Shown: piece by piece, positions 1-64,000 of the stretch | Layout of the letters: each line of letters opens with the position of its first letter | How positions within the stretch are numbered: the stretch's first letter is position 1 | Assembly (NCBI GenBank): GCA_020809425.1 | Contig: JAGGDC010000002.1 | Span: forward strand, 386,334-450,333 | Length of the DNA stretch: 64,000 nucleotides | Source of the DNA: Candidatus Synoicihabitans palmerolidicus | Lineage (GTDB): Bacteria > Verrucomicrobiota > Verrucomicrobiia > Opitutales > Opitutaceae | Direction of reading: 5' to 3' | Translations under genes and position numbers: made by a program | The notes under the pieces: model-generated | What the model saw: the letters and a program-made list of their open reading frames with translations, nothing else | Told to the model about the DNA's origin: nothing | Database searches by the model: none

Positions 1-1
1 C

Positions 2-502
2 GGCGGAGAACCCGTCGAATTCGACTTCGCGCCCTTTGCCGCCGCCGCCCGCTTGCTCTACGAAAGCCCCTGGGTTGCCGAACGTTGGGCCGCCGTGCTC
101 GCCTTCCACGCTGATCATGCCGACTCCATGTTCCCGGTCACCCGGGCCATCATCAAGGGCGGTGCCACGCCGTTGGCCGTCGACGCGTTCGAAGCCCTCT
201 ACCGCCTCCAGGCTTTGCGCCACGAATCCGAAGCGACCTGGCAATCCGTTGATGTCATGGCTCTGCCCACCGCCCCCGGAATCTATACCCGCGACCAAGT
301 CGCGGCCGAACCGATGAAACTGAACAGCCAGCTCGGAACCTACACCAACTTCGCCAACCTCCTCGATACCGCCGCCCTGTCTGTTCCCACCGGATTCCGA
401 CCCGCTGACGTCCCCTTCGGCATCACTCTCTTTGGACCGGCGTGGTCCGATCCCACTTTGGCCGCCATCGGCGCCCGTCTAGCATTTGTCCCTCTCCCGT
501 GA
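2..502 (+). CDS. Allophanate hydrolase-like amidase, C-terminal part (5' end outside window)
   Basis: The frame is open from the window edge to TGA 500-502, so the N-terminal part is missing. The visible ~166 residues follow the end of the amidase-signature domain of AtzF-type allophanate hydrolases: LLYESPWVAERW, FPVTRAIIKGG, ALYRLQALR, LPTAPGIYT, LNSQLGTYTNFANLLD and PFGITLFGPAWSDP. This family splits allophanate into ammonia and CO2 in urea/biuret nitrogen use. The catalytic Ser-Ser-Lys would lie upstream and cannot be checked. The protein stops right after the amidase domain, without the C-terminal domain of long AtzF forms, so it is a short form or a truncation. Its stop overlaps a GTG of the next gene by 4 bp, which suggests one operon. 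Confidence 0.75.
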   Translation, partial: GGEPVEFDFAPFAAAARLLYESPWVAERWAAVLAFHADHADSMFPVTRAIIKGGATPLAVDAFEALYRLQALRHESEATWQSVDVMALPTAPGIYTRDQVAAEPMKLNSQLGTYTNFANLLDTAALSVPTGFRPADVPFGITLFGPAWSDPTLAAIGARLAFVPLP

Positions 503-1195
503 AAATCTTCTCGTCCGTTTGCACCATCCTGTTCGCAATACTCTCCGTGTCTGCTTCCGATCCCCTGGTCTGGGGTAATATGACCCAAACCGAACTCGAC
601 GCCGCCTACAATCAAAGCGTCTACGCTCCCAATCTGGAACAAGTCCTCGCCCGCCAGGCCGCCAATAACGCCATCGCCCGCGAACAGCTTGGCGATCCCC
701 GACGCTACGCGTATGACGATCACCCGACCGAGGGGCTTGATCTCTACCCCACCGCCGCCCCCAACGCCCCCATCCACCTTTTCATCCACGGCGGCACCTG
801 GCGTTTCGGAAAGGCCAAAAACAATGCCTGCGCCGCCGAATCATTCGTCCACGCCGACGCCCACTTCGTTGTGCCCGACTTCTCCTCCGTCAGTGAGTTC
901 GATGGCGACCTCATGCCGCTCGTTGATCAACTCCGTCGCGCTGTCGCCTGGGTTCACGCCCACGCTCGCGAATCCTTCGGCGGCGATCCCGATCGCATTT
1001 ACCTCTCCGGTTTCTCCTCCGGCGGCCACCTCGCCGCCGCCCTGCTCACCACCGATTGGTCCAAGACCGTCAATCTCCCCTCCGCCCTCGTCGTCCGGCC
1101 CCGAATACAATCACTTCGAACTCATCGAAACCCTCGCCTCCCCCCACGCCCCCATTGGCCGCGCCGCCCACTCCCAAATCACTCCCACCCCCTAA
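499..1195 (+). pseudogene. Arylformamidase-like alpha/beta hydrolase, internally deleted
   Basis: Start is GTG 499 (overlapping the amidase stop) or ATG 580 (MTQTELDAAYNQ, a typical family start). The front half is good: oxyanion HGG motif (LFIHGGTWRFG) and nucleophile elbow GFSSGGH. After TTDWSKTVNLPS the sequence jumps in a different frame straight to the family's C-terminal block EYNHFELIETLASP, which holds the catalytic His. About 80 residues, including the region of the acidic triad residue, are missing. The family (kynurenine formamidase and relatives) hydrolyses N-formyl or ester bonds. With deletion plus frameshift this copy should be dead. I infer a single deletion event near 1090-1100. 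Confidence 0.75.
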
Positions 1196-1237
1196 GCCCC
1201 CACCTCAACCTTCTACAATTCAACAACTAACCCGAGT

Positions 1238-1258
1238 TTGTAACGTAATACGTTACAA
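1238..1258. promoter_or_regulatory. Perfect palindrome, candidate operator
   Basis: TTGTAACGTA - A - TACGTTACAA: two perfect 10-nt arms around one base, in the gap between the hydrolase remnant and metF. Size and symmetry suit a dimeric repressor site. No regulator gene lies beside it. Confidence 0.45.
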
Positions 1259-1324
1259 CCGCCCGCCCTCCCCATGTTCACATTTCCCGAATTATCGCTT
1301 GAGTTCATATCATCATATTCAGAT

Positions 1325-1349
1325 ATCTTGATTCATTAAGAATCAAGAT
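1325..1349. promoter_or_regulatory. Perfect inverted repeat at the metF start region
   Basis: ATCTTGATTC - ATTAA - GAATCAAGAT: perfect 10-nt arms with a 5-nt spacer, overlapping the first in-frame codons of the metF reading frame. It could be an operator of a methionine/SAM-cycle repressor (ArsR-type regulators use AT-rich palindromes like this; inference) or an RNA hairpin near the start codon. Confidence 0.45.
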
Positions 1350-2216
1350 CGGTCGATTTCCTCCCTTTTCGCCGTCAATCGGCCTCTGCGTTCACTCGAG
1401 TTTTTCCCGCCCAAGAGCGATGCAGAAGTCAACGCCCTCCGTGAATCCGCCCATGCGTTAAAGAGCATCGACTGGGACTTTGTTTCCGTCACCTACGGCG
1501 CTGGGGGCAGCACCCGCGACCGTACCGCTCAAGTCTCCTCTCTGCTCAAAGATGAGTTGGAGTTCACCGTCATGCCTCACCTCACTTGCGTTGGCCACGG
1601 CCGAGATGAGCTCAATGCCCATGCGGATCGTCTGCACGACGGAGGATTCCGCAACATCATGACTTTGCGCGGTGATCCGCCGAAAGGTGAGACCACATTT
1701 GAGGTCGCCCCAGACGGCTTGCGCTACGCCAACGAGTTGGTCTCCCTCCTTAAAAACCGCCACTCGGACTTCTGCCTCGGAGTCGGAGGCTACCCCGAAA
1801 AACACCCCGAAGCTTCGTCCCTCGAGGTCGATCTTGATAACCTCAAGCGCAAGATCGATGCCGGGGCCGACTTCATCACGACCCAACTCTTCTTCGACAA
1901 CGCCACCTATTTCCGCTTCGTCGATCTCTGCCGTGCTCGCGGTATCACCGTGCCCATCGTTCCGGGCATCATGCCCGTGCTCTCAACCAAACAGATCACC
2001 CGCATCGCCGCCATGTGCGGCACCGCCCTGCCAGCTTCACTCACTCGCCGACTCGAAGTCGCCGCGGAAAACCCCGAAATCGTGGAGATCATCGGCCTCG
2101 ATTGGGCCCTTGACCAAATTAGAGACCTCGTCGCGCAGGGCGCTCCCGGCTACCATCTCTACATCCTCAATCGAGCCCGCCTCGCCCTCGCCCTCGCCGC
2201 CGGCCTAGCTGCATAG
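1332..2216 (+). CDS. metF: 5,10-methylenetetrahydrofolate reductase
   Basis: MetF reduces 5,10-methylene-THF to 5-methyl-THF with FAD, feeding methionine synthesis. Family blocks are in order: SLEFFPPKSDAE, FVSVTYGAGGSTRDRT, PHLTCVGHGRDEL, IMTLRGDPPKG, GVGGYPEKHPEA, LKRKIDAGADFITTQLFFD, IVPGIMPV and the C-terminal LYILNRARLAL. The frame is open from after TGA 1329-1331 to 2216, about 275 residues from the conserved start, near normal size. No ATG, GTG or TTG occurs in frame between 1332 and the conserved FFPP block; only ATT (1335, 1356) or CTG (1386) could serve, so the start is either non-canonical or damaged. Two palindromes lie upstream. Confidence 0.85.
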   Translation, partial: FIKNQDRSISSLFAVNRPLRSLEFFPPKSDAEVNALRESAHALKSIDWDFVSVTYGAGGSTRDRTAQVSSLLKDELEFTVMPHLTCVGHGRDELNAHADRLHDGGFRNIMTLRGDPPKGETTFEVAPDGLRYANELVSLLKNRHSDFCLGVGGYPEKHPEASSLEVDLDNLKRKIDAGADFITTQLFFDNATYFRFVDLCRARGITVPIVPGIMPVLSTKQITRIAAMCGTALPASLTRRLEVAAENPEIVEIIGLDWALDQIRDLVAQGAPGYHLYILNRARLALALAAGLAA

Positions 2217-2264
2217 GCCTCTCCTGAATCCCAGGGCAAATCCTGCCCCCCCCTTCGGCTTAAT

Positions 2265-3648
2265 CCTAGAAAACGTATTTCATATAAGGAGCCGCATGTA
2301 ATAAAATAATGTTATCCAGTCGGTTAGTGAGTTTCAAACGTGCACCCGCCGACTCACCGGACAGGTAAACGAATCGATGCCTGCGACGGACCGTAACTCG
2401 TTTCAACGTCGCGCCCTTCGTTTCCTTGTATGTTCGAACCGATGTTAAGAACGAGCGAGGACGGAGCCGAATGCACATGCGAGGTAAATGCCTTGAATGA
2501 TGCTCGCCAGGGTGCGGTGCAGACTGGCCGTCTGCACCGCACGGCAACCCAGAGGCCGATTTGTTACCCGAGGATTTACCTCGAACAGAAGCCCTGGGCC
2601 CGGGTTGCCGACCTGGTTGAACTCGAACCGCTGAGAGAGCCCTGAGCTCGTATAACAAGATGGAGCAAACCACCCCTGAAAATCAAATCACCTATGTTGG
2701 TGTGGATATCGCCAAAGATCGTCTCGACTACACCGTCGATGATACTCGCTGTGCCCACGTCGAGAACACCCACCGAGGCCACCGAGCCTTGATCAAGCAC
2801 CTCCAGAGCCGGCCCAATGCCCGGGTCGTATGCGCAGCGACTGGCGGCTATGAGCGTGCCATTGTCGCCGCATTGCTCTTGGCCCAGATCCAAGTCTGCG
2901 TGGTCAAATCCAGGGCGTGTGTGCGCCTTTGCCCGCGCCGCCGGCTTTGCTCGCCAAGACCGACCAACTCGACTATAAACTGTTGCTCCGCTTTGGGTTA
3001 CAAATTAAACTACGCCTGCACCGTGCCCTCAACGAAGCGGCCGCTACCTTGCGTGAGCTGCTCGACTATCGCCGGCAGATCAGTGATCAACTCGTCGCCA
3101 CAGGCAACCGGTGCGAGTTGGCTGGACGCATTTTGCGTGCACGTCTTGAGATCCTGCGGGCGCTTTTAGCCACCGAGCTCGAACAAACCGATGCACTGAT
3201 TAAAACGCACATCCACGAGGACGACAGTCTACGCACCAAAGCCGCTCGACTGCGCGAACTCCAAGGCGCAGGACCCGTGCTCGCCGGCCACCCTGCTCGC
3301 CTACGGGCCTGAACTCGGAAAGATCGAATCGGGCCAACTCGCCGCTCTGATCGGTGTGGCCCCGTTCGCCCACGACAGCGGGCGGCGACATCGTTGCCGA
3401 CATGTGCGCGGCGGGCGTCATACCGTGCGCCAGGTCCTCTACATGGCGGCGGTCTCTGCCATCCGATGTAACCCTGTCATGCGCGCGTTTTATCGGCACC
3501 TCGTTGAGGCTGGGAAACTGAAGACAATAGCCCTTATCGCGGTCATGCGCCAAATGCTACATGCCCTCAATCTATTGGCCGCTAATCCCAACTTTGTCCT
3601 TGTTCGCTAACACCGCTGCTTCTGTCACAGCCCACTTCGGACTTTAGG
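2265..3648 (+). mobile_element. IS110-family insertion sequence, decayed copy 1
   Basis: Begins CCTAGAAAACG and ends ATTTAGG-like (ACTTTAGG). It is flanked on both sides by TTAAT (2260-2264 and 3649-3653). A ~395-nt non-coding left end precedes the transposase and contains a perfect 13-bp hairpin (2512-2524 / 2530-2542). The same element, better preserved, is at 42315-43736. The right-hand TTAAT supplies the TAA stop of the alpha-oxoamine synthase reading frame, so it sits exactly at that gene's 3' end. Confidence 0.85.
2660..3610 (+). pseudogene. IS110 transposase (DEDD), broken copy
   Basis: Starts MEQTTPENQITYVGVDIAKD like copy 2, then shifts frame near 2905 and again near 3280. Beyond the frameshifts it has lost two expected catalytic positions compared with copy 2: the Glu of the DEDD set (CEATGGYE in copy 2) is Ala here (CAATGGYE, ~2833), and the C-terminal serine (GGRHSVRQ in copy 2, aligning with the nucleophile position of IS621-type recombinases) is Thr (GGRHTVRQ, ~3423). 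It keeps, in a shifted frame, a segment corresponding to four residues (ATLL-like, after GAGPVLA) that copy 2 lacks. Confidence 0.85.
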
Positions 3649-4990
3649 TTAATCGTCGTTACAGTTCGCGCCAATCACCCGCCTCACAGCAGCAACCGTA
3701 TCCGCAAGATCTTCGAAGCGGTGCTCCGAAGTAACGAAAAAGCGCAGACGAGCGCCTCTTTCATCCACGGCTGGCGCAATGATCGGATGCACTTGAATCC
3801 GTTGCATTCGTAGTCGCATCGCCAGTTCCAACGCTCGCTGGGAGTCCCCGACCACCCAAGGCACCACCGCCGACTCCCCACTCGTGCCCGTATCCAACCC
3901 CAGTGCTCCCAACGCATCACGCAGCCATTCGCTACGCTCACGCAATTGATTCACTCGCTCGGGTTCGGCTACCAAATTTCTCAACGCTGCCAACGCTGCC
4001 GCCGCCTGCGGAGGAGGTAACCCTACACTGAACACGAACCCGGGTAAGGTGTGTCTCAGATAATCAATTAAAATCCCCGCGCCCCGGCCAAATAACCGCC
4101 ACAGCTCGCCCAACTCTTGGAAAGCGTCCCCATCCAGAGTTCGGCGTCCGACCGTTCGACTCCAAACTTCTCCGCCACCCCCCGTCCCGTTTCCCCAACC
4201 ACGCCCAACGAATGGACTTCGTCGACCAGCAACACTGCATCAAAACGTCGCTTAATCGCGACTATTTCCGGCAACCGCACGAGGTCTCCGTCCATACGGT
4301 ACACACCTTCGACCGCAATCATGATGCGTCGCACCTGCGGCCTCCACTGTTCCAGTAGTCGCTCCAGATCCGCCGGATCGTTATGCTTGAACACCCGCAT
4401 TTTTTCCCGCTCAAACGACCGCCAGACAAGATGCACTCGTGCGCGAGTTGGTCGTGCAACAAGAGATCATCGGGACCGAGCAAATACCCGATGACGGCCA
4501 CATTTGTCCCGTAACCTCCGACCATGGTCAGGCAAGACTCCACTCCCAAAAACGTTGCGATTTCATCCTCCAACTCCCCATGCACCGGTCGCTCTCCTGC
4601 CGCTATACGACTGGCATTCGCGGAAATCCCCCACCGTCGCGCCGCCTCTTCCAAGGCTCCAATAACCCTCGAATCCCGAGCCAATCCCAAGTAGTCGTAG
4701 GACGAATACCCGATCAACTCCTTTCCGCCCAACACACTGCGCCCGCCTCTCTTCGGTTCACTCCCTTCGAAATAGGGATTGCTCTCCACCATTCCGGCTA
4801 ACGCATCCTTCCGTCTCGCCAGCGCCCTGAGTTCCGGCCACTGCGTCCAATCGGTCTCCTTGGAACGTTTCGTATTTTCCAACAGTTGCGGCACCACTGG
4901 CGCTCCAGTCAGATGCCCCCCATTCCCTTGTCCCCCAGCATCTCGATTAATTCCGCCACACTTTGGCACCCCGGGGTGGATGCGACTCAA
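3649..4990 (-). pseudogene. PLP-dependent alpha-oxoamine synthase domain (AONS/SPT type), broken
   Basis: Read leftwards, the pieces are VESNPYFEGSEPKRGG and IGYSSYDYLGLARD (family start), SRIAAGERPVHGELEDEIA, the PLP-binding VDEVHSLGVVGETGRG, and the Schiff-base lysine block GTLSKSWASCGGYLAG, ending RLRFFVTSEHRFEDL. At least two frameshifts (near 4400 and 4080) separate them. Enzymes of this fold condense an acyl thioester with an amino acid, as in 8-amino-7-oxononanoate synthase or serine palmitoyltransferase. Frame remnants link it to the ACP domain upstream, so it was probably the C-terminal domain of one KS-ACP-AOS protein. It ends at the flank of IS110 copy 1. Confidence 0.8.
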
Positions 4991-5498
4991 AATCCGGCTC
5001 TTCGCCCCATCTCTTAGCCAACTCGTTCTGCAATTCCAGCCCCATCAACGAATCAAACTCCAAATCCTGCTTGAGTTTTAACTCCGGACTTAGGGCCGCA
5101 CGCTCAAGCCCCGTGACTTCTATCAATGCCGCCCAGACCACCTCCGTGTCATCAACGGTCCTGAACTCACCGTGCCCTAGTCCGCCTCCCTTTATTTCAG
5201 GGTTCTCTCGCTCCGCGGGTTTTCGTTTTGCCGCATCCACGATCCAAAGCCTCGTCTCGACCAACCGCACCGGAGGAAGCAATCCTTCCGTCCCGACGCC
5301 ATCCACGTCCGTTATCGCTCCCTCCTGGACCTCAGTCTCGCGCCCACCGGCCTCGTACAACGCCCGCAACCATTCTTCCTCATTTTTCCCCGTCAATCGG
5401 TGCACCACCGCGTGCGATTCTCGACGTCCCAATACGGCCGCAACTCCCCGGGCAGTCCACCCTGGCCGCCGCCGGAGCGCGACGTAACAAGAACTCAT
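4947..5498 (-). pseudogene. Acyl carrier protein domain of the KS-ACP-AOS protein
   Basis: The phosphopantetheine site is DLEFDSLMGLELQNEL (Ser in DSL). Upstream, LLPPVRLVETRLWIVD resembles the conserved tail that follows ketosynthase modules (usually LPxYPFxxxRYW). Downstream of the ACP, a third frame reads VAELIEMLGDKGM, a normal ACP C-terminus, so the frame is disturbed around 4950-4990. It sits between the ketosynthase (5495-6920) and the oxoamine synthase with matching strand and order. I see no acyltransferase domain, so any acyl loading would have to come from a separate protein. Confidence 0.65.
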
Positions 5499-6920
5499 AT
5501 ACGCTTATCCGGCGCTGAAAACGCCCACGCCACCATCGCTCCCGTATCTCGGCCCGAACACCTTGTGGGTGCCGCCGTCAACACGAGGTGAGCATTCGTC
5601 CCTCCAAACCCAAACGCATTCACTCCGATACACCCCGATCGGGCCCAAGCCCGCGTGGGTTTCGCCATGACAAATCCCGCCGCCTCCACTTGGGGTCGGC
5701 TCTCCGGCGCTCCGGGTTGTCCAGAAAGCCTCCCCTCCCGCAGACTCAACGCACCTTTGTTCAACGAGGCCATTCCAGCCGCCGCGACGGCGTGACCGAT
5801 GTGGGCTTTCACCGCCCCTAATCCCACCGGCCCGCGCTTCAACACATCCGTAAAATGTCCCCTCAACGCTTCCAACTCAACCCGATCCCCCACCGGAGTC
5901 GCGGTCCCATGTGCTGCGACGTAGGCCACGTCCTTGGGGTCGCGTTGAGCATCCTTCCACGCGTCCGCCAAAACCGCCCTTTGGCCGGTCCCCAGGGACG
6001 TGAACGGACCGCCGCCCTTGCCGTCGTTATTCACCGCCATGCCTTCAATCACGACCACAATGGGATCGCCGTCTCGTTTGGCATCTGCCCACCGTTTCAA
6101 CACCACCATCCCCACGCCTTCCCCCAGCACGAATCCGTTGGCGCGTTCCGCAAAGGGCAAACACTCATCGGTGCGCGATAACGCTCCGACCCGACTGAAA
6201 CACACCATCATCATCGGATCCAACAAGACGTAAACTCCCCTCACCAGAGCCGCATCGACTTGCCCGGATCTCAGGTGCCCCACTCCTTCATGCAACGCGA
6301 CCAAGGCCGAACTGCAGGCCGTATCCACCGTTAAGGCCGGTCCCGTAAAATCAAAGGCCTCACTCACATTCGCCGCGATCATGTTCAATTGCTGACCCAC
6401 GATCGTGTATTCCGAAACCGCCGGCACTGCCGCCGACAATCCCATCTCCTCTTCCTCACTCAGTTTGAGTCCCGTGCCCAACCGGCCGGCCAAACTCTGA
6501 GACAGATTTACGGGTGAGCTGACCAGCGTCCGATGATCGGAGGAGGTCGCCCCGACATTAAACCCCCGTGCGCCCGCGGGCCAAACGCTGCCTGCGGTAG
6601 CCAGCGTCGTCCAAAGCTTGGCGAGCGGTTTCCAGCACCAACCGCTGCTGCGGGTCCATAATTCGCGCTCGTTTCGGCGACAGGCCAAAATACTCCGGAC
6701 AAAACTCCATCATTCCGTCCACAAAACCCGCCTGTTTTGCAGGTGTATGGTTGGTACTCGCCCGCTCCGCCCTATAAACGAGCTGGTGATTCCAACGCTC
6801 CGCGGGCACCGGCTGGAACGCGGTCCGCCCATCCGCCAACATCTGCTCATACGCTTCCACGTTGATCGAACCAGGACATCGACCTGCCATTCCGATAATT
6901 GCGATAGAATCGTGATTCAA
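5495..6920 (-). pseudogene. Modular polyketide-type ketosynthase, frameshifted
   Basis: Start ATG 6920: MNHDSIAIIGMAGRCPGS is a typical KS N-terminus, followed by FCPEYFGLSPKRARIMDPQQ. A frameshift near 6570 separates this from the main body. The catalytic triad is visible: Cys in VDTACSSALVAL, His in AAHGTATPVGD and His in VKAHIGHAVAAAG, then FGFGGTNAHLVL. The KS would extend an acyl chain on the downstream ACP before release by the oxoamine synthase. Its sequence is of the modular type I PKS class rather than FabF type. Downstream of NAHLVL the linker is disturbed. The KS-ACP-AOS order resembles proteins that end a polyketide with a decarboxylative amino-acid condensation. Confidence 0.8.
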
Positions 6921-7044
6921 CGCTCCCTTATCCTCGCTCCCAAATCCGCTTGCCAGTCAATTTCCACCTCGGTCGTCAGTCGCGCCTGCGTCAAACTCCG
7001 TTGGGAGCAATGCAACCGAGCATCGACACCACCCCAACTAAGAG

Positions 7045-8033
7045 GTGAATCTGCCCCTATCCCTCTTCATGGGGATTCCCCATTTTGCGCTTATCCCCTT
7101 GAAACTCGTCATCCAGATCCCGGCTTATAACGAAGCGGACAACATTGCCGCCACCCTGGCCGCACTTCCGCGCGAACTGACCGGCTTCGACGTCGTCGAG
7201 TGGCTCGTCATCGACGATGGCTCCACTGACGGCACGCGGGAAGTCGCCCTCGCCCACGGCGCGGATGCCGTCATCACCCTCCCTCAACACTCCGGTCTAG
7301 CCACAGCCTTCACCGCCGGACTCTGAGGCCGCGCTCGCGCGCCAGGCCGACGTCATCATCAATACCGACGCCGACAATCAATATGTCGCCGACGATATCC
7401 CCGCGTTGTTTAGTCCCTATTCTGGCGGGCACCGCCGATGTTGTCATGGGTACACCGGCCCATCGAAGCGATCGAGAGTTTCCCTGCCTCCAAAAAACGC
7501 CTGCAACGCTGGGGTAGCGCCGTCGTACGAATAATGAGTGGCACTCGCGTGGTGGACGCGACCAGTGGTTTCCGTGTCTTCACCCGCCGCGCCGCGCCTC
7601 AACGTCTTTAACCGTCACACTTACACGCGCGAGTCCTTGATCCAGGCAGGCCAAACCGGATGCGCCATCGCTTCCGTCCCCATTCGGGTAAATCCCCCGA
7701 CCCTCTAAATTGGCCCGCAGTCAGAGCGGCTATGTATTCCGGTCCGCCTGCACCCTCATTCGGATGTTTATCATCTACCGCCCCGTGTTCCTCTTCGCGA
7801 TTCTGGGCGGCACTGCTTTCGCCAGTGGCTTTGGCTTGGGCGTGCGCTTCTTATCCTACTACCTCGCCGGTAATGGTGACGGCAAAGTGCAGTCGCTCAT
7901 TTTGGCCGCCTTGCTCATGGGTTCGGGTCTGACGTTGGCCGTCGTAGCCATCATCGCCAATCTGATCGCCATCAACCGACGTTTACTTGAGGATGTGCAA
8001 CACCGCATCCGAGAACTGGAATCTCGCCCATGA
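7045..8033 (+). pseudogene. Polyprenyl-phosphate sugar transferase (GT2, DPM1-like), frameshifted
   Basis: GT-A start VIQIPAYNEADNIAATLAAL, donor-site VIDDGSTDGT and, after a frameshift near 7325, the metal/acceptor motif NTDADNQY, then DATSGFRVFTRR. Further frameshifts (around 7420 and 7600-7720) precede two membrane helices (FLFAILGGTAFASGFGLG and LILAALLMGSGLTLAVVAII) and the family tail INRRLLEDVQHRIRELE. Such enzymes load a sugar onto undecaprenyl/dolichyl phosphate at the cytoplasmic face. The start may be GTG 7045 or ATG 7069. Its end overlaps the ATG of the flippase gene (ATGA), indicating an operon. Confidence 0.8.
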
Positions 8034-8416
8034 GTGACGCCGATCGCTGGGGCCGCCGAACCCGCTTGTCGTAAGCTCAGGTTGCAGCTACCTGTTGGTC
8101 ATCGGCGTGACCACCGGCCTCCACGAAATCGGCCACGTCTCGACTCGTTCCGCCTATGCTACTACCCTAGGGGGTCGCCCTGATTTTCAACTTTCTCCTC
8201 AACCGCTTTTTCGTTTTCCGGGCGGCCGAGTCGAAGGCCGCCCATCAACTGTCCCGATTCGTCCTCACGTCCGTGCTTTTCCGTCTGGGTGAATGGTGCA
8301 CCTTCAATCTGCTTTCCTCTTTCTTGCCCACCCACTACACCGTGCTGGCTACCCTCATCCAATTCGCGTCCCTCCTCCTAAAGTATGTCGTCTTCCGACG
8401 TTTCATCTGCCGATAA
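8031..8416 (+). pseudogene. GtrA-like lipid-linked sugar flippase, broken
   Basis: ATG 8031 overlaps the GT2 stop. After a short start with a TAA (~8071) the other frames give YLLVIGVTTGLHEIG, then FNFLLNRFFVFRA and finally LLKYVVFRRFICR, the pattern of GtrA/DPMS-associated membrane proteins (four helices, N-R-F-x-V-F motif). It would flip the polyprenyl-phosphate sugar made by the GT2. At least two frameshifts are needed to join the pieces. Confidence 0.6.
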
Positions 8417-8519
8417 ATCTGCGCTTCCCTCTGCGGCACGACGCGGGCTCGCGCTTTGGCTGATCGCCGTCCTGTTCGGATTTGTGCTCATGGTGCTACG
8501 ACTCGTTGAGTCCCTATGA
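8385..8519 (+). CDS. 44-residue single-pass membrane protein
   Basis: ATG 8385 to TGA 8517-8519. A Ser-rich N-terminus (MSSSDVSSADKSALPS) is followed by one hydrophobic helix (LALWLIAVLFGFVLMVL). It overlaps the end of the flippase remnant and shares ATGA with the next glycosyltransferase (ATG 8516), so it is placed for translational coupling. It remains open although all its neighbours are broken. It may be a real small subunit or a by-product of the overlap; function unknown. Confidence 0.45.
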   Translation: MSSSDVSSADKSALPSAARRGLALWLIAVLFGFVLMVLRLVESL

Positions 8520-10315
8520 CTTGGCCCGAGCTCTACCTGGGCCACCTGCACTCTTTGCTCGTGGTCGCTACCTTGACCCTGGCCATGCATGGTATGGGAC
8601 TTACCATCCTTAAGCGATGCGGCGTCTCTTGCTCGGTCCCCGATAATGCGATCATGTCTGTCGCCGTCGGCACTATCGTCGGCGGCACCGTTTTCTTTCT
8701 GGTGGGTCACATCGAGTGGAATGCGTGGATGCTCTGGCCTTTTCTCACGTTCTTCGCCGGGTTGGGTCTGTTTCATACGTGGAAGGAACGGCGCGCATGG
8801 CAGTCTGCGCTCCTCCGCATCGGTACACTGCCCGGGTGTGGACTGGCCGTCATTTCCCTTACCCTCTTCACCAGCAGTGGCCTTGCCGCCCTCGGTGGAA
8901 ATATCGGCCACGATGGTATTTCCTACCACCTGCTTGGCCCCGAAAAATGGTGGCACCACGGCACGGTAGTTGTATTGCCCGAGCATTCGCATACCGCCTT
9001 CCCCGCCATTGTCGAAATGTGGTTTGGCGCGGCCCGCGCATTGGGACGGATCGAGGCTGCCGGTATTCTGGGCGTCGTATTTCTCGCCCAATTGCTGGCC
9101 CTGGTCTGGCGTTTTGCCCGCGAACTCGGCGCCACATCATCCGCCGCATCCTGGGGTGTCGCCATTGCTTCCGCCACACTGGTGCTCGTAAGCACCACCG
9201 ACGACTACTTCGTGGATGTCCCGTTTGCCGTATTTTCACTCTTCGCCCTGAGTGCCGCGGTCCGCTCACCCCACGCTCGTAATGCCCTGCTTGCCGCCAT
9301 CTTCACGGGCGGCGCCATCGGCACGAAATACACCGGCATGTTCGTCGCCGTAGCTACGGGGGTGGTACTCGTCTGGCCCGCCCTGCTCAACCGTCCGTCC
9401 TGGGACCAACTTTTGCGTCGGTTCACTGGATTCACCGTGCTCGCTTTACTGATTGGTCTGCCGTGCTACATCCGCAATGCCATCGTCTTCGGTGCCCCCC
9501 ATCATCCCACCGCCTCCGTTGCTCGCAAACCTGTGGCCCGCGTTGAGCTGGCCGGAAGATATCACCGCCGCGTTTCATCATCGCATTCAGCATGAGGCCG
9601 GCACTGGCTTCGGCGGCGGTTGGTTGAACTTAATTCTCCGGCCATGGCACTTTACATTCTTCCCCGACGTATTTCGGGGCGGCCACGGCACGTGGTTTAT
9701 CCTCGCTTTGGCGCCTTGGGGATGTTGGCAGATTCGTCGGCATGTTTACGCCCCACGCTACTTGTTTTGGGCCGCTTGCTTAACCTTGTTGTGGTTTCAA
9801 ACCCAACAAAACGCCCGCTTCGTTATCCACGTGATCGCTCTGTTCACGGCCATCAGCGCGGTGGTCGTCACCCCGGCATTGCGCCACGCCGGCCAATGGT
9901 CCGCTCGCTCGTCATCCTTTTGATGATCATCTCTATTGCCACCGGCCTGGTGGGTTTTGGCATCTTCCGCGCCCAACGTATCCACGGCGCGCTAACGCCC
10001 ACCGGAGCCGAGCAATGGACGCAATCCCAAATCCCCTACCTCGAGGCATTGCGCTACCTAAACTCCCAGCCGGAGGTCACCCGAGTTCTCCTCCTCTCCA
10101 AGTGGGTGCCCGGCGTGTATCTACATAAACCCTACATAAAGACCGCCGGCCACTACGGCAACCGCCCGTTTCCCTCCGTCAATTCGCCCGCCACCGCGTT
10201 GACTCAATGGGAGCGTTGGCAGGTCAGCCACGTGCTCGATGTGGAACAGGACAACTGGTTGGTGCCGCAAACGGATCCTCGTTTTGAGCTCGTTCACCAG
10301 TCAACCCAAGCCTGA
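8516..10315 (+). pseudogene. GT-C membrane glycosyltransferase (GT39-like), frameshifted
   Basis: The first frame gives ~340 residues with many membrane helices and the family-like loop YHLLGPEKWWHHG ... HTAFPAIVEMWFGAARALG. A frameshift near 9500 moves it to a second frame (NLWPALSWPED, FGGGWLNLILRPWHF, IRRHVYAPRYLFWAACLTLLW) and another near 9910 to the last part (VILLMIISIATGLVGFGIF, then a soluble tail with VLLLSKWVPGVYLHKPY). Such enzymes take the sugar from a polyprenyl phosphate on the periplasmic side. About 590 residues when joined. Acceptor unknown. Confidence 0.65.
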
Positions 10316-10370
10316 GTCTATCGCGTCCTACCTGACCCGACCACGCATTGATCGGTCGACAATCGTTTAT

Positions 10371-10563
10371 CCTCAAAAACGCAGTTCGTATCAGAAATCG
10401 CATGTACCAAAAATTATGTTATCCAGTAGGTTAGTGGGTTTCAAACGTGCACACACTCGACTCACCTGCCAGGTGAACGAATCGATGCCTTCGGATAGAC
10501 CGTAACTCGCTCCAACTTCGAGCCCTTCGTTCCCTTCTGTAACAGCCAACTGCGGAATTTAGG
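10371..10563 (+). repeat. IS110-derived MITE, copy a
   Basis: A 193-bp element: its first ~150 bp match the left end of the full IS110 elements (to GTTCCCTT) and its last ~30 bp match their right end (CTGTAACA...GGAATTTAGG). The transposase and the middle of the leader are missing. Its right end lies 1 bp from the TGA (rc of 10565-10567) of the GT-C gene on the opposite strand. Same layout as the copies at 31533 and 36712. Confidence 0.8.
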
Positions 10564-10564
10564 T

Positions 10565-12071
10565 TCAAGGTTCGAGCGGTAGCTTCATCTGCCGGATATC
10601 CACTAGCCGAAGCGTCGGACTGAAAAATGCGTAAGTCGGAACATCTGAAGCCAGTTCTTCGTAAGGTTGCGCAAATAGCTGTTCATAACCCCCCCCCTAA
10701 TCTGCGAATCGCTGGTCGCTGTCGGGCCATGTTCATCCCTTCGAGGTAACGCTCATACCGGAAACTGCTCACCAACACGTGTGTGTGCCCGCTCTGCCGG
10801 GCGGCAATCAGGTCCTCATCCGCCACCGAGGTGACTCCCGCGGGATCAATCGTCGCGTAATTTTCCGACATCACCTTGATATCCTCGCCTTTCGCCTTCG
10901 CCCATTCGCTTTTGTTTTTCAACCAAGCCACTGCTTGGATTCGCGTATCGTTCTCCAGATTCGCCACGATTTGCACCGATCGTGTCGCAGGAATCACCAC
11001 CGTCAGTATGACGGCAAAACTCAGGCCCCATCGGCCCCCTCGTGTAGTCAATGCCTCCCACGCGAACTGCACACCTCGCATCGCCAGCCAAATAACAAAG
11101 GGTGCACATGGGAGCATGTACCGACCATAATCGGGTGGCGGTTTCTTGGGCAAAAACTCCCCCACCGAGTAGAACAGCACCACCATCATTACAGCTAACC
11201 GATCCTCAAACATCCTAAGTTTATTCGCGTGCCAAATCATCCCCGCGCCCAGAGCCGCCCAAGCAAATATCCCCCAACTCAACCCCGGTGCCAAGCTGTT
11301 GATCAAGTGCAACGCAAACCGTTCCGGCACCGGATAGATATCCAGCTCCTGTCCTCCGACCGCATCCGTAAACATCGCTTCCGCCCCTCTCACCAATGTA
11401 AAGCCATCGAAAATCACTCGGTAATTGATCGCCAAAAATATCACCGCGGCCGCGGAAAATACCGGCACTAGTTTGACCGACTTTCGATGCTCCAGCGCCA
11501 CCTAGGCCATGATCACCAACATGAGAACCGACTTGTAGTGACTCGCCGCCGCCATCCCCAGCGCCGCGCCCAACAACATCAGCGTCCACAGCTCGTCATT
11601 TTCCCGCCAGCAACGCAAAGCAACGACCACGGCCACGATCGCCGCCGTCAGCATGACATCTTCCTTCACATAATGAGCATGCACCGCCAAGAGCGGCATC
11701 ATCGCTAGAATTGCCGTCCCCACCAACGCCCAGCCCGCGCCCAAAGGTCGACGCACCCAAAAGTAGAACCCCAACAATAACAACACGCCCGCCATCGCCG
11801 AGCCCCAACGTCCTGCCCGCGCCGCTCCTTCCACCCCCGGCCAATTCGTTACGGTTTGTATCAATCGCCCCGTCTGAATCAAGAGGAGCGGATGATGGAA
11901 ATCCGGAGGTCGGTTCTTCAAAATAAAATCCACTTTTCCCCCTTCGTCTGCATGCAACGTGGACGGAAACTCGTTGTTCCAGGTAAACAACCACAGCGCT
12001 GCCGCGAGGAGGCTGAACAAGAGCAACGTCTCCCCGATCACGCGGCCGGAATTACTAGGCCTGTCATTCAC
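10565..12071 (-). pseudogene. GT-C membrane glycosyltransferase (ArnT/PMT-like) with in-frame TAG
   Basis: Start GTG 12071 or TTG 12074. The early acidic loop STLHADEGGKVDF and the FHHPLLL segment fit GT39/GT83-type enzymes; about nine hydrophobic segments follow, then a soluble C-terminal part (MSENYATIDPAGV, VLVSSFRYERYL). One in-frame TAG (11504-11502) splits the protein without a frame change. A run of eight G (10687-10694) then shifts the frame, ending it early; the neighbouring frame continues YEQLFAQPYEELASDVP to TGA 10567-10565, next to MITE a. It overlaps the small membrane protein upstream. Confidence 0.7.
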
Positions 12072-12391
12072 CAAAATATCCCCTCCCCGACCGCAATCGC
12101 CACGATCGCCCAGCCCAAAACAGCCGGCGTGCCTTTCGCCACCCCACGATCCAGAACTCCCTTATCATTACGACCCATCCATCCAACCAACCACGCTGCG
12201 TTCACCCCCAGCATCCCCACAGAATAGACCACATCAAAACCCAGCCCCTCGTTATCGGGCCACCAATAATTCGCCATAACCACCAACAGTGCTCCGCACA
12301 CGACGGCCATTGCGGCTAAACGCACTGCAATCACCGACCATTCAGGCCAAGCCGAACCCGACTGGGTCGTCGAGGTTGAAGAAGTTGTCAT
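12068..12391 (-). CDS. Small membrane protein of the glycosyltransferase cluster
   Basis: About 107 residues from ATG 12391 (MTTSSTSTTQSGSAWPEW), with three predicted helices (VIAVRLAAMAVVCGALLVV, VVYSVGMLGVNAAWLVGWM, PAVLGWAIVAIAVGEGIF). An earlier in-frame start exists at 12469. Its TGA overlaps the start of the GT-C gene, so the two were co-translated. No family recognised; it may be a partner of the GT-C enzyme. It is divergent from the GT2 gene starting at 12459, leaving ~65 bp for both promoters. Confidence 0.5.
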   Translation of the reverse strand: MTTSSTSTTQSGSAWPEWSVIAVRLAAMAVVCGALLVVMANYWWPDNEGLGFDVVYSVGMLGVNAAWLVGWMGRNDKGVLDRGVAKGTPAVLGWAIVAIAVGEGIFW

Positions 12392-12458
12392 GCGACGCGA
12401 AATCCACCTCGTGAGTGGCAAACCGTCCTTGATCCAGTGCAAGTTTCTTGTCTTTCGC

Positions 12459-13469
12459 ATGCAGTCCACGAAGCAGAATTGCTATCGATTCAACTCCCCC
12501 ACCTTGTTTAGAGAGGTGCCTCCCTTATCTCGATCCTGCACCTTTGTGGTGCCCGCATTCAATGAGGGTCCATCGCTAGCCAGTCTCATAAACGAGATTG
12601 CCGACTTCGCTCCATCTGCCGGGCTCAACCCGTTCCAAATCCTCGTGGTCGACGATGGTTCGACCGACGACACTTGGGCCATCATCGTAGCTGCCGCCGC
12701 TCGGCAGCCCGACTGCGTGCGGGGGCTGCGTCTGCGCCGCAATTTCTGGAAAAGCATCGCCCTCGCTACCGGACTTGCCCAGTGCTCTACCGAACTCGTC
12801 GCCACGCTCGACGCCGATGGGCAAGATGATCCCAGCGCCTTGTCACAACTCCACCTCGCTCTCGGCGCCGACTTGGACTGGGTCTCCGGCTGAAAAGCCT
12901 CTCGCCGGGACCCATGGACTCGCCGCGTGGCGTCACGAATCTTCAATCACGTCGTCGCCTTCAGCACCGGGGTTCGTCTGCACGATATAAACTGTGATTA
13001 TAAGCTCATGAGGACCGAAGTTGCCGCAGAGATCGCAACTTAACTCAACAGTGGACGCCATCGCTTCATTCCGGTTCTCGCCCACTTGCAAGGATGCCGC
13101 GTCGGTGAGGTCGTCGTGCCCCATCGGCCTCGTCAGCATGGGGCTTCTCGTTATGGTCTCGAACGCTACTCTCGAGGCGCGTTCGCCCTTCTTTCCGTTT
13201 TGGCGACGAGTCACTATGGCCGTCGCCCGGAGCATCTCTTTGGCTGGCTCGGTCTTCTTAACGGAGGTGTCGGGACGCTTATCCTCTCCTACCTCAGTTT
13301 TTTGTGATTCCAAGGCCAAGGCCCTATCGGCACCCGGCCGTTGTTCTCCCTCGGTATTCTCCTTGTGCTCATCGGCCTTCAGTTCTTTTCACTCGGCTTC
13401 CTTGTTGAGTTGATGGGGAGATCCACCAGTCAGCTCCCGGCCGCGTGGCCGGTATCAGATAAAGTATGA
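12459..13469 (+). pseudogene. Polyprenyl-phosphate glycosyltransferase (GtrB/ArnC-like GT2) with three in-frame stops
   Basis: One unbroken phase runs from ATG 12459 to TGA 13467-13469, interrupted only by TGA 12891, TAA 13041 and TGA 13305. Motifs: FVVPAFNEGPSLASL, VVDDGSTDDTW, ATLDADGQDDP, then after the first stop INCDYKLMRTE and HGASRYGLERYSRG, and two C-terminal membrane segments. The stops sit where Trp or Gln codons are expected, so three point transitions explain them. That is strong evidence for real pseudogenisation rather than indel sequencing error. The final TGA shares ATGA with the next gene. Confidence 0.85.
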
Positions 13470-14516
13470 ATAATGTCGCGAGGTCTCCCGACCGTTCTCG
13501 TCTCCTCCTGACCGTCTGGAAACTTGTCTTGATTCCGCTTCTCGTGGGGCTGCTTTGGAAAAAACCTCTCTCTGCCGACGGCGTGCTAGCGCATGAACTC
13601 CACACGGGTGGCACTTTGCGTTGGCCTCTTTTTCTCCTGATCCGTCCACAATCGTTCAACTGGGTCACCCGCGTAGTGGGAGCGTGGTTACTGCTTGTGG
13701 TGGGCCAAAGCTACGAACCACTTGGTATCAGCATGGGGGTCGTCGCCTTGATCTCCTTTGAGGCCATTCGCCGCCTACCCGCTCCGTCGTGAACGCTTTC
13801 GGTGGGTTTCCGCAACGGCACTCAGCGCCGTCATCACCTTCGCTCAGGGCTACTTTGGGGCCAAGCTTGCGCCCAATCGAGAAGACTTCTTCGCCAACAT
13901 CCACCACATGCTCTCCGATCCAGCGGTAATGAGTGCAGTCGTCGCGTCTTTCGCTTGGGTGGGTTGATTGCTCCGCGCTCATCGCTCATGGTCGATGCTG
14001 CTCTTGGGCTCGGCCGGATTCTTTGCTTTCGGTTCGATCACGGGGTCCTTCACTTGCACCGCTGGTCTTTCTTATGCCAGCCGATCAAATGTCCTGCTTT
14101 GGTTTCCGTTGCTCATCACCGCAGCCGGTTTGGTGATACGATGCCGTACGACTAATCCTGGCCGCACTTGCGATTTTCCCGTCACGCTCTGGCTGGTAAC
14201 CGTCCTGCTCTTTACTCTGGGGCACCTCGCTCGCCAACGTCATTGGATCGGATTTTACCACTACTACCACTAGCTTTTAAACGGGCCTCCCGGATACGTG
14301 GAGTGGAACAAATTTCCCACCGATATGAAATGGCAGGGCTGGAGTTGGAACAACCCTGAGCTGAGCTTACTGTGGTCACCGTCACCCGTTCGCGTCATGG
14401 TACTGAATCACCCCGAAGCGAGCTGGGTTCCCTTCGACCCCAAAACCTATCTGCCTCTCCTCGATCGTTTCACCATCCACCCAGCCATCACTCCCCAACT
14501 GCAAGATCCGAAATAA
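13466..14516 (+). pseudogene. Polytopic membrane protein of the glycan cluster, frameshifted
   Basis: ATG 13466 overlaps the GT2 stop. The first frame has ~100 residues with helices (LVLIPLLVGLLW, VVGAWLLLVVGQSY); frameshifts near 13790 and 13960 lead to WVSATALSAVITFAQGYFGAK and SMLLLGSAGFFAFGSIT, and a further shift near 14275 to the soluble tail WNKFPTDMKWQGWSWNN ... FDPKTYLPLLDRF. No family recognised. The joined product would be ~345 residues. Its 3' end overlaps the convergent ABC ATPase gene by 70 bp. Confidence 0.5.
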
Positions 14517-15691
14517 GCTTTGCGCAGTTGCTTCACCAAATCCGAGTTCGACTGCACCGCCTCCAGGAAACGAGCCTTACCCAGCACCAACAACTCCGTC
14601 GGTTCCATCGCCGTCACAGTTGCCGCCCGGGGGGTATCATCGATCAAGGCGAGTTCTCCAAAGTAGGCTCCGCTACCCAACTTCACCAGCGACCGCACCG
14701 CCCCATCCTCTTGTTGCTTGCTCACGTCCCCCCGACCAGCGCGAATGATGTAGAATTTGTCTCCCGCTTCCCCCTGCCGAATGATCGACTGTCCGGCCTC
14801 GAAGCGCTCTCGCTTCATTGCGCCGGATATCGTCGCCAGCAATTGAGGTGCTGAATTTTTGAATACGTCGCAACTTTGCAACAGTTGACCGACCGCAAGG
14901 GACTCCTGCACGTCCACGTCCGACACCACATGACCATCCACCATGTTTACGATGCGATTGTCATGCGTCACAATCAATGTGGTTGAACCATGCTCCTTCG
15001 CCAATTTCTGCAGCAGGTTAACCACGTTGCGCCCCAAATCCTTGTCCAAAGCCGCCGTCGGCTCATCCGCCAATATCAATTGAGGTTGATTGATCAATGC
15101 TCGCCCGATCGCCCCCCGCTGACGCTGCCCTCCCGACAGATTCTCCGGCTTGTAGTGCACTCGTTCTTCCAACCCCAACTCAGTCAACATACGGATCGGG
15201 CGAGTGCGAAACTCCTCATCCGCGTAGGGGTGCAACTGCATCGCCAACTGCATGGTTTGATACGCCGTCAATGAATCGAACAAATCGTGGGCCTGAAAAA
15301 CAAATCCCACCTTACTCCGCACCGACTCCAAGACCGCCGGGGCCAATCCTTTCATCTCTTTACCCAAGACCCGCAAACTACCTTCCTGCACCGATCGCAA
15401 TCCACCAATCAGGGTGAGCAGTGTCGTTTTACCTGACCCCGAAGGACCAGTCATGATCACAATTTCCCCCGACCACAAAGTCAGTTCATTCTCAAACAAC
15501 ACCTGTTTGCAGGTGTCACCCGTCCCATACGAGTGGCTCACCCGGTCGATCACAATCGATGGTTGCAATTGAGTATCCCGCTGCGTGACACCCGGTGAGA
15601 TTTTATCCGCACCTTTGGCGGCATGCAAAAAGGGCGCAGCCGTAGGACCGGTAGCAGACGGATCAGGAGATTCCGGCGGTTGTTCACTCAT
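14447..15691 (-). CDS. ABC transporter ATPase fused to a cyclic-nucleotide-binding-like domain
   Basis: 414 residues, fully open. ATPase domain ~res 45-265: Walker A GPSGSGKTTLL, signature LSGGQRQRGAIGRAL, Walker B LILADEPTAALD, H-loop IVTHD; it is of the LolD/MacB/DevA class that drives periplasm-facing exporters. From ~res 275 a second domain follows the cNMP/Crp fold pattern (GEAGDKFYIIRAGRGDV ... GSGAYFGELALIDDTPRAATVTA), though the usual phosphate-binding Arg context is altered (DDTPRAATV). The fusion suggests ligand-gated export. It heads the distal end of the (-) export operon, 17 bp after the first permease, and is the only large gene of that operon still intact. Confidence 0.85.
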   Translation of the reverse strand: MSEQPPESPDPSATGPTAAPFLHAAKGADKISPGVTQRDTQLQPSIVIDRVSHSYGTGDTCKQVLFENELTLWSGEIVIMTGPSGSGKTTLLTLIGGLRSVQEGSLRVLGKEMKGLAPAVLESVRSKVGFVFQAHDLFDSLTAYQTMQLAMQLHPYADEEFRTRPIRMLTELGLEERVHYKPENLSGGQRQRGAIGRALINQPQLILADEPTAALDKDLGRNVVNLLQKLAKEHGSTTLIVTHDNRIVNMVDGHVVSDVDVQESLAVGQLLQSCDVFKNSAPQLLATISGAMKRERFEAGQSIIRQGEAGDKFYIIRAGRGDVSKQQEDGAVRSLVKLGSGAYFGELALIDDTPRAATVTAMEPTELLVLGKARFLEAVQSNSDLVKQLRKAYFGSCSWGVMAGWMVKRSRRGR

Positions 15692-15708
15692 AGCTCAAAT
15701 AGTCAGGT

Positions 15709-16854
15709 TTAAAATACATCAGCCGGATCCGCTTTCACCACGCGTTTCACCGCCATAAATCCCGCCATCACACACATTATCAGAGTCAGCCAAAAAACGA
15801 CCACCGCGCGGCCGGGGGTTTGAAACATCACAATACCCGTTAAATCTTCGAGCAACCAATAGAGCAGATAACCTCCGGCCAGTCCGGGGCCAAACCCCAC
15901 CAGCCCCAGTAACACGCCCTCCTGTAAAACCACTCCCCGCAAATATCCGGCCGAAAACCCCATGGCCTTCAGGGTCGCAAACTGGGTGAGATGATCAGTC
16001 ACTTCATTGAAGAGAATTTGGTAACAGATGATCGTTCCAATCACGAATCCGATCACCAAACCAACGCCAAAAATCACGCCCACGGGAGCCTTGCGCATCG
16101 TGTAGGCTATTTCCCGCGATCGCATTTCCTCTGGCGTCAATACGGTCAGCCCAATCGGCAGCGCGGCCTTCAGCTTCTTTCGAAATGCATCCACATCGAC
16201 GCCTGGCTGCAACCGCAACACCCCCCATGCCACCGGATCCATGCGCCCTCCCGTCAGCCCCACAAAGGTCGCTTCACTCATGATGATCGTGCCGTCGGTA
16301 CTGAAATTCGCCCCCAACGCAAACTTCCCTCACAACTCAAACAACTCCCCATTCACATCAACGCGCTGCCCCACCTCCATCGCTCCGTAAATCCGCCGCG
16401 CTTTCGCATCAAATAATACCACATTACGCCGCGTGAGCTGCGGCGCCAACTCCGTCAATCCTTCGATCTGGAAAGGCAAAGCATAAGGAGGAAACGCGAG
16501 CCCGTAAGTCCGTCGATACTGTCCCGTCTCAGTATTGCGCACGTTGAACGTGCCGTTGAATACCGGAATCGCCTCCTTCACCTCTGCAAACGCAGCCGCC
16601 TGGGCCAAACGCAAACGTGGCATCGAGGTCCATCGGTTCAAATGCGCCCGCCGCACATCCATCATCACCAGATCTCCATCAAACCTGGTCGTGAGCAGAG
16701 CCTGACTGTCGTTAAACCCATTAAAAAAACCCAGCTGCATAAACATGATCAGCACCGCAAACGTGATGCCGCTGATCGACAGCGCCAACCGCTTCTTTTT
16801 GTGGACCAACATGGTCCATGCCAGAGGCACTCGAAGATTTTTACGCCAACTCAT
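15709..16854 (-). pseudogene. DevC/MacB-type ABC permease with one in-frame TGA
   Basis: MSWRKNLRVPLAWTMLVHKKKR, then the first helix SISGITFAVLIMFMQLGFF and a periplasmic domain; after TGA 16332-16330 the same frame continues (SEATFVGLTGGRMDP) with three C-terminal helices and the family ending FMAVKRVVKADPADVF. Length without the stop ~381 residues, normal for DevC. It would pair with the ATPase downstream and the adaptor upstream. Only one substitution separates it from a functional gene, so recent inactivation or readthrough are both possible. Confidence 0.8.
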
Positions 16855-16858
16855 GGGT

Positions 16859-17516
16859 TTAAAATAACTCCGCGGGATCCGCCCGCCTCACCTTGCCCAA
16901 TGCCATCACACAGGAGACCACACACATTGCCAGCGACAGAGCCAGGACCACTCCCACCAATCCGGGCGTGAGCTGACTCAACGCCCGCACCAACGCATAC
17001 ACGCCCCAGGAGAAGACCAACGCGGGTACGAATCCCATCACCGCAAACAAGAGCGCTTGCACCACTCCGATCCGGTAAAGGAATCCGTTGCCAAACCCCA
17101 AAGCCTTCATCGTCGCGTATTCCCGTAGTCGATTGGAAACCTCCGTCGACAGCACTTGAAACAGGATAACGACCCCCACCGCCACCGCACCGCCACCGCA
17201 CCGACGCCGTCCTCCGACACCGCCTGCGCCAACCGGCCTCGCGGAAACGATCCGAGCGATCCCACCGACTGGTAGCGAGCCGACAACAAAATGATGTCGA
17301 ATCAAAATCCTCATACAACAACGTCGCTCCTCGCTTCGCCGCCAACAGGAACCCCAGCTGCATGAACACCAACAGCACCGCGAACGAGATACCTCCGAGC
17401 GCCGTCAAGGTCCGCTTCCGATTGTGCATCAGGTTCCCCCAAGCCAACGAAACGCTCAACCATCGCGCCCGCGGCGCCACCACCACCGGTCCCGGACTAG
17501 CGTTGGATGGTGACAT
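16859..17516 (-). pseudogene. Second DevC-type permease with large internal deletion
   Basis: Start ATG 17516, overlapping the adaptor gene by ~20 bp. The N-terminus (SVSLAWGNLMHNRKRTLTAL, GGISFAVLLVFMQLGFLLA) and C-terminal half (VILFQVLSTEVSNRLREYA, TMKALGFGNGFLYR, GKVRRADPAELF) parallel the first permease. The ~150-residue periplasmic part is gone and the frame changes in the GC-rich stretch 17180-17230. Paired permeases of this kind occur in DevBCA-like operons. The gene is dead. Confidence 0.75.
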
Positions 17517-18394
17517 GGACTTCCATCCCAATGAATTGCGCCGCCAGTTCGTCCTCCGCCAACTCCAATTGCACTTGGGCCACACGGGATCCGGCGGAAA
17601 TCTGCCGCCCGATGCTGACCACCGTTCCATGCATGACTTCGGGCAATGACGCATTGCTGACGGTCGCTTTCGCCCCTACCTCGAACTTCAATATATCTCC
17701 TTCATAGACCTCGGCCACCACCACCATGTCGGTGATGTCACTTACCTGGATCAAAGCATTGTGGGCCGGCAAACCGGGCACCGCAAAACACTCGATCACG
17801 GTTCCCGCCAAGGGAGCCGTCGCCAACGCGCGCTGCAATTGCAGGTCCGCCTGCACCAATTGATTCTGTGCCTTCGCCATCGCAATTCTCGCGCACATGC
17901 CGCCTGCATTCGAGTCTGTTTCGCGATGCGCAACTCCATCTCTGTCGCCTTCACCATGTTTTCTCTGCCTTCAGTTTCCTGCGGCGATATTGAGGTCGGT
18001 GTTAGTTTTAAATATCGCACGAGTCGTGCCTTCGCCGCTGCATGCGCTTCCTCCGCCACCGCTTCAACTAGGCGCGCCAACTCCACCGCATGCGCCCCGC
18101 CTTCGTCGGCCTCCCGGCCCACGAGCTTCGCCGCTTCGTAGTTTGCCTGTGCACCGGCCTCGCCGACAAATCGCCCGCGGCGACTGCATCTCCCACCTCC
18201 ACCAAGACTTCTTTCACCGTGTCGCCCATCGGGCCCGTCACCGTGATGATTCCCCGCGACGACCGTATATGACCTATCGCACCCACCGTACCCGCCCCTT
18301 GCGTGAAGGTCGCCCCAACCAAAATCACCGCCGCCATCCATCGACCTCGGCCCACGGTACATTTCGTGAATATCATTTTAACTAAATGTGTCAT
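17497..18394 (-). pseudogene. Periplasmic adaptor (HlyD/DevB-like), frameshifted
   Basis: MTHLVKMIFTKC with an N-terminal membrane anchor (WMAAVILVGATFTQGAG), barrel/lipoyl part GIITVTGPMGDTVKEVLVEV, then in other frames a coiled-coil hairpin rich in Ala/Glu/Arg (ARLVEAVAEEAHAAAKARLV) and the second lipoyl half ATAPLAGTVIECFAVPG, finally the barrel IQVSDITDMVVVAEVYEG. At least two frameshifts (near 18180 and 17890). It would bridge the inner-membrane permease and the TolC-like channel. It begins at the TAA of the TolC-like gene (shared base 18394). Confidence 0.8.
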
Positions 18395-19962
18395 TATATT
18401 TCGGATACTTGAGCATCGTTCACGGTCGGCAACGAAACCAGATGAGAGGTCGTGATAATAAAATCGCCGGCGCCCTCCGTGACCAAAGTGCCCGTCACGC
18501 GCCGCACTTCCACCAAGGCCGCGGCATAGTTTCGCCGCGCGCCGATCAGTGCCTGCCGCGCTTGTACAAAACGATCCTTGTTTTGCACCAAAGCCGTGAT
18601 CGAATCCTCCCCCGTGTTCACCTTCCGATGAATATTTTCCACCACCGTCGAAAAGGCCAGGACCGTGCCTTCCGCCACCCCATGACGATCTATTGCTGCC
18701 TTTAATATCGCGGCCGCAATCCGTGTCTCCGCTCCGATCGCACTGGCCAGTTCTTCGCTCCGCAATTGGCTCTCCCGCACCAACGCCCTCCGTCGGCCGA
18801 CTTCCGCCTTTGCCGAGCGGTTGGCCACCGGCTACTCAAACTCCAACGCGATCTCTCCCGCCGGCCCGGCCAGCTGCTCACTCAGCGCACTAAACAAGCC
18901 CAGCTTCGCCGACTCCGTGGTCAGTCCGGAGTAACCCGCCCTCACTTCCAAATCGAGCGCGGATCGCAAATCGTTTAGCGCGTTGCGGAGGTAAATGTCA
19001 TTGGTCTGCTCCACCTGCGTTACCGCCCGAAAATCTCCGCGCTCGGCCAAGGCTTGTCCGACCAACCAACGCTTCGTCGCCCCGTCCCACGTCAACGTGG
19101 CGGGCTCCGCTGGAAATCCCCCGGCCAATTCCGGTGCCGGTCCCATTTCTTCCGGCCTGAGTCCCATCGATGCCGCCAACCGTTGCCAGTTCACCGCCAG
19201 GGCCAACGCCGCCCCCTCCACATCTCCCCGCCTCCGCAACAAATCTGCCCGTGCTTCCTCTAAAATCGCGGCCTCGATTTCGCCAACTCGCACCATATCC
19301 TGCAACTGATCCGACAACTCCAATGCTCGCTGCTCGGATTCCCGTAGTATCTCCAAATTTTGCACCGACGCCAAAGTCGACCAATACGCCAAGGTCGTCT
19401 GCGAAACCCGCTCCGCGACATTATGCCGCGCCACATCTCGAGTCGCCACCAACACCGATTGCGCCAACCGCTCATTCACATTCGCCGCATCTCGTCCCCA
19501 TCCTCTCATCAACGGCACCGAAATCTGTAGTCGCATATCGGAACGCCCTTCTGCCGACCATGGATCCGTATTGGCGCGCGACCGCACCACCGTCGCACTG
19601 GGCGACACCGTCACCCCGTTCCGAAGCTTCTGCACCCCGCCCACGGTCACGCCATTCGTGTCCTGCTTGATCACATCAAGCGTCCTCCCGACCGTCGTAA
19701 TCGGAGTTACCTGAGGCACTGTCGACAGATTGCTCCACACCTTGGAAAACAGCGCAAAATCAAACTCCCCTGCCGCAATTTGCTCCCCGAATTCCGCCTG
19801 CAAAATTTGCTGCCGTTGCACCGCCACTCCCGGGCTGCTGTTCAACGTGCGCGTGATTGCTTCCTCCAGCGACAAAGCTGGCTGCCCCTGGTCTTGCGCC
19901 ATCGCAGACCTGCTCATCGCAAACGCCAAAGACCCCAATAACAATGTAACGGGGAAACGCAC
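18394..19962 (-). pseudogene. TolC-like outer-membrane efflux protein with one in-frame TAG
   Basis: GTG start 19962, signal peptide (VTLLLGSLAFAMSRSAMAQ), mature part beginning LSLEEAITRTLNSSPG, then two OEP repeats with the long Ala/Glu-rich helices typical of TolC. The stop TAG 18834-18832 falls in LEFE-stop-PVANRSAKAE, next to the conserved P-x-x-N-R motif of the second repeat, and the frame continues to 18394. Total ~522 codons, normal for the family. A single CAG-to-TAG change would explain the break. It supplies the outer-membrane duct for the DevBCA-like exporter. Confidence 0.85.
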
Positions 19963-19968
19963 TATTAG

Positions 19969-21207
19969 TCACTTCATACCATAGTCGATAGATCGCAAGC
20001 CTCCTGATTCGCCTCCCTCATTCGAGCCATTCCGCCGCACCTCGGTCACTTTCCCGTGCGTATCCAGGCGATAATTCACGCCCGCCCACTCAATCTCGCG
20101 ACGGCCCGCCGATCTTCACCACCCTCCAATCTGGCCCATTCGCCACCACGGTGCTCCCCACACCTGCCTCCATCGGTCCGTCGACCGGCCAATGCCCGAC
20201 AACAAAAACGCCGTAACCATCTACCCTCCCCAGAACGCAAGGCCCCACGGTCCGCCCCACGCCCACCACGTCGAATCGGTCCCAGCTGCCAACAACCACG
20301 CCATCATTGGCCATCCCAGGCAAACCGTCGCCAGCATATAACCTCCGCCGATGAGCACCGCCCAAACGCATACGCCCGCACGTTGTAAAGTTGGCGCCCA
20401 TACCAAGCAACCGGCTGCCCCCAGTGGTCCACTTCACTCTGCGTTTCGACCAGCAGCCCTGGCACCAGGAGAGTCCGTTTTCCCCGCTTGGCCAGCACGT
20501 CCGACAACGTCATATCGTCGGAGATCGTCGTCCGCCAAAGCGCCTCGATCTCGAGATCCTCAAAATCCTGGCTCCGCATCTCATAAGCCCCGCCCCAGAC
20601 CGCGCTCTCTCCTAAGGAATTGAACGCTCGAAAACTCGCATACATCGAAAGATTCATCGCCACGTGCACCGAGCAACTCCAAGGCTCCCCATCCGGGGCG
20701 ACCATCCACCGGTAACCACTGGTTGCCGCCAGTCCCACATCCTGCAGCGGTCGCACCAACCGCTCCAACCCATCGACCGGCGGCGCGTAGTCATTGTCCT
20801 CAAACGCCAGAATCGGTTCACCTTCCCCCCTATCTTATCCCCGCGATCATGTTGTGGTTCTGCTGACAACCTTCCGTCGCCCACCCCGCCACCACCCAAT
20901 CCAATCGAGCATCCTCCGCTCGCAATGTTCTCAACACCGGCAACCCCGGATCTTGCTCCGATTCGACCGCCACCATCACTCGATAATTAAAATAACTCTG
21001 CTTCAGGTGCGCCCGCAAATTTCGCTCCAAATCCGGGGCCGCTCCTTTGCTCGGGATGACGACTAAACAACGGGGATTTAAATTCGACGATGAATCCACT
21101 CGCGCCGCCCGGTCTACCGAACGCCATCGGGCCCACCCCGCGATTGCCCATTGCAGCGCCGTCAGTCCCACTACCACCAGTCCGATCAACGCTCCGCCCG
21201 GATTCAC
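19969..21207 (-). pseudogene. Ceramide-glucosyltransferase-like GT21 glycosyltransferase, frameshifted
   Basis: MNPGGALIGLVVVGLTALQW anchors the protein; then CLVVIPSKGAAPDLERNL (GT-A start) and, after a shift near 20830, ILAFEDNDYAPPVDG (donor DxD region), EMRSQDFEDLE, DDMTLSDVLAKRG (catalytic D of ED/DD-x-x-L) and GRQLYNVRAYAFG in place of the Q-x-x-R-W motif. Shifts near 20400 and 20200 lead to the helices VLIGGGYMLATVCLGW and MAWLLAAG and a tail EWAGVNYRLDTHGKV. GT21 contains ceramide glucosyltransferase and HpnI. Start overlaps the stop of the upstream GT2 gene (ATGA). The 3' end is 6 bp from the TolC-like gene. Confidence 0.65.
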
Positions 21208-22758
21208 GCCGCCGCCTTTGCCTCAGCAGAAACCGGCACCGTAGCGCTGGGCGCCGATTTCATCTGCACCACCTGCAACAGCACTCCCAACCATGAGGCC
21301 GTGGCATAAATCCCCATCGGCATCGCCCACCACCAGCTGGGAGACAATGCCGCGTAAACCATCGCCCCAGAAAGATACCATGCCAGCCCCAGCTCCGCCC
21401 ACCACCGGCCATCCAGTTTGACGCGATATACCGTTCGCTCTCCGGCCCGGCTTTTCGGCGTTCGCTCAAATACACCCGTCGCTCGCCCTAAAAGCCCCCG
21501 CGCCACCGCAAACGTATTCGAAGTCACCATACTAAGCCCCACCAGCGCGGCCATAATAACGTCAAGTACGATTTTTCCCCATGCTCGATCCTGCCGATGC
21601 AGGGCCACGCCCATTCCCCACAAAAACGCGAGACTCGCGGGTGACGTCACCGTCAGAAGCCACAAGATAAACCGCGGCATTCCTCCTCCCAAATCGAGAT
21701 CGATCGCAAATATCACCAGCGGCCACGTCACCATAAAGCCCCACATCAATGGATGCAGGAAGTAGCCCGAAATATGCGCCAAAGCCGCCAGACGTCGCCA
21801 CCACTTTTGCCGCGCGGTGACGACAGCCCACCCCAACTTTCTCACCGTCTGCATCGACCCTCGTGCCCACCGAAATTGCTGCCGACGCAACGCCACTTGT
21901 GTCACCGGCAACTCCCCCGGCGCCGTGACGAATGGCGTATACGCGCCCTTCCATCCCCGCAGCCAGGCCCGATAACTCAGATCCAAATCTTCGGTCAAAG
22001 TTTCGGTCTGCCACCCCCCCGGCATCGTCAATGCAAGCCCGGCGCCACACGCCTCCCGATCCATTGAAATTAAACCACAAGCCGCTCCCACTCCTCGCCA
22101 CTTGCTCGATCAAAAAATGACCATCGTGCATCGCTCTTTGTGCCCGCGTAAGTCGGGATTCATCCCGATTGAAGTGAGCCCAGCGGCCCTGCAAGCACCC
22201 CACTGGAGGATCCTCAAAAGCCGGGTGTTGCACCACCATGCGTTGCAGAAAATCCGGTGCCGGCACGAAGTCCGCATCGAAAATGGCGATGAATTCGCCA
22301 GTCACCCTCGGCATCGCCGCCGCCAACGCCCCGGCCTTGAATCCGCCGCGCTCCTTCCGCCGAATAACTTCCACCGGGTGGCCGAGTCGGCGAGCCTCCG
22401 CGACTCCTTCATTCACCAAATCGACCGTGTCATCGTCCGAATCATCCAACACCTGAATCTGCAAAAGCTGGCGCGGATAATCCAATGCACACGCCGCGGC
22501 GATGGCCCGCCGTGCCATGAATCGCTCATTATACATGGGCAACTGCACCGTCACTCGCGGCCACGTTGCTGGGTCGCAGTCCGTTAACTTTCCTCTCAAC
22601 GTTTGAGCTTTGATCCGTGGCCAAGCCCGCCACGAGAGAAACACCATCGCGACCTGATGGAGGCCATAGAAACTCAGCCCAAACGCTACACAGAAATGAA
22701 CTCCCAACAAAATTGGCCAAACGAAATCAGTATTAATCCGTCCCACGCGATACTGCAT
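21204..22758 (-). pseudogene. Processive-type GT2 glycosyltransferase (cellulose-synthase-like), one frameshift
   Basis: Motifs in order: VTVQLPMYNERFMARRAI, VLDDSDDDT, AIFDADFVP (DxD), then after a frameshift near 22030 the block ETLTEDLDLSYRAWLRG (catalytic TED) and RRQQFRWARGSMQ (Q-x-x-R-W). Two N-terminal and about five C-terminal membrane helices. About 515 residues when joined. Enzymes with all these motifs add beta-linked sugars to a lipid or polysaccharide at the membrane. It lies between the GNAT protein and the GT21 gene in one (-) operon; a role in sugar decoration of the lipid is inferred. Confidence 0.8.
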
Positions 22759-22793
22759 CGTTTACCGGAGCAAGTCCCCGTTTTAAACTCCGT

Positions 22794-23795
22794 CTATCCG
22801 GGTCGCGATGCGTCGCGCCTCTCCTCTGCCGCCAAATCGCGTTCATACAACCGTAGCGTCTGCACCCGTTTGGCCCCAATGCGACTCGCGATACCTATGA
22901 TTTCCTCGTTCGTCTCCAACACCCACGAAAACTCCAGCGTCTGTGCGCCCCTCCGTAAAAACTCCTTCTGTAGCCGCGACAGCAATATCACCGGTAAACC
23001 CAGCCGCCGATACTCCGGCACCACCCCGCCAAAAAAGCACCGGTAACGATCAATCCCCGATCGCCCGGTCAACAGATGCCACCATCCCGTGGGCAGGACC
23101 CGACCGTTCATGCGCTTCAACAATTCATTCATATCCGGCATCACCAAAGCGCATCCCGCAGGCTTGCCGTCGACTTCCACCAACAATGCGAGCTCAGGTA
23201 CGATAAAAAAACCGTAACGCTGATAGGCTTCTTCAAACTCCTTCGCACTGATCGGCACCATACCCCAATTATCTCGCCACGCCTGTTCCCATACCGTGGA
23301 AAAAAACTGCGACTCCTTCCCTAGATTAGCCACATCCACGGGCCGTACCGCCACCCCGTCCCGCCTCAAGGCCAACGCCGCCATCCGGTCCATTTGCGCC
23401 ATGTACGCCTCCTCTCGATAAACGAGCAAATCCTTGGCTTTTCTCAACCCCACCGCCTCCAACAGGTCCCGGTAATAAGACGGGGTATAACCCATTCCCA
23501 CCATCGGTTGATGCTCGAATCCGTCACAAAGCACTCCCGCCTCTTCCTGCACGTTAAAATTCGCCGGCCCCCGCATCACCTGCAATCCCGCTTGCTCCAA
23601 CCACTCGCCCGCCGCCTGCAACAACGCCCCGCTGTTGCCATGACGATAATACTCACCTCGTCCCGCATCCAATTGCCTCAGGATATCCATCCGCAAGGGC
23701 GGCACCCACTACGGAATCTCCGCATAGATACGCCACGCAAAATCTACAAATTCGTGACGCGCCGCCTCGGTCGTTACGGGTTCAATTTTAATCAT
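22794..23795 (-). pseudogene. GNAT-fold acyltransferase, candidate bacterial ceramide synthase-like, with in-frame TAG
   Basis: From ATG 23795 (MIKIEPVTTEAARHEFVDFA) the frame runs to 22794 with a single TAG at 23711-23709 in EIP-stop-WVPPLRMDI. Conserved-looking blocks: GPANFNVQEEAGVLCDGF, MGYTPSYYRDLLEAVGLRK, YRCFFGGVVPEYRRLGLPV (acyl-CoA-binding loop region) and LEFSWVLETNEEI. About 333 codons, longer than simple GNATs. Bacterial ceramide synthase of Caulobacter is a GNAT-like acyltransferase encoded near sphingolipid genes; the neighbourhood here (ACP, KS, KDSR-like SDR, GT21) makes that role plausible, but the assignment is by context. Confidence 0.6.
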
Positions 23796-23983
23796 GATTA
23801 TTTAGCTAATCCCTCTGCACCGACCTGCTGGTCGCGGTTGCAAAGTAAGCGCCGTCAGCCTGCGTCTGCACCGACCCATGACAAGCTCCATGCCTTCGGT
23901 AATGGCATCGACAATTCTTCTACACCCCTCATTTTGGCGAAGCGCATCTCAGCTCTCACTGTGCGACGCTAATCCCCTCCGTC

Positions 23984-24375
23984 ATAAACCCATCACCGGT
24001 CCCTTCACCCGACCTCGAGACCCAAGTCGTTCGTCTCCACAAGAACCTGCAGGGGTTTCCCGCTGGGACCGCCGAGGCCGGCGAAGCACTCCTGCGGTCC
24101 TGCGACGCCGCTTACATCGCCCCGTTGGTCATCGGCGTTTTACGCCACCTCGCTCCTAAAACCACCGCCCCGCACGAGGCCTCCATGCTCACTTCTGACG
24201 GTGACGCCCTCCGCTTGCTGGAGGATTTTCAGATCGACTCTCTCTCATGGTCGAACTCGCCTTCCTCGTTGAAGATTCCCTCGCTATAAAAGTCCCCGAC
24301 GAGGACCTCGCCGATCTTAATACCTTCGCCGAGCTCAAGCAGATGTTGCAACGCCAGCTCGGCCTCATCGGCTGA
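23984..24375 (+). pseudogene. Stand-alone acyl carrier protein, frameshifted
   Basis: The 4'-phosphopantetheine site is LLEDFQIDSLS, followed one frame over by MVELAFLVEDSLAIKVPDED and FAELKQMLQRQLGLIG. An N-terminal extension (PSPDLETQVVRLHKNLQGFP, LVIGVLRHLAPKTTAPHEAS) belongs to the longer ACPs found in lipid gene clusters. No ATG/GTG/TTG leads the frame; ATA 23984 is where a start could have been. A frameshift lies at ~24243 beside the DSL serine. It opens a (+) gene string ACP-KS-SDR, divergent from the GNAT gene; the 188 bp between them hold no gene I can support. Confidence 0.65.
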
Positions 24376-24395
24376 CGCCCCGCCGGTTCTCTGTC

Positions 24396-25629
24396 ATGGA
24401 GCGTCGCGTAGCCATCACCGGGCTTGGCTTTATTAGCCCCATCGGAAACAATCGACCCAGCGTCACCGCCCACTTGCGGGAGCAACGTCACGGGCTATCG
24501 CCCGTCAATTGGTTCCCCGACTGCGCCATCCGCCTGGCCGGCACGATCCACGACTTCGACCTGAGCTCCTTGCAACGCGCCGTATGGACCTATCCCGATC
24601 GCGACGAGATTTCCCGCGAAACTCTGCGCAGCCTGCCTCCCCACGGAGTCTACGCACTCTGCGCCATCGAACAAGCGCTCGCTGAGGCCGGCCTCTCACC
24701 GCCGAGCTCCAGGACGGCCAGACGGGCCTGTTCTGCGCTTCGGCCGGATCTCCTCGTTTTTTCCGTCATCACCTCAACGCGGTCGAAAGTGCCGCCGGCC
24801 AACGTATTGCGCCGTGGGGGGTCGTGACTTCCATTGCCGGTACCCTCAATTTCAACCTGGTTGCCCACTTCGGTATTCAGGGCGCGGTAACCGGCTTCAG
24901 CTCCGCCTGCGCCGCCTGCACCCATGCGCTGGGCTACGCTTGTGACGAGATTCAACTCGACCGTCACTAACGCATGATCGTCGTCGGAGCCGAAGAACCC
25001 ACTTGGGAGTCCCTACTGCCTTTCGCCAGTCCGACCCGTTGCTCGCGTCCCGTCCCTTCGACCAAGGCCGCGACGGTTTCGTCGGCTCCGGCGGCGCTGT
25101 CGCTCTGATTCTCGAGGATGCCGCGGTCGCTTTCAATGCGCGGCGCACTTCTCTTGTCCGAAATCGCGGGTTGGGGACAATCCTCCGACGGCCACAGCAT
25201 CGCCCAGTCTCAACCCCAAGGTGCCGGCCTCGAACGAGCCATCCGTCGCGCGCTCCATGCTGCTCAGGTCACCGCATCAGACATCGACTACGTCAACGCC
25301 CACGCCACTTCCACTGGTGTGGGCGACAAAGCCGAAGCCCTCGCCCTCCTGCGCATATTCGACACCCATCGCCCGCCAGTCAGCAGCACCAAGGCGCTCA
25401 CTGGTCACCCCTTGTCCATGGCTGGTGCTCTCGAAGCCACCCTTTCCACCTCTGCCTGCAAGAGGGATTCATCCCGGGCAACGCCCATCTACGTCAGCCC
25501 GACCCGGTGTGTACGGCTCTCAATCGGCCAGTGGCAAACCTCTCGACGCGTCCCAACTTCATCCTGAAAAACAGCAGTGGCTTCAGGGGTAGCAATGTCT
25601 GTCTAGTACTTCGCCAACCTCGTTCCTGA
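24396..25629 (+). pseudogene. FabF/FabB-like beta-ketoacyl-ACP synthase, multiply broken
   Basis: MERRVAITGLGFISPIGN is a classic start. Catalytic residues remain visible in fragments: Cys in GFSSACAACTHALGYA, His in VNAHATSTGVGDKAEA, and Lys/His in SSTKALTGHPLSMAGALEA. A TAA (24968-24970) interrupts QLDRH-stop-RMIVVGAEE and at least four frameshifts (near 24705, 25015, 25110, 25450) separate the pieces. Length ~410 residues when joined. It follows the ACP by 20 bp and presumably extended acyl chains on it. Confidence 0.8.
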
Positions 25630-25666
25630 TCCTGTCGTTCTGCTCCTCCTCTCGTCCTCCCCATCG

Positions 25667-26486
25667 ATGTCTCCTCGCCACGCATTTATCACCGGAGGTT
25701 CCAGCGGCATCGGACTCGCGCTGGCCCAACAATTGGCTGCCCAAGGCACCCGCCTCAGCTTGTTCGCCCGCGATCCCACCAAGCTCGCCCATGCTGCCCT
25801 TGAGATCACGACCCGCCATCCCGAGCGGCCTGAGATCTGTCTGCAACCCGGCAACGTCGCCGATGAAACCGCCGTTCGTACCGCCATCACGGCGGCCGAG
25901 TCCGCTCACGGCCCCATCGACTTGCTCATCACTTCCGCCGGTCTCGCCGAAGCAGACTACTTCTGAAGCCATTCCCACCACCACGTTCGAGCGGCTCATG
26001 GCGGTCAACTACTTCGGCACTCTCTACGCACTAAAAACCGTGCTTCCCGCCGTGCGCACGCGGGGAAGCGGCCGTGTCATCCTGCTGTCCTCCGGTACCG
26101 GTCTGTTTGGTTTCTTCGGCTACTCCGCCTACGGTGCCACAAAACTTGCCCTCCGCGGTCTCGCTGAGTCCCTCCACGCCGAATGCCGCGACTCCGGGGT
26201 CAACATCCATATTGTCTACCCGCCCGACACCGATACCCCGCAACTGGCTCACGAAAACCAAACCAAACCTCCCGAAACCGCTGCCATCACCGCCGACGGA
26301 GGGCTTTGGACCGCCGAAGCCGTGGCGAAACTGATTCTCCGCCAAGCTACCGCCGGCCGCTTCAGCATCACGCCCGGCCTGCCCCTGACTCTGCTCGCCG
26401 GCCTTCACAGCATAATCGCCCCGCTCCTGCGCTGGACTTTCCACCGGACTGCCCGGAAAGCCCGCCCATCGTCGCGCCCGCGCTGA
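25667..26486 (+). pseudogene. SDR resembling 3-ketosphinganine reductase, one frameshift
   Basis: Rossmann start HAFITGGSSGIGLALAQQL, catalytic Y-x-x-x-K in FGYSAYGATKLALRGLAE, and the segment VYPPDTDTPQLAHENQTKP, which is characteristic of 3-ketodihydrosphingosine reductases (KDSR/TSC10) rather than general SDRs. A one-base shift near 25965 (ADYF / FEAIPTTTFERLMAVNYFGT) breaks it. A C-terminal hydrophobic segment (LPLTLLAGLHSIIAPLLRW) matches KDSR membrane association. About 272 residues when joined. It closes the ACP-KS-SDR string and is the best single clue that the island made a sphingoid-type base. Confidence 0.75.
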
Positions 26487-26495
26487 CGGTTCGCC

Positions 26496-26906
26496 TCACC
26501 CGCCGGCCATGACTGGCCGAAACCCCGCGTCAGTCAGAATGGCCGCTATCGCGTCCCGTTTGTCGCCCTGAATTTCGATCACGCCGCTCTTCACCGTGCC
26601 ACCACAGCCGCAGACTTTCTGCATCCGCTTGGCAAGTTGCGCTTTCTCGGCCTCACCGATGCCCACGAATCCAGAGACCGCCGTCACCGTCTTACCGCCC
26701 CGCCCTCCGGTCAAACGCCGGATTTCGACGCGTCCTCGATGCTTGTTAGGCTGCTTTCTCTTCGAGCCGCCAGCGGGCTCTCCCTTTGCGGGCGGTTCCA
26801 ACTTGGCTGGTCCTGCCGGTAAATTGCCCAATCCTCCCAACGCCGCAAACGGGTTTTGTCCCAATTCTCCCCCGCCATCCGTCGAAATCTTTGATCCGCG
26901 TGCCAT
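26496..26906 (-). CDS. SUI1/YciH-type translation initiation factor-like protein
   Basis: 136 residues, intact. The C-terminal ~75 residues form the SUI1 (eIF1-like) domain: GGRGGKTVTAVSGF, KAQLAKRMQKVCGCGGTVK, IEIQGDKRDAIAAIL. The N-terminal ~55 residues are Pro/Gly/Lys-rich and probably disordered. Bacterial members (YciH) bind ribosomes and tune start selection; the exact role is unsettled. It converges on the dead SDR gene with ~10 bp between. Confidence 0.85.
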   Translation of the reverse strand: MARGSKISTDGGGELGQNPFAALGGLGNLPAGPAKLEPPAKGEPAGGSKRKQPNKHRGRVEIRRLTGGRGGKTVTAVSGFVGIGEAEKAQLAKRMQKVCGCGGTVKSGVIEIQGDKRDAIAAILTDAGFRPVMAGG

Positions 26907-26945
26907 AATATTTCTTTCAGGTTTTTAACGTTCCGCCGCCTCGGC

Positions 26946-27164
26946 TCAGCTTTTCACCGCCCGCCCACCGCACACTCCAATCGGAATGTCGGACTCGCCT
27001 CCGAGGTACATCAGCGCTTTGGCATAGCTGCGATTCTCCAAAAAATGCCCCAGTTGGGGGTGCAATTCACGGCGTCCAAATTGCAGAAACCCATCTAAGC
27101 GAGCCATTTCACTCGCTATGGTAGGGCCGTCCGATTGCGCAATCGCCCCCATCAGGGCACTCAA
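26946..27164 (-). CDS. Small conserved-looking protein of unknown function
   Basis: 72 residues from TTG 27164, or 68 from ATG 27152. The sequence FGRRELHPQLGHFLENRSYAKALMYLGG followed by IPIGVCGG looks like a compact soluble protein, with a Cys-Gly-Gly end. No family recognised. It lies between the SUI1 gene and the divergent sucA promoter and shows no damage. Confidence 0.5.
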   Translation of the reverse strand: MSALMGAIAQSDGPTIASEMARLDGFLQFGRRELHPQLGHFLENRSYAKALMYLGGESDIPIGVCGGRAVKS

Positions 27165-27255
27165 TGATGTCTTAATCTCAGTTTCTATGGGTCGAATAGG
27201 TATATTAATCTCGTGATTTTAGCTCGTCTCACACTTGCATGCAACCCCCCCTCAG

Positions 27256-27283
27256 TTGATCCGGGATCACACTTGTGTAAAAT
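27256..27283 (+). promoter_or_regulatory. Probable sigma-70 type promoter of sucAB
   Basis: TTGATC (27256-27261) and TAAAAT (27278-27283) with 16 bp between them. Transcription would start near 27290, giving a ~100-nt leader. The 9-mer CAGTTGATC around the -35 (27253-27261) recurs at 27331-27339. Confidence 0.4.
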
Positions 27284-27339
27284 CTCCCATTCCTTTGCGC
27301 TGGCGACCAAATCTAATTTGTCAGGCCCATCAGTTGATC

Positions 27340-27374
27340 AAACCGCGAGTCCCTAGTTCTCGGATGCGCGGTTT
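27340..27374 (+). promoter_or_regulatory. Hairpin in the sucA leader
   Basis: AAACCGCG (27340-27347) pairs with CGCGGTTT (27367-27374) around a 19-nt loop, ending 15 nt before the sucA ATG. It is followed by a pyrimidine run (CCTTTTCTCTCC), so it could act as an attenuator or influence ribosome loading. Confidence 0.4.
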
Positions 27375-27389
27375 CCTTTTCTCTCCATA

Positions 27390-30140
27390 ATGAATCCATC
27401 TTCCCTTTCCACCGGCGCCAACGCAGAGGGCTTAGAGACCCTATATGCGCAATGGCTGGAAAATCCTAATTTCGTCGATGCTACTTGGCGCGCCTTTTTC
27501 CAAGGCTTCTCCCTGGGTCATACCGGGGGGACCCTCTCCTCCTCCGATGCCCAGGCCGACGGAGTCAAAGTGGTCGACAGCCGCAAACAGGTCATGGCGA
27601 TCCGCATGATCAACGCGCACCATTCCCACGGTCACCTGCAGGCGCACCTGGACCCGCTCAACCCGCCGCCGCCTCCCCTCCCCAAGCTTGCGGTCGAAGC
27701 CTTCGAATTCACCGAAGCCGACTTCGACGACAACTACACCCTGACCCGCTACAAAGGCGGGGGGCAGATGAAGCTGCGCGATATCGTTTCCAGCCTCCAA
27801 AAAACCTTCAGCGGCACCATCGGCGTCGAATACATGCACGTCGGCGACATGAAAGCCCGCGACTGGCTCCAGGCCAAGATGGAGGACTGCAACAACCAGC
27901 CGTCGTTCGACAAATTCCGTAAAACCCAAATTCTCCGCCGCGTTCACAAGGCTGAGCTCTTCGAGAAATTCCTCCACACCAAGTTCGTCGGCCAAAAACG
28001 CTTCGCCCTCGAAGGCGGTGAAATCATGATCGCCGCCCTCGATTCCTTCCTCGAAAAGTGCCCCGAGCTCGGCGTCGAAGAGGTCGTCATGGGCATGGCC
28101 CATCGCGGGCGCCTTTCCGTTCTCGCCAACATCCTGCGGAAACCGTTCTCCGTCCTCTTCGATCAATTTTCCGAGAACTACATCCCCGACACCGTCGCGG
28201 GTGACGGCGACGTCAAATATCACCTCGGCTACGAGGCCAACTTCCCCACCAAAACGGGCGGCACCGTCGAGGTTCGTCTCACCGCCAATCCGTCCCACCT
28301 CGAGATCGTCAACCCCGTCGTCGAGGGCAAGACCCGGGCCCGCCAGCGCATCCGGGGCGACCTCGAACGCAAGCGCGTCTGCCCATTCCTCATCCACGGC
28401 GACGCCGCCTTCGCCGGCCAGGGTGTCGTCGCGGAAACGCTCAACTTCTCCCAATTGCCGGGCTACCGCACCGGCGGCACCGTTCACTTTGTGATCAACA
28501 ATCAGATCGGGTTCACCACCAACCCAGCTGATGCTCGGTCGACCCGCTACTGCACCGATGTCGCCAAATTCATCGAAGCCCCCGTTTTCCACGTCAACGG
28601 CGACGACCCTGAGGCCGTCTGCTACGTGACCCAGCTCGCCCTCGAGTTCCGCATCAAATTTCAGCGCGACGTGGTCATCGACATGCTCTGCTACCGCCGC
28701 CACGGCCACAACGAGAGTGATGAGCCGGTCTTCACTCAGCCGTTGATGTATAAGGCCATCCGCTCCCATCCGCTGGTCTCCACCATCTACACGAAGACAC
28801 TCATCGAGGAAGGCACCATCACCCAAGCCGACGCCGATGCCATTATCGCCGAATACACCGGCGCCATGGAAGTCTCGTTCCGAAAGGCCAAGGACGCCGA
28901 CGCCGCCCGCGTCGCCCGCAAAGAGGCTCAGGACCAGTTCCGCGGCTCCACCGCCATTTTTCAGCCTGGCTACAACCATAGTCCAGTGGCGACTGGCGTC
29001 TCCTCCGAAGCCCTCGGTCGCGTCTCCCACGCCCTCACCCACACTCCCGAGGACTTCCACCTCAACAGCCAGATTCAGCGTCTGCTCAATAATCGAGCCA
29101 AAGCCTTCGCCGCCGACGGGCCCATCGAGTGGTCCTACGCCGAATCCCTGGCCTGGGGCACCCTCCTCGCCGAAGGCACTCCCGTGCGCCTCTCCGGCCA
29201 GGACTGCCGCCGCGGGACCTTCAGTCAACGTCACGCCTACCTCTACGACGCCGAGACGCGCGAACGTTACGCCCCCCTCGATCACGTCTGCAAAGGCCAG
29301 GCCAAACTCTGCGTCTACAATTCCCTGCTTTCGGAAGCGGCCGTCCTTGGTTTCGACTACGGCTACTCCCTCGATTATCCGGATATGCTCTGCCAGTGGG
29401 AGGCCCAGTTCGGCGACTTCGTCAACGGTGCCCAGGTCGTCGTCGACCAGTTTATCGCCTCCTCCGAGTCCAAGTGGCAACGTGTATCCGGTATCGTGCT
29501 ACTCCTGCCCCACGGTTACGAAGGCCAGGGACCGGAGCACTCCTCCGCTCGTCTCGAACGCTTCCTCCAACTCTGCGCCGAGGACAATATTCAGGTGTGC
29601 AACATCACCACGCCGGCCAACTTCTTCCACGTCTTGCGCCGCCAGATGCACCGCGATTTCCGCAAGCCTCTCGTGGTCATGTCCCCCAAGTCGCTGCTCC
29701 GCCATCCCCAGGCGGTTTCCCGCGTCGACGACTTCCTCGAAGGCACCGCCTTCCAGGAAATCATGCCCGACCCGACTCCTCCCGCCCAAACCGAACGCCT
29801 CCTCCTCTGTTCCGGGAAAGTTTACTACGACCTCGACGCCTACCGGATCGCCCAAGGCATCACCAACGCCACCATCATCCGTCTGGAGCAACTGTATCCG
29901 CTTCATCGTGACGTCCTGACTCAACTCGCGGCCGATCACTCCGAAGCCCGGCTCATCTGGTGTCAGGAAGAGTCCCAAAACATGGGGCCGTGGTCATTCA
30001 TCGCCCCTCAACTCGAGGACATCTTCGGTCGCAAAACCGCCTATGCGGGTCGCGACGCCGCCGCCTCCCCTGCCGTGGGTGCGCTCGCCCTGCACAAGCG
30101 CGAACTCGCTCAACTCCTCATGGAAGCCTTCAGCCTCTAG
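27390..30140 (+). CDS. sucA: 2-oxoglutarate dehydrogenase E1 component
   Basis: 916 residues, intact, normal length for SucA. It decarboxylates 2-oxoglutarate with thiamine diphosphate and transfers the succinyl group to the lipoyl arm of SucB. Visible: N-terminal [20 protein letters not shown] (SucB-binding segment), [18 protein letters not shown], the ThDP/Mg site around [16 protein letters not shown] and [40 protein letters not shown], and a C-terminal transketolase-like domain ([13 protein letters not shown]). It needs thiamine, which connects it to the TPP-riboswitch receptor at 49.2 kb. sucB follows 53 bp later. No lpd is in the window. Confidence 0.97.
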
Positions 30141-30193
30141 TCTCGCTCCTCCTTCCTACTCTCTCCCCGATACTCGCTACTTCTCTTCCCGCC

Positions 30194-31408
30194 ATGTCTC
30201 TCGAAGTTAAAATTCCTCCCATGGGCGAATCCATTGTCTCCGGCGTGCTCGCCAAATGGCACGTCGCCGATGGCGCGTCCGTCAAGACCGGCCAAGCCTT
30301 GTTCGAACTCGAAACGGACAAAATCACGTCCGAAGGCACCGCCGAGGCCGATGGCACCATCAGTCTCAAAGTCGAAGAAGGCGCCGAAGTCGGCATCGGT
30401 GAAGTCGTCGCCGTCATCTCCGCCGGCGCCGCGCCCGCGCCCGCTCCAGCGCCCGCCTCGGCTGCCCCGGCTGCCCCGGCCGCAGACTCCTCCACCGTCG
30501 CCGCGAAGGAAACTCAACCGTCCCCCGCCGTCCGCCGAATCGCCGCCGAGACCGGTATCGATCCGTCCACGGGCAAGGGCACGGGCAAAGGTGATAGCGT
30601 CACCAAGGGCGACATGCTCGCCGCCGCGTCCACCCCGGCGCCCGCTCCCGTCGCTCCGCCCGCGTCCAAGCCCGCCGCCCCGCGCCCCACTCCCGCGCCT
30701 GCCACCGGCGAACGCCAGACTCGCAAGAAAATGACCCCGCTCCGCGCCAAAATCGCCGAGCGCTTGGTCGAGGCCCAACAGCAAGCCGCCATGCTCACGA
30801 CCTTCAACGAGGTCGACATGGGCGCCGTCATGGCCCTGCGCAAAAAGTATCAGGACGCTTTCGTCAAAAAGAACGGCTTCAAACTGGGCTTCATGTCCGT
30901 CTTCACCAAAGCCGTTGTCCACGCGCTCAAGGAAGTTCCCGGCATCAACGCTCAGATCCAAGGCAACGAGATAGTGCAGAACCACTACTACGATGTAGGG
31001 GTCGCCGTCTCCACGCCCAAGGGCCTCATGGTCCCGGTCATACGCGACTGTGACACCCTCTCCATGACGGGAGTCGAATCCGCTATCGCCGCCGGGGCCG
31101 GGCGCGCCCGCGACGGCAAGATCACCTTGGCCGACCTCGACGGCGGGGTCTTCACCATCACCAACGGGGGCATCTTCGGCTCCATGCTGTCCACCCCGAT
31201 TCTTAACGCTCCCCAAAGCGCCATCCTCGGGCTCCACGCCATCAACGACCGCCCCATGGCCGTCAATGGTCAGGTCGTCATCCGCCCCATGATGTATTTG
31301 GCTCTCAGCTACGACCACCGCATCGTCGACGGTAAGGAAGCCGTCACCTTCTTGGTCAAAGTCAAAGAGGCGATCGAAGACCCCACCCGGCTCCTGCTCG
31401 ATCTATAA
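30194..31408 (+). CDS. sucB: Dihydrolipoamide succinyltransferase (E2 of 2-oxoglutarate dehydrogenase)
   Basis: 404 residues from ATG 30194. Lipoyl domain res 1-75 with the lipoylated lysine in [12 protein letters not shown]; Ala/Pro linker; E3-binding domain [20 protein letters not shown]; second Ala/Pro linker; catalytic domain from ~res 180 with [18 protein letters not shown] and the active-site [16 protein letters not shown] (His and Asp of H-x-x-x-D-G). Intact and of normal length. Forms an operon with sucA and ends before a good terminator. Confidence 0.97.
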
Positions 31409-31444
31409 TCCACGGGATCTTCATTCCCAGGAACGACTTTTCGA

Positions 31445-31476
31445 CCGCTGCCCTCCAAAGGGCCGCGGGTTTTTTT
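31445..31476 (+). terminator. Rho-independent terminator of sucAB
   Basis: Stem CCGCTGCCCT / AGGGCCGCGG (one mismatch) with loop CCAA, then G and seven T (31470-31476). 36 bp after the sucB stop. Confidence 0.85.
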
Positions 31477-31532
31477 AAGTCCTCATCTCTCCTCCCATCT
31501 GGTGCGCCCTTGCTGATCAAATCAACGATATT

Positions 31533-31721
31533 CCTGGAAAACGTAGTTCACAAAAAAAACCCATCTTCCAAAGGTATGTTACCCTTTCGGTTGGTGAGTC
31601 TGAAACGTACCCCCGCCGACTCACCTGGCTGGTGCACGAACCGATGCCTTCGACGGACCGTAACTCCTGCCCACTTCACGCTCTTCGTTCCCCTCTGTAA
31701 CATTCAACTTCGGAATCTAGG
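31533..31721 (+). repeat. IS110-derived MITE, copy b
   Basis: Starts CCTGGAAAACG, ends GGAATCTAGG, ~189 bp. It has the same left-end block (GGTTGGTGAGT, CCGCCGACTCACC, CGACGGACCGTAACTC) joined to the IS right end (CTCTGTAACATTCAACTTCGG). More diverged than copies a and c. Lies just after the sucAB terminator. Confidence 0.75.
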
Positions 31722-31803
31722 ATAACCCGGCCCGCCGAACAGCTCCGCCCTTCCTGGCCCGTTACACCGTTACGCCGGTCCTACTTTGACCAGGGACTGG
31801 GTC

Positions 31804-32636
31804 TTAACTCCGGGATCCTCCGTTTTCCACCGAAACCCACACCGGCAATTCGTGACCAGCCGCGAGTTGCCCGGCCGGAATTAATACCTCCAGCGAGGTG
31901 GAGGTCGACGTGGAGGGTTTCAACTCATGGCCTCCCGCCACGGCCACCGTCTGCGCATTGAAGTTTTTGCCGGTCAACGTAACCGTGGCATCCGCCCCGG
32001 CCTGAACTTCCGCCGACGCGACCGACAACAGTTCGAGGGTCGTATCATCCGCCAAGCCATCCGACTGGGTTTTCGCGCTGGCAAACAATGCGACTTCCAC
32101 TCCCTGCAATTTGGTCAGCGCCTCTTTATTAAACATGCCTGTGAGCAGCCCCACCGCCGTGAACCCAAACGGATTCACATCGGCTGGCCAATAAAATTCA
32201 CGTAAGAATTCAGGGCGTGCACCGCACCGCCAACCGCCCCGGCCAGAATCACCATTAACAAAATACCAATTTCATCCTCTAAAAAATTCGGCATTTTCGT
32301 CCCGCCCCTCCGCCCATCGCTTTGTTCCTTTTCCGTCCCCTGCGGAGCCTGACTCTCGCCATTCGCCCCTGCATCAGCGGCCGAAGCGCTTGGGGGAGCC
32401 TGCGGGTCGGCAGCGGTCACCCCAGCTTTGGGCGTTACGTTGGAACCGACAACAACCGGTGTAGTAACGAGCGACTTAGCCTTCACATCATCACTCGGCC
32501 GTTCGCTCTACACCCAAACCAACCCGGCCAACAACACCACCAGTTGAAGCGGTAAAAACCAATTTAAGACGATACTTGAAACTCCAGTCGCCGGCGCCGA
32601 CACCGGCTTCGTTTCTTTCGCCTGACTTGCCGCAGT
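31804..32636 (-). pseudogene. Membrane protein with C-terminal IPT/TIG-like domain, truncated by IS30
   Basis: Reading leftwards from the IS30 edge: SIVLNWFLPLQLVVLLAGLV (membrane segment), an in-frame TAG (32510-32508), a Pro/Ala-rich stretch, FLEDEIGILLMVILAGAVGG (second membrane segment) with VHALNSYVNFIG, then an apparent internal loss and VNPFGFTAVGLLTGMFNKEAL, and a beta-rich domain VTLTGKNFNAQTVAVAGG of the IPT/TIG pattern. The 5' end is missing at the IS30 element. Function unknown. The stop, the deletion and the insertion each suffice to kill it. Confidence 0.6.
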
Positions 32637-32645
32637 CTAACACTG

Positions 32646-33709
32646 AGTGCACAGACTGAGAGGGAGTGGTTCCCTTTCTCCTAATGCACTATAATGAATA
32701 CTATACGTTTGATATTGGGATTGATGATTGGCGGGATTGAGGTTGCGGCAGGCCGCAGGAAGGGAGCGGTGAGCAGCTATACACAAGCCAGAGAGAGGAT
32801 TTGGAGTGGTGGCAAAAATACAACGGCGCATCACCGCCAAGGAACGCGAGGCGATTCATGCCGGTTTGGCCCAGGGCAAAAGCGGCGCTTAGCTTGCCAT
32901 CGGCCCAAGTGCGCCGCGCGCAACAAAGTTGCCGACACGCCCGCCTTGCGCGACGAGGTGCTGGCCCTGTTTGCCACCGGCGCTACGCCCAAGCAAATCG
33001 AAGTCGCCTTGAGACGACGTCATGGCCTTGATCTGACCCGACGCGTGAGCCACGAAACCATCTACGACTTCATCTACGTCCACTCCAAAGGCTCGGTTAA
33101 GAAGGAGTTGATCGCTTATTTGCGGCGCAAGCAGCCCCGGCGCAGTCCCACCCCCCGCGCCAAGGGCAAGCTCTCGGGCCAGTTGCCGGGCGCGATCAAT
33201 ATCGGCGAGCGACCCGCTGAGGTGGAGCGCCGGGAGGTGCCCGGACACTGGGAGGCCGACTTGGTCATGGATGCGGGCAATCGCACCGCCATTTTGGTCA
33301 TCACCGAACGGGTCTCCCGCTACGTGATGATCGTCCCGTTGGGCGGTGCCAAAGACGCGATCAGCGTCGCCCGCGCTCTCATTCGGGCCTTCAAACGCCT
33401 GCCCGCCCACCTGCGCTAAGACCCTCACCTACGACAACGGCCGCTAAATGGCCCAACATGCCGCCTTCACCCTTGCCACAAAAGTGGCGGTCTATTTCTG
33501 CAATCCACACAGCCCTTGGCAGCGCGGTGCGGTCGCGAATATCAACGGTCTGATCCGGGAATACTTCCCTAAAGGCATCGACTTTAACACCGTCACCAAA
33601 GGCCAAATCGCCAAAGCGGAGTGGCTACTCAATAATCTCCCTCGCATCGGGCTCGACGGACAGTCTCCCGCTGAAGTCTTTCATGCTATTATACAAAAAC
33701 CTGTGCACT
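32646..33709 (+). mobile_element. IS30-family insertion sequence, decayed
   Basis: Ends carry AGTGCACAG (32646-32654) and its complement CTGTGCACT (33701-33709); longer similarity of the ends is imperfect. It contains an IS30-type transposase remnant and has cut off the 5' end of the TIG-domain gene. Confidence 0.7.
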
Positions 33710-33711
33710 AG
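32809..33711 (+). pseudogene. IS30 transposase, broken
   Basis: GTG 32809 opens RRITAKEREAIHAGLAQGKS (helix-turn-helix start), then TAG ~32890. The next frame gives ATPKQIEVALRRRHG, SHETIYDFIYVHSKGSVKKE and the catalytic core GHWEADLVMDAGNRTAILV (first Asp), TERVSRYVMIVPL. A stop at 33417-33419 and a shift follow, and the last part is FCNPHSPWQRGAVANINGLIREYFPKG (second catalytic block; the expected Glu after PHSPWQRG is Val-Ala here, so the region is altered). Family order is that of IS30. Confidence 0.8.
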
Positions 33712-33790
33712 CCGCTTGACGCCGCCGAACGGGGTCGATATTTTTTGTTTTGGCGCAGCGACACAAACCCTCAACGTGCTCCTTCCGCCC

Positions 33791-34450
33791 ATGAATACCT
33801 CCGCTGTTAAAATCTAGCGATGACACGCAGGGTGAAGGCATTAGCTTTTCGGTCACCGAAAAGCTGCTCGTCGCAGAGACACTGGATGCGTTTGGGGTGG
33901 ACTACACTGAAGGAGGGTTTCCGGGATCCAATCCTCGTGACATCACGTTTTTTGCGGAAGCGCAGAAGTTCAAAGGCTATGAATTCGAGGCGGCGGATGC
34001 TTCCTTAAAGTTGCTGATTGCTCGTTCCACCGAGCAGGCTCGAACGTTCTTCAAGCTGATCAGTTATCGCGTGATGATTGAGTATAATGATGGCGAGCTG
34101 TGTGCGGAAGTCAAGGTGGAGGTGAATCGTGAGATCGTGCATACAGTGGCGGAATGCGTCGGCCCCGTGGGGGCCTTGGACAAGGCTTTGCGATTGGCCT
34201 TGGACGGGGCATTTCCTCAGCTGCGACGAATGGAGTTGCGCGACTATAAAGTGCGAATTTTGGAAAGCGGATTGGGCGCAAACAGCCGAACTCGTGTTTT
34301 GATAGAATCGAGTGACGGGGACGCCATCTGGGGAACGGTGGGAGTGAGTGACAACATGATCGATGCGTCGTGGTTATCGATGCGTCGTGGGAAGCGTTGT
34401 GTGATTCCGTCAACTTCATGTTGATGCAGTCCGAGTCACTGGGCACCTGA
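33791..34450 (+). pseudogene. cimA: Citramalate synthase with its middle deleted
   Basis: MNTSAVKI then a damaged TTLRDG site (TAG at 33815), TQGEGISFSVTEKLLVAETL, YTEGGFPGSNPRDITFF, and immediately the C-terminal regulatory domain YEFEAADASLKLLIARS, VMIEYNDGELCAEVKVEV, CVGPVGALDKALRLAL, VRVLIESSDGD-like, WGTVGVSDNMIDASW. About 300 residues of the TIM barrel, including the catalytic metal ligands, are missing. The last ~20 residues are frameshifted (FMLMQSESLGT). The enzyme makes citramalate from pyruvate and acetyl-CoA for isoleucine. Loss predicts dependence on threonine-derived or imported isoleucine unless another copy exists. Confidence 0.85.
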
Positions 34451-34527
34451 ATTGAAAGTCTGAACAAGAAAGACCGGTTAGGTTTGCCGATGGCGACTGA
34501 AGCGTTTGGTTATACAGGCACGATCCG

Positions 34528-35511
34528 ATGCCTACCCCTATCTCGCCTCGCCTCAACCCTTTGACCAATTCGCATACTCGGACTCGTCCGACTCCCTATA
34601 GCTGGGGAGAATGGCGGGTGGTGCAGTGTGAAGAAACAGGGATGGTTTATTTGGAGAATCCGCCCTCCTATGATCGTTTGGCGGAGGAATTTGCGTGGGA
34701 AAAAACTTACGAGGAGGAGAAGCAACGTCGGTATCAGGACGAACCGGTGCTTTCTCGCGTCAGTGGGATGGTCAAATGGATGAGATGGAATTTAAAAGGG
34801 CCACGCATCGTTGCGACGTCGCTGGCGCATTTGCAGGCTTTGGAAGAAATCATGCCATCCGGCACACACCTACAGTTTCTCGATGTGGGCTGTGGGGATG
34901 GTAAGAAGACGGTGCAGATTCCGGAATTGATGAAACAGCGCGGGCTTGCGGCGGTAAGTCCCATCGGGATCGAAGTATCGACGGCTCAAGCGGTGGAAGC
35001 GCAGTCCCGCTTCAAGCCCTTTGGTGGGCGGTGCATTCCTCTGACGGTCCTCGATGGTCTGGCTGAAATCGAGGATACTTCGATTCACCTCATCGTGTTG
35101 TGCTCTTTTTTAGAGCACGAAGTGCAGCCCGTGGAATTGTTGACCGCGTGTTGTGCCAAGCTGGCGCGAAAGGGACGGATCATCATCAAAGTTCCGAATT
35201 TCGATTTATGGCACCGAAGAGTGCGGCAGGAAAAATGGTGTGGGTTTCGGTATCCGAATCACGTAAATTATTTCACTCCAGATACTTTGGGGAAAGTAGT
35301 GCATCGCGCGGGATTACGGGAGAGACCGAAAGGGTGGGCGGACATCATGCCGACCAGTGATGAATATGTGGCGGATTGCAGAACGGCCCTAAGCCGCTGC
35401 AGAGAGAGCGGGACGAGCTTCGGCCGCTACGTAAATTTTGTGTCAGATTGCGCTCGCGGCAATTTGCGGGGGCTGTCAGTTTCAATGCCTCGTGCCTTTT
35501 CGACTACCTAA
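34528..35511 (+). CDS. Class I SAM-dependent methyltransferase
   Basis: 327 residues. SAM-binding motif I is LQFLDVGCGDGKKT (res ~114-127), acidic motif II IGIEVS, motif IV LIVLCSFLEHEVQP, post-motif GRIIIKVPNFDLWHRRV, then NHVNYFTPDTLGKVVHRAGL, as in Methyltransf_23-type enzymes that act on sugars or lipids. The last ~25 residues are atypical, and the stop lies 20 bp inside the desaturase gene, so the 3' end may be altered. Substrate cannot be told. Confidence 0.75.
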   Translation: MPTPISPRLNPLTNSHTRTRPTPYSWGEWRVVQCEETGMVYLENPPSYDRLAEEFAWEKTYEEEKQRRYQDEPVLSRVSGMVKWMRWNLKGPRIVATSLAHLQALEEIMPSGTHLQFLDVGCGDGKKTVQIPELMKQRGLAAVSPIGIEVSTAQAVEAQSRFKPFGGRCIPLTVLDGLAEIEDTSIHLIVLCSFLEHEVQPVELLTACCAKLARKGRIIIKVPNFDLWHRRVRQEKWCGFRYPNHVNYFTPDTLGKVVHRAGLRERPKGWADIMPTSDEYVADCRTALSRCRESGTSFGRYVNFVSDCARGNLRGLSVSMPRAFSTT

Positions 35512-36640
35512 ATCCCGTATTACTTGGACCAACAGCGCGTTCCTCATTGGAACGGGTTTGGCCACCATCACGGTTGTGCCTTATTACCTTTGGACGGTCG
35601 GAATCGACTTGTTCCAAGTTGGTCTCTTTTTCACCTTCTTCATCGCGAGCGGGCTGAGCATCACGCTCGGCTATCACCGCCTCTTTGCGCATAAGGCGTT
35701 TCACGCCAAATGGCCGGTTAAGTTTTTGGCCTTGGTTTTTGGAGCGACGGCCTTCGAGAACTGTGCATTGGCGTGGGTCTCCGACCACCGTCGCCATCAC
35801 AAGCATACTGATCATGATGATGATCCCTACGACATTTCGCAGGGTTTTTGGTATGCTCATATCGGTTGGATCCTCTTTAAGATTAGTCCTGAGCCGCCTT
35901 GGGATAATGTCGCCGACCTGCGCAAAGATCGATTGGTGATGTGGCAGCACAACAACTACGTCGCCATCGCGGTGACGGTGGGATTCCTTTTACCTGCCTT
36001 GTTGGGATGGGCTTACGGCGGTCCGATGGGGGCGTTGGGAGGTTTCCTACTCGGCGGCGTGGCCCGAGTGACTGCGGTGCAGCACATGACGTTTTTCATC
36101 AATTCGCTGTGTCATACCGTCGGTCGCCAACCTTACTCGAACCGAACCAGTGCGCGGGATAGTTGGATCATGGCCATCTTCACTTTTGGCGAGGGCTATC
36201 ACAATTACCACCACGAGTTCCAGCATGACTACCGCAACGGGGTCAAGTGGTGGCAGTGGGATCCCACCAAGTGGACCATTTGGGTCCTGAGTAAACTCGG
36301 TTTGGCCGATGGACTTCGCCGAGTAGATGACGAAAAAGTATTGTCAGCTCAATTGCACGAAGCCCACCGCAGGGTCAACGAGCGTTTGAGTACGTCACTA
36401 CATTCTCTAAATACGCGTAGCCAAGAGATGCTTAAGGCCAGCGCGGAGCGGCTGGAGGAATTGAAGGCCCAATGGAGTGAGCTCAAGGGGCATTACCGCG
36501 CTCAAGTCGACGCATGGAAGCATGATTATGCGGAGAAGACGGATGAGGAGTTGCAGGAAGCTCGCCGGGCCTTTGATGAGATCCGACGGGAAGTACGCAC
36601 GGCCTTTGACTTGCTCGAGCGGCTTCCCTCAGCGGCGTAG
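35492..36640 (+). CDS. Acyl-lipid/acyl-CoA desaturase with coiled-coil tail
   Basis: GTG 35492 is the best start (VPFRLPKSRITWTNSAFLIG). Three His boxes: GYHRLFAHKAFHA, DHRRHHKHTDHDDDPY and GEGYHNYHHEFQHDYRNG, in the spacing of stearoyl-CoA/delta-9 desaturases, with four membrane helices. The diiron enzyme introduces a cis double bond into saturated acyl chains. The desaturase part ends near res 285. About 95 more residues form a highly charged helical tail (HRRVNERLSTSLHSL, SAERLEELKAQWSELKG, ARRAFDEIRREVRTAFDLL) not part of the core family, likely a coiled coil. Intact; followed by a terminator. Confidence 0.9.
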   Translation: MPFRLPKSRITWTNSAFLIGTGLATITVVPYYLWTVGIDLFQVGLFFTFFIASGLSITLGYHRLFAHKAFHAKWPVKFLALVFGATAFENCALAWVSDHRRHHKHTDHDDDPYDISQGFWYAHIGWILFKISPEPPWDNVADLRKDRLVMWQHNNYVAIAVTVGFLLPALLGWAYGGPMGALGGFLLGGVARVTAVQHMTFFINSLCHTVGRQPYSNRTSARDSWIMAIFTFGEGYHNYHHEFQHDYRNGVKWWQWDPTKWTIWVLSKLGLADGLRRVDDEKVLSAQLHEAHRRVNERLSTSLHSLNTRSQEMLKASAERLEELKAQWSELKGHYRAQVDAWKHDYAEKTDEELQEARRAFDEIRREVRTAFDLLERLPSAA

Positions 36641-36672
36641 CGTCACACGAGTTTTTACCTTCGGTAATTTTC

Positions 36673-36700
36673 AATCGCGGTCTGCGGCCCGCGATTTTTT
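36673..36700 (+). terminator. Rho-independent terminator after the desaturase gene
   Basis: AATCGCGG pairs with CCGCGATT around TCTGCGGC, followed by TTTT (36697-36700). Confidence 0.8.
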
Positions 36701-36711
36701 AGGCGCATGAC

Positions 36712-36901
36712 CCTAAATTCCTAAGTTGGATGTAACATAAGGGAACGAAGGGCGCGAAGTTGTAACGAGTTACGGTCCGTCGAAGGCATCGATTCGTTCA
36801 CCTGCCAGGTGAGTCGGCGGGTGCACAGTTGAGATACACTAACCGACTAGATAACATAACTTTGTTACATGCGGTTTCTGATGTGAACTGCGTTTTCTAG
36901 G
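36712..36901 (-). repeat. IS110-derived MITE, copy c
   Basis: 190 bp, inverted relative to the other copies. In its own orientation it runs CCTAGAAAACGCAGTTCAC ... ATTTAGG and is the closest of the three to the left end of IS110 copy 2. It lies between the desaturase terminator and the 3' end of the cardiolipin synthase gene. Confidence 0.8.
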
Positions 36902-36922
36902 CTGAAGGCAGCGGAATCAACG

Positions 36923-38340
36923 TTAGAGCAGGGGAGCGAGTAGTCGGCTCAAGTCTTCCGCAATGGTGCTGAGCAAACGATGCATGCGAGGAGGTTGTGG
37001 AACGAAATTACGGCTTTGGCGGACGAGTTCACCGGCCCATTGGCGCATTTGGGCGACTTCGGAGATCGAGTAGACGCCGATGCCGATTTCGAAATTTACG
37101 AACAGGCTCCGCAAGTCGAAGTTGGCGGAGCCGTAGAGCCCGATCCGATCGTCGAGTATCATGGCTTTAGCGTGGAGCATGCCGGGTTCGTAGAGCAATA
37201 CGCGGGCTCCGACCCGATGCAGCTCCCGGAGGTACTGACGTCGAGCGTAGTCGGTGATCTTGTGATTGGAACGGGCGGGAATGATCAACGTGACGTCCTT
37301 ACCCGCGCGGGCTTTTACCAGAAGGGAACGTTGCAGCACCTCATCGGGAGTGAAGTAGGGCGTGATAGTGTTCGGCCTCCTGAATCAGGAAGACGATGCC
37401 TTCGTAGAGAGGATCACCTTCGACGTCGGGACCGCTCGCAGTCACCTGGAGTTCAGTCGAGCCCGTGGCCAGAGAGGCAGGACCCACGAGTGTCGACGCG
37501 GAGCGATTCGATGGATTGTCGGGTGGGTAGCTCCAGTCCGCGAAGAATACTTCGCTGATCATTCCGACGGCGGGGCCGGTAATCAAGGTACCGAAGTCGG
37601 CGAAACGTTTGGCCCACGGGCTTTCCCCCATGTATTCACGGGCGAGGTTGTGTCCACCGATGATGGCAGAGCAGTCGTCGAAGACCGCAAGTTTACGGTG
37701 ATTGCGCAGATTGGCCGAATGTCGGGTGCTTAACGGCGCCACCGGCATGAAGGTCGCGACTTCGCCGCCGGCGGCACGCAAGGGATCGCAGAATCCGCGG
37801 CGGGCGAGGAAACTACCGAGCCCATCCAAGAACAGGCGCACTTTTACGCCGTCGCGGGCCCGTTCCGCCAGGAGTTTGATGATGGCGCGGCCGGTTTCTT
37901 CGCGGCCGAGAATAAATGTGGTGATATTGATCGTGTGTTGGGCGGAGCGAATGGCGTCGGCCATTACCGCGAAAGCACTTTCGCCATTGGTGATCAATTG
38001 CAGTTTATTGCCTCCGACCGGTTCATTGGCGACGATGGCGCGAGCGGCTGCCAATTGGCAGGTTTCCAAGGAGGCGGACGGAGAGCCGAAGGAGTGTAGC
38101 GCAACCCGCCCCTTACGGGCCACGAGTTGTTGAATTTTCCGGCCTCCGAAGAGCAGATAGAGTGGAACTTCCACGTAAGGCACGAGCGTGATACCCAGTA
38201 ACCACGCGATGGTGTTGCCCGGTTGACGTTTCTCGCTCATAAGTTTGGCAATGGTGAATACGGCGAGGACAAAGCCACCCACGGTCAATAAATGTGACCA
38301 AAGGCTGGTAGGTAACGGCTTCTGTGACTTCGGCGGTCAT
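36923..38340 (-). pseudogene. cls: Cardiolipin synthase (phospholipase D family), frameshifted
   Basis: Two membrane helices (VGGFVLAVFTIAKLM, TIAWLLGITLVPYVEVPLY), then two PLD domains with HKD motifs: LRNHRKLAVFDDCSAIIGG and, after a frameshift near 37340, MLHAKAMILDDRIGLYGSANFD. A second frame disturbance is likely near 38315 between MTAEVTEAVT and the helix. Joined length ~475 residues, normal for Cls. It would condense two phosphatidylglycerols to cardiolipin. Another copy could exist elsewhere. Confidence 0.85.
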
Positions 38341-38344
38341 GCTC

Positions 38345-38795
38345 GAGGCAATGGGGGACAGGTGCGGAGAAATTGGCGTCTATACGCGTCTCGTACTCTC
38401 CAGTGAGTCCGAGACCCGCGGAAGGGCGTATATTAGAGAACTGGCAGCCACCCAGAGGGTCTCCGCCGGTCTGATCACGACGGGCACGACTTCTTGGGCC
38501 GGGAGCAACGCGGACGGACCATGTAACGTGACATACAGGAGCCCTGTCTTCGGGCGCTATTCTTAGCGCCCAGGCCGACGCCGGTGGGACTGGATTCGCT
38601 TGGACTGAGCGACGTTCAGGAAGCGAGGGAACGAGCAGACGACGTGACCGCTATTTGCTCGCGCGACGTGTGCCGCAGGGGCGTGGTGTTTGTTCAGGTT
38701 GGTAGAGTGCAAAGTGCAAAGTCTGACCCCCTCCGGCGCCCCGAAAAAGCGTGGGTTGAGCGGTAAAAATCGTTGCCTTAAGTCGTATCCGAAGT
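38345..38795. other. Gene-poor stretch
   Basis: About 450 bp without a credible gene. It contains a perfect 8-bp hairpin (GGGCGCTA 38552-38559 / TAGCGCCC 38564-38571) and, just before the IS66 gene, a small direct repeat (GTGCAAA GTGCAAA, ~38707-38720) that may belong to the IS66 end. Confidence 0.5.
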
Positions 38796-39391
38796 ATGGA
38801 TATTAGGCAGGTGCCACCTGCCGCCGAACTCTATGCTGAAAACATTGCGCTAAAGGCGGAACTGGCGCAGCTCGATGCCTTGATCGCTTGGCTCAAAAAG
38901 CAGATGTTTGGCGGAGGAAAGAGTGAAAAACTCGATCCCGCGCAGCTGCAGATCAAGCTGTCGGACCAGCAAAAACTGGCGGCAGCGGGCCAGGGCACCG
39001 AGCGGATCAGTTACGAGCGTCGCCGCGCTTCACAGGAGAAACGGCTCCTGCGCGCGGAGACGTTTGCGAAGCTGCCGGTAAGCGAAACCATCGTGATCGA
39101 GCCCGCCGAAGTACAGGCCGCGCCGGAGCAGTATGAGCGCATCGGTGAAGAGCGTAGCTTCGAGGTCGATGTGGTGCCCCCGAAGTTATTCAAGCGCGAG
39201 TTCGTGCGTCCGAAGTATCGGACCAAGGGCAACCGCGATCTGGCGCCGGTGGTGGCGCCGGCACGGGTGCGCCTAGTCGAAGGCGGCTTCGCTTCGGCCG
39301 GACTGTTGGCCTGGGTGCTCTACTCCAAATACGTGGAACACCAACCGCTGTTCCGGCTCGAAAAGGCGCCCTTGCGCTGGGGCGCTCAGTT
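38796..39391 (+). pseudogene. IS66-family transposase (TnpC), 5' fragment
   Basis: Leucine-zipper-like start (AENIALKAELAQLDALIAWL) and the IS66 hallmark KKQMFGGGKSEKLDP, then FKREFVRPKYRTKG and SAGLLAWVLYSKYVEHQPLFRLE. The zinc-finger Cys residues usually found between these blocks are not evident. The reading frame is homologous only up to ~39391, where another insertion element begins; its catalytic DDE part does not reappear beyond that element, so the gene was already truncated. Confidence 0.85.
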
Positions 39392-41226
39392 AGAGCGTGT
39401 CCCATTTACCCTGATGTTGGAAGGGGGACAGGAAAGCCGATTTTTGAGCGGATTTCCGACTACCAATGGCGGATGTAGGCGCGCGCAAATGCAATTTAAT
39501 GGCTAAATTGCAGTGTCGCAGCAGTCAGTGCCTGGATCGTTTCCATGAGGGAACCTCCGGCAGCCGGTTTATTGTTCATCGTTGGAGTAGGCTTGGTGGT
39601 TTTAGGCGGCTTGGGCCTGCGGTGGTTGGTCGGCCAGCAGTCGGGCGATGAGCCACAGGTTGTGACCGAGGATGCTCCAGGCTACCGCCAGGTAGCGATT
39701 CGTGAAGCCTCTGGCACTCAATCGCTTGCCTGGGCGTTGCTTGATGATGGCGATGCGGGCTTCCGTCGAAGCCCGGCGATGTTGGAGCGCCACGAACTGC
39801 GGCTCCTGCATGCGCCGTTGCAGCTGCTGCGGATCGCGGGGGCAAGTGGCGTCATAAAGGTCGGCTTCGGCCAAGCGTTCGCACAGCCGTTTGGTCGAGA
39901 AGCCTCGGTCGGTGCTCGCCGCTTTGATCGGGGTGCTCAGGTCGAACTGATTCTGGCGCTCGAGGCTCTGGTCGAACTGACGCCATTCGGCCGGAGCCAT
40001 TCCCTGATACAACTGCCAATCGGTGATCAACCCCGTCACGTTCTCACTGATCATGAGGGTGTTGCCAAACTCGACCTCGCCGGACGCCTTGCCCCGGACC
40101 ACGGTCTGCACGTCGGGTTCGTAGACGCTGAGGATCTTCTCGGCGTTGGGCACTGGTCGCGCGCCGATGATGCGTTCGTGGGCCTGGTTGATCGCGGCCG
40201 GCAGTTGCTCGAGCATGGCGTCGATGCGCGCAATGATGCGGGTGGGTGGCCTGGCGCTCATTGAAGCGGGTCCGAGCGTAGTCGGCGGCGAGGTGGTCGC
40301 GGTGGCCGGCGGGCGTGCTCGCCGATGGGTGCGCAGCAGGTATTTCATCTGGCGGAGCACGCCCTTGCGGGCCCGCTTCGCATCGCGGCGCCGGTCGGCT
40401 GTGGGTCATCGCGATGCACCACCGATTCATCTGCTTGGCAAAGACTGGCGGCTCGTTCGGCATCCGACCCCCGCAACCCCGCTGCACGGATCAGTTTCAC
40501 CGCCTTGAGCAGGGGGGGTGCGGCTCACGTCGCGAAAGAGCACCCAGTCGACCGGGAAATGGATGTTGGCCTGCAGGCAGGTCGAGTCCACCAGGCACGT
40601 ATCCATCGGCTGCGCCGCAGCCAGTCCCAGTTCGCTCGCCCGGTCCGCCTCACCGCACATCTCGATAAAGACTTGGCTCATCCTGCGCACCTGCCCGGCG
40701 GTGTAGCATTTGGACGCACGCTCCCGCACGCTTTCTTTGGGAGACCCCCTTGATGCCGTCGATCCGGCGCGCTCCGCAAAAGTCGGCCAACAGATCGCTG
40801 GAGGCGATGCTCAGGGAAAGTTTACGCAAGCTGATTTTTCCGAGTATCATGCGCAATATCTGCACCCGCCGCGCCTTGCGCGCGAACTGCAGGTGTCGCG
40901 GCAACCCGGCCACGTCGTCGCCCCGCCAGTTTTCCCGGGCAAAGTCCACGGCCATCGCTTCCAAGTGACTGTTGGCCAGCAACTGGTCGAGCCCCGCCAG
41001 TTGATCGCGAAACGCGGCGTAATCTTTGTTGGGGCCGACCGGAGTCAGGTCTGGACGCAGCCAGGTTTTCAGGGCAACTTCCGGGGCGACAGCTTCGGTA
41101 GTATTGTTCACACCAAATTACACACGCCGTTTTTGTGCCGAAACCAGGAAATCCTCCCGGTGTCGGCCTCTTTATTTTTACGCTACCTCCTATTCTCCAA
41201 CCTCTTGCGCTTGTGGGACACGCTCT
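39392..41226 (-). mobile_element. DDE insertion sequence with perfect terminal repeats and AGTT target duplication
   Basis: Terminal inverted repeats AGAGCGTGTCCCA (39392-39404) and TGGGACACGCTCT (41214-41226) are perfect. Both sides are flanked by AGTT (39388-39391 and 41227-41230). Left neighbour is the IS66 fragment, right neighbour the interrupted ADOP permease, so these two were already joined before this element landed. About 1.84 kb. Confidence 0.85.
39602..41111 (-). pseudogene. DDE transposase of the 39.4-41.2 kb element, frameshifted
   Basis: N-terminal part LAGLDQLLANSHLEAMAVDF and RRVQILRMILGKISLRKLS. After a shift near 40740 come the first catalytic block MDTCLVDSTCLQANIHFPVDW and VLFRDVSRT; after another near 40500-40360 the second (VRGKASGEVEFGNTLMISEN, KAASTDRGFSTKRLCE) and third (QHRRASTEARIAIIKQ, Glu), ending YLAVAWSILGHNLWLIARLL. 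This is a DDE enzyme of the broad IS5/IS1182/ISNCY type; I cannot name the family with certainty. Confidence 0.75.
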
Positions 41227-41230
41227 AGTT

Positions 41231-41813
41231 GGTGGGCTCACCAGCTCGATCCAAGTCCGATGCGACATCTGACCGGACCAACTCAAGTGCACCGGACGAA
41301 ATAACACCGCCAACGCATCCTCCAACCCCGGCACATTCTCCCGGTAGTAGTCTTCAAAAGCAACCCAGGACGTGTGGGACGCGAATTGGTTTCACGGATC
41401 AACACCACCAGTGCACTCGGCTTCTGCACCTCCGCCAAAGGCTGAAAAAAGAACGTATCAATGATGGCAAAGATTGTGATGTTCGCACTGAGCCCCAACG
41501 CCAGCGTCATAACCGCCACGAAGGTGCATTCCTTCTGTTGAAGCAACATGCGCACCCCGTAACGCAGGTCCTGCTGCAAATGAGTCAACCAAGCAAACCC
41601 CCGCGCTTCGCGGCCCTCTTCCGCCACGGCATCAATGTGCCCAAACTGTAAATTAGCCGCTCGGGTCGCCTCCTGCCGACTCATCCCTGCCGTCAAATTG
41701 GTGTCGATCTGGGCGTCACGATGAAACCGCATCTCCTCCGCCATTTCGGCGTCCACTTTGTTGCGACGAAAGACCACGCGCCCGGCGTGTTGAATGCGTT
41801 TCCATAAATTCAT
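41231..41813 (-). pseudogene. ADOP-type ABC permease, N-terminal fragment
   Basis: MNLWKRIQHAGRVVFRRNKVDAEMAEEMRFH and TAGMSRQEATRAANLQFG are the acidic-loop N-terminus of Acidobacterial duplicated orphan permeases (MacB-like), followed by LQQDLRYGVRMLLQQKECTF and the helix AVMTLALGLSANITIFAIID. A frameshift near 41370 leads to NVPGLEDALAVLFRPVHLSW and ELVSP, where the gene is cut at ~41231. Nothing of the remaining ~600 residues is present. Confidence 0.85.
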
Positions 41814-41850
41814 TTTCGAGTTCTCCTGTAGTTAAGGGTCGCACAGCGCG

Positions 41851-42207
41851 TCAGTCGGCTTTGGCCAGCACTTCACTGACCGCGCTGGTAAGCCGCTCCC
41901 CACTGACCGCGCTGGTAAGCCGCTCCCAAGATTCCCTCTCCGCCACCAATTGCTTACGTCCCGTGCGCGTTAGCTTATAAAATTTCGCCCGACGATTGTT
42001 TTCCGACACCCCCCACTCCGCTTCAATCCACGCCGTGCGCTCCATCCGATAAAGCACCGGATACAACGACCCCTCTGCCACGCGCAGCGCATCCGCCGAA
42101 AGCACATGAATTTTTTGCGCGATGCCACATCCATGCATCGGGCTGGCGTTTAACACCCGGAGAACCAGTAGGTCCAGAGTGCCTTGGAGGAGTTCGATTT
42201 TGCTCAT
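41851..42207 (-). CDS. PadR-family transcriptional regulator
   Basis: 118 residues, winged helix-turn-helix: LLQGTLDLLVLRVLNASPMHG, EGSLYPVLYRMERTAWIEAE, NNRRAKFYKLTRTGRKQL. Such small PadR proteins sit upstream of ADOP permeases and repress them; the gap here is 37 bp. The C-terminus contains a perfect 27-bp tandem duplication (41874-41900 and 41901-41927), giving RLTSAVSGERLTSAVSE. The frame survives with nine extra residues in the dimerisation helix. Confidence 0.88.
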   Translation of the reverse strand: MSKIELLQGTLDLLVLRVLNASPMHGCGIAQKIHVLSADALRVAEGSLYPVLYRMERTAWIEAEWGVSENNRRAKFYKLTRTGRKQLVAERESWERLTSAVSGERLTSAVSEVLAKAD

Positions 42208-42314
42208 ATTCTTCCCTAGACGCCGCGCAAGGGTAAAGTGACCAAAAGCGTTTTCCGAGGGTAAACCGCGCGCTCTCTACTGGTGCATGCCCCAACTTCC
42301 GTGCCTTGATTGAA

Positions 42315-42765
42315 CCTAGAAAACGCAGTTCACCTCAGAAAACGCATGTAACAAAGTTATGTCATTCAGTCGGTTAGTGAGTTTCAGCCGTGCCCCCGCC
42401 GACTCACCTGGCGGTGAACGAATCGATGCCTACGACGGACCGTAACTCGTTCCAACTTCGTGCCCTTCGTTCCCTTGTGTGTTCGAACCGATGTTAAGAA
42501 CGAGCGAGGACGGAGCCGAATGCAGCCTCCGAGAATGGACCATAGAGTTCGTCGCAGGAGGCTGCATTCGGCGCGAATGCACATGCGAGGTAAATGCCTT
42601 GAATGATGCTCGCCAGGGTGCGGTGCAGACTGGCCGTCTGCACCGCACGGCAACCACGATGCCGATTTGTTACCTGAGGATTTACCTCGAACAGAAGCCC
42701 TGGGCCCGGGTTGCCGACCTGGTTGAACTCGAACCGCTGAGAGAGCCCTGAGCTCGTATAACAAG
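42315..42765 (+). ncRNA. Structured left end of IS110 copy 2, candidate bridge (guide) RNA locus
   Basis: IS110-group elements such as IS621 express a structured RNA from the non-coding left end that pairs with target and donor DNA. Here a 451-nt non-coding leader carries a perfect 13-bp hairpin (42618-42630 / 42636-42648, loop TGGCC) that is unchanged in copy 1. Its first ~150 nt contain complementary blocks (AGTCGG with CCGACT, GTGAGT with ACTCAC, CACCT with AGGTG in the MITE version) conserved across five elements. The RNA boundaries and loops are not predicted here; this is by analogy. Confidence 0.4.
42515..42572. repeat. Hairpin insertion in the IS110 leader
   Basis: GCCGAATGCAGCCTCC (42515-42530) and GGAGGCTGCATTCGGC (42557-42572) form a perfect 16-bp stem with a 26-nt loop. 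Copy 1 lacks it at the corresponding place (near 2470), so a ~58-bp palindromic unit was gained or lost. Confidence 0.75.
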
Positions 42766-43698
42766 ATGGAGCAAACCACCCTTGAAAATCAAATCACCTA
42801 TGTTGGTGTGGATATCGCCAAAGATCGTCTCGACTACACCGTCGATGATACTCGCTGTGCCCACGTCGAGAACACCCACCAAAGCCACCGAGCCTTGATC
42901 AAGCACCTCCAGAGCCTGCCCAATGCCCGGGTCGTATGCGAAGCGACTGGCGGCTATGAGCGTGCCATTGTCGCCGCATTGCTCTTGGCCCAGATCCAAG
43001 TCTGCGTGGTCAATCCAGGGCGTGTGCGCGCCTTTGCCCGTGCCGCCGGCTTGCTCGCCAAGACCGACCCACTCGACGCTCAACTATTGCGCCGCTTTGG
43101 GTTACAAATGAAGCCACGCCTGCACCGGGCCCTCGACGAAGCGACCGCAACCTTGCGTGAGCTGCTCGACTATCGCCGGCAGATCAGTGATCAACTCGTC
43201 GCCACAGGCAACCGGTGCGAGTTGGCCGGACGCATTTGGCGTGAACCCCTTGAGATCCTGCGGGCGCTTTTAGCCACCGAGCTCGAACAAACCGATGCGC
43301 TGATTAAAACGCACATCCACGAGGACGACAGTCTACGCACCAAAGCCGCTCGACTGCGCGAACTCCAAGGCGCAGGACCCGTGCTCGCCTACGTGCCTGA
43401 ACTCGGAAAGATCGAATCGGGCCAACTCGCCGCTCTGATCGGTGTGGCCCCGTTCGCCCACGACAGCGGGCGGCGACATCGTTGCCGACATGTGCGCGGC
43501 GGGCGTCATTCCGTGCGCCAGGTCCTCTACATGGCGGTGGTCTCTGCCATCCGATGTAACCCTGTCATGCGCGCGTTCTATCGGCGCCTCGTTGAGGCTG
43601 GGAAACTGAAGAAAATAGCCCTTATCGCGGTCATGCGCCAAATGCTACATGCCCTCAAGCTATTGGCCGCTAATCCCAACTTTGTCCTTGTTCGCTAA
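42766..43698 (+). CDS. IS110-family transposase (DEDD recombinase)
   Basis: 310 residues, open. RuvC-like domain: YVGVDIAKDRLDYTV (Asp), VVCEATGGYERAIV (Glu), LAKTDPLDAQLLRRFG (two Asp). Coiled-coil middle (LRELLDYRRQISDQLVATGN), then the Transposase_20 domain: RELQGAGPVLAYVPELGKIE, LAALIGVAPFAHDSGR, GGRHSVRQVLYMAVVSAI with the putative nucleophilic serine. Compared with copy 1 it lacks four residues after GPVLA, a segment usually present in the family, so its activity is uncertain. It makes the element a possible driver for the three MITEs. Confidence 0.92.
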   Translation: MEQTTLENQITYVGVDIAKDRLDYTVDDTRCAHVENTHQSHRALIKHLQSLPNARVVCEATGGYERAIVAALLLAQIQVCVVNPGRVRAFARAAGLLAKTDPLDAQLLRRFGLQMKPRLHRALDEATATLRELLDYRRQISDQLVATGNRCELAGRIWREPLEILRALLATELEQTDALIKTHIHEDDSLRTKAARLRELQGAGPVLAYVPELGKIESGQLAALIGVAPFAHDSGRRHRCRHVRGGRHSVRQVLYMAVVSAIRCNPVMRAFYRRLVEAGKLKKIALIAVMRQMLHALKLLAANPNFVLVR

Positions 43699-43816
43699 CA
43701 CCGCTGCTTCTGTAACATCCCACTTCGGAATTTAGGTTGAAGCAGCAGACGTCTCCGCGCGTTGAGTAAAAACAGAGTACTCCGTTCTCTCCTGGCCTCC
43801 GCCCCTTCGCTGACGT

Positions 43817-44590
43817 TCAGTCGACTACTTCGAAATCCACCACCATCGGCAAGTGATCCGAGGCCATGCTCGGCACCACTTCATGCCCTACGCATCGTAA
43901 CCCCTGACTGTAGAAAACATGATCTAGCACGTAGGGCATCCGATGCCATGGGTCACCCGGTTTTGCACCGTCGTAAATCCAACTTCGTCAAACTGCTCGA
44001 TCAGCGATCCGGGCTTACTCACATTGAAGTCTCCGGCCAAAAGAGTCGGACCTGCCGCCTGCGCCAGCAGCTTGGCGATTTGCCTTCGCTGGTCCCCCTG
44101 AGTCTCACTGCTCGTCTTAAGCATAAAAAACGCGAGCAGATGAATATCGTAGATCGTTACCTGGTGTCCGCCGATCGTCGTCCGCGCCCCGATCAACAGA
44201 CGATCGGTAGGGGTCTTGGTTTCCCCAAATAAATCGAACGCCACCGGCGGCGAAGGCACATCGTGTCGCTCCAAATCATGGAGCGGGGTGCGCGAGAAAT
44301 GGCCAATCCTATCCCAAAAGGTAATTCCCGCTCATCCGCCTTGGGGTAGGCGAAATAGGAATGATAGCCCGGCAACGCGGCCTTGAGGCGCTCAAAATTA
44401 GGCGGAGGTTGCAGTTGAGTCCCCCCCCGGGCTGGGCCTGCTCCACTTCCTGCAACGTGATCACATCTGCATCGTGTTTTTTGATTTCCTCGATCGTAAC
44501 CTGCAGATCAATCGGCGCGTGGTCCGGGTCATCATCCCGCCAGCACTGACCATACTGCATATTACACTGCATCAACCGGAAGCGCATCAT
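43817..44590 (-). pseudogene. Endonuclease/exonuclease/phosphatase family protein, frameshifted
   Basis: Start ATG 44590: FRLMQCNMQYG (Asn motif), KKHDADVITLQEVEQAQPGG (metal-binding Glu). Shifts near 44410 and 44290 lead to PGYHSYFAYPKADERELPFG and DLERHDVPS-like pieces, then VTIYDIHLLAFF and TLLAGDFNVSKPGSL (GDFN motif); a last shift near 43935 gives WHRMPYVLDHVFYS and ASDHLPMVVDFEV (SDH motif with catalytic His). All EEP motifs are there but at least three frameshifts separate them. It overlaps the exported protein upstream (ATGA). Confidence 0.8.
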
Positions 44591-44970
44591 CGTTTATTGC
44601 TACGACCGCTCCTTTTGAGCAGCGAATTGCCACGCTTTAAATTAACCACCGTCGGCGGCTTCACGACGTCGATCTTTTCCAGTCCGGACAACGGGCGGCT
44701 CGATTTAGTGATCTGCACCGTTTTCGCATCCGCCCGCCAGATGAAAAACAACGAAGAACGTTTCTCCATCGTGTCCGCTGAGCGCCGCCACACTTTATGC
44801 GCTGGCTTCAATTCTACTGCGCCGCGAGCAACCCCGCTCCGAGCTAGTTCCTTCCTCGGGCTCAACGCGCCCGCTTTTTGGACCAGCGGAAGCTCCGCCG
44901 CCATAGTCGTCATCGCCAACGACAAAACTGCTGCTAGGAGCACGATCGGGAGTGTCGATATGCGCCGCAT
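44587..44970 (-). CDS. Exported small protein of unknown function
   Basis: 127 residues with a clear signal peptide (ISTLPIVLLAAVLSLAMTTMAAE). The mature part is basic; its centre (SSLFFIWRADAKTVQITKSS) and end (VNLKRGNSLLKRSGRSNKR) suit a small periplasmic or surface protein. The stop overlaps the start of the EEP gene, so they were coupled. The second half may be altered. Family not recognised. Confidence 0.5.
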   Translation of the reverse strand: MRRISTLPIVLLAAVLSLAMTTMAAELPLVQKAGALSPRKELARSGVARGAVELKPAHKVWRRSADTMEKRSSLFFIWRADAKTVQITKSSRPLSGLEKIDVVKPPTVVNLKRGNSLLKRSGRSNKR

Positions 44971-45035
44971 GACTTCACACAGGGTTGATTGCCAACCATC
45001 TGCGGCAAGCCAAATCTACCCGAGGGTCAGCCACC

Positions 45036-46382
45036 TTACTCCGGCTCAGCCATGCCTTCCACCACCCAGTTTTTCGCTTCCGGCACTTGCTGTAAAAACT
45101 CTGCCAACACCGCACTACAGTGCTCCGCATACCGGAAATGAGCCCCCATCCCGGTGCGCAACTCCACTTCGTAAATAAATTTATCGGCGTGCGTCCCGTG
45201 TTCAAACGGCGTCTGTGCGCCCAACAACAAAGAATACACATAAGCCGGGGCTCCGCGCTCCATGAGCTTTCGCGTGAGTTCCGCTTGGGCCGCCAATAAT
45301 TCTGCATGCGTAGCCCGATCAATCTCCGACGGGAGGTAAAAACCGGCCTGAATACAGGGAGTCCAACGATGACCGGTGCGATGACGATTCAAATCTCGCA
45401 ACTCAGCTAATGCCATATTGTTCCATGCAAAATTCACCCGCATCCGCCGTGTCGCCAGTCCCTGATACCCGTAACGATTCGCGCGATGCTTCAACGACTC
45501 CGCCACCTCTTGCATCTCCGGCAAAAACGGAGGCATCGCCCGGTCCACTTTCACCCAGACTTCATCGGCCAAAGGGTCCGTCGAGAGCCGTTCTAATCCG
45601 AGCTTCAAACTAAGTTCCAACTCCTGAGTCGCTTGGGCTTCGAACGACTTTTCTGCGAAACTGTGGCGCATCAAACGAGGGGACTGCTTGATCAGCTCGT
45701 CTCGAATCAACTTCGCCGCTGCTTTCGCCTCGGAATGCGGCAACGAATCGAGGTGTTTCACCGTCGTCGCCCACATGCGAGTGGTTTGGACCAAGGCCAA
45801 ATTGGTCCGCGTCGCCATGGGGATGAAGTAACGCGCTCGATCGAGGGCAAAATTCTTCCTCAATCGATTAATGACGACCGGTTTGGCTCCTTCCGGTAGC
45901 CGGATTCGCTCCGGCTCAGCCTCCCCCAACGCGTCCAACCGAGCATATTCCGCGTGGTAAGCCGCAAACGACCGCGCCATCAGGTCGCTCCATTCGGACG
46001 CTAACTCGTCAGAAATCCCAATTGCCTCCGGTTTAGGCAAATTGTTGGCATCCATGGTGATGTAACGAGTGCTCGACTCCTGTCCATCCGCCATCTGGGC
46101 GATCTCGAACATTTTCAGTGCCAACCACATCGATACATCGTCCAACGCGATCGCCAACCCACCGGTCAAACCGCCGATCGAAGCGTGCCCATAGTCCACA
46201 AACTTCAGAATCCGGTCGATCGAGGCGTCTGGATTCGCGATATCGACCTTATCCAAAATGGAATGGATGCCGTCGTTACTACGGGAGTAACGCGCCAATA
46301 CCGAGGCCAAAAGTTCCGGCGTAACCTGGGGCAGGTCGGCAGCTGTCGGGGGCGGAACGAGGGCAAGTCCGGTGATACGCAT
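45036..46382 (-). CDS. ThyX-like protein with two degenerate halves
   Basis: About 448 residues from ATG 46382 (MRITGLALVPPPTAADLPQ). First half: ILKFVDYGHASIGGLTGG and FEIAQMADGQESSTRYITMD, matching the ThyX fold (xHxS, then ESSTRY). Second half: MRVNFAWNNMALAELRDLNR followed by HRTGHRWTP, and HFRYAEHCSAVLAEF. ThyX makes dTMP with FAD and methylene-THF and needs R-H-R-x7-S; in the first half R-H-R is replaced and in the second half the Ser at the expected place is missing. It is therefore a ThyX-family protein of uncertain activity. An earlier in-frame start (46451) has a non-family sequence. Undamaged. Confidence 0.7.
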   Translation of the reverse strand: MRITGLALVPPPTAADLPQVTPELLASVLARYSRSNDGIHSILDKVDIANPDASIDRILKFVDYGHASIGGLTGGLAIALDDVSMWLALKMFEIAQMADGQESSTRYITMDANNLPKPEAIGISDELASEWSDLMARSFAAYHAEYARLDALGEAEPERIRLPEGAKPVVINRLRKNFALDRARYFIPMATRTNLALVQTTRMWATTVKHLDSLPHSEAKAAAKLIRDELIKQSPRLMRHSFAEKSFEAQATQELELSLKLGLERLSTDPLADEVWVKVDRAMPPFLPEMQEVAESLKHRANRYGYQGLATRRMRVNFAWNNMALAELRDLNRHRTGHRWTPCIQAGFYLPSEIDRATHAELLAAQAELTRKLMERGAPAYVYSLLLGAQTPFEHGTHADKFIYEVELRTGMGAHFRYAEHCSAVLAEFLQQVPEAKNWVVEGMAEPE

Positions 46383-46534
46383 CGTCGCCCATCGGCGCAA
46401 AATTACCCGCCAAGCGCAAAGGCAAAACCACCGCCCGGACCAGAGATTCACCGCCCAACCGCCTCCCCCTATTGTTTTGCCATCGGCAAACGATTTACCC
46501 CAACTCCTCGGACTCCAATTTGTCGTACTCCTCC

Positions 46535-47432
46535 ATGAGATTTGTTTCCTTTTTCAGCCACATCTGCCTCCCCTGCGTAATCGGCGCTCAACCTCACCCC
46601 GCGACACCCGTCGAAATCGACGCTTTGCGCGCGATGTCCGAGCTCGACCCTTCCGTGCAACGCGACGGAGAACTCTGATTGGTCGACACCGCCTCCCGCG
46701 AGGAAACCCGCGAGTTCTATCTCGCCCTCTACGGCCTTTCCGAAGGCGTGCCCTCCGGCTGGACCGGCAACACCACCTCAGGTGAACCCGGCACTACCTC
46801 CGCCGCCTTCAAGGAAGCCGTGCGCAACCGAGTGAATTTCTACCGCGTCCTCGGAGGGGTGCCCGCCAATATCTCCATTCAACACCACCTTCTCGGCCAA
46901 AGCCCACAGGCTGCCTTGATGATGAGCGCCAACAACGCCTTGGCGCACTCCCCGCCCACGTCATGAACCCATTACACCACCGACGGGGCTGAAGCCGCCG
47001 AAAATTCCAATGTCGGAATCGGCACCCAGGGGCCCGCCACCATGGAGGGCTACATGCGCGATCACGGGGACAATAATTTGGCTGCCGGCCATCGCCGCTG
47101 GATTCTTTACCCCCAAACCCTTGAAATTGGCACCGGCGATGTCGACTCGCAGGACGGTTTCGCGCCAGCCAATGCTCTCTGGGTCCAGGATGCACAGGTC
47201 AACAAATCCCGGCCTACCACTCGCGACGACTTCGTCGCTTGGCCGCCCAAGGGTCTATGTGCCCTACCAACTGGTCTGGCCTCGCTGGTCTTTCAGCTAC
47301 CCTGAGGCCGATTTCTCCTCCGCCACCGTAGCCATGACGCGGAACAGGAGCCCTATTGCCACGTCGATCGAATTTCGTTCCAACAGCAACGAAGTCCCGG
47401 AACCGAGCTTGATTTGGCTCTACGATAACTAA
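46535..47432 (+). pseudogene. Secreted CAP (SCP/PR-1) domain protein with two in-frame TGA and a frameshift
   Basis: ATG 46535 with a hydrophobic start, then one phase with TGA at 46676 and 46964, both at places where Trp fits (GEL-stop-LVDTASREE; PPTS-stop-THYTTDG). CAP blocks: FKEAVRNRVNFYRVLGGV, QAALMMSANNALAHSP, HGDNNLAAGHRRWILYPQTL. A shift near 47255 leads to YVPYQLVWPRWSFSYPEADF. Two G-to-A changes and one indel explain the damage. IS701 copy A is inserted 30 bp after the final stop. Confidence 0.8.
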
Positions 47433-47462
47433 ATCCGGCGATGATCTGGACTCCCACCCTAG

Positions 47463-48791
47463 TTCTACTTAGTTAGATGGAGGTAGGCCGACGGCAATGC
47501 GTTTTCGCCGCTCGATGTCGCGTGCTCTGAGCCGGTGCCTGGCGGTGATATTGGTGAGGATTGCCGCCTCATCGAGGCGCTTGCGAGGCAGATAGTAGTC
47601 GAGCAGTTCGGTGATGTCGCGCACGCTCAGCAGCGGGACCTGGGGATGCACTTGGGTGCATAATTTTGGGGAAAATAGCAGGGCCATGGCAACCAAGGCC
47701 ATGTGATGATGCCAGCCGGGCCAGACCCGCACCTACCTGATACTGTGCCATGCCCAACTGGCTCTTCGCTTCGTGGAAGGCATGTTCGATCCAGAAGCGC
47801 TGGGCCTGTGCCCAGGCATAGTGGGCCCACGACCGGCCGGCCGGCCGGTTGCTCAGGCTGTATTTGAAGCTGTTATCTGCATCGCGTCGGATGAATCAGT
47901 AAACGCTCTCGTGGCTCCTGTGTGCCTGGCTCCCAGGTCCATACGGTGCTCACCCAGATCCATGAGTCCACACTCCCCCTTGGTGCCTGAGCGGTATTTG
48001 ACCCGTTGGTGTGCCGACTCGAAGTGCTCCTGGGCCAATGCTTCCACGCTGCGATACTGTGCGGTGTTGGCCTCGCTGAGCCGCTAGTTCTTCGCGGGTC
48101 GTCCCCGGCCCGCGCGCGGTTTCTCCAGGGTAGTTGTTGCGTCCATACCTCTTGGTCGTCCTGGCCACATCGCCCACAAAGCGCTCCCCCAGGTCTTCGA
48201 CCGCGTTGAGCAACTCGCGCTTGCTGCCATACAGGCAGTCGAAGCCGACCCAACCAAATCTCAGGCCCTGCTTGCGCGCGTGCACGATCATCTCCCAGGC
48301 CTGCTCGTGTTTTGGTTTTATGCACGCGGCATTGCTCCGGCACCTTGGCCTTGTCCAGTCTCGCCAAGTCCTGCGTCCACGCCTCCGGCAGATACAGACG
48401 AAAATCAGTCAGGCACACCCGCGTATCGCGCCCCAGGCAGGCGTAGACTCCGACTTGGCAGTTTTCAACCTTGCCCGCCCGGACCATTGGCGCTGCACTT
48501 CCACCGACGCGTGGCCCTTTTTCAAAAAACTGCTCTCGTCGATATACAGACCGGCAAGTTTTTCATCGCCGAACAATGTGTTGGCGTCGCAGGCTACTTG
48601 GTCCATCAACGAGTGGTGATCCCAGAACGATGAACTGATGAACCGCTCAAGACCTTGATAATCACTGCCTTTCACATCCTACCCGATTACCTCAATGTTT
48701 TTTCGCCGCTGCGTGCCCAGCAGCGCCACTGAGGTAGTGGCGCGCGTGCCCCACGCTGTTCATCCCCCAGCCGATATTTAACTAAGTAGAA
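47463..48791 (-). mobile_element. IS701-family insertion sequence, copy A (5'-deleted, frameshifted)
   Basis: Ends TTCTACTTAGTTA / TAACTAAGTAGAA; flanked by CTAG on both sides (47459-47462, 48792-48795), the 4-bp duplication typical of IS701. Transposase pieces on the (-) strand: DYQGLERFISSSFWDHHSLM, LAGLYIDESSFLKKGHASVE (first catalytic Asp), GWVGFDCLYGSKRELLNAVE, LPRKRLDEAAILTNITAR. Several frameshifts. Compared with copy B ~160 bp between the terminal repeat and IGWGMNS-coding DNA are missing, removing the transposase start. Confidence 0.85.
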
Positions 48792-49040
48792 CTAGTCAGC
48801 AACTCTCGAACTCCCTGCCCATCAATCGGCCGCACACTCCATTCCCCGCCCCGCAGTCAGACGGCGAAACCGCGCGCCAGACCCATCAAACGAGGGCTTC
48901 GCCCCATAATCCAACCGCCGAAAAACCCCATTTCAAACCCCGGAAACAAACGCCAACGCACTCAGTTCCCGCTGCTGTTTTCAAATTTCCCATTGACAGC
49001 CCGCCCCCTCGCCTGAAACACTCGCTTTAGGTTCTACTGA

Positions 49041-49160
49041 GGGGTAATTCTGTGATGTATGTCGTCTGAGGCGCGAGACTGCTTCTCGGCACATTCGCGA
49101 TCCCTTTTCATGTGAACCTGATTCGGTTAATACCGGCGTAGGAAAAGGAATCATTACCCC
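49041..49160 (+). promoter_or_regulatory. TPP riboswitch with a possible alternative pairing
   Basis: Contains the THI-box core TGAACCTGATTCGGTTAATA followed by CCGGCGTAGGAAA, and on the 5' side GGGGTAAT with GTCTGAGG (the GCTGAGA-type element). P2 would be GGGGT (49041-49045) with ATCCC (49100-49104). Downstream, ATTACCCC (49153-49160) is perfectly complementary to GGGGTAAT (49041-49048), so it can compete with P2. It controls the TonB receptor starting at 49219, which points to thiamine or a precursor as substrate. Confidence 0.88.
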
Positions 49161-49218
49161 AATATTTCTGTTTCGCGCCCAATGGCCGGGTCTCAAATCC
49201 ACACAAACTTGAGATAAC

Positions 49219-52200
49219 ATGAAACCCTTCCCATTAGCTGCCCTCGGTAGCCTCTCCGCGCTCATCGCCTCCGCAATGTTCGCCCAATCCCTGGCATCCG
49301 ATCCGGTCAAACTCGACCCGCTCGTCGTCACGACCGACCCGCTCGTCGTCACGACCGACCCGCTCGTCGTCACGACCGACCCGCTCGTCGTCACGACCGA
49401 CCCGCTCGTCGTCACGACCGACCCGCTCGTCGTCACGACCGACCCGCTCGTCGTCACGACCGACCCGGTTGACTGGTCCCCCGAACTCTCCCGCACCAGC
49501 ACGTCCGCCACGGTGCTTTCCACCGAACAACTGACCGCCAACGGCAACACCGACTTCGGCGATTTCGTCAACGTTACGCCCAATCTGGCGTGGTCCGGCA
49601 GCACTTCCCGGGCCCGCTACTTCCAAATCCGCGGCATCGGCAACAAGAAGGGCTCCCAATTCGAGGGCGACTCCTCCGTGCGCGTCCTCATCGACGATCT
49701 CGATGTCACCGGTCCCGCCGCCGCCGCCCTCTTCGATATACAACGGGGCGAGGTCCTGCGCGGTCCTCAATCCGGTGCCTTCGGCGCCAATGCCGTCGGC
49801 GGGGTCATCAAACTCGTGACCGCCGACCCCACTCCGTTCTGGACGGGTTTCGCCGAGGCCACGGTCGCCAATAAGAATCTGCTCTCCACCGGTTTCGCCG
49901 TCGGGGGTCCGCTCACCGGCATCGCCTCTTTCCGGGTCTCCGCCCAGCGCACCACCGCCAACGGTTGGCGCCAAAACGCCTCCCTTAATCGCAAGACCAC
50001 CTTGGCCACCCAGGCCGCGTCGGTCGCCCAGGCCGCGTCGGTCGCCCAGGCCGCGTCGGTCGCCCAGGCCGCGTCGGTCGCCCAGGCCGCGTCGGTCGCC
50101 CAGGCCGCGTCGGTCGCCCAGGCCGCGTCGGTCGCCCAGGCCACCGCCGCCATCAACACCGCCAGCGCCATCGCCAGCGTCATCGCCGCCAACACCAAGG
50201 CCACCGCCACCACCACCGCCGCCACCGCCACCGCCACCGCCGCCGCCGCCGCCAAGGTCGCCACCGAGGCCACCCTCGCCATCCGCCACATCAACAGCGT
50301 CCTCAACAGCGCCATCCAGATCAACGCCAAGGCCGAGGACACCAGGGCCGACAAGGCCAGCGAGGACGCCAAGGACGCCCAGGTCATCGTCATGGCCTCC
50401 ACCTTCGCCGTCGCCGAGGCCGTCGCCGTCGTCGACCGGGCCAAGGTCGACGCCGCCAGGCACCACCGCCTCGCCAGCCAAGCCGCCCGCCTCGCCAACC
50501 AAGCCGAAATCGCCAAGGAGACCGCCAAGGCCAAGGCCAAGGCCAACGCCACCAACACCAACAAGAACGCCGTCATCAACGCCACCGTCAAGGCCATCAA
50601 CGCCACTGGCACCGCCAGTGGCCACGCCAGCAACGCCGAGCACGCCGTCGTCGTCGTCGCCAACGTCACCGCCAACGCCGACGCCGTCAAACTCGCCCAC
50701 GTCGCCGCCAAGGCCGACTACCGAACCGCCATCCTCACCATCCGCGGCGCCGCCATGACCGCCGCCGCCGCCGCCGTCCAGGCCACCGCCAACATCGAGG
50801 CAATCAAGGCCGTCAAGGCCGTCAAGGCAGTCAAGGCAGTCAAGGCCGCCGCCACCGTCCAGGCCGCCATCGCCGCCAAGATCAGCCAGATCGCCTTCAC
50901 CCCCGAGATCGTCAACACCATCAAGGCCGCCAACATCACCCGGGCCACCCGAACCGTCGAGGCCGCCGAGGCCGTCGAGGCCGCCGAGGCCGCCGAGGCC
51001 GCCGAGGCCGCCGAGGCCGTCGAGGCCGCCGAGGCCGCCGAGGCCGCCGAGGCCGCCGAGGCCGCCGAGGCCGTCGAGGCCGCCGAGGCCGTCGAGGCCG
51101 CCGAGGCCGCCACCCTGGCCGCCAAGACCAAGGCCCTCGACGAGACCAACGTCTACCTGCGACTGCGCCTCAACCCCATCGCCGCGTGGCAATGGGACGC
51201 GGCCTTGCTCTACTCCGACCAGGATGCCAACTACAACAAACCCTCCCGCGAGAACACAACCAGCCACGACATCCAGGAATCCACCGCCAGCAGCCTCAAG
51301 GGGGTCTACACGGGCGAAGTCCTCACCTTTACCACCAAGACCGCCTTCACCTCCACCTCCTGGACCGATGCTGTCGATTACCGCTTCCTCAAACCCCTGC
51401 ATCGGCGCAAGCTATTCAATCAGGAGTTACGTATCAACTCTCCGGCCTCATCCCCCGCGCGCTGGACGGTCGGTGCCTACTACGAGTCGCTCGCCGATAG
51501 CTCCTCCCTCGCCGAAATATTCGCCGACTCGACCGCCATCTCGGCCACCGCCATCTCGAGAACCGTCACCAAGGCCGTATTCGGTCAGTGGGAACAATTC
51601 ATCGCCGACCGCACTCGTCTCACCGTTAGCCTGCGCGCCGAAGACTACGATCACTCGACCGATATCACGCGCATTCACACTCCGCCACTCTCCTACTCCG
51701 ACTCCGACATGCTCGTCGGCGGCGAGCTCGCCCTTGAGCATGCCCTGACCGAGCGCACGTTGATCCTCGCCTCCATCACCCGCTGCTACAAAGTCGGTGG
51801 CGTCAACATCTACGACTTCTTCGTCAGGCACGACGCAGACACTACCATCTACGATACCAAGATCATGTGGAACACCGAACTCGGCTTCTGCACCCGCTCC
51901 GCCGACGGACGCTTCTCCGGTGAAGTCCTTGCCTTCTACCTCGGCTCCTCCGCCGGCTATGGCGCCGAGGCCAGCGTCCGGGCCCAACTCTCCGATCGCT
52001 TCTCCACCTACGGCAGTCTCGGAGTCATGATATACGACCTCTACCAGACCGCCACCCCCGCCGCCGACGTCGTCAACGCCGCCACCTACGCCCCCGCCGC
52101 CAACTACTCCCTCGGTGCCCGCTACGACTTCGGCCACAATCTCTGGGCCAGCGCTGAGTTCAGTGGCCGGTCGTCTTACTTCATGTCGAGCAACCACGAC

Positions 52201-52413
52201 AAGACCCGCAGTCTCTCCAACGTCGTCAACACCAGCGTCGGCTACCGCCACGGAGCGTGGAGCGTGACCCTCTGGGCCCGCAACCTCCTCAACGAACGCA
52301 ACGATGGCCGCGTGTTCTACTTCGCCAAGGTCGGCTCCACCTGGAACATCGACCCCCGCAAGCCCTCCGCCGCCCCCCGCCAACTCGGCGCCACCGTGCG
52401 GTATTCGTTCTAA
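49219..52413 (+). CDS. TonB-dependent receptor, probably for thiamine, with amplified TonB box and Ala-rich insertion
   Basis: 1064 residues, open throughout. Signal peptide (LAALGSLSALIASAMFAQS), then the TonB-box-like heptad DPLVVTT seven times in a row (res ~33-81), plug domain (TSATVLSTEQLTANGNTDF, YFQIRGIGNKKGSQFEGD, DIQRGEVLRGPQSGAFGANA), first barrel strands to NGWRQNASLNRKTT, then ~374 residues of Ala-rich low complexity (res ~265-638), then the barrel resumes at ALDETNVYLRLRLNPIAAWQ and ends in RQLGATVRYSF with terminal Phe. Without repeats it would be ~650 residues. TPP-riboswitch control suggests thiamine uptake across the outer membrane. The rest of the barrel is shorter than usual near 51930. 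Confidence 0.9.
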   Translation: MKPFPLAALGSLSALIASAMFAQSLASDPVKLDPLVVTTDPLVVTTDPLVVTTDPLVVTTDPLVVTTDPLVVTTDPLVVTTDPVDWSPELSRTSTSATVLSTEQLTANGNTDFGDFVNVTPNLAWSGSTSRARYFQIRGIGNKKGSQFEGDSSVRVLIDDLDVTGPAAAALFDIQRGEVLRGPQSGAFGANAVGGVIKLVTADPTPFWTGFAEATVANKNLLSTGFAVGGPLTGIASFRVSAQRTTANGWRQNASLNRKTTLATQAASVAQAASVAQAASVAQAASVAQAASVAQAASVAQAASVAQATAAINTASAIASVIAANTKATATTTAATATATAAAAAKVATEATLAIRHINSVLNSAIQINAKAEDTRADKASEDAKDAQVIVMASTFAVAEAVAVVDRAKVDAARHHRLASQAARLANQAEIAKETAKAKAKANATNTNKNAVINATVKAINATGTASGHASNAEHAVVVVANVTANADAVKLAHVAAKADYRTAILTIRGAAMTAAAAAVQATANIEAIKAVKAVKAVKAVKAAATVQAAIAAKISQIAFTPEIVNTIKAANITRATRTVEAAEAVEAAEAAEAAEAAEAVEAAEAAEAAEAAEAAEAVEAAEAVEAAEAATLAAKTKALDETNVYLRLRLNPIAAWQWDAALLYSDQDANYNKPSRENTTSHDIQESTASSLKGVYTGEVLTFTTKTAFTSTSWTDAVDYRFLKPLHRRKLFNQELRINSPASSPARWTVGAYYESLADSSSLAEIFADSTAISATAISRTVTKAVFGQWEQFIADRTRLTVSLRAEDYDHSTDITRIHTPPLSYSDSDMLVGGELALEHALTERTLILASITRCYKVGGVNIYDFFVRHDADTTIYDTKIMWNTELGFCTRSADGRFSGEVLAFYLGSSAGYGAEASVRAQLSDRFSTYGSLGVMIYDLYQTATPAADVVNAATYAPAANYSLGARYDFGHNLWASAEFSGRSSYFMSSNHDKTRSLSNVVNTSVGYRHGAWSVTLWARNLLNERNDGRVFYFAKVGSTWNIDPRKPSAAPRQLGATVRYSF
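49315..49461 (+). repeat. Seven identical 21-bp tandem repeats encoding a TonB-box-like heptad
   Basis: Each unit encodes DPLVVTT; all seven are identical at the DNA level and stay in frame. The heptad closely resembles the TonB box of BtuB (DTLVVTA). The array starts where a single TonB box is expected. Confidence 0.95.
50011..50136 (+). repeat. Seven identical 18-bp tandem repeats (QAASVA)
   Basis: Unit CAGGCCGCGTCGGTCGCC, repeated perfectly seven times in frame, at the entrance of the alanine-rich insertion of the TonB receptor. Confidence 0.95.
50803..50847 (+). repeat. 9-bp repeat tract (KAV)
   Basis: Five near-identical units of (A/G)TC AAG GC(C/A), encoding IKAVKAVKAVKAVKA, within the Ala-rich insertion. 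Confidence 0.85.
50956..51111 (+). repeat. GAGGCC(G/C)-type microsatellite (EAA/EAV)
   Basis: About 156 bp of GAG-GCC-GCC and GAG-GCC-GTC triplet groups encoding (EAA/EAV)n, res ~580-631 of the TonB receptor. Nearly pure, so probably unstable in length. Confidence 0.9.
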
Positions 52414-52542
52414 AAGCCCCCTTCCCTCCGCAGGGGCGCACCCACCGTGCGCCCCTGCTTCGCCACCACCGCCTCACCGCCCCCTCAAATACAAACACAG
52501 ACCGGTTTGCCTTTTGTCCCCTATCGCGTGTCGTCAAAAACC

Positions 52543-53144
52543 ATGCAGGTTTTTGCACTCATCTCTTCCGAATGGCGCCGCCGCATGATCTTCATGGGAA
52601 TGATGCTATGGGGCTCTGCCCTGTGGTTCGCCTACGAAGGCTACATCGCCTGGCCCGCCGAAGCGGAACGCTACCAAACCCTCGTCGAACTCACCACCGA
52701 CCTCGTGCCGGAAGGCAAAAAGGCGACCGACAAAGTTCCCGGCGTGAAACGCGCGTGGGAAGCCTACGCCGCCCAAAACGACCTCAAGGCTTAAACTCTC
52801 CAAAAACCGCACCGCCGGTGACCTCGCCGGCCAACGCGGAATCTTCGGCGTGCTGCTGGTCATCGCCACGACCTTCACCCACCATCTGGGTGCTCCGGCA
52901 ACATCGCCGCAGTGTCCGGGCCGACGGCGACATCATCGCCGGAGCCAGCGGCGAAAAAGTTCCCCTCGATAAGATCATCGAAATGGACCGCCGTAAATGG
53001 GCGTCCAAAGGCGTCGCCTACTCCATCTACACCGATGACCAAGGCAAACGCCGCCGCCTCTGCCTCGACGACCACAAATTCCTCGGCTGCGAAGCCATCA
53101 TCCTCGAAGCCGAAACCCGCATCAAAGCCCGCTCCCCGAGCTAG
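52543..53144 (+). pseudogene. Two-helix membrane protein, frameshifted
   Basis: MQVFALISSEWRRRMIFMG starts a protein with a first helix (MMLWGSALWFAYEGYIAW) and a soluble loop to YAAQNDLKA. A shift near 52790 gives AGDLAGQRGIFGVLLVIATT (second helix) and, after a 4-bp-type insertion near 52885, SVRADGDIIAGASGEKVPLD, IEMDRRKWASKGVAYSIYTD and KFLGCEAIILEAETRI, which look like a conserved soluble domain. About 200 residues when joined. Family not recognised. Confidence 0.55.
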
Positions 53145-53288
53145 CCCCCCAGCGCCCGCACGTCAGCAATCTGATCCATCAACGGACCCCGTATGCAATG
53201 CGGGCTTCACCGACACCGCCGAGAAAGTACCGTAGCGCATTCTCGCGTGAGTGCTCCCGCACATCCTGTAATTTTCCTCCAGCTCCAG

Positions 53289-53322
53289 CTTCAGCAACCT
53301 TTACATCCGAAAGGGGCTGAAG
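53289..53322. other. Strong hairpin before the HsdM remnant
   Basis: CTTCAGC-AA-CCTTT pairs with AAAGG-G-GCTGAAG around ACATCCG: 12 bp with one small internal loop. No T-tract follows. It may be a transcript-end or island-boundary structure. Confidence 0.4.
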
Positions 53323-53376
53323 CCTAATCCCGCTCAGTTTCGCCCGGCGCTAGCCTCGCCGTGTTTATCCCTACCT

Positions 53377-53664
53377 ATGTCCCAGACATCCAACAACCTC
53401 GCCGCCTACAGCTGGTCCCTCGCCGATCTTCTCCGGGGTGATTTCAAACAAAGCCAATACGGCCGCATCATTCTGCCGTTCACGCTTCTCCGCCGACTCG
53501 AGTGCGTGCTCGCCGAGGTCTATAAACTCGCGCCGCAAAACCTGCCCGAGGAGGCCCTCGAAAAACTGCTCCTACGCGCCACCGGCGACCTCTCCTTTTT
53601 CCACACCTCGCGGATGGACCTCGCAACTCTCGGCGAGTCCGACAGACGGCCAGCAGCGCATTGA
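53377..53664 (+). pseudogene. hsdM: Type I restriction methylase HsdM, N-terminal remnant
   Basis: [20 protein letters not shown] followed by [17 protein letters not shown] is the HsdM_N signature. The frame ends after ~95 residues; no methyltransferase motifs (NPPF) follow. Marks the left side of a decayed defence island. Confidence 0.85.
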
Positions 53665-53699
53665 GGTCGTCTTCCGCGGAGTGAAACGCATCTAAGGCC

Positions 53700-54315
53700 A
53701 AGCCAAGGGCGACTCCAATTAGCTCGTGACATGAAACACCGAGAACACCGACACCAGTGCGCTGCCGCTCAGCCTGATCATCCCGGTGGGCGCCAAGTCG
53801 GTGTCAGCGATCGAGACCCAAGTCGGGCCGATTCTCGCGCGAGGTCCGGGTGATCGCTGGCTGGAGGTGGGGTTCAACGCCGCTCGCGCCGCAGGATGGT
53901 TCGCTGGCGTGGAAGGAAGAGCGCGCGTCGTAGTTCCACACTCCCCGGCAATGCTGGGTCGAGGTCGATTACTGCAACTACCGGCAGGCCTACCAGCGCT
54001 GCACCCCGAACCTCGTCCTCAAGGATTTTGTCATCGACCACATCCTGAACCGCCGCCTCGCCCGGGCATTGGGCTTTCGTTACATCCGCCTCCTCCACGT
54101 GAGCCGGGGCGTAAACTCCAGCAGTGGCCAGGGCTCGGAGTCCGATGTGATCAGCTACCAAACCCCCCGAGGGCCTAAACGCCGAGCGCTTCAAAGAATC
54201 GCCCCACCAGATCTTCTACGCCGCCCCCGATGACCTCCTAAAAATGCTCAACATCAAAGTCGGCGCCTTCCCCCTCAATACCCTCCGCGACCACCTCCAC
54301 CTGTTTTACGGCTGA
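53700..54315 (+). pseudogene. Remnant of an unrecognised protein of the defence island
   Basis: Pieces in different frames: TDTSALPLSLIIPVGAKS, VEVDYCNYRQAYQRCTPNLV, LKDFVIDHILNRRLARALGF, RYIRLLHVSRGVNSSSGQGS and finally LNAERFKESPHQIFYAAPDD with KMLNIKVGAFPLNTLRDHLH up to TGA 54313-54315. The order looks like one gene of ~190 residues with at least three frameshifts. No family recognised. Confidence 0.45.
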
Positions 54316-54447
54316 TGACTCCCGCTCGCGAAGTTCAATCCTTTGGGAGGACGAGTCTGGGGTAAACGGGTCCTTGATTTAGTCAGATAAATTGGGTTAA
54401 CTTCTGACGAAACAACTTCGCCGAAATGAAAAAACACGCTGATTCCA

Positions 54448-54840
54448 TTACAGCGCAAAGCCAACGGCCCGCTCTTCCCGACCGGAGCCCATGCGGCCAA
54501 TTTCCTCCGGCTCAATGACCAGGTGCCTGTGCGCCCGTGGCATTTCACGACCGGCGCCAGTCGCCGCAGCCGCTACGGGCCAAAGGGACAAGTCGTGCTC
54601 CAACACGTGTCGCCCCGTTTCGTCTCCACCAAGAACCGTCAAAGCGCCCTGGTCATCCTCGCGCTGCACTGCATTGGGAAGCGCTCGGTGGACGCAGATA
54701 TCATTGCCCGTCTCCGTCGCAATCTATCCGACGCGGATCGGGCCGCTTTGCCCGCCGACGCGGCGTGCGCGCCCGCTTGGATCGCCGAGATCTTTCCCCA
54801 ATTGGCGGCACCTCCCCCGTCGGCCCCCTCCCATGGATAA
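54448..54840 (+). pseudogene. AbiEi/DUF6088-type antitoxin, 5'-truncated
   Basis: LQRKANGPLFPTGAHAANFL, VPVRPWHFTTGASRRSRYGP, VLQHVSPRFVSTKNRQSALV and DADIIARLRRNLSDADRAAL follow the C-terminal part of AbiEi-like (DUF6088) antitoxins. The N-terminal winged-helix region and start codon are missing. Its TAA overlaps the ATG of the toxin gene (54833), as expected for the AbiE operon. Confidence 0.7.
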
Positions 54841-55860
54841 GTTTCTCGCGTTGTCTGCCGACCGCCGCCGGGACGCCTGCATAGAGATGTATCAGGCGAT
54901 GCAGCTCGATGCGGCCAGCGTAGAGAAGGATTTCTGGGTCTGCTGGACTTTGCGCGAGCTGTTCACGCTTCCGGAAATCGGCGAGTACCTGACGTTCAAG
55001 GGCGGCACCTCGTTATCAAAAGCATGGGGACTCATTGCCCGTTTGTCGGAGGATATTGACCTGGTCGTGGACAAAGCCGCGCTCGGTTTCGCCGGCGACC
55101 GCGCACCTGATCAGGCGCCCAGCAATAAAAAACGCCGGGCCCGGCTCGAAGCACTCATGGTGGCTGCTCGTGACTGGGTGCAACAGCGCCTGCAACCCGC
55201 GCTCGACGCTCGGCTCGAGTTGGCCGGTGGGCCCCACCGGCTGGCGCCTTGAGGTCGACCCCAACATGGCCGACGGGCAGTGCCTGCTGTTCCACTACCC
55301 TTCCGTGTTTCCCGGTGGCTACGTGGCTCCGGTGGTTAAAATCGAGTTGGGCGCGCGTTCCGACGATGGGCCCCCCGAAACCAAGAGCATTCGCCCCTAC
55401 GTCTTTGGAACACTTCCCCTTGATCGACGCGGATGCCGCGTGCACGGTGCAGGTGCTCGCCGCGGAGCGCACGTTTTGGGAGAAAGCCTGTCTGTTGCAC
55501 GAGGAGACATTTCGCCCGGCCGACAAACAACGAAAACATCGCATGGCTCGCCACTACTACGACCTGTGGTGTTTGCTGCGCGCTGGCGTCGGCGAACGTG
55601 CGTTGGCCGACACGGCCTTGTTCCAACGCGTGACAGAACACCGGGAGATCTTCTTTCTGTATTCGTGGGTCGACTACACCACCCACCAGCCCGGCACCTT
55701 CCGCCTCGAACCACCGGCGACGCATCTCGCCAACTGGCGCAACGATTATGCGGACATGCTCGGTCCGATGTTTTACGGCGACGTCACGACGTTTGACGAC
55801 ATGATCGCCGCCGCCACCGATTTCGCCCTCCGTTTTAACGCCACCGCGCCGAAGGTCTGA
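54833..55860 (+). pseudogene. AbiEii-type nucleotidyltransferase toxin, frameshifted
   Basis: MDKFLALSADRRRDACIEM, then VEKDFWVCWTLRELF and the NTase core TFKGGTSLSKAWGLIARLSE followed by DIDLVV (GGTSLSK and DxD metal site). Shifts near 55230 and 55405 lead to TGWRLEVDPNMADGQCLLFH, LAAERTFWEKACLLHEETFR and HYYDLWCLL. ~340 residues when joined, normal. AbiEii toxins transfer nucleotides to tRNA or other RNA and abort phage infection. Both toxin and antitoxin are dead here. Confidence 0.85.
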
Positions 55861-55883
55861 CTCGCTCCCCATCCAACCACCCC

Positions 55884-56018
55884 ATGACCGACCCCACCAA
55901 AGCATTGGCCTTTCAAAATGATGTGATCGCCGAGATGATCGCCGGCGGCTGGAAGCGCGGTCACGCCGGGCCTATCAAACCCAACTCCGGGCATAATCAT
56001 CAAGCACGCTGGGCGTAG
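55884..56018 (+). pseudogene. hsdR: HsdR N-terminal remnant
   Basis: MTDPTKALAFQNDVIAEMIA then GGWKRG matches the start of type I restriction HsdR subunits; it ends at TAG 56016-56018 after 44 codons. A second similar start is at 57146. Confidence 0.6.
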
Positions 56019-56107
56019 CAGCGCGAACTCCGGGCACGATGACAAACGGTGCTTAAGGCATCAAAGGCCAATCTTGCCATTTTAGCCAAAACAGGAACAT
56101 TCAGGCC

Positions 56108-56473
56108 ATGCCCAACGCCACTCCCGCTCCGCACGCCTTTGGTTTCGCCTCGGTCGCCGACTTGTCTGAGGTCACCGCCAGCGTCCTCAAAAACAAGTTC
56201 AGCGAGGTCTCCCGGCTCGCTTCCATCGCCCCGCTCGCAGTCTCCCGCCACAACCGCCGCGAGTTCGTCATCCTCACCGCCAAGCAATACGAGGAGCTTC
56301 AGCAAAGCCGTCGCGCGCCACTCGAAAGCCTCACCGCGGAGTTCGATCAGATGGTGGCCAAGATGAACACCTCCGCCGACCGGGCCGCTCGCCAGAGCTT
56401 CTTCAACGCCTCTGCCGTCAAGCCTAGCCCCGCCCTGGTTCAGTTGAAAAAAGCCCGAGCGCATGCCCGCTAA
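56108..56473 (+). CDS. Phd/YefM-like antitoxin
   Basis: 121 residues. The core VTASVLKNKFSEVSRLASIA ... LAVSRHNRREFVILTAKQYEEL follows the Phd/YefM fold (N-terminal DNA-binding and dimer part); the C-terminal ~55 residues are charged and would wrap the toxin. It overlaps the zeta-like toxin by 11 bp, which fits an autoregulated TA operon. Intact. Confidence 0.8.
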   Translation: MPNATPAPHAFGFASVADLSEVTASVLKNKFSEVSRLASIAPLAVSRHNRREFVILTAKQYEELQQSRRAPLESLTAEFDQMVAKMNTSADRAARQSFFNASAVKPSPALVQLKKARAHAR

Positions 56474-57113
56474 GTCCCGGCCCACCCTCACGATTCTGGC
56501 CGGCGTCAACGGCGCGGGCAAAAGCAGCGTCGGCGGTCAGGCGCTGCGTGAATCTGGCGCCGAATACTTCAACCCCGACGAGCATGCGCGTCGGCTCCGC
56601 GCCCGCCAGCCGACACTCACCCAACAAAAGGCCAACGCACTCTCCTGGACCTACGGCAAGGCCAAGCTCGAGGAGGCCATCGCCACCGGCGCAGACTTCA
56701 CCTTCGAATCCACGCTCGGCGGCAAAACCATCACGAACCTTCTGATTCAGGCCGCCCAAAAGAGTCACCAGATCGACATCTGGTTTGTCGGCCTTGCTTC
56801 CGTGGAGCTGCACCTCAAGCGCGTGGCGCACCGTGTCGCCCAGGGCGGCCACCCGATCCCCGAAGCGGATCTCCGCAAACGCTGGATTGGCAGCCACGAA
56901 AACATCATTCGCCTGATCCCCTTCGTGACCACGCTCCGGGTCTTCGACAACTCCGCCGAAGCCCCCGCCAAAGGCCCCCCGGAGCCCACCTTGCTGCTCT
57001 CCATCGAGGATGGTGAGTTGACCTATCCGGGCCCTGAAAACCTCCTCGACATGCCCACTTGGGTCAAACCGATCATCGCCGCCGCCTACAAGCATTTCGG
57101 CCTCATGGACTAG
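56463..57113 (+). CDS. Zeta-type toxin (P-loop kinase)
   Basis: 216 residues, intact. Walker A LAGVNGAGKSSVGG, FNPDEHARRL (substrate-binding Asp), FTFESTLGGKT, and the lid RVAQGGHPIPEADLRKRW with Arg residues, as in zeta toxins and related kinases that phosphorylate UDP-N-acetylglucosamine or similar nucleotides. Partner is the Phd-like protein just upstream rather than an epsilon antitoxin. It is the only undamaged pair in the 53-57.4 kb island. Confidence 0.85.
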   Translation: MPAKSRPTLTILAGVNGAGKSSVGGQALRESGAEYFNPDEHARRLRARQPTLTQQKANALSWTYGKAKLEEAIATGADFTFESTLGGKTITNLLIQAAQKSHQIDIWFVGLASVELHLKRVAHRVAQGGHPIPEADLRKRWIGSHENIIRLIPFVTTLRVFDNSAEAPAKGPPEPTLLLSIEDGELTYPGPENLLDMPTWVKPIIAAAYKHFGLMD

Positions 57114-57145
57114 GCTCAGTCTTTCAGCCTGCACGAGAAATCTCC

Positions 57146-57358
57146 ATGAGCGACCCCATCAAAGAATAGACCTTTCAAACACCGGAACTCAACAATCCCG
57201 ACCATTGGCTCTTCGGTATCTCTCCCGAAGGTATCGGCACCATCGGCATGATGCTCAACTTCATCGTCGCGCAAATCGTCGGCCGTTTCACCCCCGAACC
57301 CCCGCTCGAGGTGCAAAAGGAGGTCGAACAAATCCGTGTTCCTCGTCAGATCAATTAA
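57146..57358 (+). pseudogene. Junction relic: HsdR-like start fused to sodium/solute symporter C-terminus
   Basis: ATG 57146 opens MSDPIKE-stop-TFQ, close to the HsdR start at 55884 (MTDPTKA-LAFQ). The same frame continues as LNNPDHWLFGISPEGIGTIG, MMLNFIVAQIVGRFTPEPPL and EVEQIRVP, which looks like the last ~60 residues of a sodium:solute symporter. TAG at 57167. I read it as a deletion junction. Confidence 0.45.
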
Positions 57359-57414
57359 AGCGTTCCGTCTCTCTCGTCGACCGGTTTAATCTCCAGTTTA
57401 CCTAATCAGTAATC

Positions 57415-57927
57415 ATGAAACTCCGCCTTGTCTCCGCTCTGCTCTCACTCTGCGCGTCCACCTTGCTGGCCACCCCCGCAACTGATGAATCCGTCGAACG
57501 TCTCTTCATCGCGTCCGATGTGCAAAAACCCCTCGAGTCCATGCACAGCCAAATGCAAACCAGCATGCAACAGGCCACCGCCGAACAACCGCTGCCCGCC
57601 GATGCTCAGGTCGTGTGGGATGAAATGCTCGATCAAGTGATGGCTCTCATGACCAAGGAGATGGGCTGGGAAGTCATGCGTCCCGTCTACACCGACATCT
57701 ACCGCCGCAACTTCTCCGACGAAGAAATCTTGGGATTGAGCGCATTCTATCAAGGACCGATCGGGACCGCGTTTACTAAGAAAATGCAGGTCGTCATGCA
57801 AGAATCCATGGCTGCTGGGCAAAAGCAGGCCGCCACCATGCAACCCAAACTCCAGCAAATCATGGTGGAGAGCATGCAGAAGATCCAAGCGCTCGCCGCC
57901 GCCGCCGAACCTTTGCTGCCAGAATAA
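57415..57927 (+). CDS. Exported DUF2059-like protein
   Basis: 170 residues with signal peptide (LVSALLSLCASTLLATPA). Mature part is helical and Met/Gln-rich: VQKPLESMHSQMQTSMQQAT, YTDIYRRNFSDEEILGLSAF followed by YQGPIGTAFTKKM, the DUF2059 signature. Function unknown; members are periplasmic. Intact. Confidence 0.8.
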   Translation: MKLRLVSALLSLCASTLLATPATDESVERLFIASDVQKPLESMHSQMQTSMQQATAEQPLPADAQVVWDEMLDQVMALMTKEMGWEVMRPVYTDIYRRNFSDEEILGLSAFYQGPIGTAFTKKMQVVMQESMAAGQKQAATMQPKLQQIMVESMQKIQALAAAAEPLLPE

Positions 57928-58055
57928 AGACCCGACCGCCGTTCAGGTCGGAACCAGACGAGAGGTAGATCCCGTCTTAACCTGCGATACCTCTCCGATC
58001 CCCACTATTGCCATCGCCTGCCCATTACAGCGATTGAGCCTGCTTGAGTCCTTCC

Positions 58056-59054
58056 TTACTCTTGCTTCAACTCGCGCCGCATTAAATCGCGCAACGCCTG
58101 AGCCGGCACTTTGCCGACGAACAGAGTGTGGTACACCTCGTCCAAAATCGGTGCCTCAATCCCTCGCTCGCCGCACATCCCGTAAAACGACTCCGTGGTC
58201 TTGTAACCTTCGACCACGGTCTTGTGATTAGCCATCAGTGTTTCGATCGACGCCCCGGCCCCCAGCTGCTCACCAAACTGGCGGTTGCGACTCCATCCAC
58301 CATGACAAGTGGCGACCAAATCGCCAAACCCACTCAGGCCATAAAATGTCTCCGGCTGCGCCCCCAACGCCACGCCCACTCTCACCATTTCAGCCAACGC
58401 CCGCGTTAGCATCGCCGCCTTGGTATTGTCGCCCAATTTGAGACCGTCGCAAATTCCCGCCGCTACTGCGTAGATATTCTTGAGGCAGCCTCCAAATTCC
58501 ACCCCCGCTACGTCCACTCCGGTGTAAACTCGTAAACTCGCTCCGCTGATTTCCGTCTGCACCGAGGCCAATAACGCCACTGGCGCATTCGCCGCCAACA
58601 CCATCGCTGCCGGAAGTCCCCGTACGACTTCGCCGGCATTCGTGGGGCCCGCCAACGAACCAGTCGGCACTCCGGGCAAGACTTCTGCAATAACCTCTGA
58701 CGGTCGCAGGTGCGTGCTCAATTCCAGCCCCTTGGCCAGGCTCAACACCAACTTCATCTGCGTTGCCAACCCCATCGCTCCACGCACCCGCGTCGCCGTC
58801 TCCCGCAAGGCTTGCGCTGGACAGCCCAATAAAACCACTTCAGCCTCCATCAACACTGGCACCAACTCATGCCCCACCTGCAAACTTGGGGGTAAGGGCA
58901 CCCCCGGTAGGTAGTCCACATTCTCGCGGGATGACGACAGCGCCAACGCCTGCTCAAACCGCCTCGGCACCAAAGTCACCGTGTGCCCCATCTTGGACAA
59001 ATGGATCGCCATCGCCGTGCCCCACGCCCCCGCCCCAATGACTGCAAAATTCAT
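58056..59054 (-). CDS. gpsA: Glycerol-3-phosphate dehydrogenase [NAD(P)+]
   Basis: About 332 residues from ATG 59054 (MNFAVIGAGAWGTAMAIHLS, the dinucleotide-binding GxGxxG start). Further blocks: AKGLELSTHLRPSEVIAEVL, LAGPTNAGEVVRGLPAAMV, catalytic Lys in GGCLKNIYAVAAGICDGLKL, GLSGFGDLVATCHGGWSRNR. It makes sn-glycerol-3-phosphate for phospholipids. Intact; an upstream in-frame GTG (59072) adds residues without family similarity. Confidence 0.96.
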   Translation of the reverse strand: MNFAVIGAGAWGTAMAIHLSKMGHTVTLVPRRFEQALALSSSRENVDYLPGVPLPPSLQVGHELVPVLMEAEVVLLGCPAQALRETATRVRGAMGLATQMKLVLSLAKGLELSTHLRPSEVIAEVLPGVPTGSLAGPTNAGEVVRGLPAAMVLAANAPVALLASVQTEISGASLRVYTGVDVAGVEFGGCLKNIYAVAAGICDGLKLGDNTKAAMLTRALAEMVRVGVALGAQPETFYGLSGFGDLVATCHGGWSRNRQFGEQLGAGASIETLMANHKTVVEGYKTTESFYGMCGERGIEAPILDEVYHTLFVGKVPAQALRDLMRRELKQE

Positions 59055-59255
59055 AACACGGTATTTAACCAAGATTTACCTCGAAAAACACAAAAATCGT
59101 CCTGACCTGCTTCGTGACGCCTCCTAAACGTGTGTCTGACTGTCTCTATTGGATCCACATTTCTTGCTTCGCTAACTCATCTCTCTTGCCGCAACCACCT
59201 ACGGTGAAAAGGTCACCCTACGGTACCGCCACTTCGTTCCGTCATTCCTGCCTGC

Positions 59256-61137
59256 ATGCCTAATCCGGTCTCCCAGTTCATCGACCGACTCGACTCGATC
59301 TACCGCCATTACACCTATTTCGACCGGGTGAAAGCCCGTTTGTTGGCCGGGTTCAGTACCATCCTCATTGTGTTCTTCCCACTCACCATGTGGTTCGTCA
59401 ATGGTGGGGACATGCTCCCGCCTTGGAGCTCCGAGTGGCGTTGAACCTGATCCTCCTGCTCGCCGCGATTTTCTGCCTTTACCAAGTCATCAGAGGCAAC
59501 GTGAAACGGGCCGCCAACGGTTTGGCTATCCTCACCGTACTGCCCATCCACGCATTCATGGTCGCGAATAATACATTCATCGAACCGGTCAGCGTGGGGA
59601 TTCAATTATTCGCCTTCGATATGGTTTTCCTGTTGCTGGCAATGCTCTTTGCGACCTTGCCCGTAACCTTAGGTGTTCTGGCCGTCATCTTCTCCGGCCA
59701 CATTTATTTACACCTCACCGTCCTCACCGGCTCCAATCTTCCCGGGTCTCTCGAGTTTACTGCCCGCACTCTGCGGTAAGACGGTTTCATCGCGTTTGGA
59801 TTCGTTTTCTGTATGGGCATCACTTTGGTCCGCTTGATCAAAACCTCCATCACGCAGAGCGAAGAAGCCCTGCGAGAGACGCGCCGTCTCAACGAACGCC
59901 TGGAACGCTTGATCGCCGATCGCACGCGCGATCTGGAAGCCGCCACTCAACTGGCCAACCAAGCCTCCCAAGCCAAGAGCGAGTTTCTCGCCAACATGAG
60001 TCACGAGATCCGCACCCCTCTCAATGGCGTTATTGCATCCACGGATCTCCTGCTTCGCCGCCAAGACCTGCCGGCCGACGCAACCGAACAAATTCGCATC
60101 GTTTTCGAATCCGGCGAACTCCTACTCAAACTCATTGGTGACATCCTCGACTTTCCCAAAATCGAAGCCGGCCAGCTCGAACTCGAAGAACGCCCGTTCG
60201 ATCTGCGACTTCACCTGACCGACAGCCTCGCCATGATCAACCGATGTTGCCGCGGCCAGTGACGTGCACCTCTCCACTCCAGCAACCTGTCCCCCGACTT
60301 CGCAGGATTTTACGCCGGAGACACGCATCGCCTCCATCAGGCGCTGCTTAATTTGCTCTCCAACGCCATTAAATTCCCCCCTGCCGGCGGCCGCGTTTCT
60401 CTCTCCGTCGACCCAACACCGGACGCAGACGGCCATCCACTAGTTCGCTTCAGTGTAATCGACTCCGGTGTCGGCATGGATGAGGCCACCAAGACCCGCG
60501 TCTTCCAACGCTTCACTCAAGCCGACTCCTCCACCACTCGGCGTTTCGGAGGCACCGAACTCGGATTGGCGATCACCGCCCGTTTGGCGAAATGATGGGC
60601 GGCCGACTCGAGGCTCATAGCCGTGTCGGTCAGGGGTCAACGTTTGCATTCGCGCTGCCTCTCAAGCCCGTATCGGAACTGCCGAAAACCGCTCCTCCTC
60701 AGGACAGTTCCACCGAACTTCTCAACATCCGGGTGCTCTTGGCCGAGGACAATTTCGTGAACCAAAAAATCCTCTCCGCCCCGCTCCACAAACTGGGCTG
60801 CCCCCATAACATCGCCGCCCACGGGGAAGACGCGTTACTCAAGCTCCAGGAATCCCCCCTCCCTGACGTTGTGCTCATGGACTGCCACATGCCAATCCTC
60901 GGCAGATGGGCCGCCACTCGGATCCTGCGTGGCTGGGGCCGGGACCCGTCGTCGACTCCCCTGCAAAAACAGGCCGCTTCACTGCCCGTGATCGCCTTGA
61001 CCGCCGCCTCCTTGGCCGAAGAACGCCAACGCTGTCTGGATGCCGGCATGAGTGATTTCGTGTCCAAACCCGTTCAACTCGCCCAATTGGAGTCAGCCCT
61101 GCTCCGGGCCAAGGCCCCACCACCTCCCTCTCAGTAG
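59256..61137 (+). pseudogene. Hybrid sensor histidine kinase, broken by stop and frameshifts
   Basis: Membrane domain in two frames (MPNPVSQFIDRLDSIYRHYT; then LNLILLLAAIFCLYQVI, MVFLLLAMLFATLPVTL), TAA 59777, HisKA with phospho-acceptor [19 protein letters not shown], a shift near 60255, HATPase N-box ALLNLLSNAIKF and VIDSGVGMDEATKTRVFQRF, a shift near 60590, GGRLEAHSRVGQGSTFAFAL, then a receiver domain VLLAEDNFVNQKI ... DVVLMDCHMP with phospho-Asp. ~620 residues in total. Each module is recognisable; the gene cannot make one protein. Confidence 0.85.
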
Positions 61138-61260
61138 GCGCAGGATCAACCGTCGCCCCCGCTCTCGACCCACGACTGGTGTTCCTCCTCGTATTCCCAG
61201 AGCGAGTAATGAGCCGAAGCCTACAGTCATGCATGGCAATAGCGCCCGGGGTGCCACGCT

Positions 61261-62052
61261 TCACCGCTTCGGAAACGTGCGCTGTTTCACCGCACTGGCA
61301 TACTCAGTCAGCCCCTGTTTCATCAACGCTCCCACCTCGGCAAATTTCTCCACAAAGCCGGGCACGTAGCCCGTGGTGATGCCGAGCACATCTGTGAACA
61401 CCAGAATCTGCCCGTCACAATCCGCCCCGGCCCCAATACCGATCACTGGGATTTGCACCGCTTTGGTCACGATCGCAGCCGCCTCCGGTTTCACCATTTC
61501 CAACAACAACGCAAAACACCCCGCCGCTTCCAACGCCTGCGCATCCGCGACCAGTGCCGCAGTCTCCGCATCCGTCACCCCAAATTTCTTGTAGCGCCCC
61601 AATTGTTTCACCTGTTGCGGCATCAATCCGATGTGGCCCCACACCGGTACCCCGGCTTCAACCAAACGCACGATCTTGGGCGCCAAAGTTCGCCCCCCCT
61701 CGATCTTCACCGCGTCGACTCCCGCTTCCTGCATCAAGCGCTGACAAGACATGAGCACTCGCCGAAAATCAAAATGCGCCTCCCCAAACGGGACATCCGC
61801 CACCACCAACGCCGGGGGCTGCGCCCGCACCACGGCCGCGCTGTGGTGCACCATCATGTCGAGCGTCACCGGCACCGTGCCCGTCAAGCCCAACACCGTA
61901 TTACCGACCGAATCCCCCACCAATATGATATCGACCCCAGCCAATCCGGCATAGTGCGCCATCACCGCGTCGTAAGCCGTGACGGCCACGATGGGTGCGC
62001 CTCCTTTGCGTCGACGCAGGGCGTGCGTGGTGGGTTTCGCGGACTCACTCAT
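61261..62052 (-). CDS. panB: 3-methyl-2-oxobutanoate hydroxymethyltransferase
   Basis: 263 residues, intact. KGGAPIVAVTAYDAVMAHYA, ILVGDSVGNTVLGLTGTVPV (Mg-binding Asp), ADVPFGEAHFDF, DAVKIEGG, GHIGLMPQ, ALLLEMVKPEAAAIV (catalytic Glu) and IGIGAGADCDGQILVFTD. First step of pantothenate synthesis, using methylene-THF. The ribosome site AAGG lies ~10 nt before the ATG; 17 bp before the ATG the IS701 copy B begins, so the native promoter is displaced. Confidence 0.96.
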   Translation of the reverse strand: MSESAKPTTHALRRRKGGAPIVAVTAYDAVMAHYAGLAGVDIILVGDSVGNTVLGLTGTVPVTLDMMVHHSAAVVRAQPPALVVADVPFGEAHFDFRRVLMSCQRLMQEAGVDAVKIEGGRTLAPKIVRLVEAGVPVWGHIGLMPQQVKQLGRYKKFGVTDAETAALVADAQALEAAGCFALLLEMVKPEAAAIVTKAVQIPVIGIGAGADCDGQILVFTDVLGITTGYVPGFVEKFAEVGALMKQGLTEYASAVKQRTFPKR

Positions 62053-62069
62053 TGTTCAATAAACCTTAA

Positions 62070-63550
62070 TTCTACTTAGTTAAATGTTTGACAGAACTAG
62101 AAGAGGCGACAGAGATTGGGACTCATCAGCCCGTTGGTCATCGGGGGGGGGCCTAGCTCTGCGGGCCGAAGAAAAAAATGACATTGCCGCTCTAATAGAT
62201 GCGGCCCGTGTGTTCGTAGAATTTTGCCACTCCTATTTACCGCACTTCATCGGCTGGGGGATGAACAGCGTGGGGCACGCGCGCCACTACCTCAGTGGGC
62301 TGCTGGGCACGCAGCGGAGAAAAAACATTGAAGTGATCGGGCAGGATGTGAAAGGCAGTGATTATCAAGATCTTGAGCGGTTCATTAGATCATCGCTATG
62401 GGATCACCACTCGTTGATGGACCAAGTGGCCTGCGACGCCAACACATTGTTCGGCAATGAAAAGCTCGCCGGTCTGTATATCGACTAGAGCAGTTTTTTG
62501 AAAAAGGGCCACGCGTCGGTGGGAGTGCAGCGCCAATGGTCCGGGCGGGCAGGCAAGGTTGAGAACTGCCAAGTCGGAGTCTACGCCTGCCTGGGGCGCG
62601 ATACGCGGGTGTGCCTGACTGATTTTCGTCTGTATCTGCCGAAGGCGTGGACGCAGGACTCGGCGAGACTGGACAAGACCAAGGTGCCGGAGCAATGCCG
62701 CGTGCATAAAACCATAACACGAGCAGGCCTGGGAGATGATCGTGCACGCGCGCAAGCAGGGCCTGAGGTTTGGCTGGGTCGGCTTCGACTGCCTGTATGG
62801 CAGCTCAACGCGGTCGAAGACCTGGGGGGGGGGGCGCTTTGTGGGCGATGTGGCCAGGACGACCAAGGTATGGACGCAACAACTACAACTGGAGAAACCG
62901 CACGCGGGCCGGGGACGACTCGCGAAAAACTATCGGCTCAGCGAGGCCAACCCCGCACAGTATCGCAGCGTGGAAGCATTGGCCCAGGAGCACTTCGAGT
63001 CGGCACACCAACGGGTCAAATACCGCTCAGGCACCAAGGGGGAGCTGTGGACTCGAATCTGGGTGAGCACCGTAAGTGGACCTGGGAGCCAGGCACACAG
63101 GAGCCACGAGAGCGTTTACTGATCATCCGACGCGATGCAGATAACAGCTTCAAATACAGCCTGAGCAACCTGCCGGCCAGTCGTGGGCCCACTACTATGC
63201 CTGGGCACAGGCCCAGCGCTTCTGGATCGAACATGCCTTTCCACGAAGCGAAGAGCCAGTTGGGCATGGCACAGTATCAGGTGCGGGTCTGGCCCGGCTG
63301 GCATCATCACATGGCCTTGGTTGCCATGGCCCTGCTATTTTCCCCAAAATTATGCACCCAAGTGCATGCCCAGGTCCCGCTGCTGAGCGTGCGCGACATC
63401 ACCGAACTGCTCGACTACTATCTGCCTCGCAAGCGCCTCGATGAGGCGGCAATCCTCACCAATATCACCGCCAGGCACCGGCTCAGAGCACGCGACATCG
63501 AGCGGCGAAAACGCATTCCCATCGGCCTACCTCCATCTAACTAAGTAGAA
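62070..63550 (+). mobile_element. IS701-family insertion sequence, copy B (decayed)
   Basis: Ends TTCTACTTAGTTAAAT / TAACTAAGTAGAA; flanks TTAA (62066-62069) and CTAA (63551-63554) both fit YTAR but differ by one base. 1481 bp, longer than copy A because it keeps the 5' part of the transposase gene. Confidence 0.85.
62084..63544 (+). pseudogene. IS701 transposase, nonsense and frameshifts
   Basis: DYQDLERFIRSSLWDHHSLM, LFGNEKLAGLYID then TAG 62486-62488 exactly where copy A has Glu (YIDESSFLKK); the frame continues SSFLKKGHASVGVQRQWSGR, ENCQVGVYACLGRDTRV and YLPKAWTQDSARLDK. Later shifts (near 62720, 62810-62835 with a run of G, 63060-63190) separate GWVGFDCLYGS and YLPRKRLDEAAILTNITAR. DDE fold of IS701. 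Confidence 0.85.
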
Positions 63551-64000
63551 CTAAAGCGTCTGAAAAAACACGAAGGTGAGAACAACGAAAATATGAATGC
63601 CACCTCAGTCTCGCTTCATCGCGCTTTCCCGGAGCACTCCTCGTTTTCTTCCCCTCGATCTCATCGGCTGATCAGCCCGAATGCATTGATCGAATCCGTC
63701 CAGCGGCTCCGCCCCAACGTTCGCGAATCCACGTCATTCCGTTTTCACCGGAAATCACGATGCTAAGAATTCGCGGCGAGAGAATCTCTCTCCTTCGCTA
63801 AAATGAAGTTAAACCCGTCTAATTCACGATTTTCAGCTTGAGAAATTCGCCCAATGATCGCCAAGGTGTTTACCACCGATGCGACTCCTTCGACGAATCT
63901 TCCGACGCCCTCCCATTCGCATGGGTATGGTCGAAGGCAGCCGACGCCGAAGCACGCCCATCCGTAACGCCGGGTTCGTCAGTTTTTTTAACGGTTCCGG
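63551..64000. other. No supported gene to the window end
   Basis: About 450 bp after IS701 copy B. An open frame of 57 codons starts near 63594 but has no recognisable features. I see no RNA gene or terminator. Confidence 0.5.

Follow-up and report, generated by a model that had tools for sequence, protein, structure and literature searches.

The window, a stretch of 64,000 nucleotides from the genome of Candidatus Synoicihabitans palmerolidicus, contains a gene for a TonB-dependent receptor whose N-terminal coding region carries a 21-bp sequence, GACCCGCTCGTCGTCACGACC, in seven exact copies arranged head to tail on the forward strand (starts at 49315, 49336, 49357, 49378, 49399, 49420 and 49441). 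The coordinates of the gene, its parts and the surrounding features are collected in Table 1. The N-terminal part of the receptor gave weak matches to solved structures of TonB-dependent receptors (E 3e-9 to 9e-3), and the top row of that structure search came from the repeat insert described below and looks like a chance match. A Pfam search of the receptor returned no match to a barrel family; its C-terminal VRYSF aligned with the ends of the orthologues. Modelling by AF2 with a four-sequence alignment failed for the barrel and overall (mean pLDDT 36.9). In the genome, 14 matches to the TonB C-terminal domain were found. An antisense ORF of 722 aa (49234-51402, minus strand) lies inside the receptor gene and probably arose as a side effect of the repeats and the composition.

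Table 1. Features of the receptor locus, in positions of the window
Feature	Position	Strand	Basis or remark
Segmental duplication, 9.7 kb	47455..57179		Other copy on contig C1, ~436.7-446.1 kb, reverse orientation
Insertion-sequence-like repeat, left end of duplication	47460..48775		DDE_5 transposase piece 47873-48487 (-)
Eroded 5' leader homologous to TPP riboswitch	49030..49161	+	cmscan 49097-49161; 5' part by alignment
TonB-dependent receptor gene, 1064 aa, open throughout	49219..52413	+	ORF, Plug domain, weak structure matches
Probable signal peptide, aa 1-22, MFA|QS	49219..49284	+	Inferred by eye
TonB-box array, (DPLVVTT)x7	49315..49461, exact periodicity up to 49467	+	Sequence, TRF
Plug domain, aa 91-196	49489..49806	+	PF07715, E 3.2e-13
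Ala-rich insert, 379 aa (aa 260-638); relatives have a short loop	49996..51132	+	Alignment, composition
18-bp array, 7.4 exact copies, QAASVA units	50009..50142	+	TRF
9-bp array, 5 copies, KAV units	50804..50848	+	TRF
9-bp array, 17.6 copies, EAA/EAV units	50954..51111	+	TRF
Remaining barrel	51133..52410	+	Alignment of the two copies

The TonB-box array and the Ala-rich insert

In the frame of the receptor ORF each 21-bp unit was translated as DPLVVTT, such that the N-terminal region reads VKL-(DPLVVTT)x7-DPVDWSPEL. The claim of an earlier note on this DNA, that DPLVVTT occurs seven times with identical coding sequence, was thus borne out, the count of seven being that of a single assembly. 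TRF reported the array as one row (49314-49467, period 21, 7.3 copies, 100% matches, score 308), and no further copy of the unit was found elsewhere in the window on either strand. Chance origin of the array could be excluded, because control DNA of ~115.7 kb, taken from this genome outside both copies of the receptor (see below), gave 4 TRF rows, none of which exceeded 2.5 copies. We also scanned the 23 plug-domain places of the genome by TRF, with 1.5 kb of flank on each side. Arrays of this kind were found at 2 of them, which are the two receptor copies; the other 21 loci together gave 3 TRF rows of 2.0-2.1 copies.

We then compared the receptor with its relatives. In 16 of 17 relatives a single box precedes a string of the type VTADLW, and the remaining row (G004) was misread and left out. 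A wider family search gave matches in 127 of 150 genomes, and 30 loci among the matches listed, the window included, were examined. Twenty-eight of the 29 relatives had a parsable N-terminus with one box each, as judged by eye, and one (L096) was left unparsed; the sets of 17 and 29 relatives overlap partly. Because the relatives show one box at the matching position, we take the repeated unit to be the TonB box, as the earlier note had proposed. The same note had asked whether the orthologues' box might lie elsewhere; the comparison instead placed their single box at the matching site, and it sets 7 units in the window copy beside 2 in the second copy. A scan of genome contigs returned two distant sphingomonad loci and no others, and no relatives of the receptor were found in viral contigs.

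Another feature of the gene is the Ala-rich insert, which lies between SLNRK and ALDETN and in the window copy holds the exact or near-exact 18-bp and 9-bp arrays of Table 1. At this same site the window receptor carries 379 aa (38% Ala) and the second receptor copy, hereafter the sister, 296 aa (47% Ala), yet the two sequences are unrelated. A comparable insert was found in none of the 27 relatives with a parsable loop, which have a few residues at the site (the loop of one other, L098, was unparsed). Judging from general receptor topology, the insert would sit in an extracellular loop. AF2 rendered it as four long helices with block pLDDT of 32-78, to which we attach little weight since they stand within an otherwise failed model. 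A search for the source of the insert returned, outside both receptor copies, two short weak matches that were not recognisable as similar inserts. We considered an ice-binding protein on the grounds of composition and rejected it, as an 11-residue period was not prominent in either insert.

Divergence of two recently duplicated receptors

A search of the organism's own genome identified the sister on contig C1, where it forms a fully open frame of 948 aa with two units of the 21-bp sequence. The two genes lie within a segmental duplication. A further copy of the insertion-sequence-like repeat at its left end was found at 62249-63553, inverted and 94% identical, and 3' of the receptor lie AbiEii pieces and a zeta-toxin-like/AAA_33 gene. 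The AbiEii toxin-like gene inside the duplication (54491-55860) is split across two frames. Elsewhere in the window we noted a ~1.8 kb repeat at 39388-41230, probably a mobile element, with copies on C1 that are 95-96% identical, and an exact 27-bp unit that occurs twice at 41874-41927.

Comparison of the two copies revealed that their differences are distributed very unevenly. The upstream flank contained 7 mismatches in 1764 positions and two single-base gaps, all in the insertion-sequence part. The signal and box region had 0 mismatches and an array that differs in length by 105 bp, and the plug had 2 mismatches in 528. The barrel, by comparison, had 36 mismatches over 1281 window bases and five gap events of 3, 15, 6, 3 and 9 bases, every one of them in frame. 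The downstream flank had 3 mismatches in 4766 and one 3-base gap, and the mismatch rate of the barrel was higher than that of the downstream flank, with an odds ratio of 46 (Fisher p 1.7e-21).

The barrel differences are nearly all protein-changing. In a separate codon alignment of the barrel, 33 codons differed by 41 bases, of which 32 codons were nonsynonymous and 1 was synonymous (dN 0.040, dS 0.012). When 41 random changes were simulated (5000 runs for each of three ts/tv ratios), one or fewer synonymous codons was never reached. The 32:1 excess of nonsynonymous change therefore points to selection for change and not to a raised mutation rate alone. It also disfavours recombinational import of a diverged allele, since synonymous differences would have come along with such an allele, and only 1 of the 33 changed codons is of that kind. 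Codon positions 1 and 2 held 38 of the 41 changes; seven codons were changed at two or more bases, compared to ~1.3 expected; and the changes, spread over ~950 bp, comprised 13 C/T, 12 A/G, 11 A/C and 5 others.

We likewise questioned whether the variation might be confined to variable loops, and this was unsupported: 23 of the 32 changed barrel sites fall at columns that are invariant in six orthologues of the genus, compared to 199 of the 389 columns without a change (p 0.034 by the Mann-Whitney test and 0.027 by the Fisher test). Over the 32 sites the sister agreed better with the orthologues at 15 and the window copy at 8; at another 8 neither copy matched them, and one site was a tie. The longest stretch that is present in all six genus orthologues and missing from both copies comprises 17 aa around YFVDNGKS, and more stretches conserved among these six orthologues are also absent from both. 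The stem branch leading to the receptor pair measured 0.46, compared to 0.06-0.18 for the genus orthologues. This long stem, together with the stretches lost by both copies, indicates that the receptor was already much changed before the duplication. The divergence of the pair itself is fast, and consists of in-frame repeats and differences that nearly all change the protein.

The TPP riboswitch, thiamin and the genome setting

A TPP riboswitch scoring above the Rfam cut-off was found ahead of the gene in 9 of 9 orthologue loci tested; in the same Rfam run, neither the window nor the sister leader scored above that cut-off. Both leaders scored 35.2 bits, the cut-off being 54.3, and no other TPP match was found in the genome. 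The window leader could be aligned with six leaders from the genus, but 6 bases are added in it at a conserved position and its 5' half is changed. We next asked about thiamin synthesis. No match to ThiC was found in 8 of 8 genomes of the genus, this one included, 6 of which are at least 90% complete; the same search found ThiC in 13 of 14 control genomes. HMP is therefore probably not made de novo in these bacteria, such that uptake would be needed. Given the riboswitches of the orthologues and the absence of ThiC matches, the receptor probably serves its genus as the receptor for vitamin B1 (thiamin), with the ligand read from genomic context. Given the changes at invariant sites, the lost conserved stretches and the eroded riboswitch, the pair may transport differently or poorly, and its history may include a loss of constraint.

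The source organism is likely a sea-squirt symbiont. Frames of 102-605 aa were found at 20 of the 23 plug-domain places of its genome, and frames of more than 900 aa at the two receptor copies and one other, which suggests a broad decay of TonB-dependent receptors. The short frames at these 20 places are in line with the published suspicion, voiced in the accessible text of the genome paper, that the genome has many pseudogenes (PMC8636102). According to the same text, the published Ca. Synoicihabitans palmerolidicus assembly comprises 10 contigs and 4.3 Mb, has five copies of the pal cluster and was built from PacBio CCS reads (PMC8636102). The word TonB is absent from the main text of that paper (PMC8636102). 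Completeness as computed here was 69.8%, compared to the published 96.0%. Near-identical ketosynthase-rich copies occur on several small contigs of the genome, and ketosynthase (PF00109) pieces in the window, at 6080-6911 and 24402-25003, lie in frames of 132-404 aa, 2 of 4 of which have an internal stop.

Origin and possible function of the array

The number of boxes forms a series of one in the relatives, two in the sister and seven in the window copy, with all units identical. We lean towards the view that this series reflects a recent, in-frame expansion of a single TonB box in a receptor on which selection acts to diversify it or to change its function. Origin of the array by expansion within a diversifying receptor is likely; that seven boxes in particular bring a selected benefit is possible but unproven. 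Under this model slippage or unequal recombination would make the repeats, selection would keep the reading frame open, and the receptor pair would be exposed to diversifying or function-changing selection. TonB presumably engages a single box at any one time, through strand addition. The plug-proximal box could then do the pulling, with the upstream boxes lengthening the periplasmic tether and offering alternative docking sites, so that array length could tune the ease with which TonB captures the receptor. Because a 21-bp unit preserves the frame, gain or loss of units by slippage would alter nothing but length and would not act as an on/off switch for the gene.

Decay is a real rival to this model, given the conserved segments that both copies have lost. 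If the tether tolerates any length, then the array and the insert may be functionless expansions, produced by neutral slippage in a gene that is losing constraint. The presence of several unrelated arrays in one gene, the altered conserved sites and lost stretches, the eroded riboswitch, the frame-keeping unit and the short frames at 20 of 23 plug places all agree with this possibility. However, relaxed constraint predicts a proportionate share of synonymous changes along with stops and frameshifts, whereas the barrel displays the 32:1 ratio and in-frame indels only, and both copies are fully open; we therefore regard it as possible but, on balance, doubtful. The array might instead be a selected device, in which more boxes would raise TonB capture or reach, for instance by offsetting a heavy insert. 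The perfect identity of the units, the contrast between seven and two and the single box of the relatives would fit such a device, but recent expansion predicts perfect identity equally well and the sister manages with two units, so that from the sequence comparison this role appears unlikely.

Two further explanations concern how the differences or the repeats might have been generated. An assembly artefact is conceivable in a metagenome-derived genome, as this one is if the identification is right. The copy differences are nonetheless codon-structured and in frame, unlike read errors, and PacBio circular consensus reads underlie the assembly as described in the accessible text of its publication (PMC8636102), making an artefact very improbable. 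Targeted mutagenesis, as by a diversity-generating retroelement, could account for the concentration of changes in codon positions 1 and 2 and for the surplus of multiply changed codons. We consider it extremely improbable and disfavour it, since the genome gave five reverse transcriptase matches, the best of them a group II intron maturase (TIGR04416), and since the changes are not confined to adenine, C/T forming the largest class, and are widely spread.

We compared the locus with known systems. BtuB, FepA and FhuA have one TonB box each, and we know of no long Ala-rich insert in any of the three. The window receptor has the TonB box and the plug in common with them, and the structures that its N-terminal part matched weakly include those of the pesticin receptor, FepA, FhuA and BtuB, among others. 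Bacteroides thetaiotaomicron belongs to a phylum other than that of the window organism. Putative outer-membrane thiamin transporters regulated by TPP riboswitches are described for Bacteroides in the accessible text of PMC5613172, and one of them, OMthi BT2390 of B. thetaiotaomicron, can be likened by description to the orthologues of the window receptor, which share with it a TonB-dependent receptor behind a TPP riboswitch (PMC5613172). Unlike OMthi BT2390, the window receptor has an eroded riboswitch, seven boxes and an Ala-rich insert, and has lost conserved stretches. In colicin B, the protein's own TonB box acts beside that of FepA, as the accessible text of PMC8546555 relates; two boxes thus serve one translocation, but each resides on a protein of its own, and they do not form an array within a single receptor.

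Surface proteins that vary through repeats are known in general, as are phase-variable receptors. What the window receptor has in common with them is a surface receptor gene with tandem repeats whose copy number differs. It is unlike phase-variable receptors, whose repeat number switches frame or promoter, in that its unit is a multiple of three, so that a change in unit number would affect length only; the 21-, 18- and 9-bp units are all frame-keeping. Our literature search, which covered tandem repeats, multiple boxes, linker length and Ala-rich loop insertions with most subscription papers outside its reach, found no description of a TonB-box array. The repeats named in the abstract of PMC2447325 are of 42 to 54 residues.

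To our knowledge, TonB boxes are regarded as single, spatially fixed motifs. A bolder reading, which we put forward tentatively and think rather unlikely, is that the receptor on which this symbiont relies for vitamin B1 is being rebuilt at great speed in two copies, in box number, in an Ala-rich insert of 300-380 residues and in conserved barrel residues, with the flanks standing nearly still; in that case the array would be the first known example of a transporter's energy-coupling motif that occurs in multiple and variable copies, which would tune the strength of coupling or the length of the tether. Taken together, the locus provides a copy pair that is unusual in that protein change far outruns flank change inside one recent duplication, and does so in a protein on which vitamin uptake probably depends. 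Related receptors that naturally carry one, two or seven boxes raise a direct question, namely whether tether length or box number is limiting for coupling to TonB.
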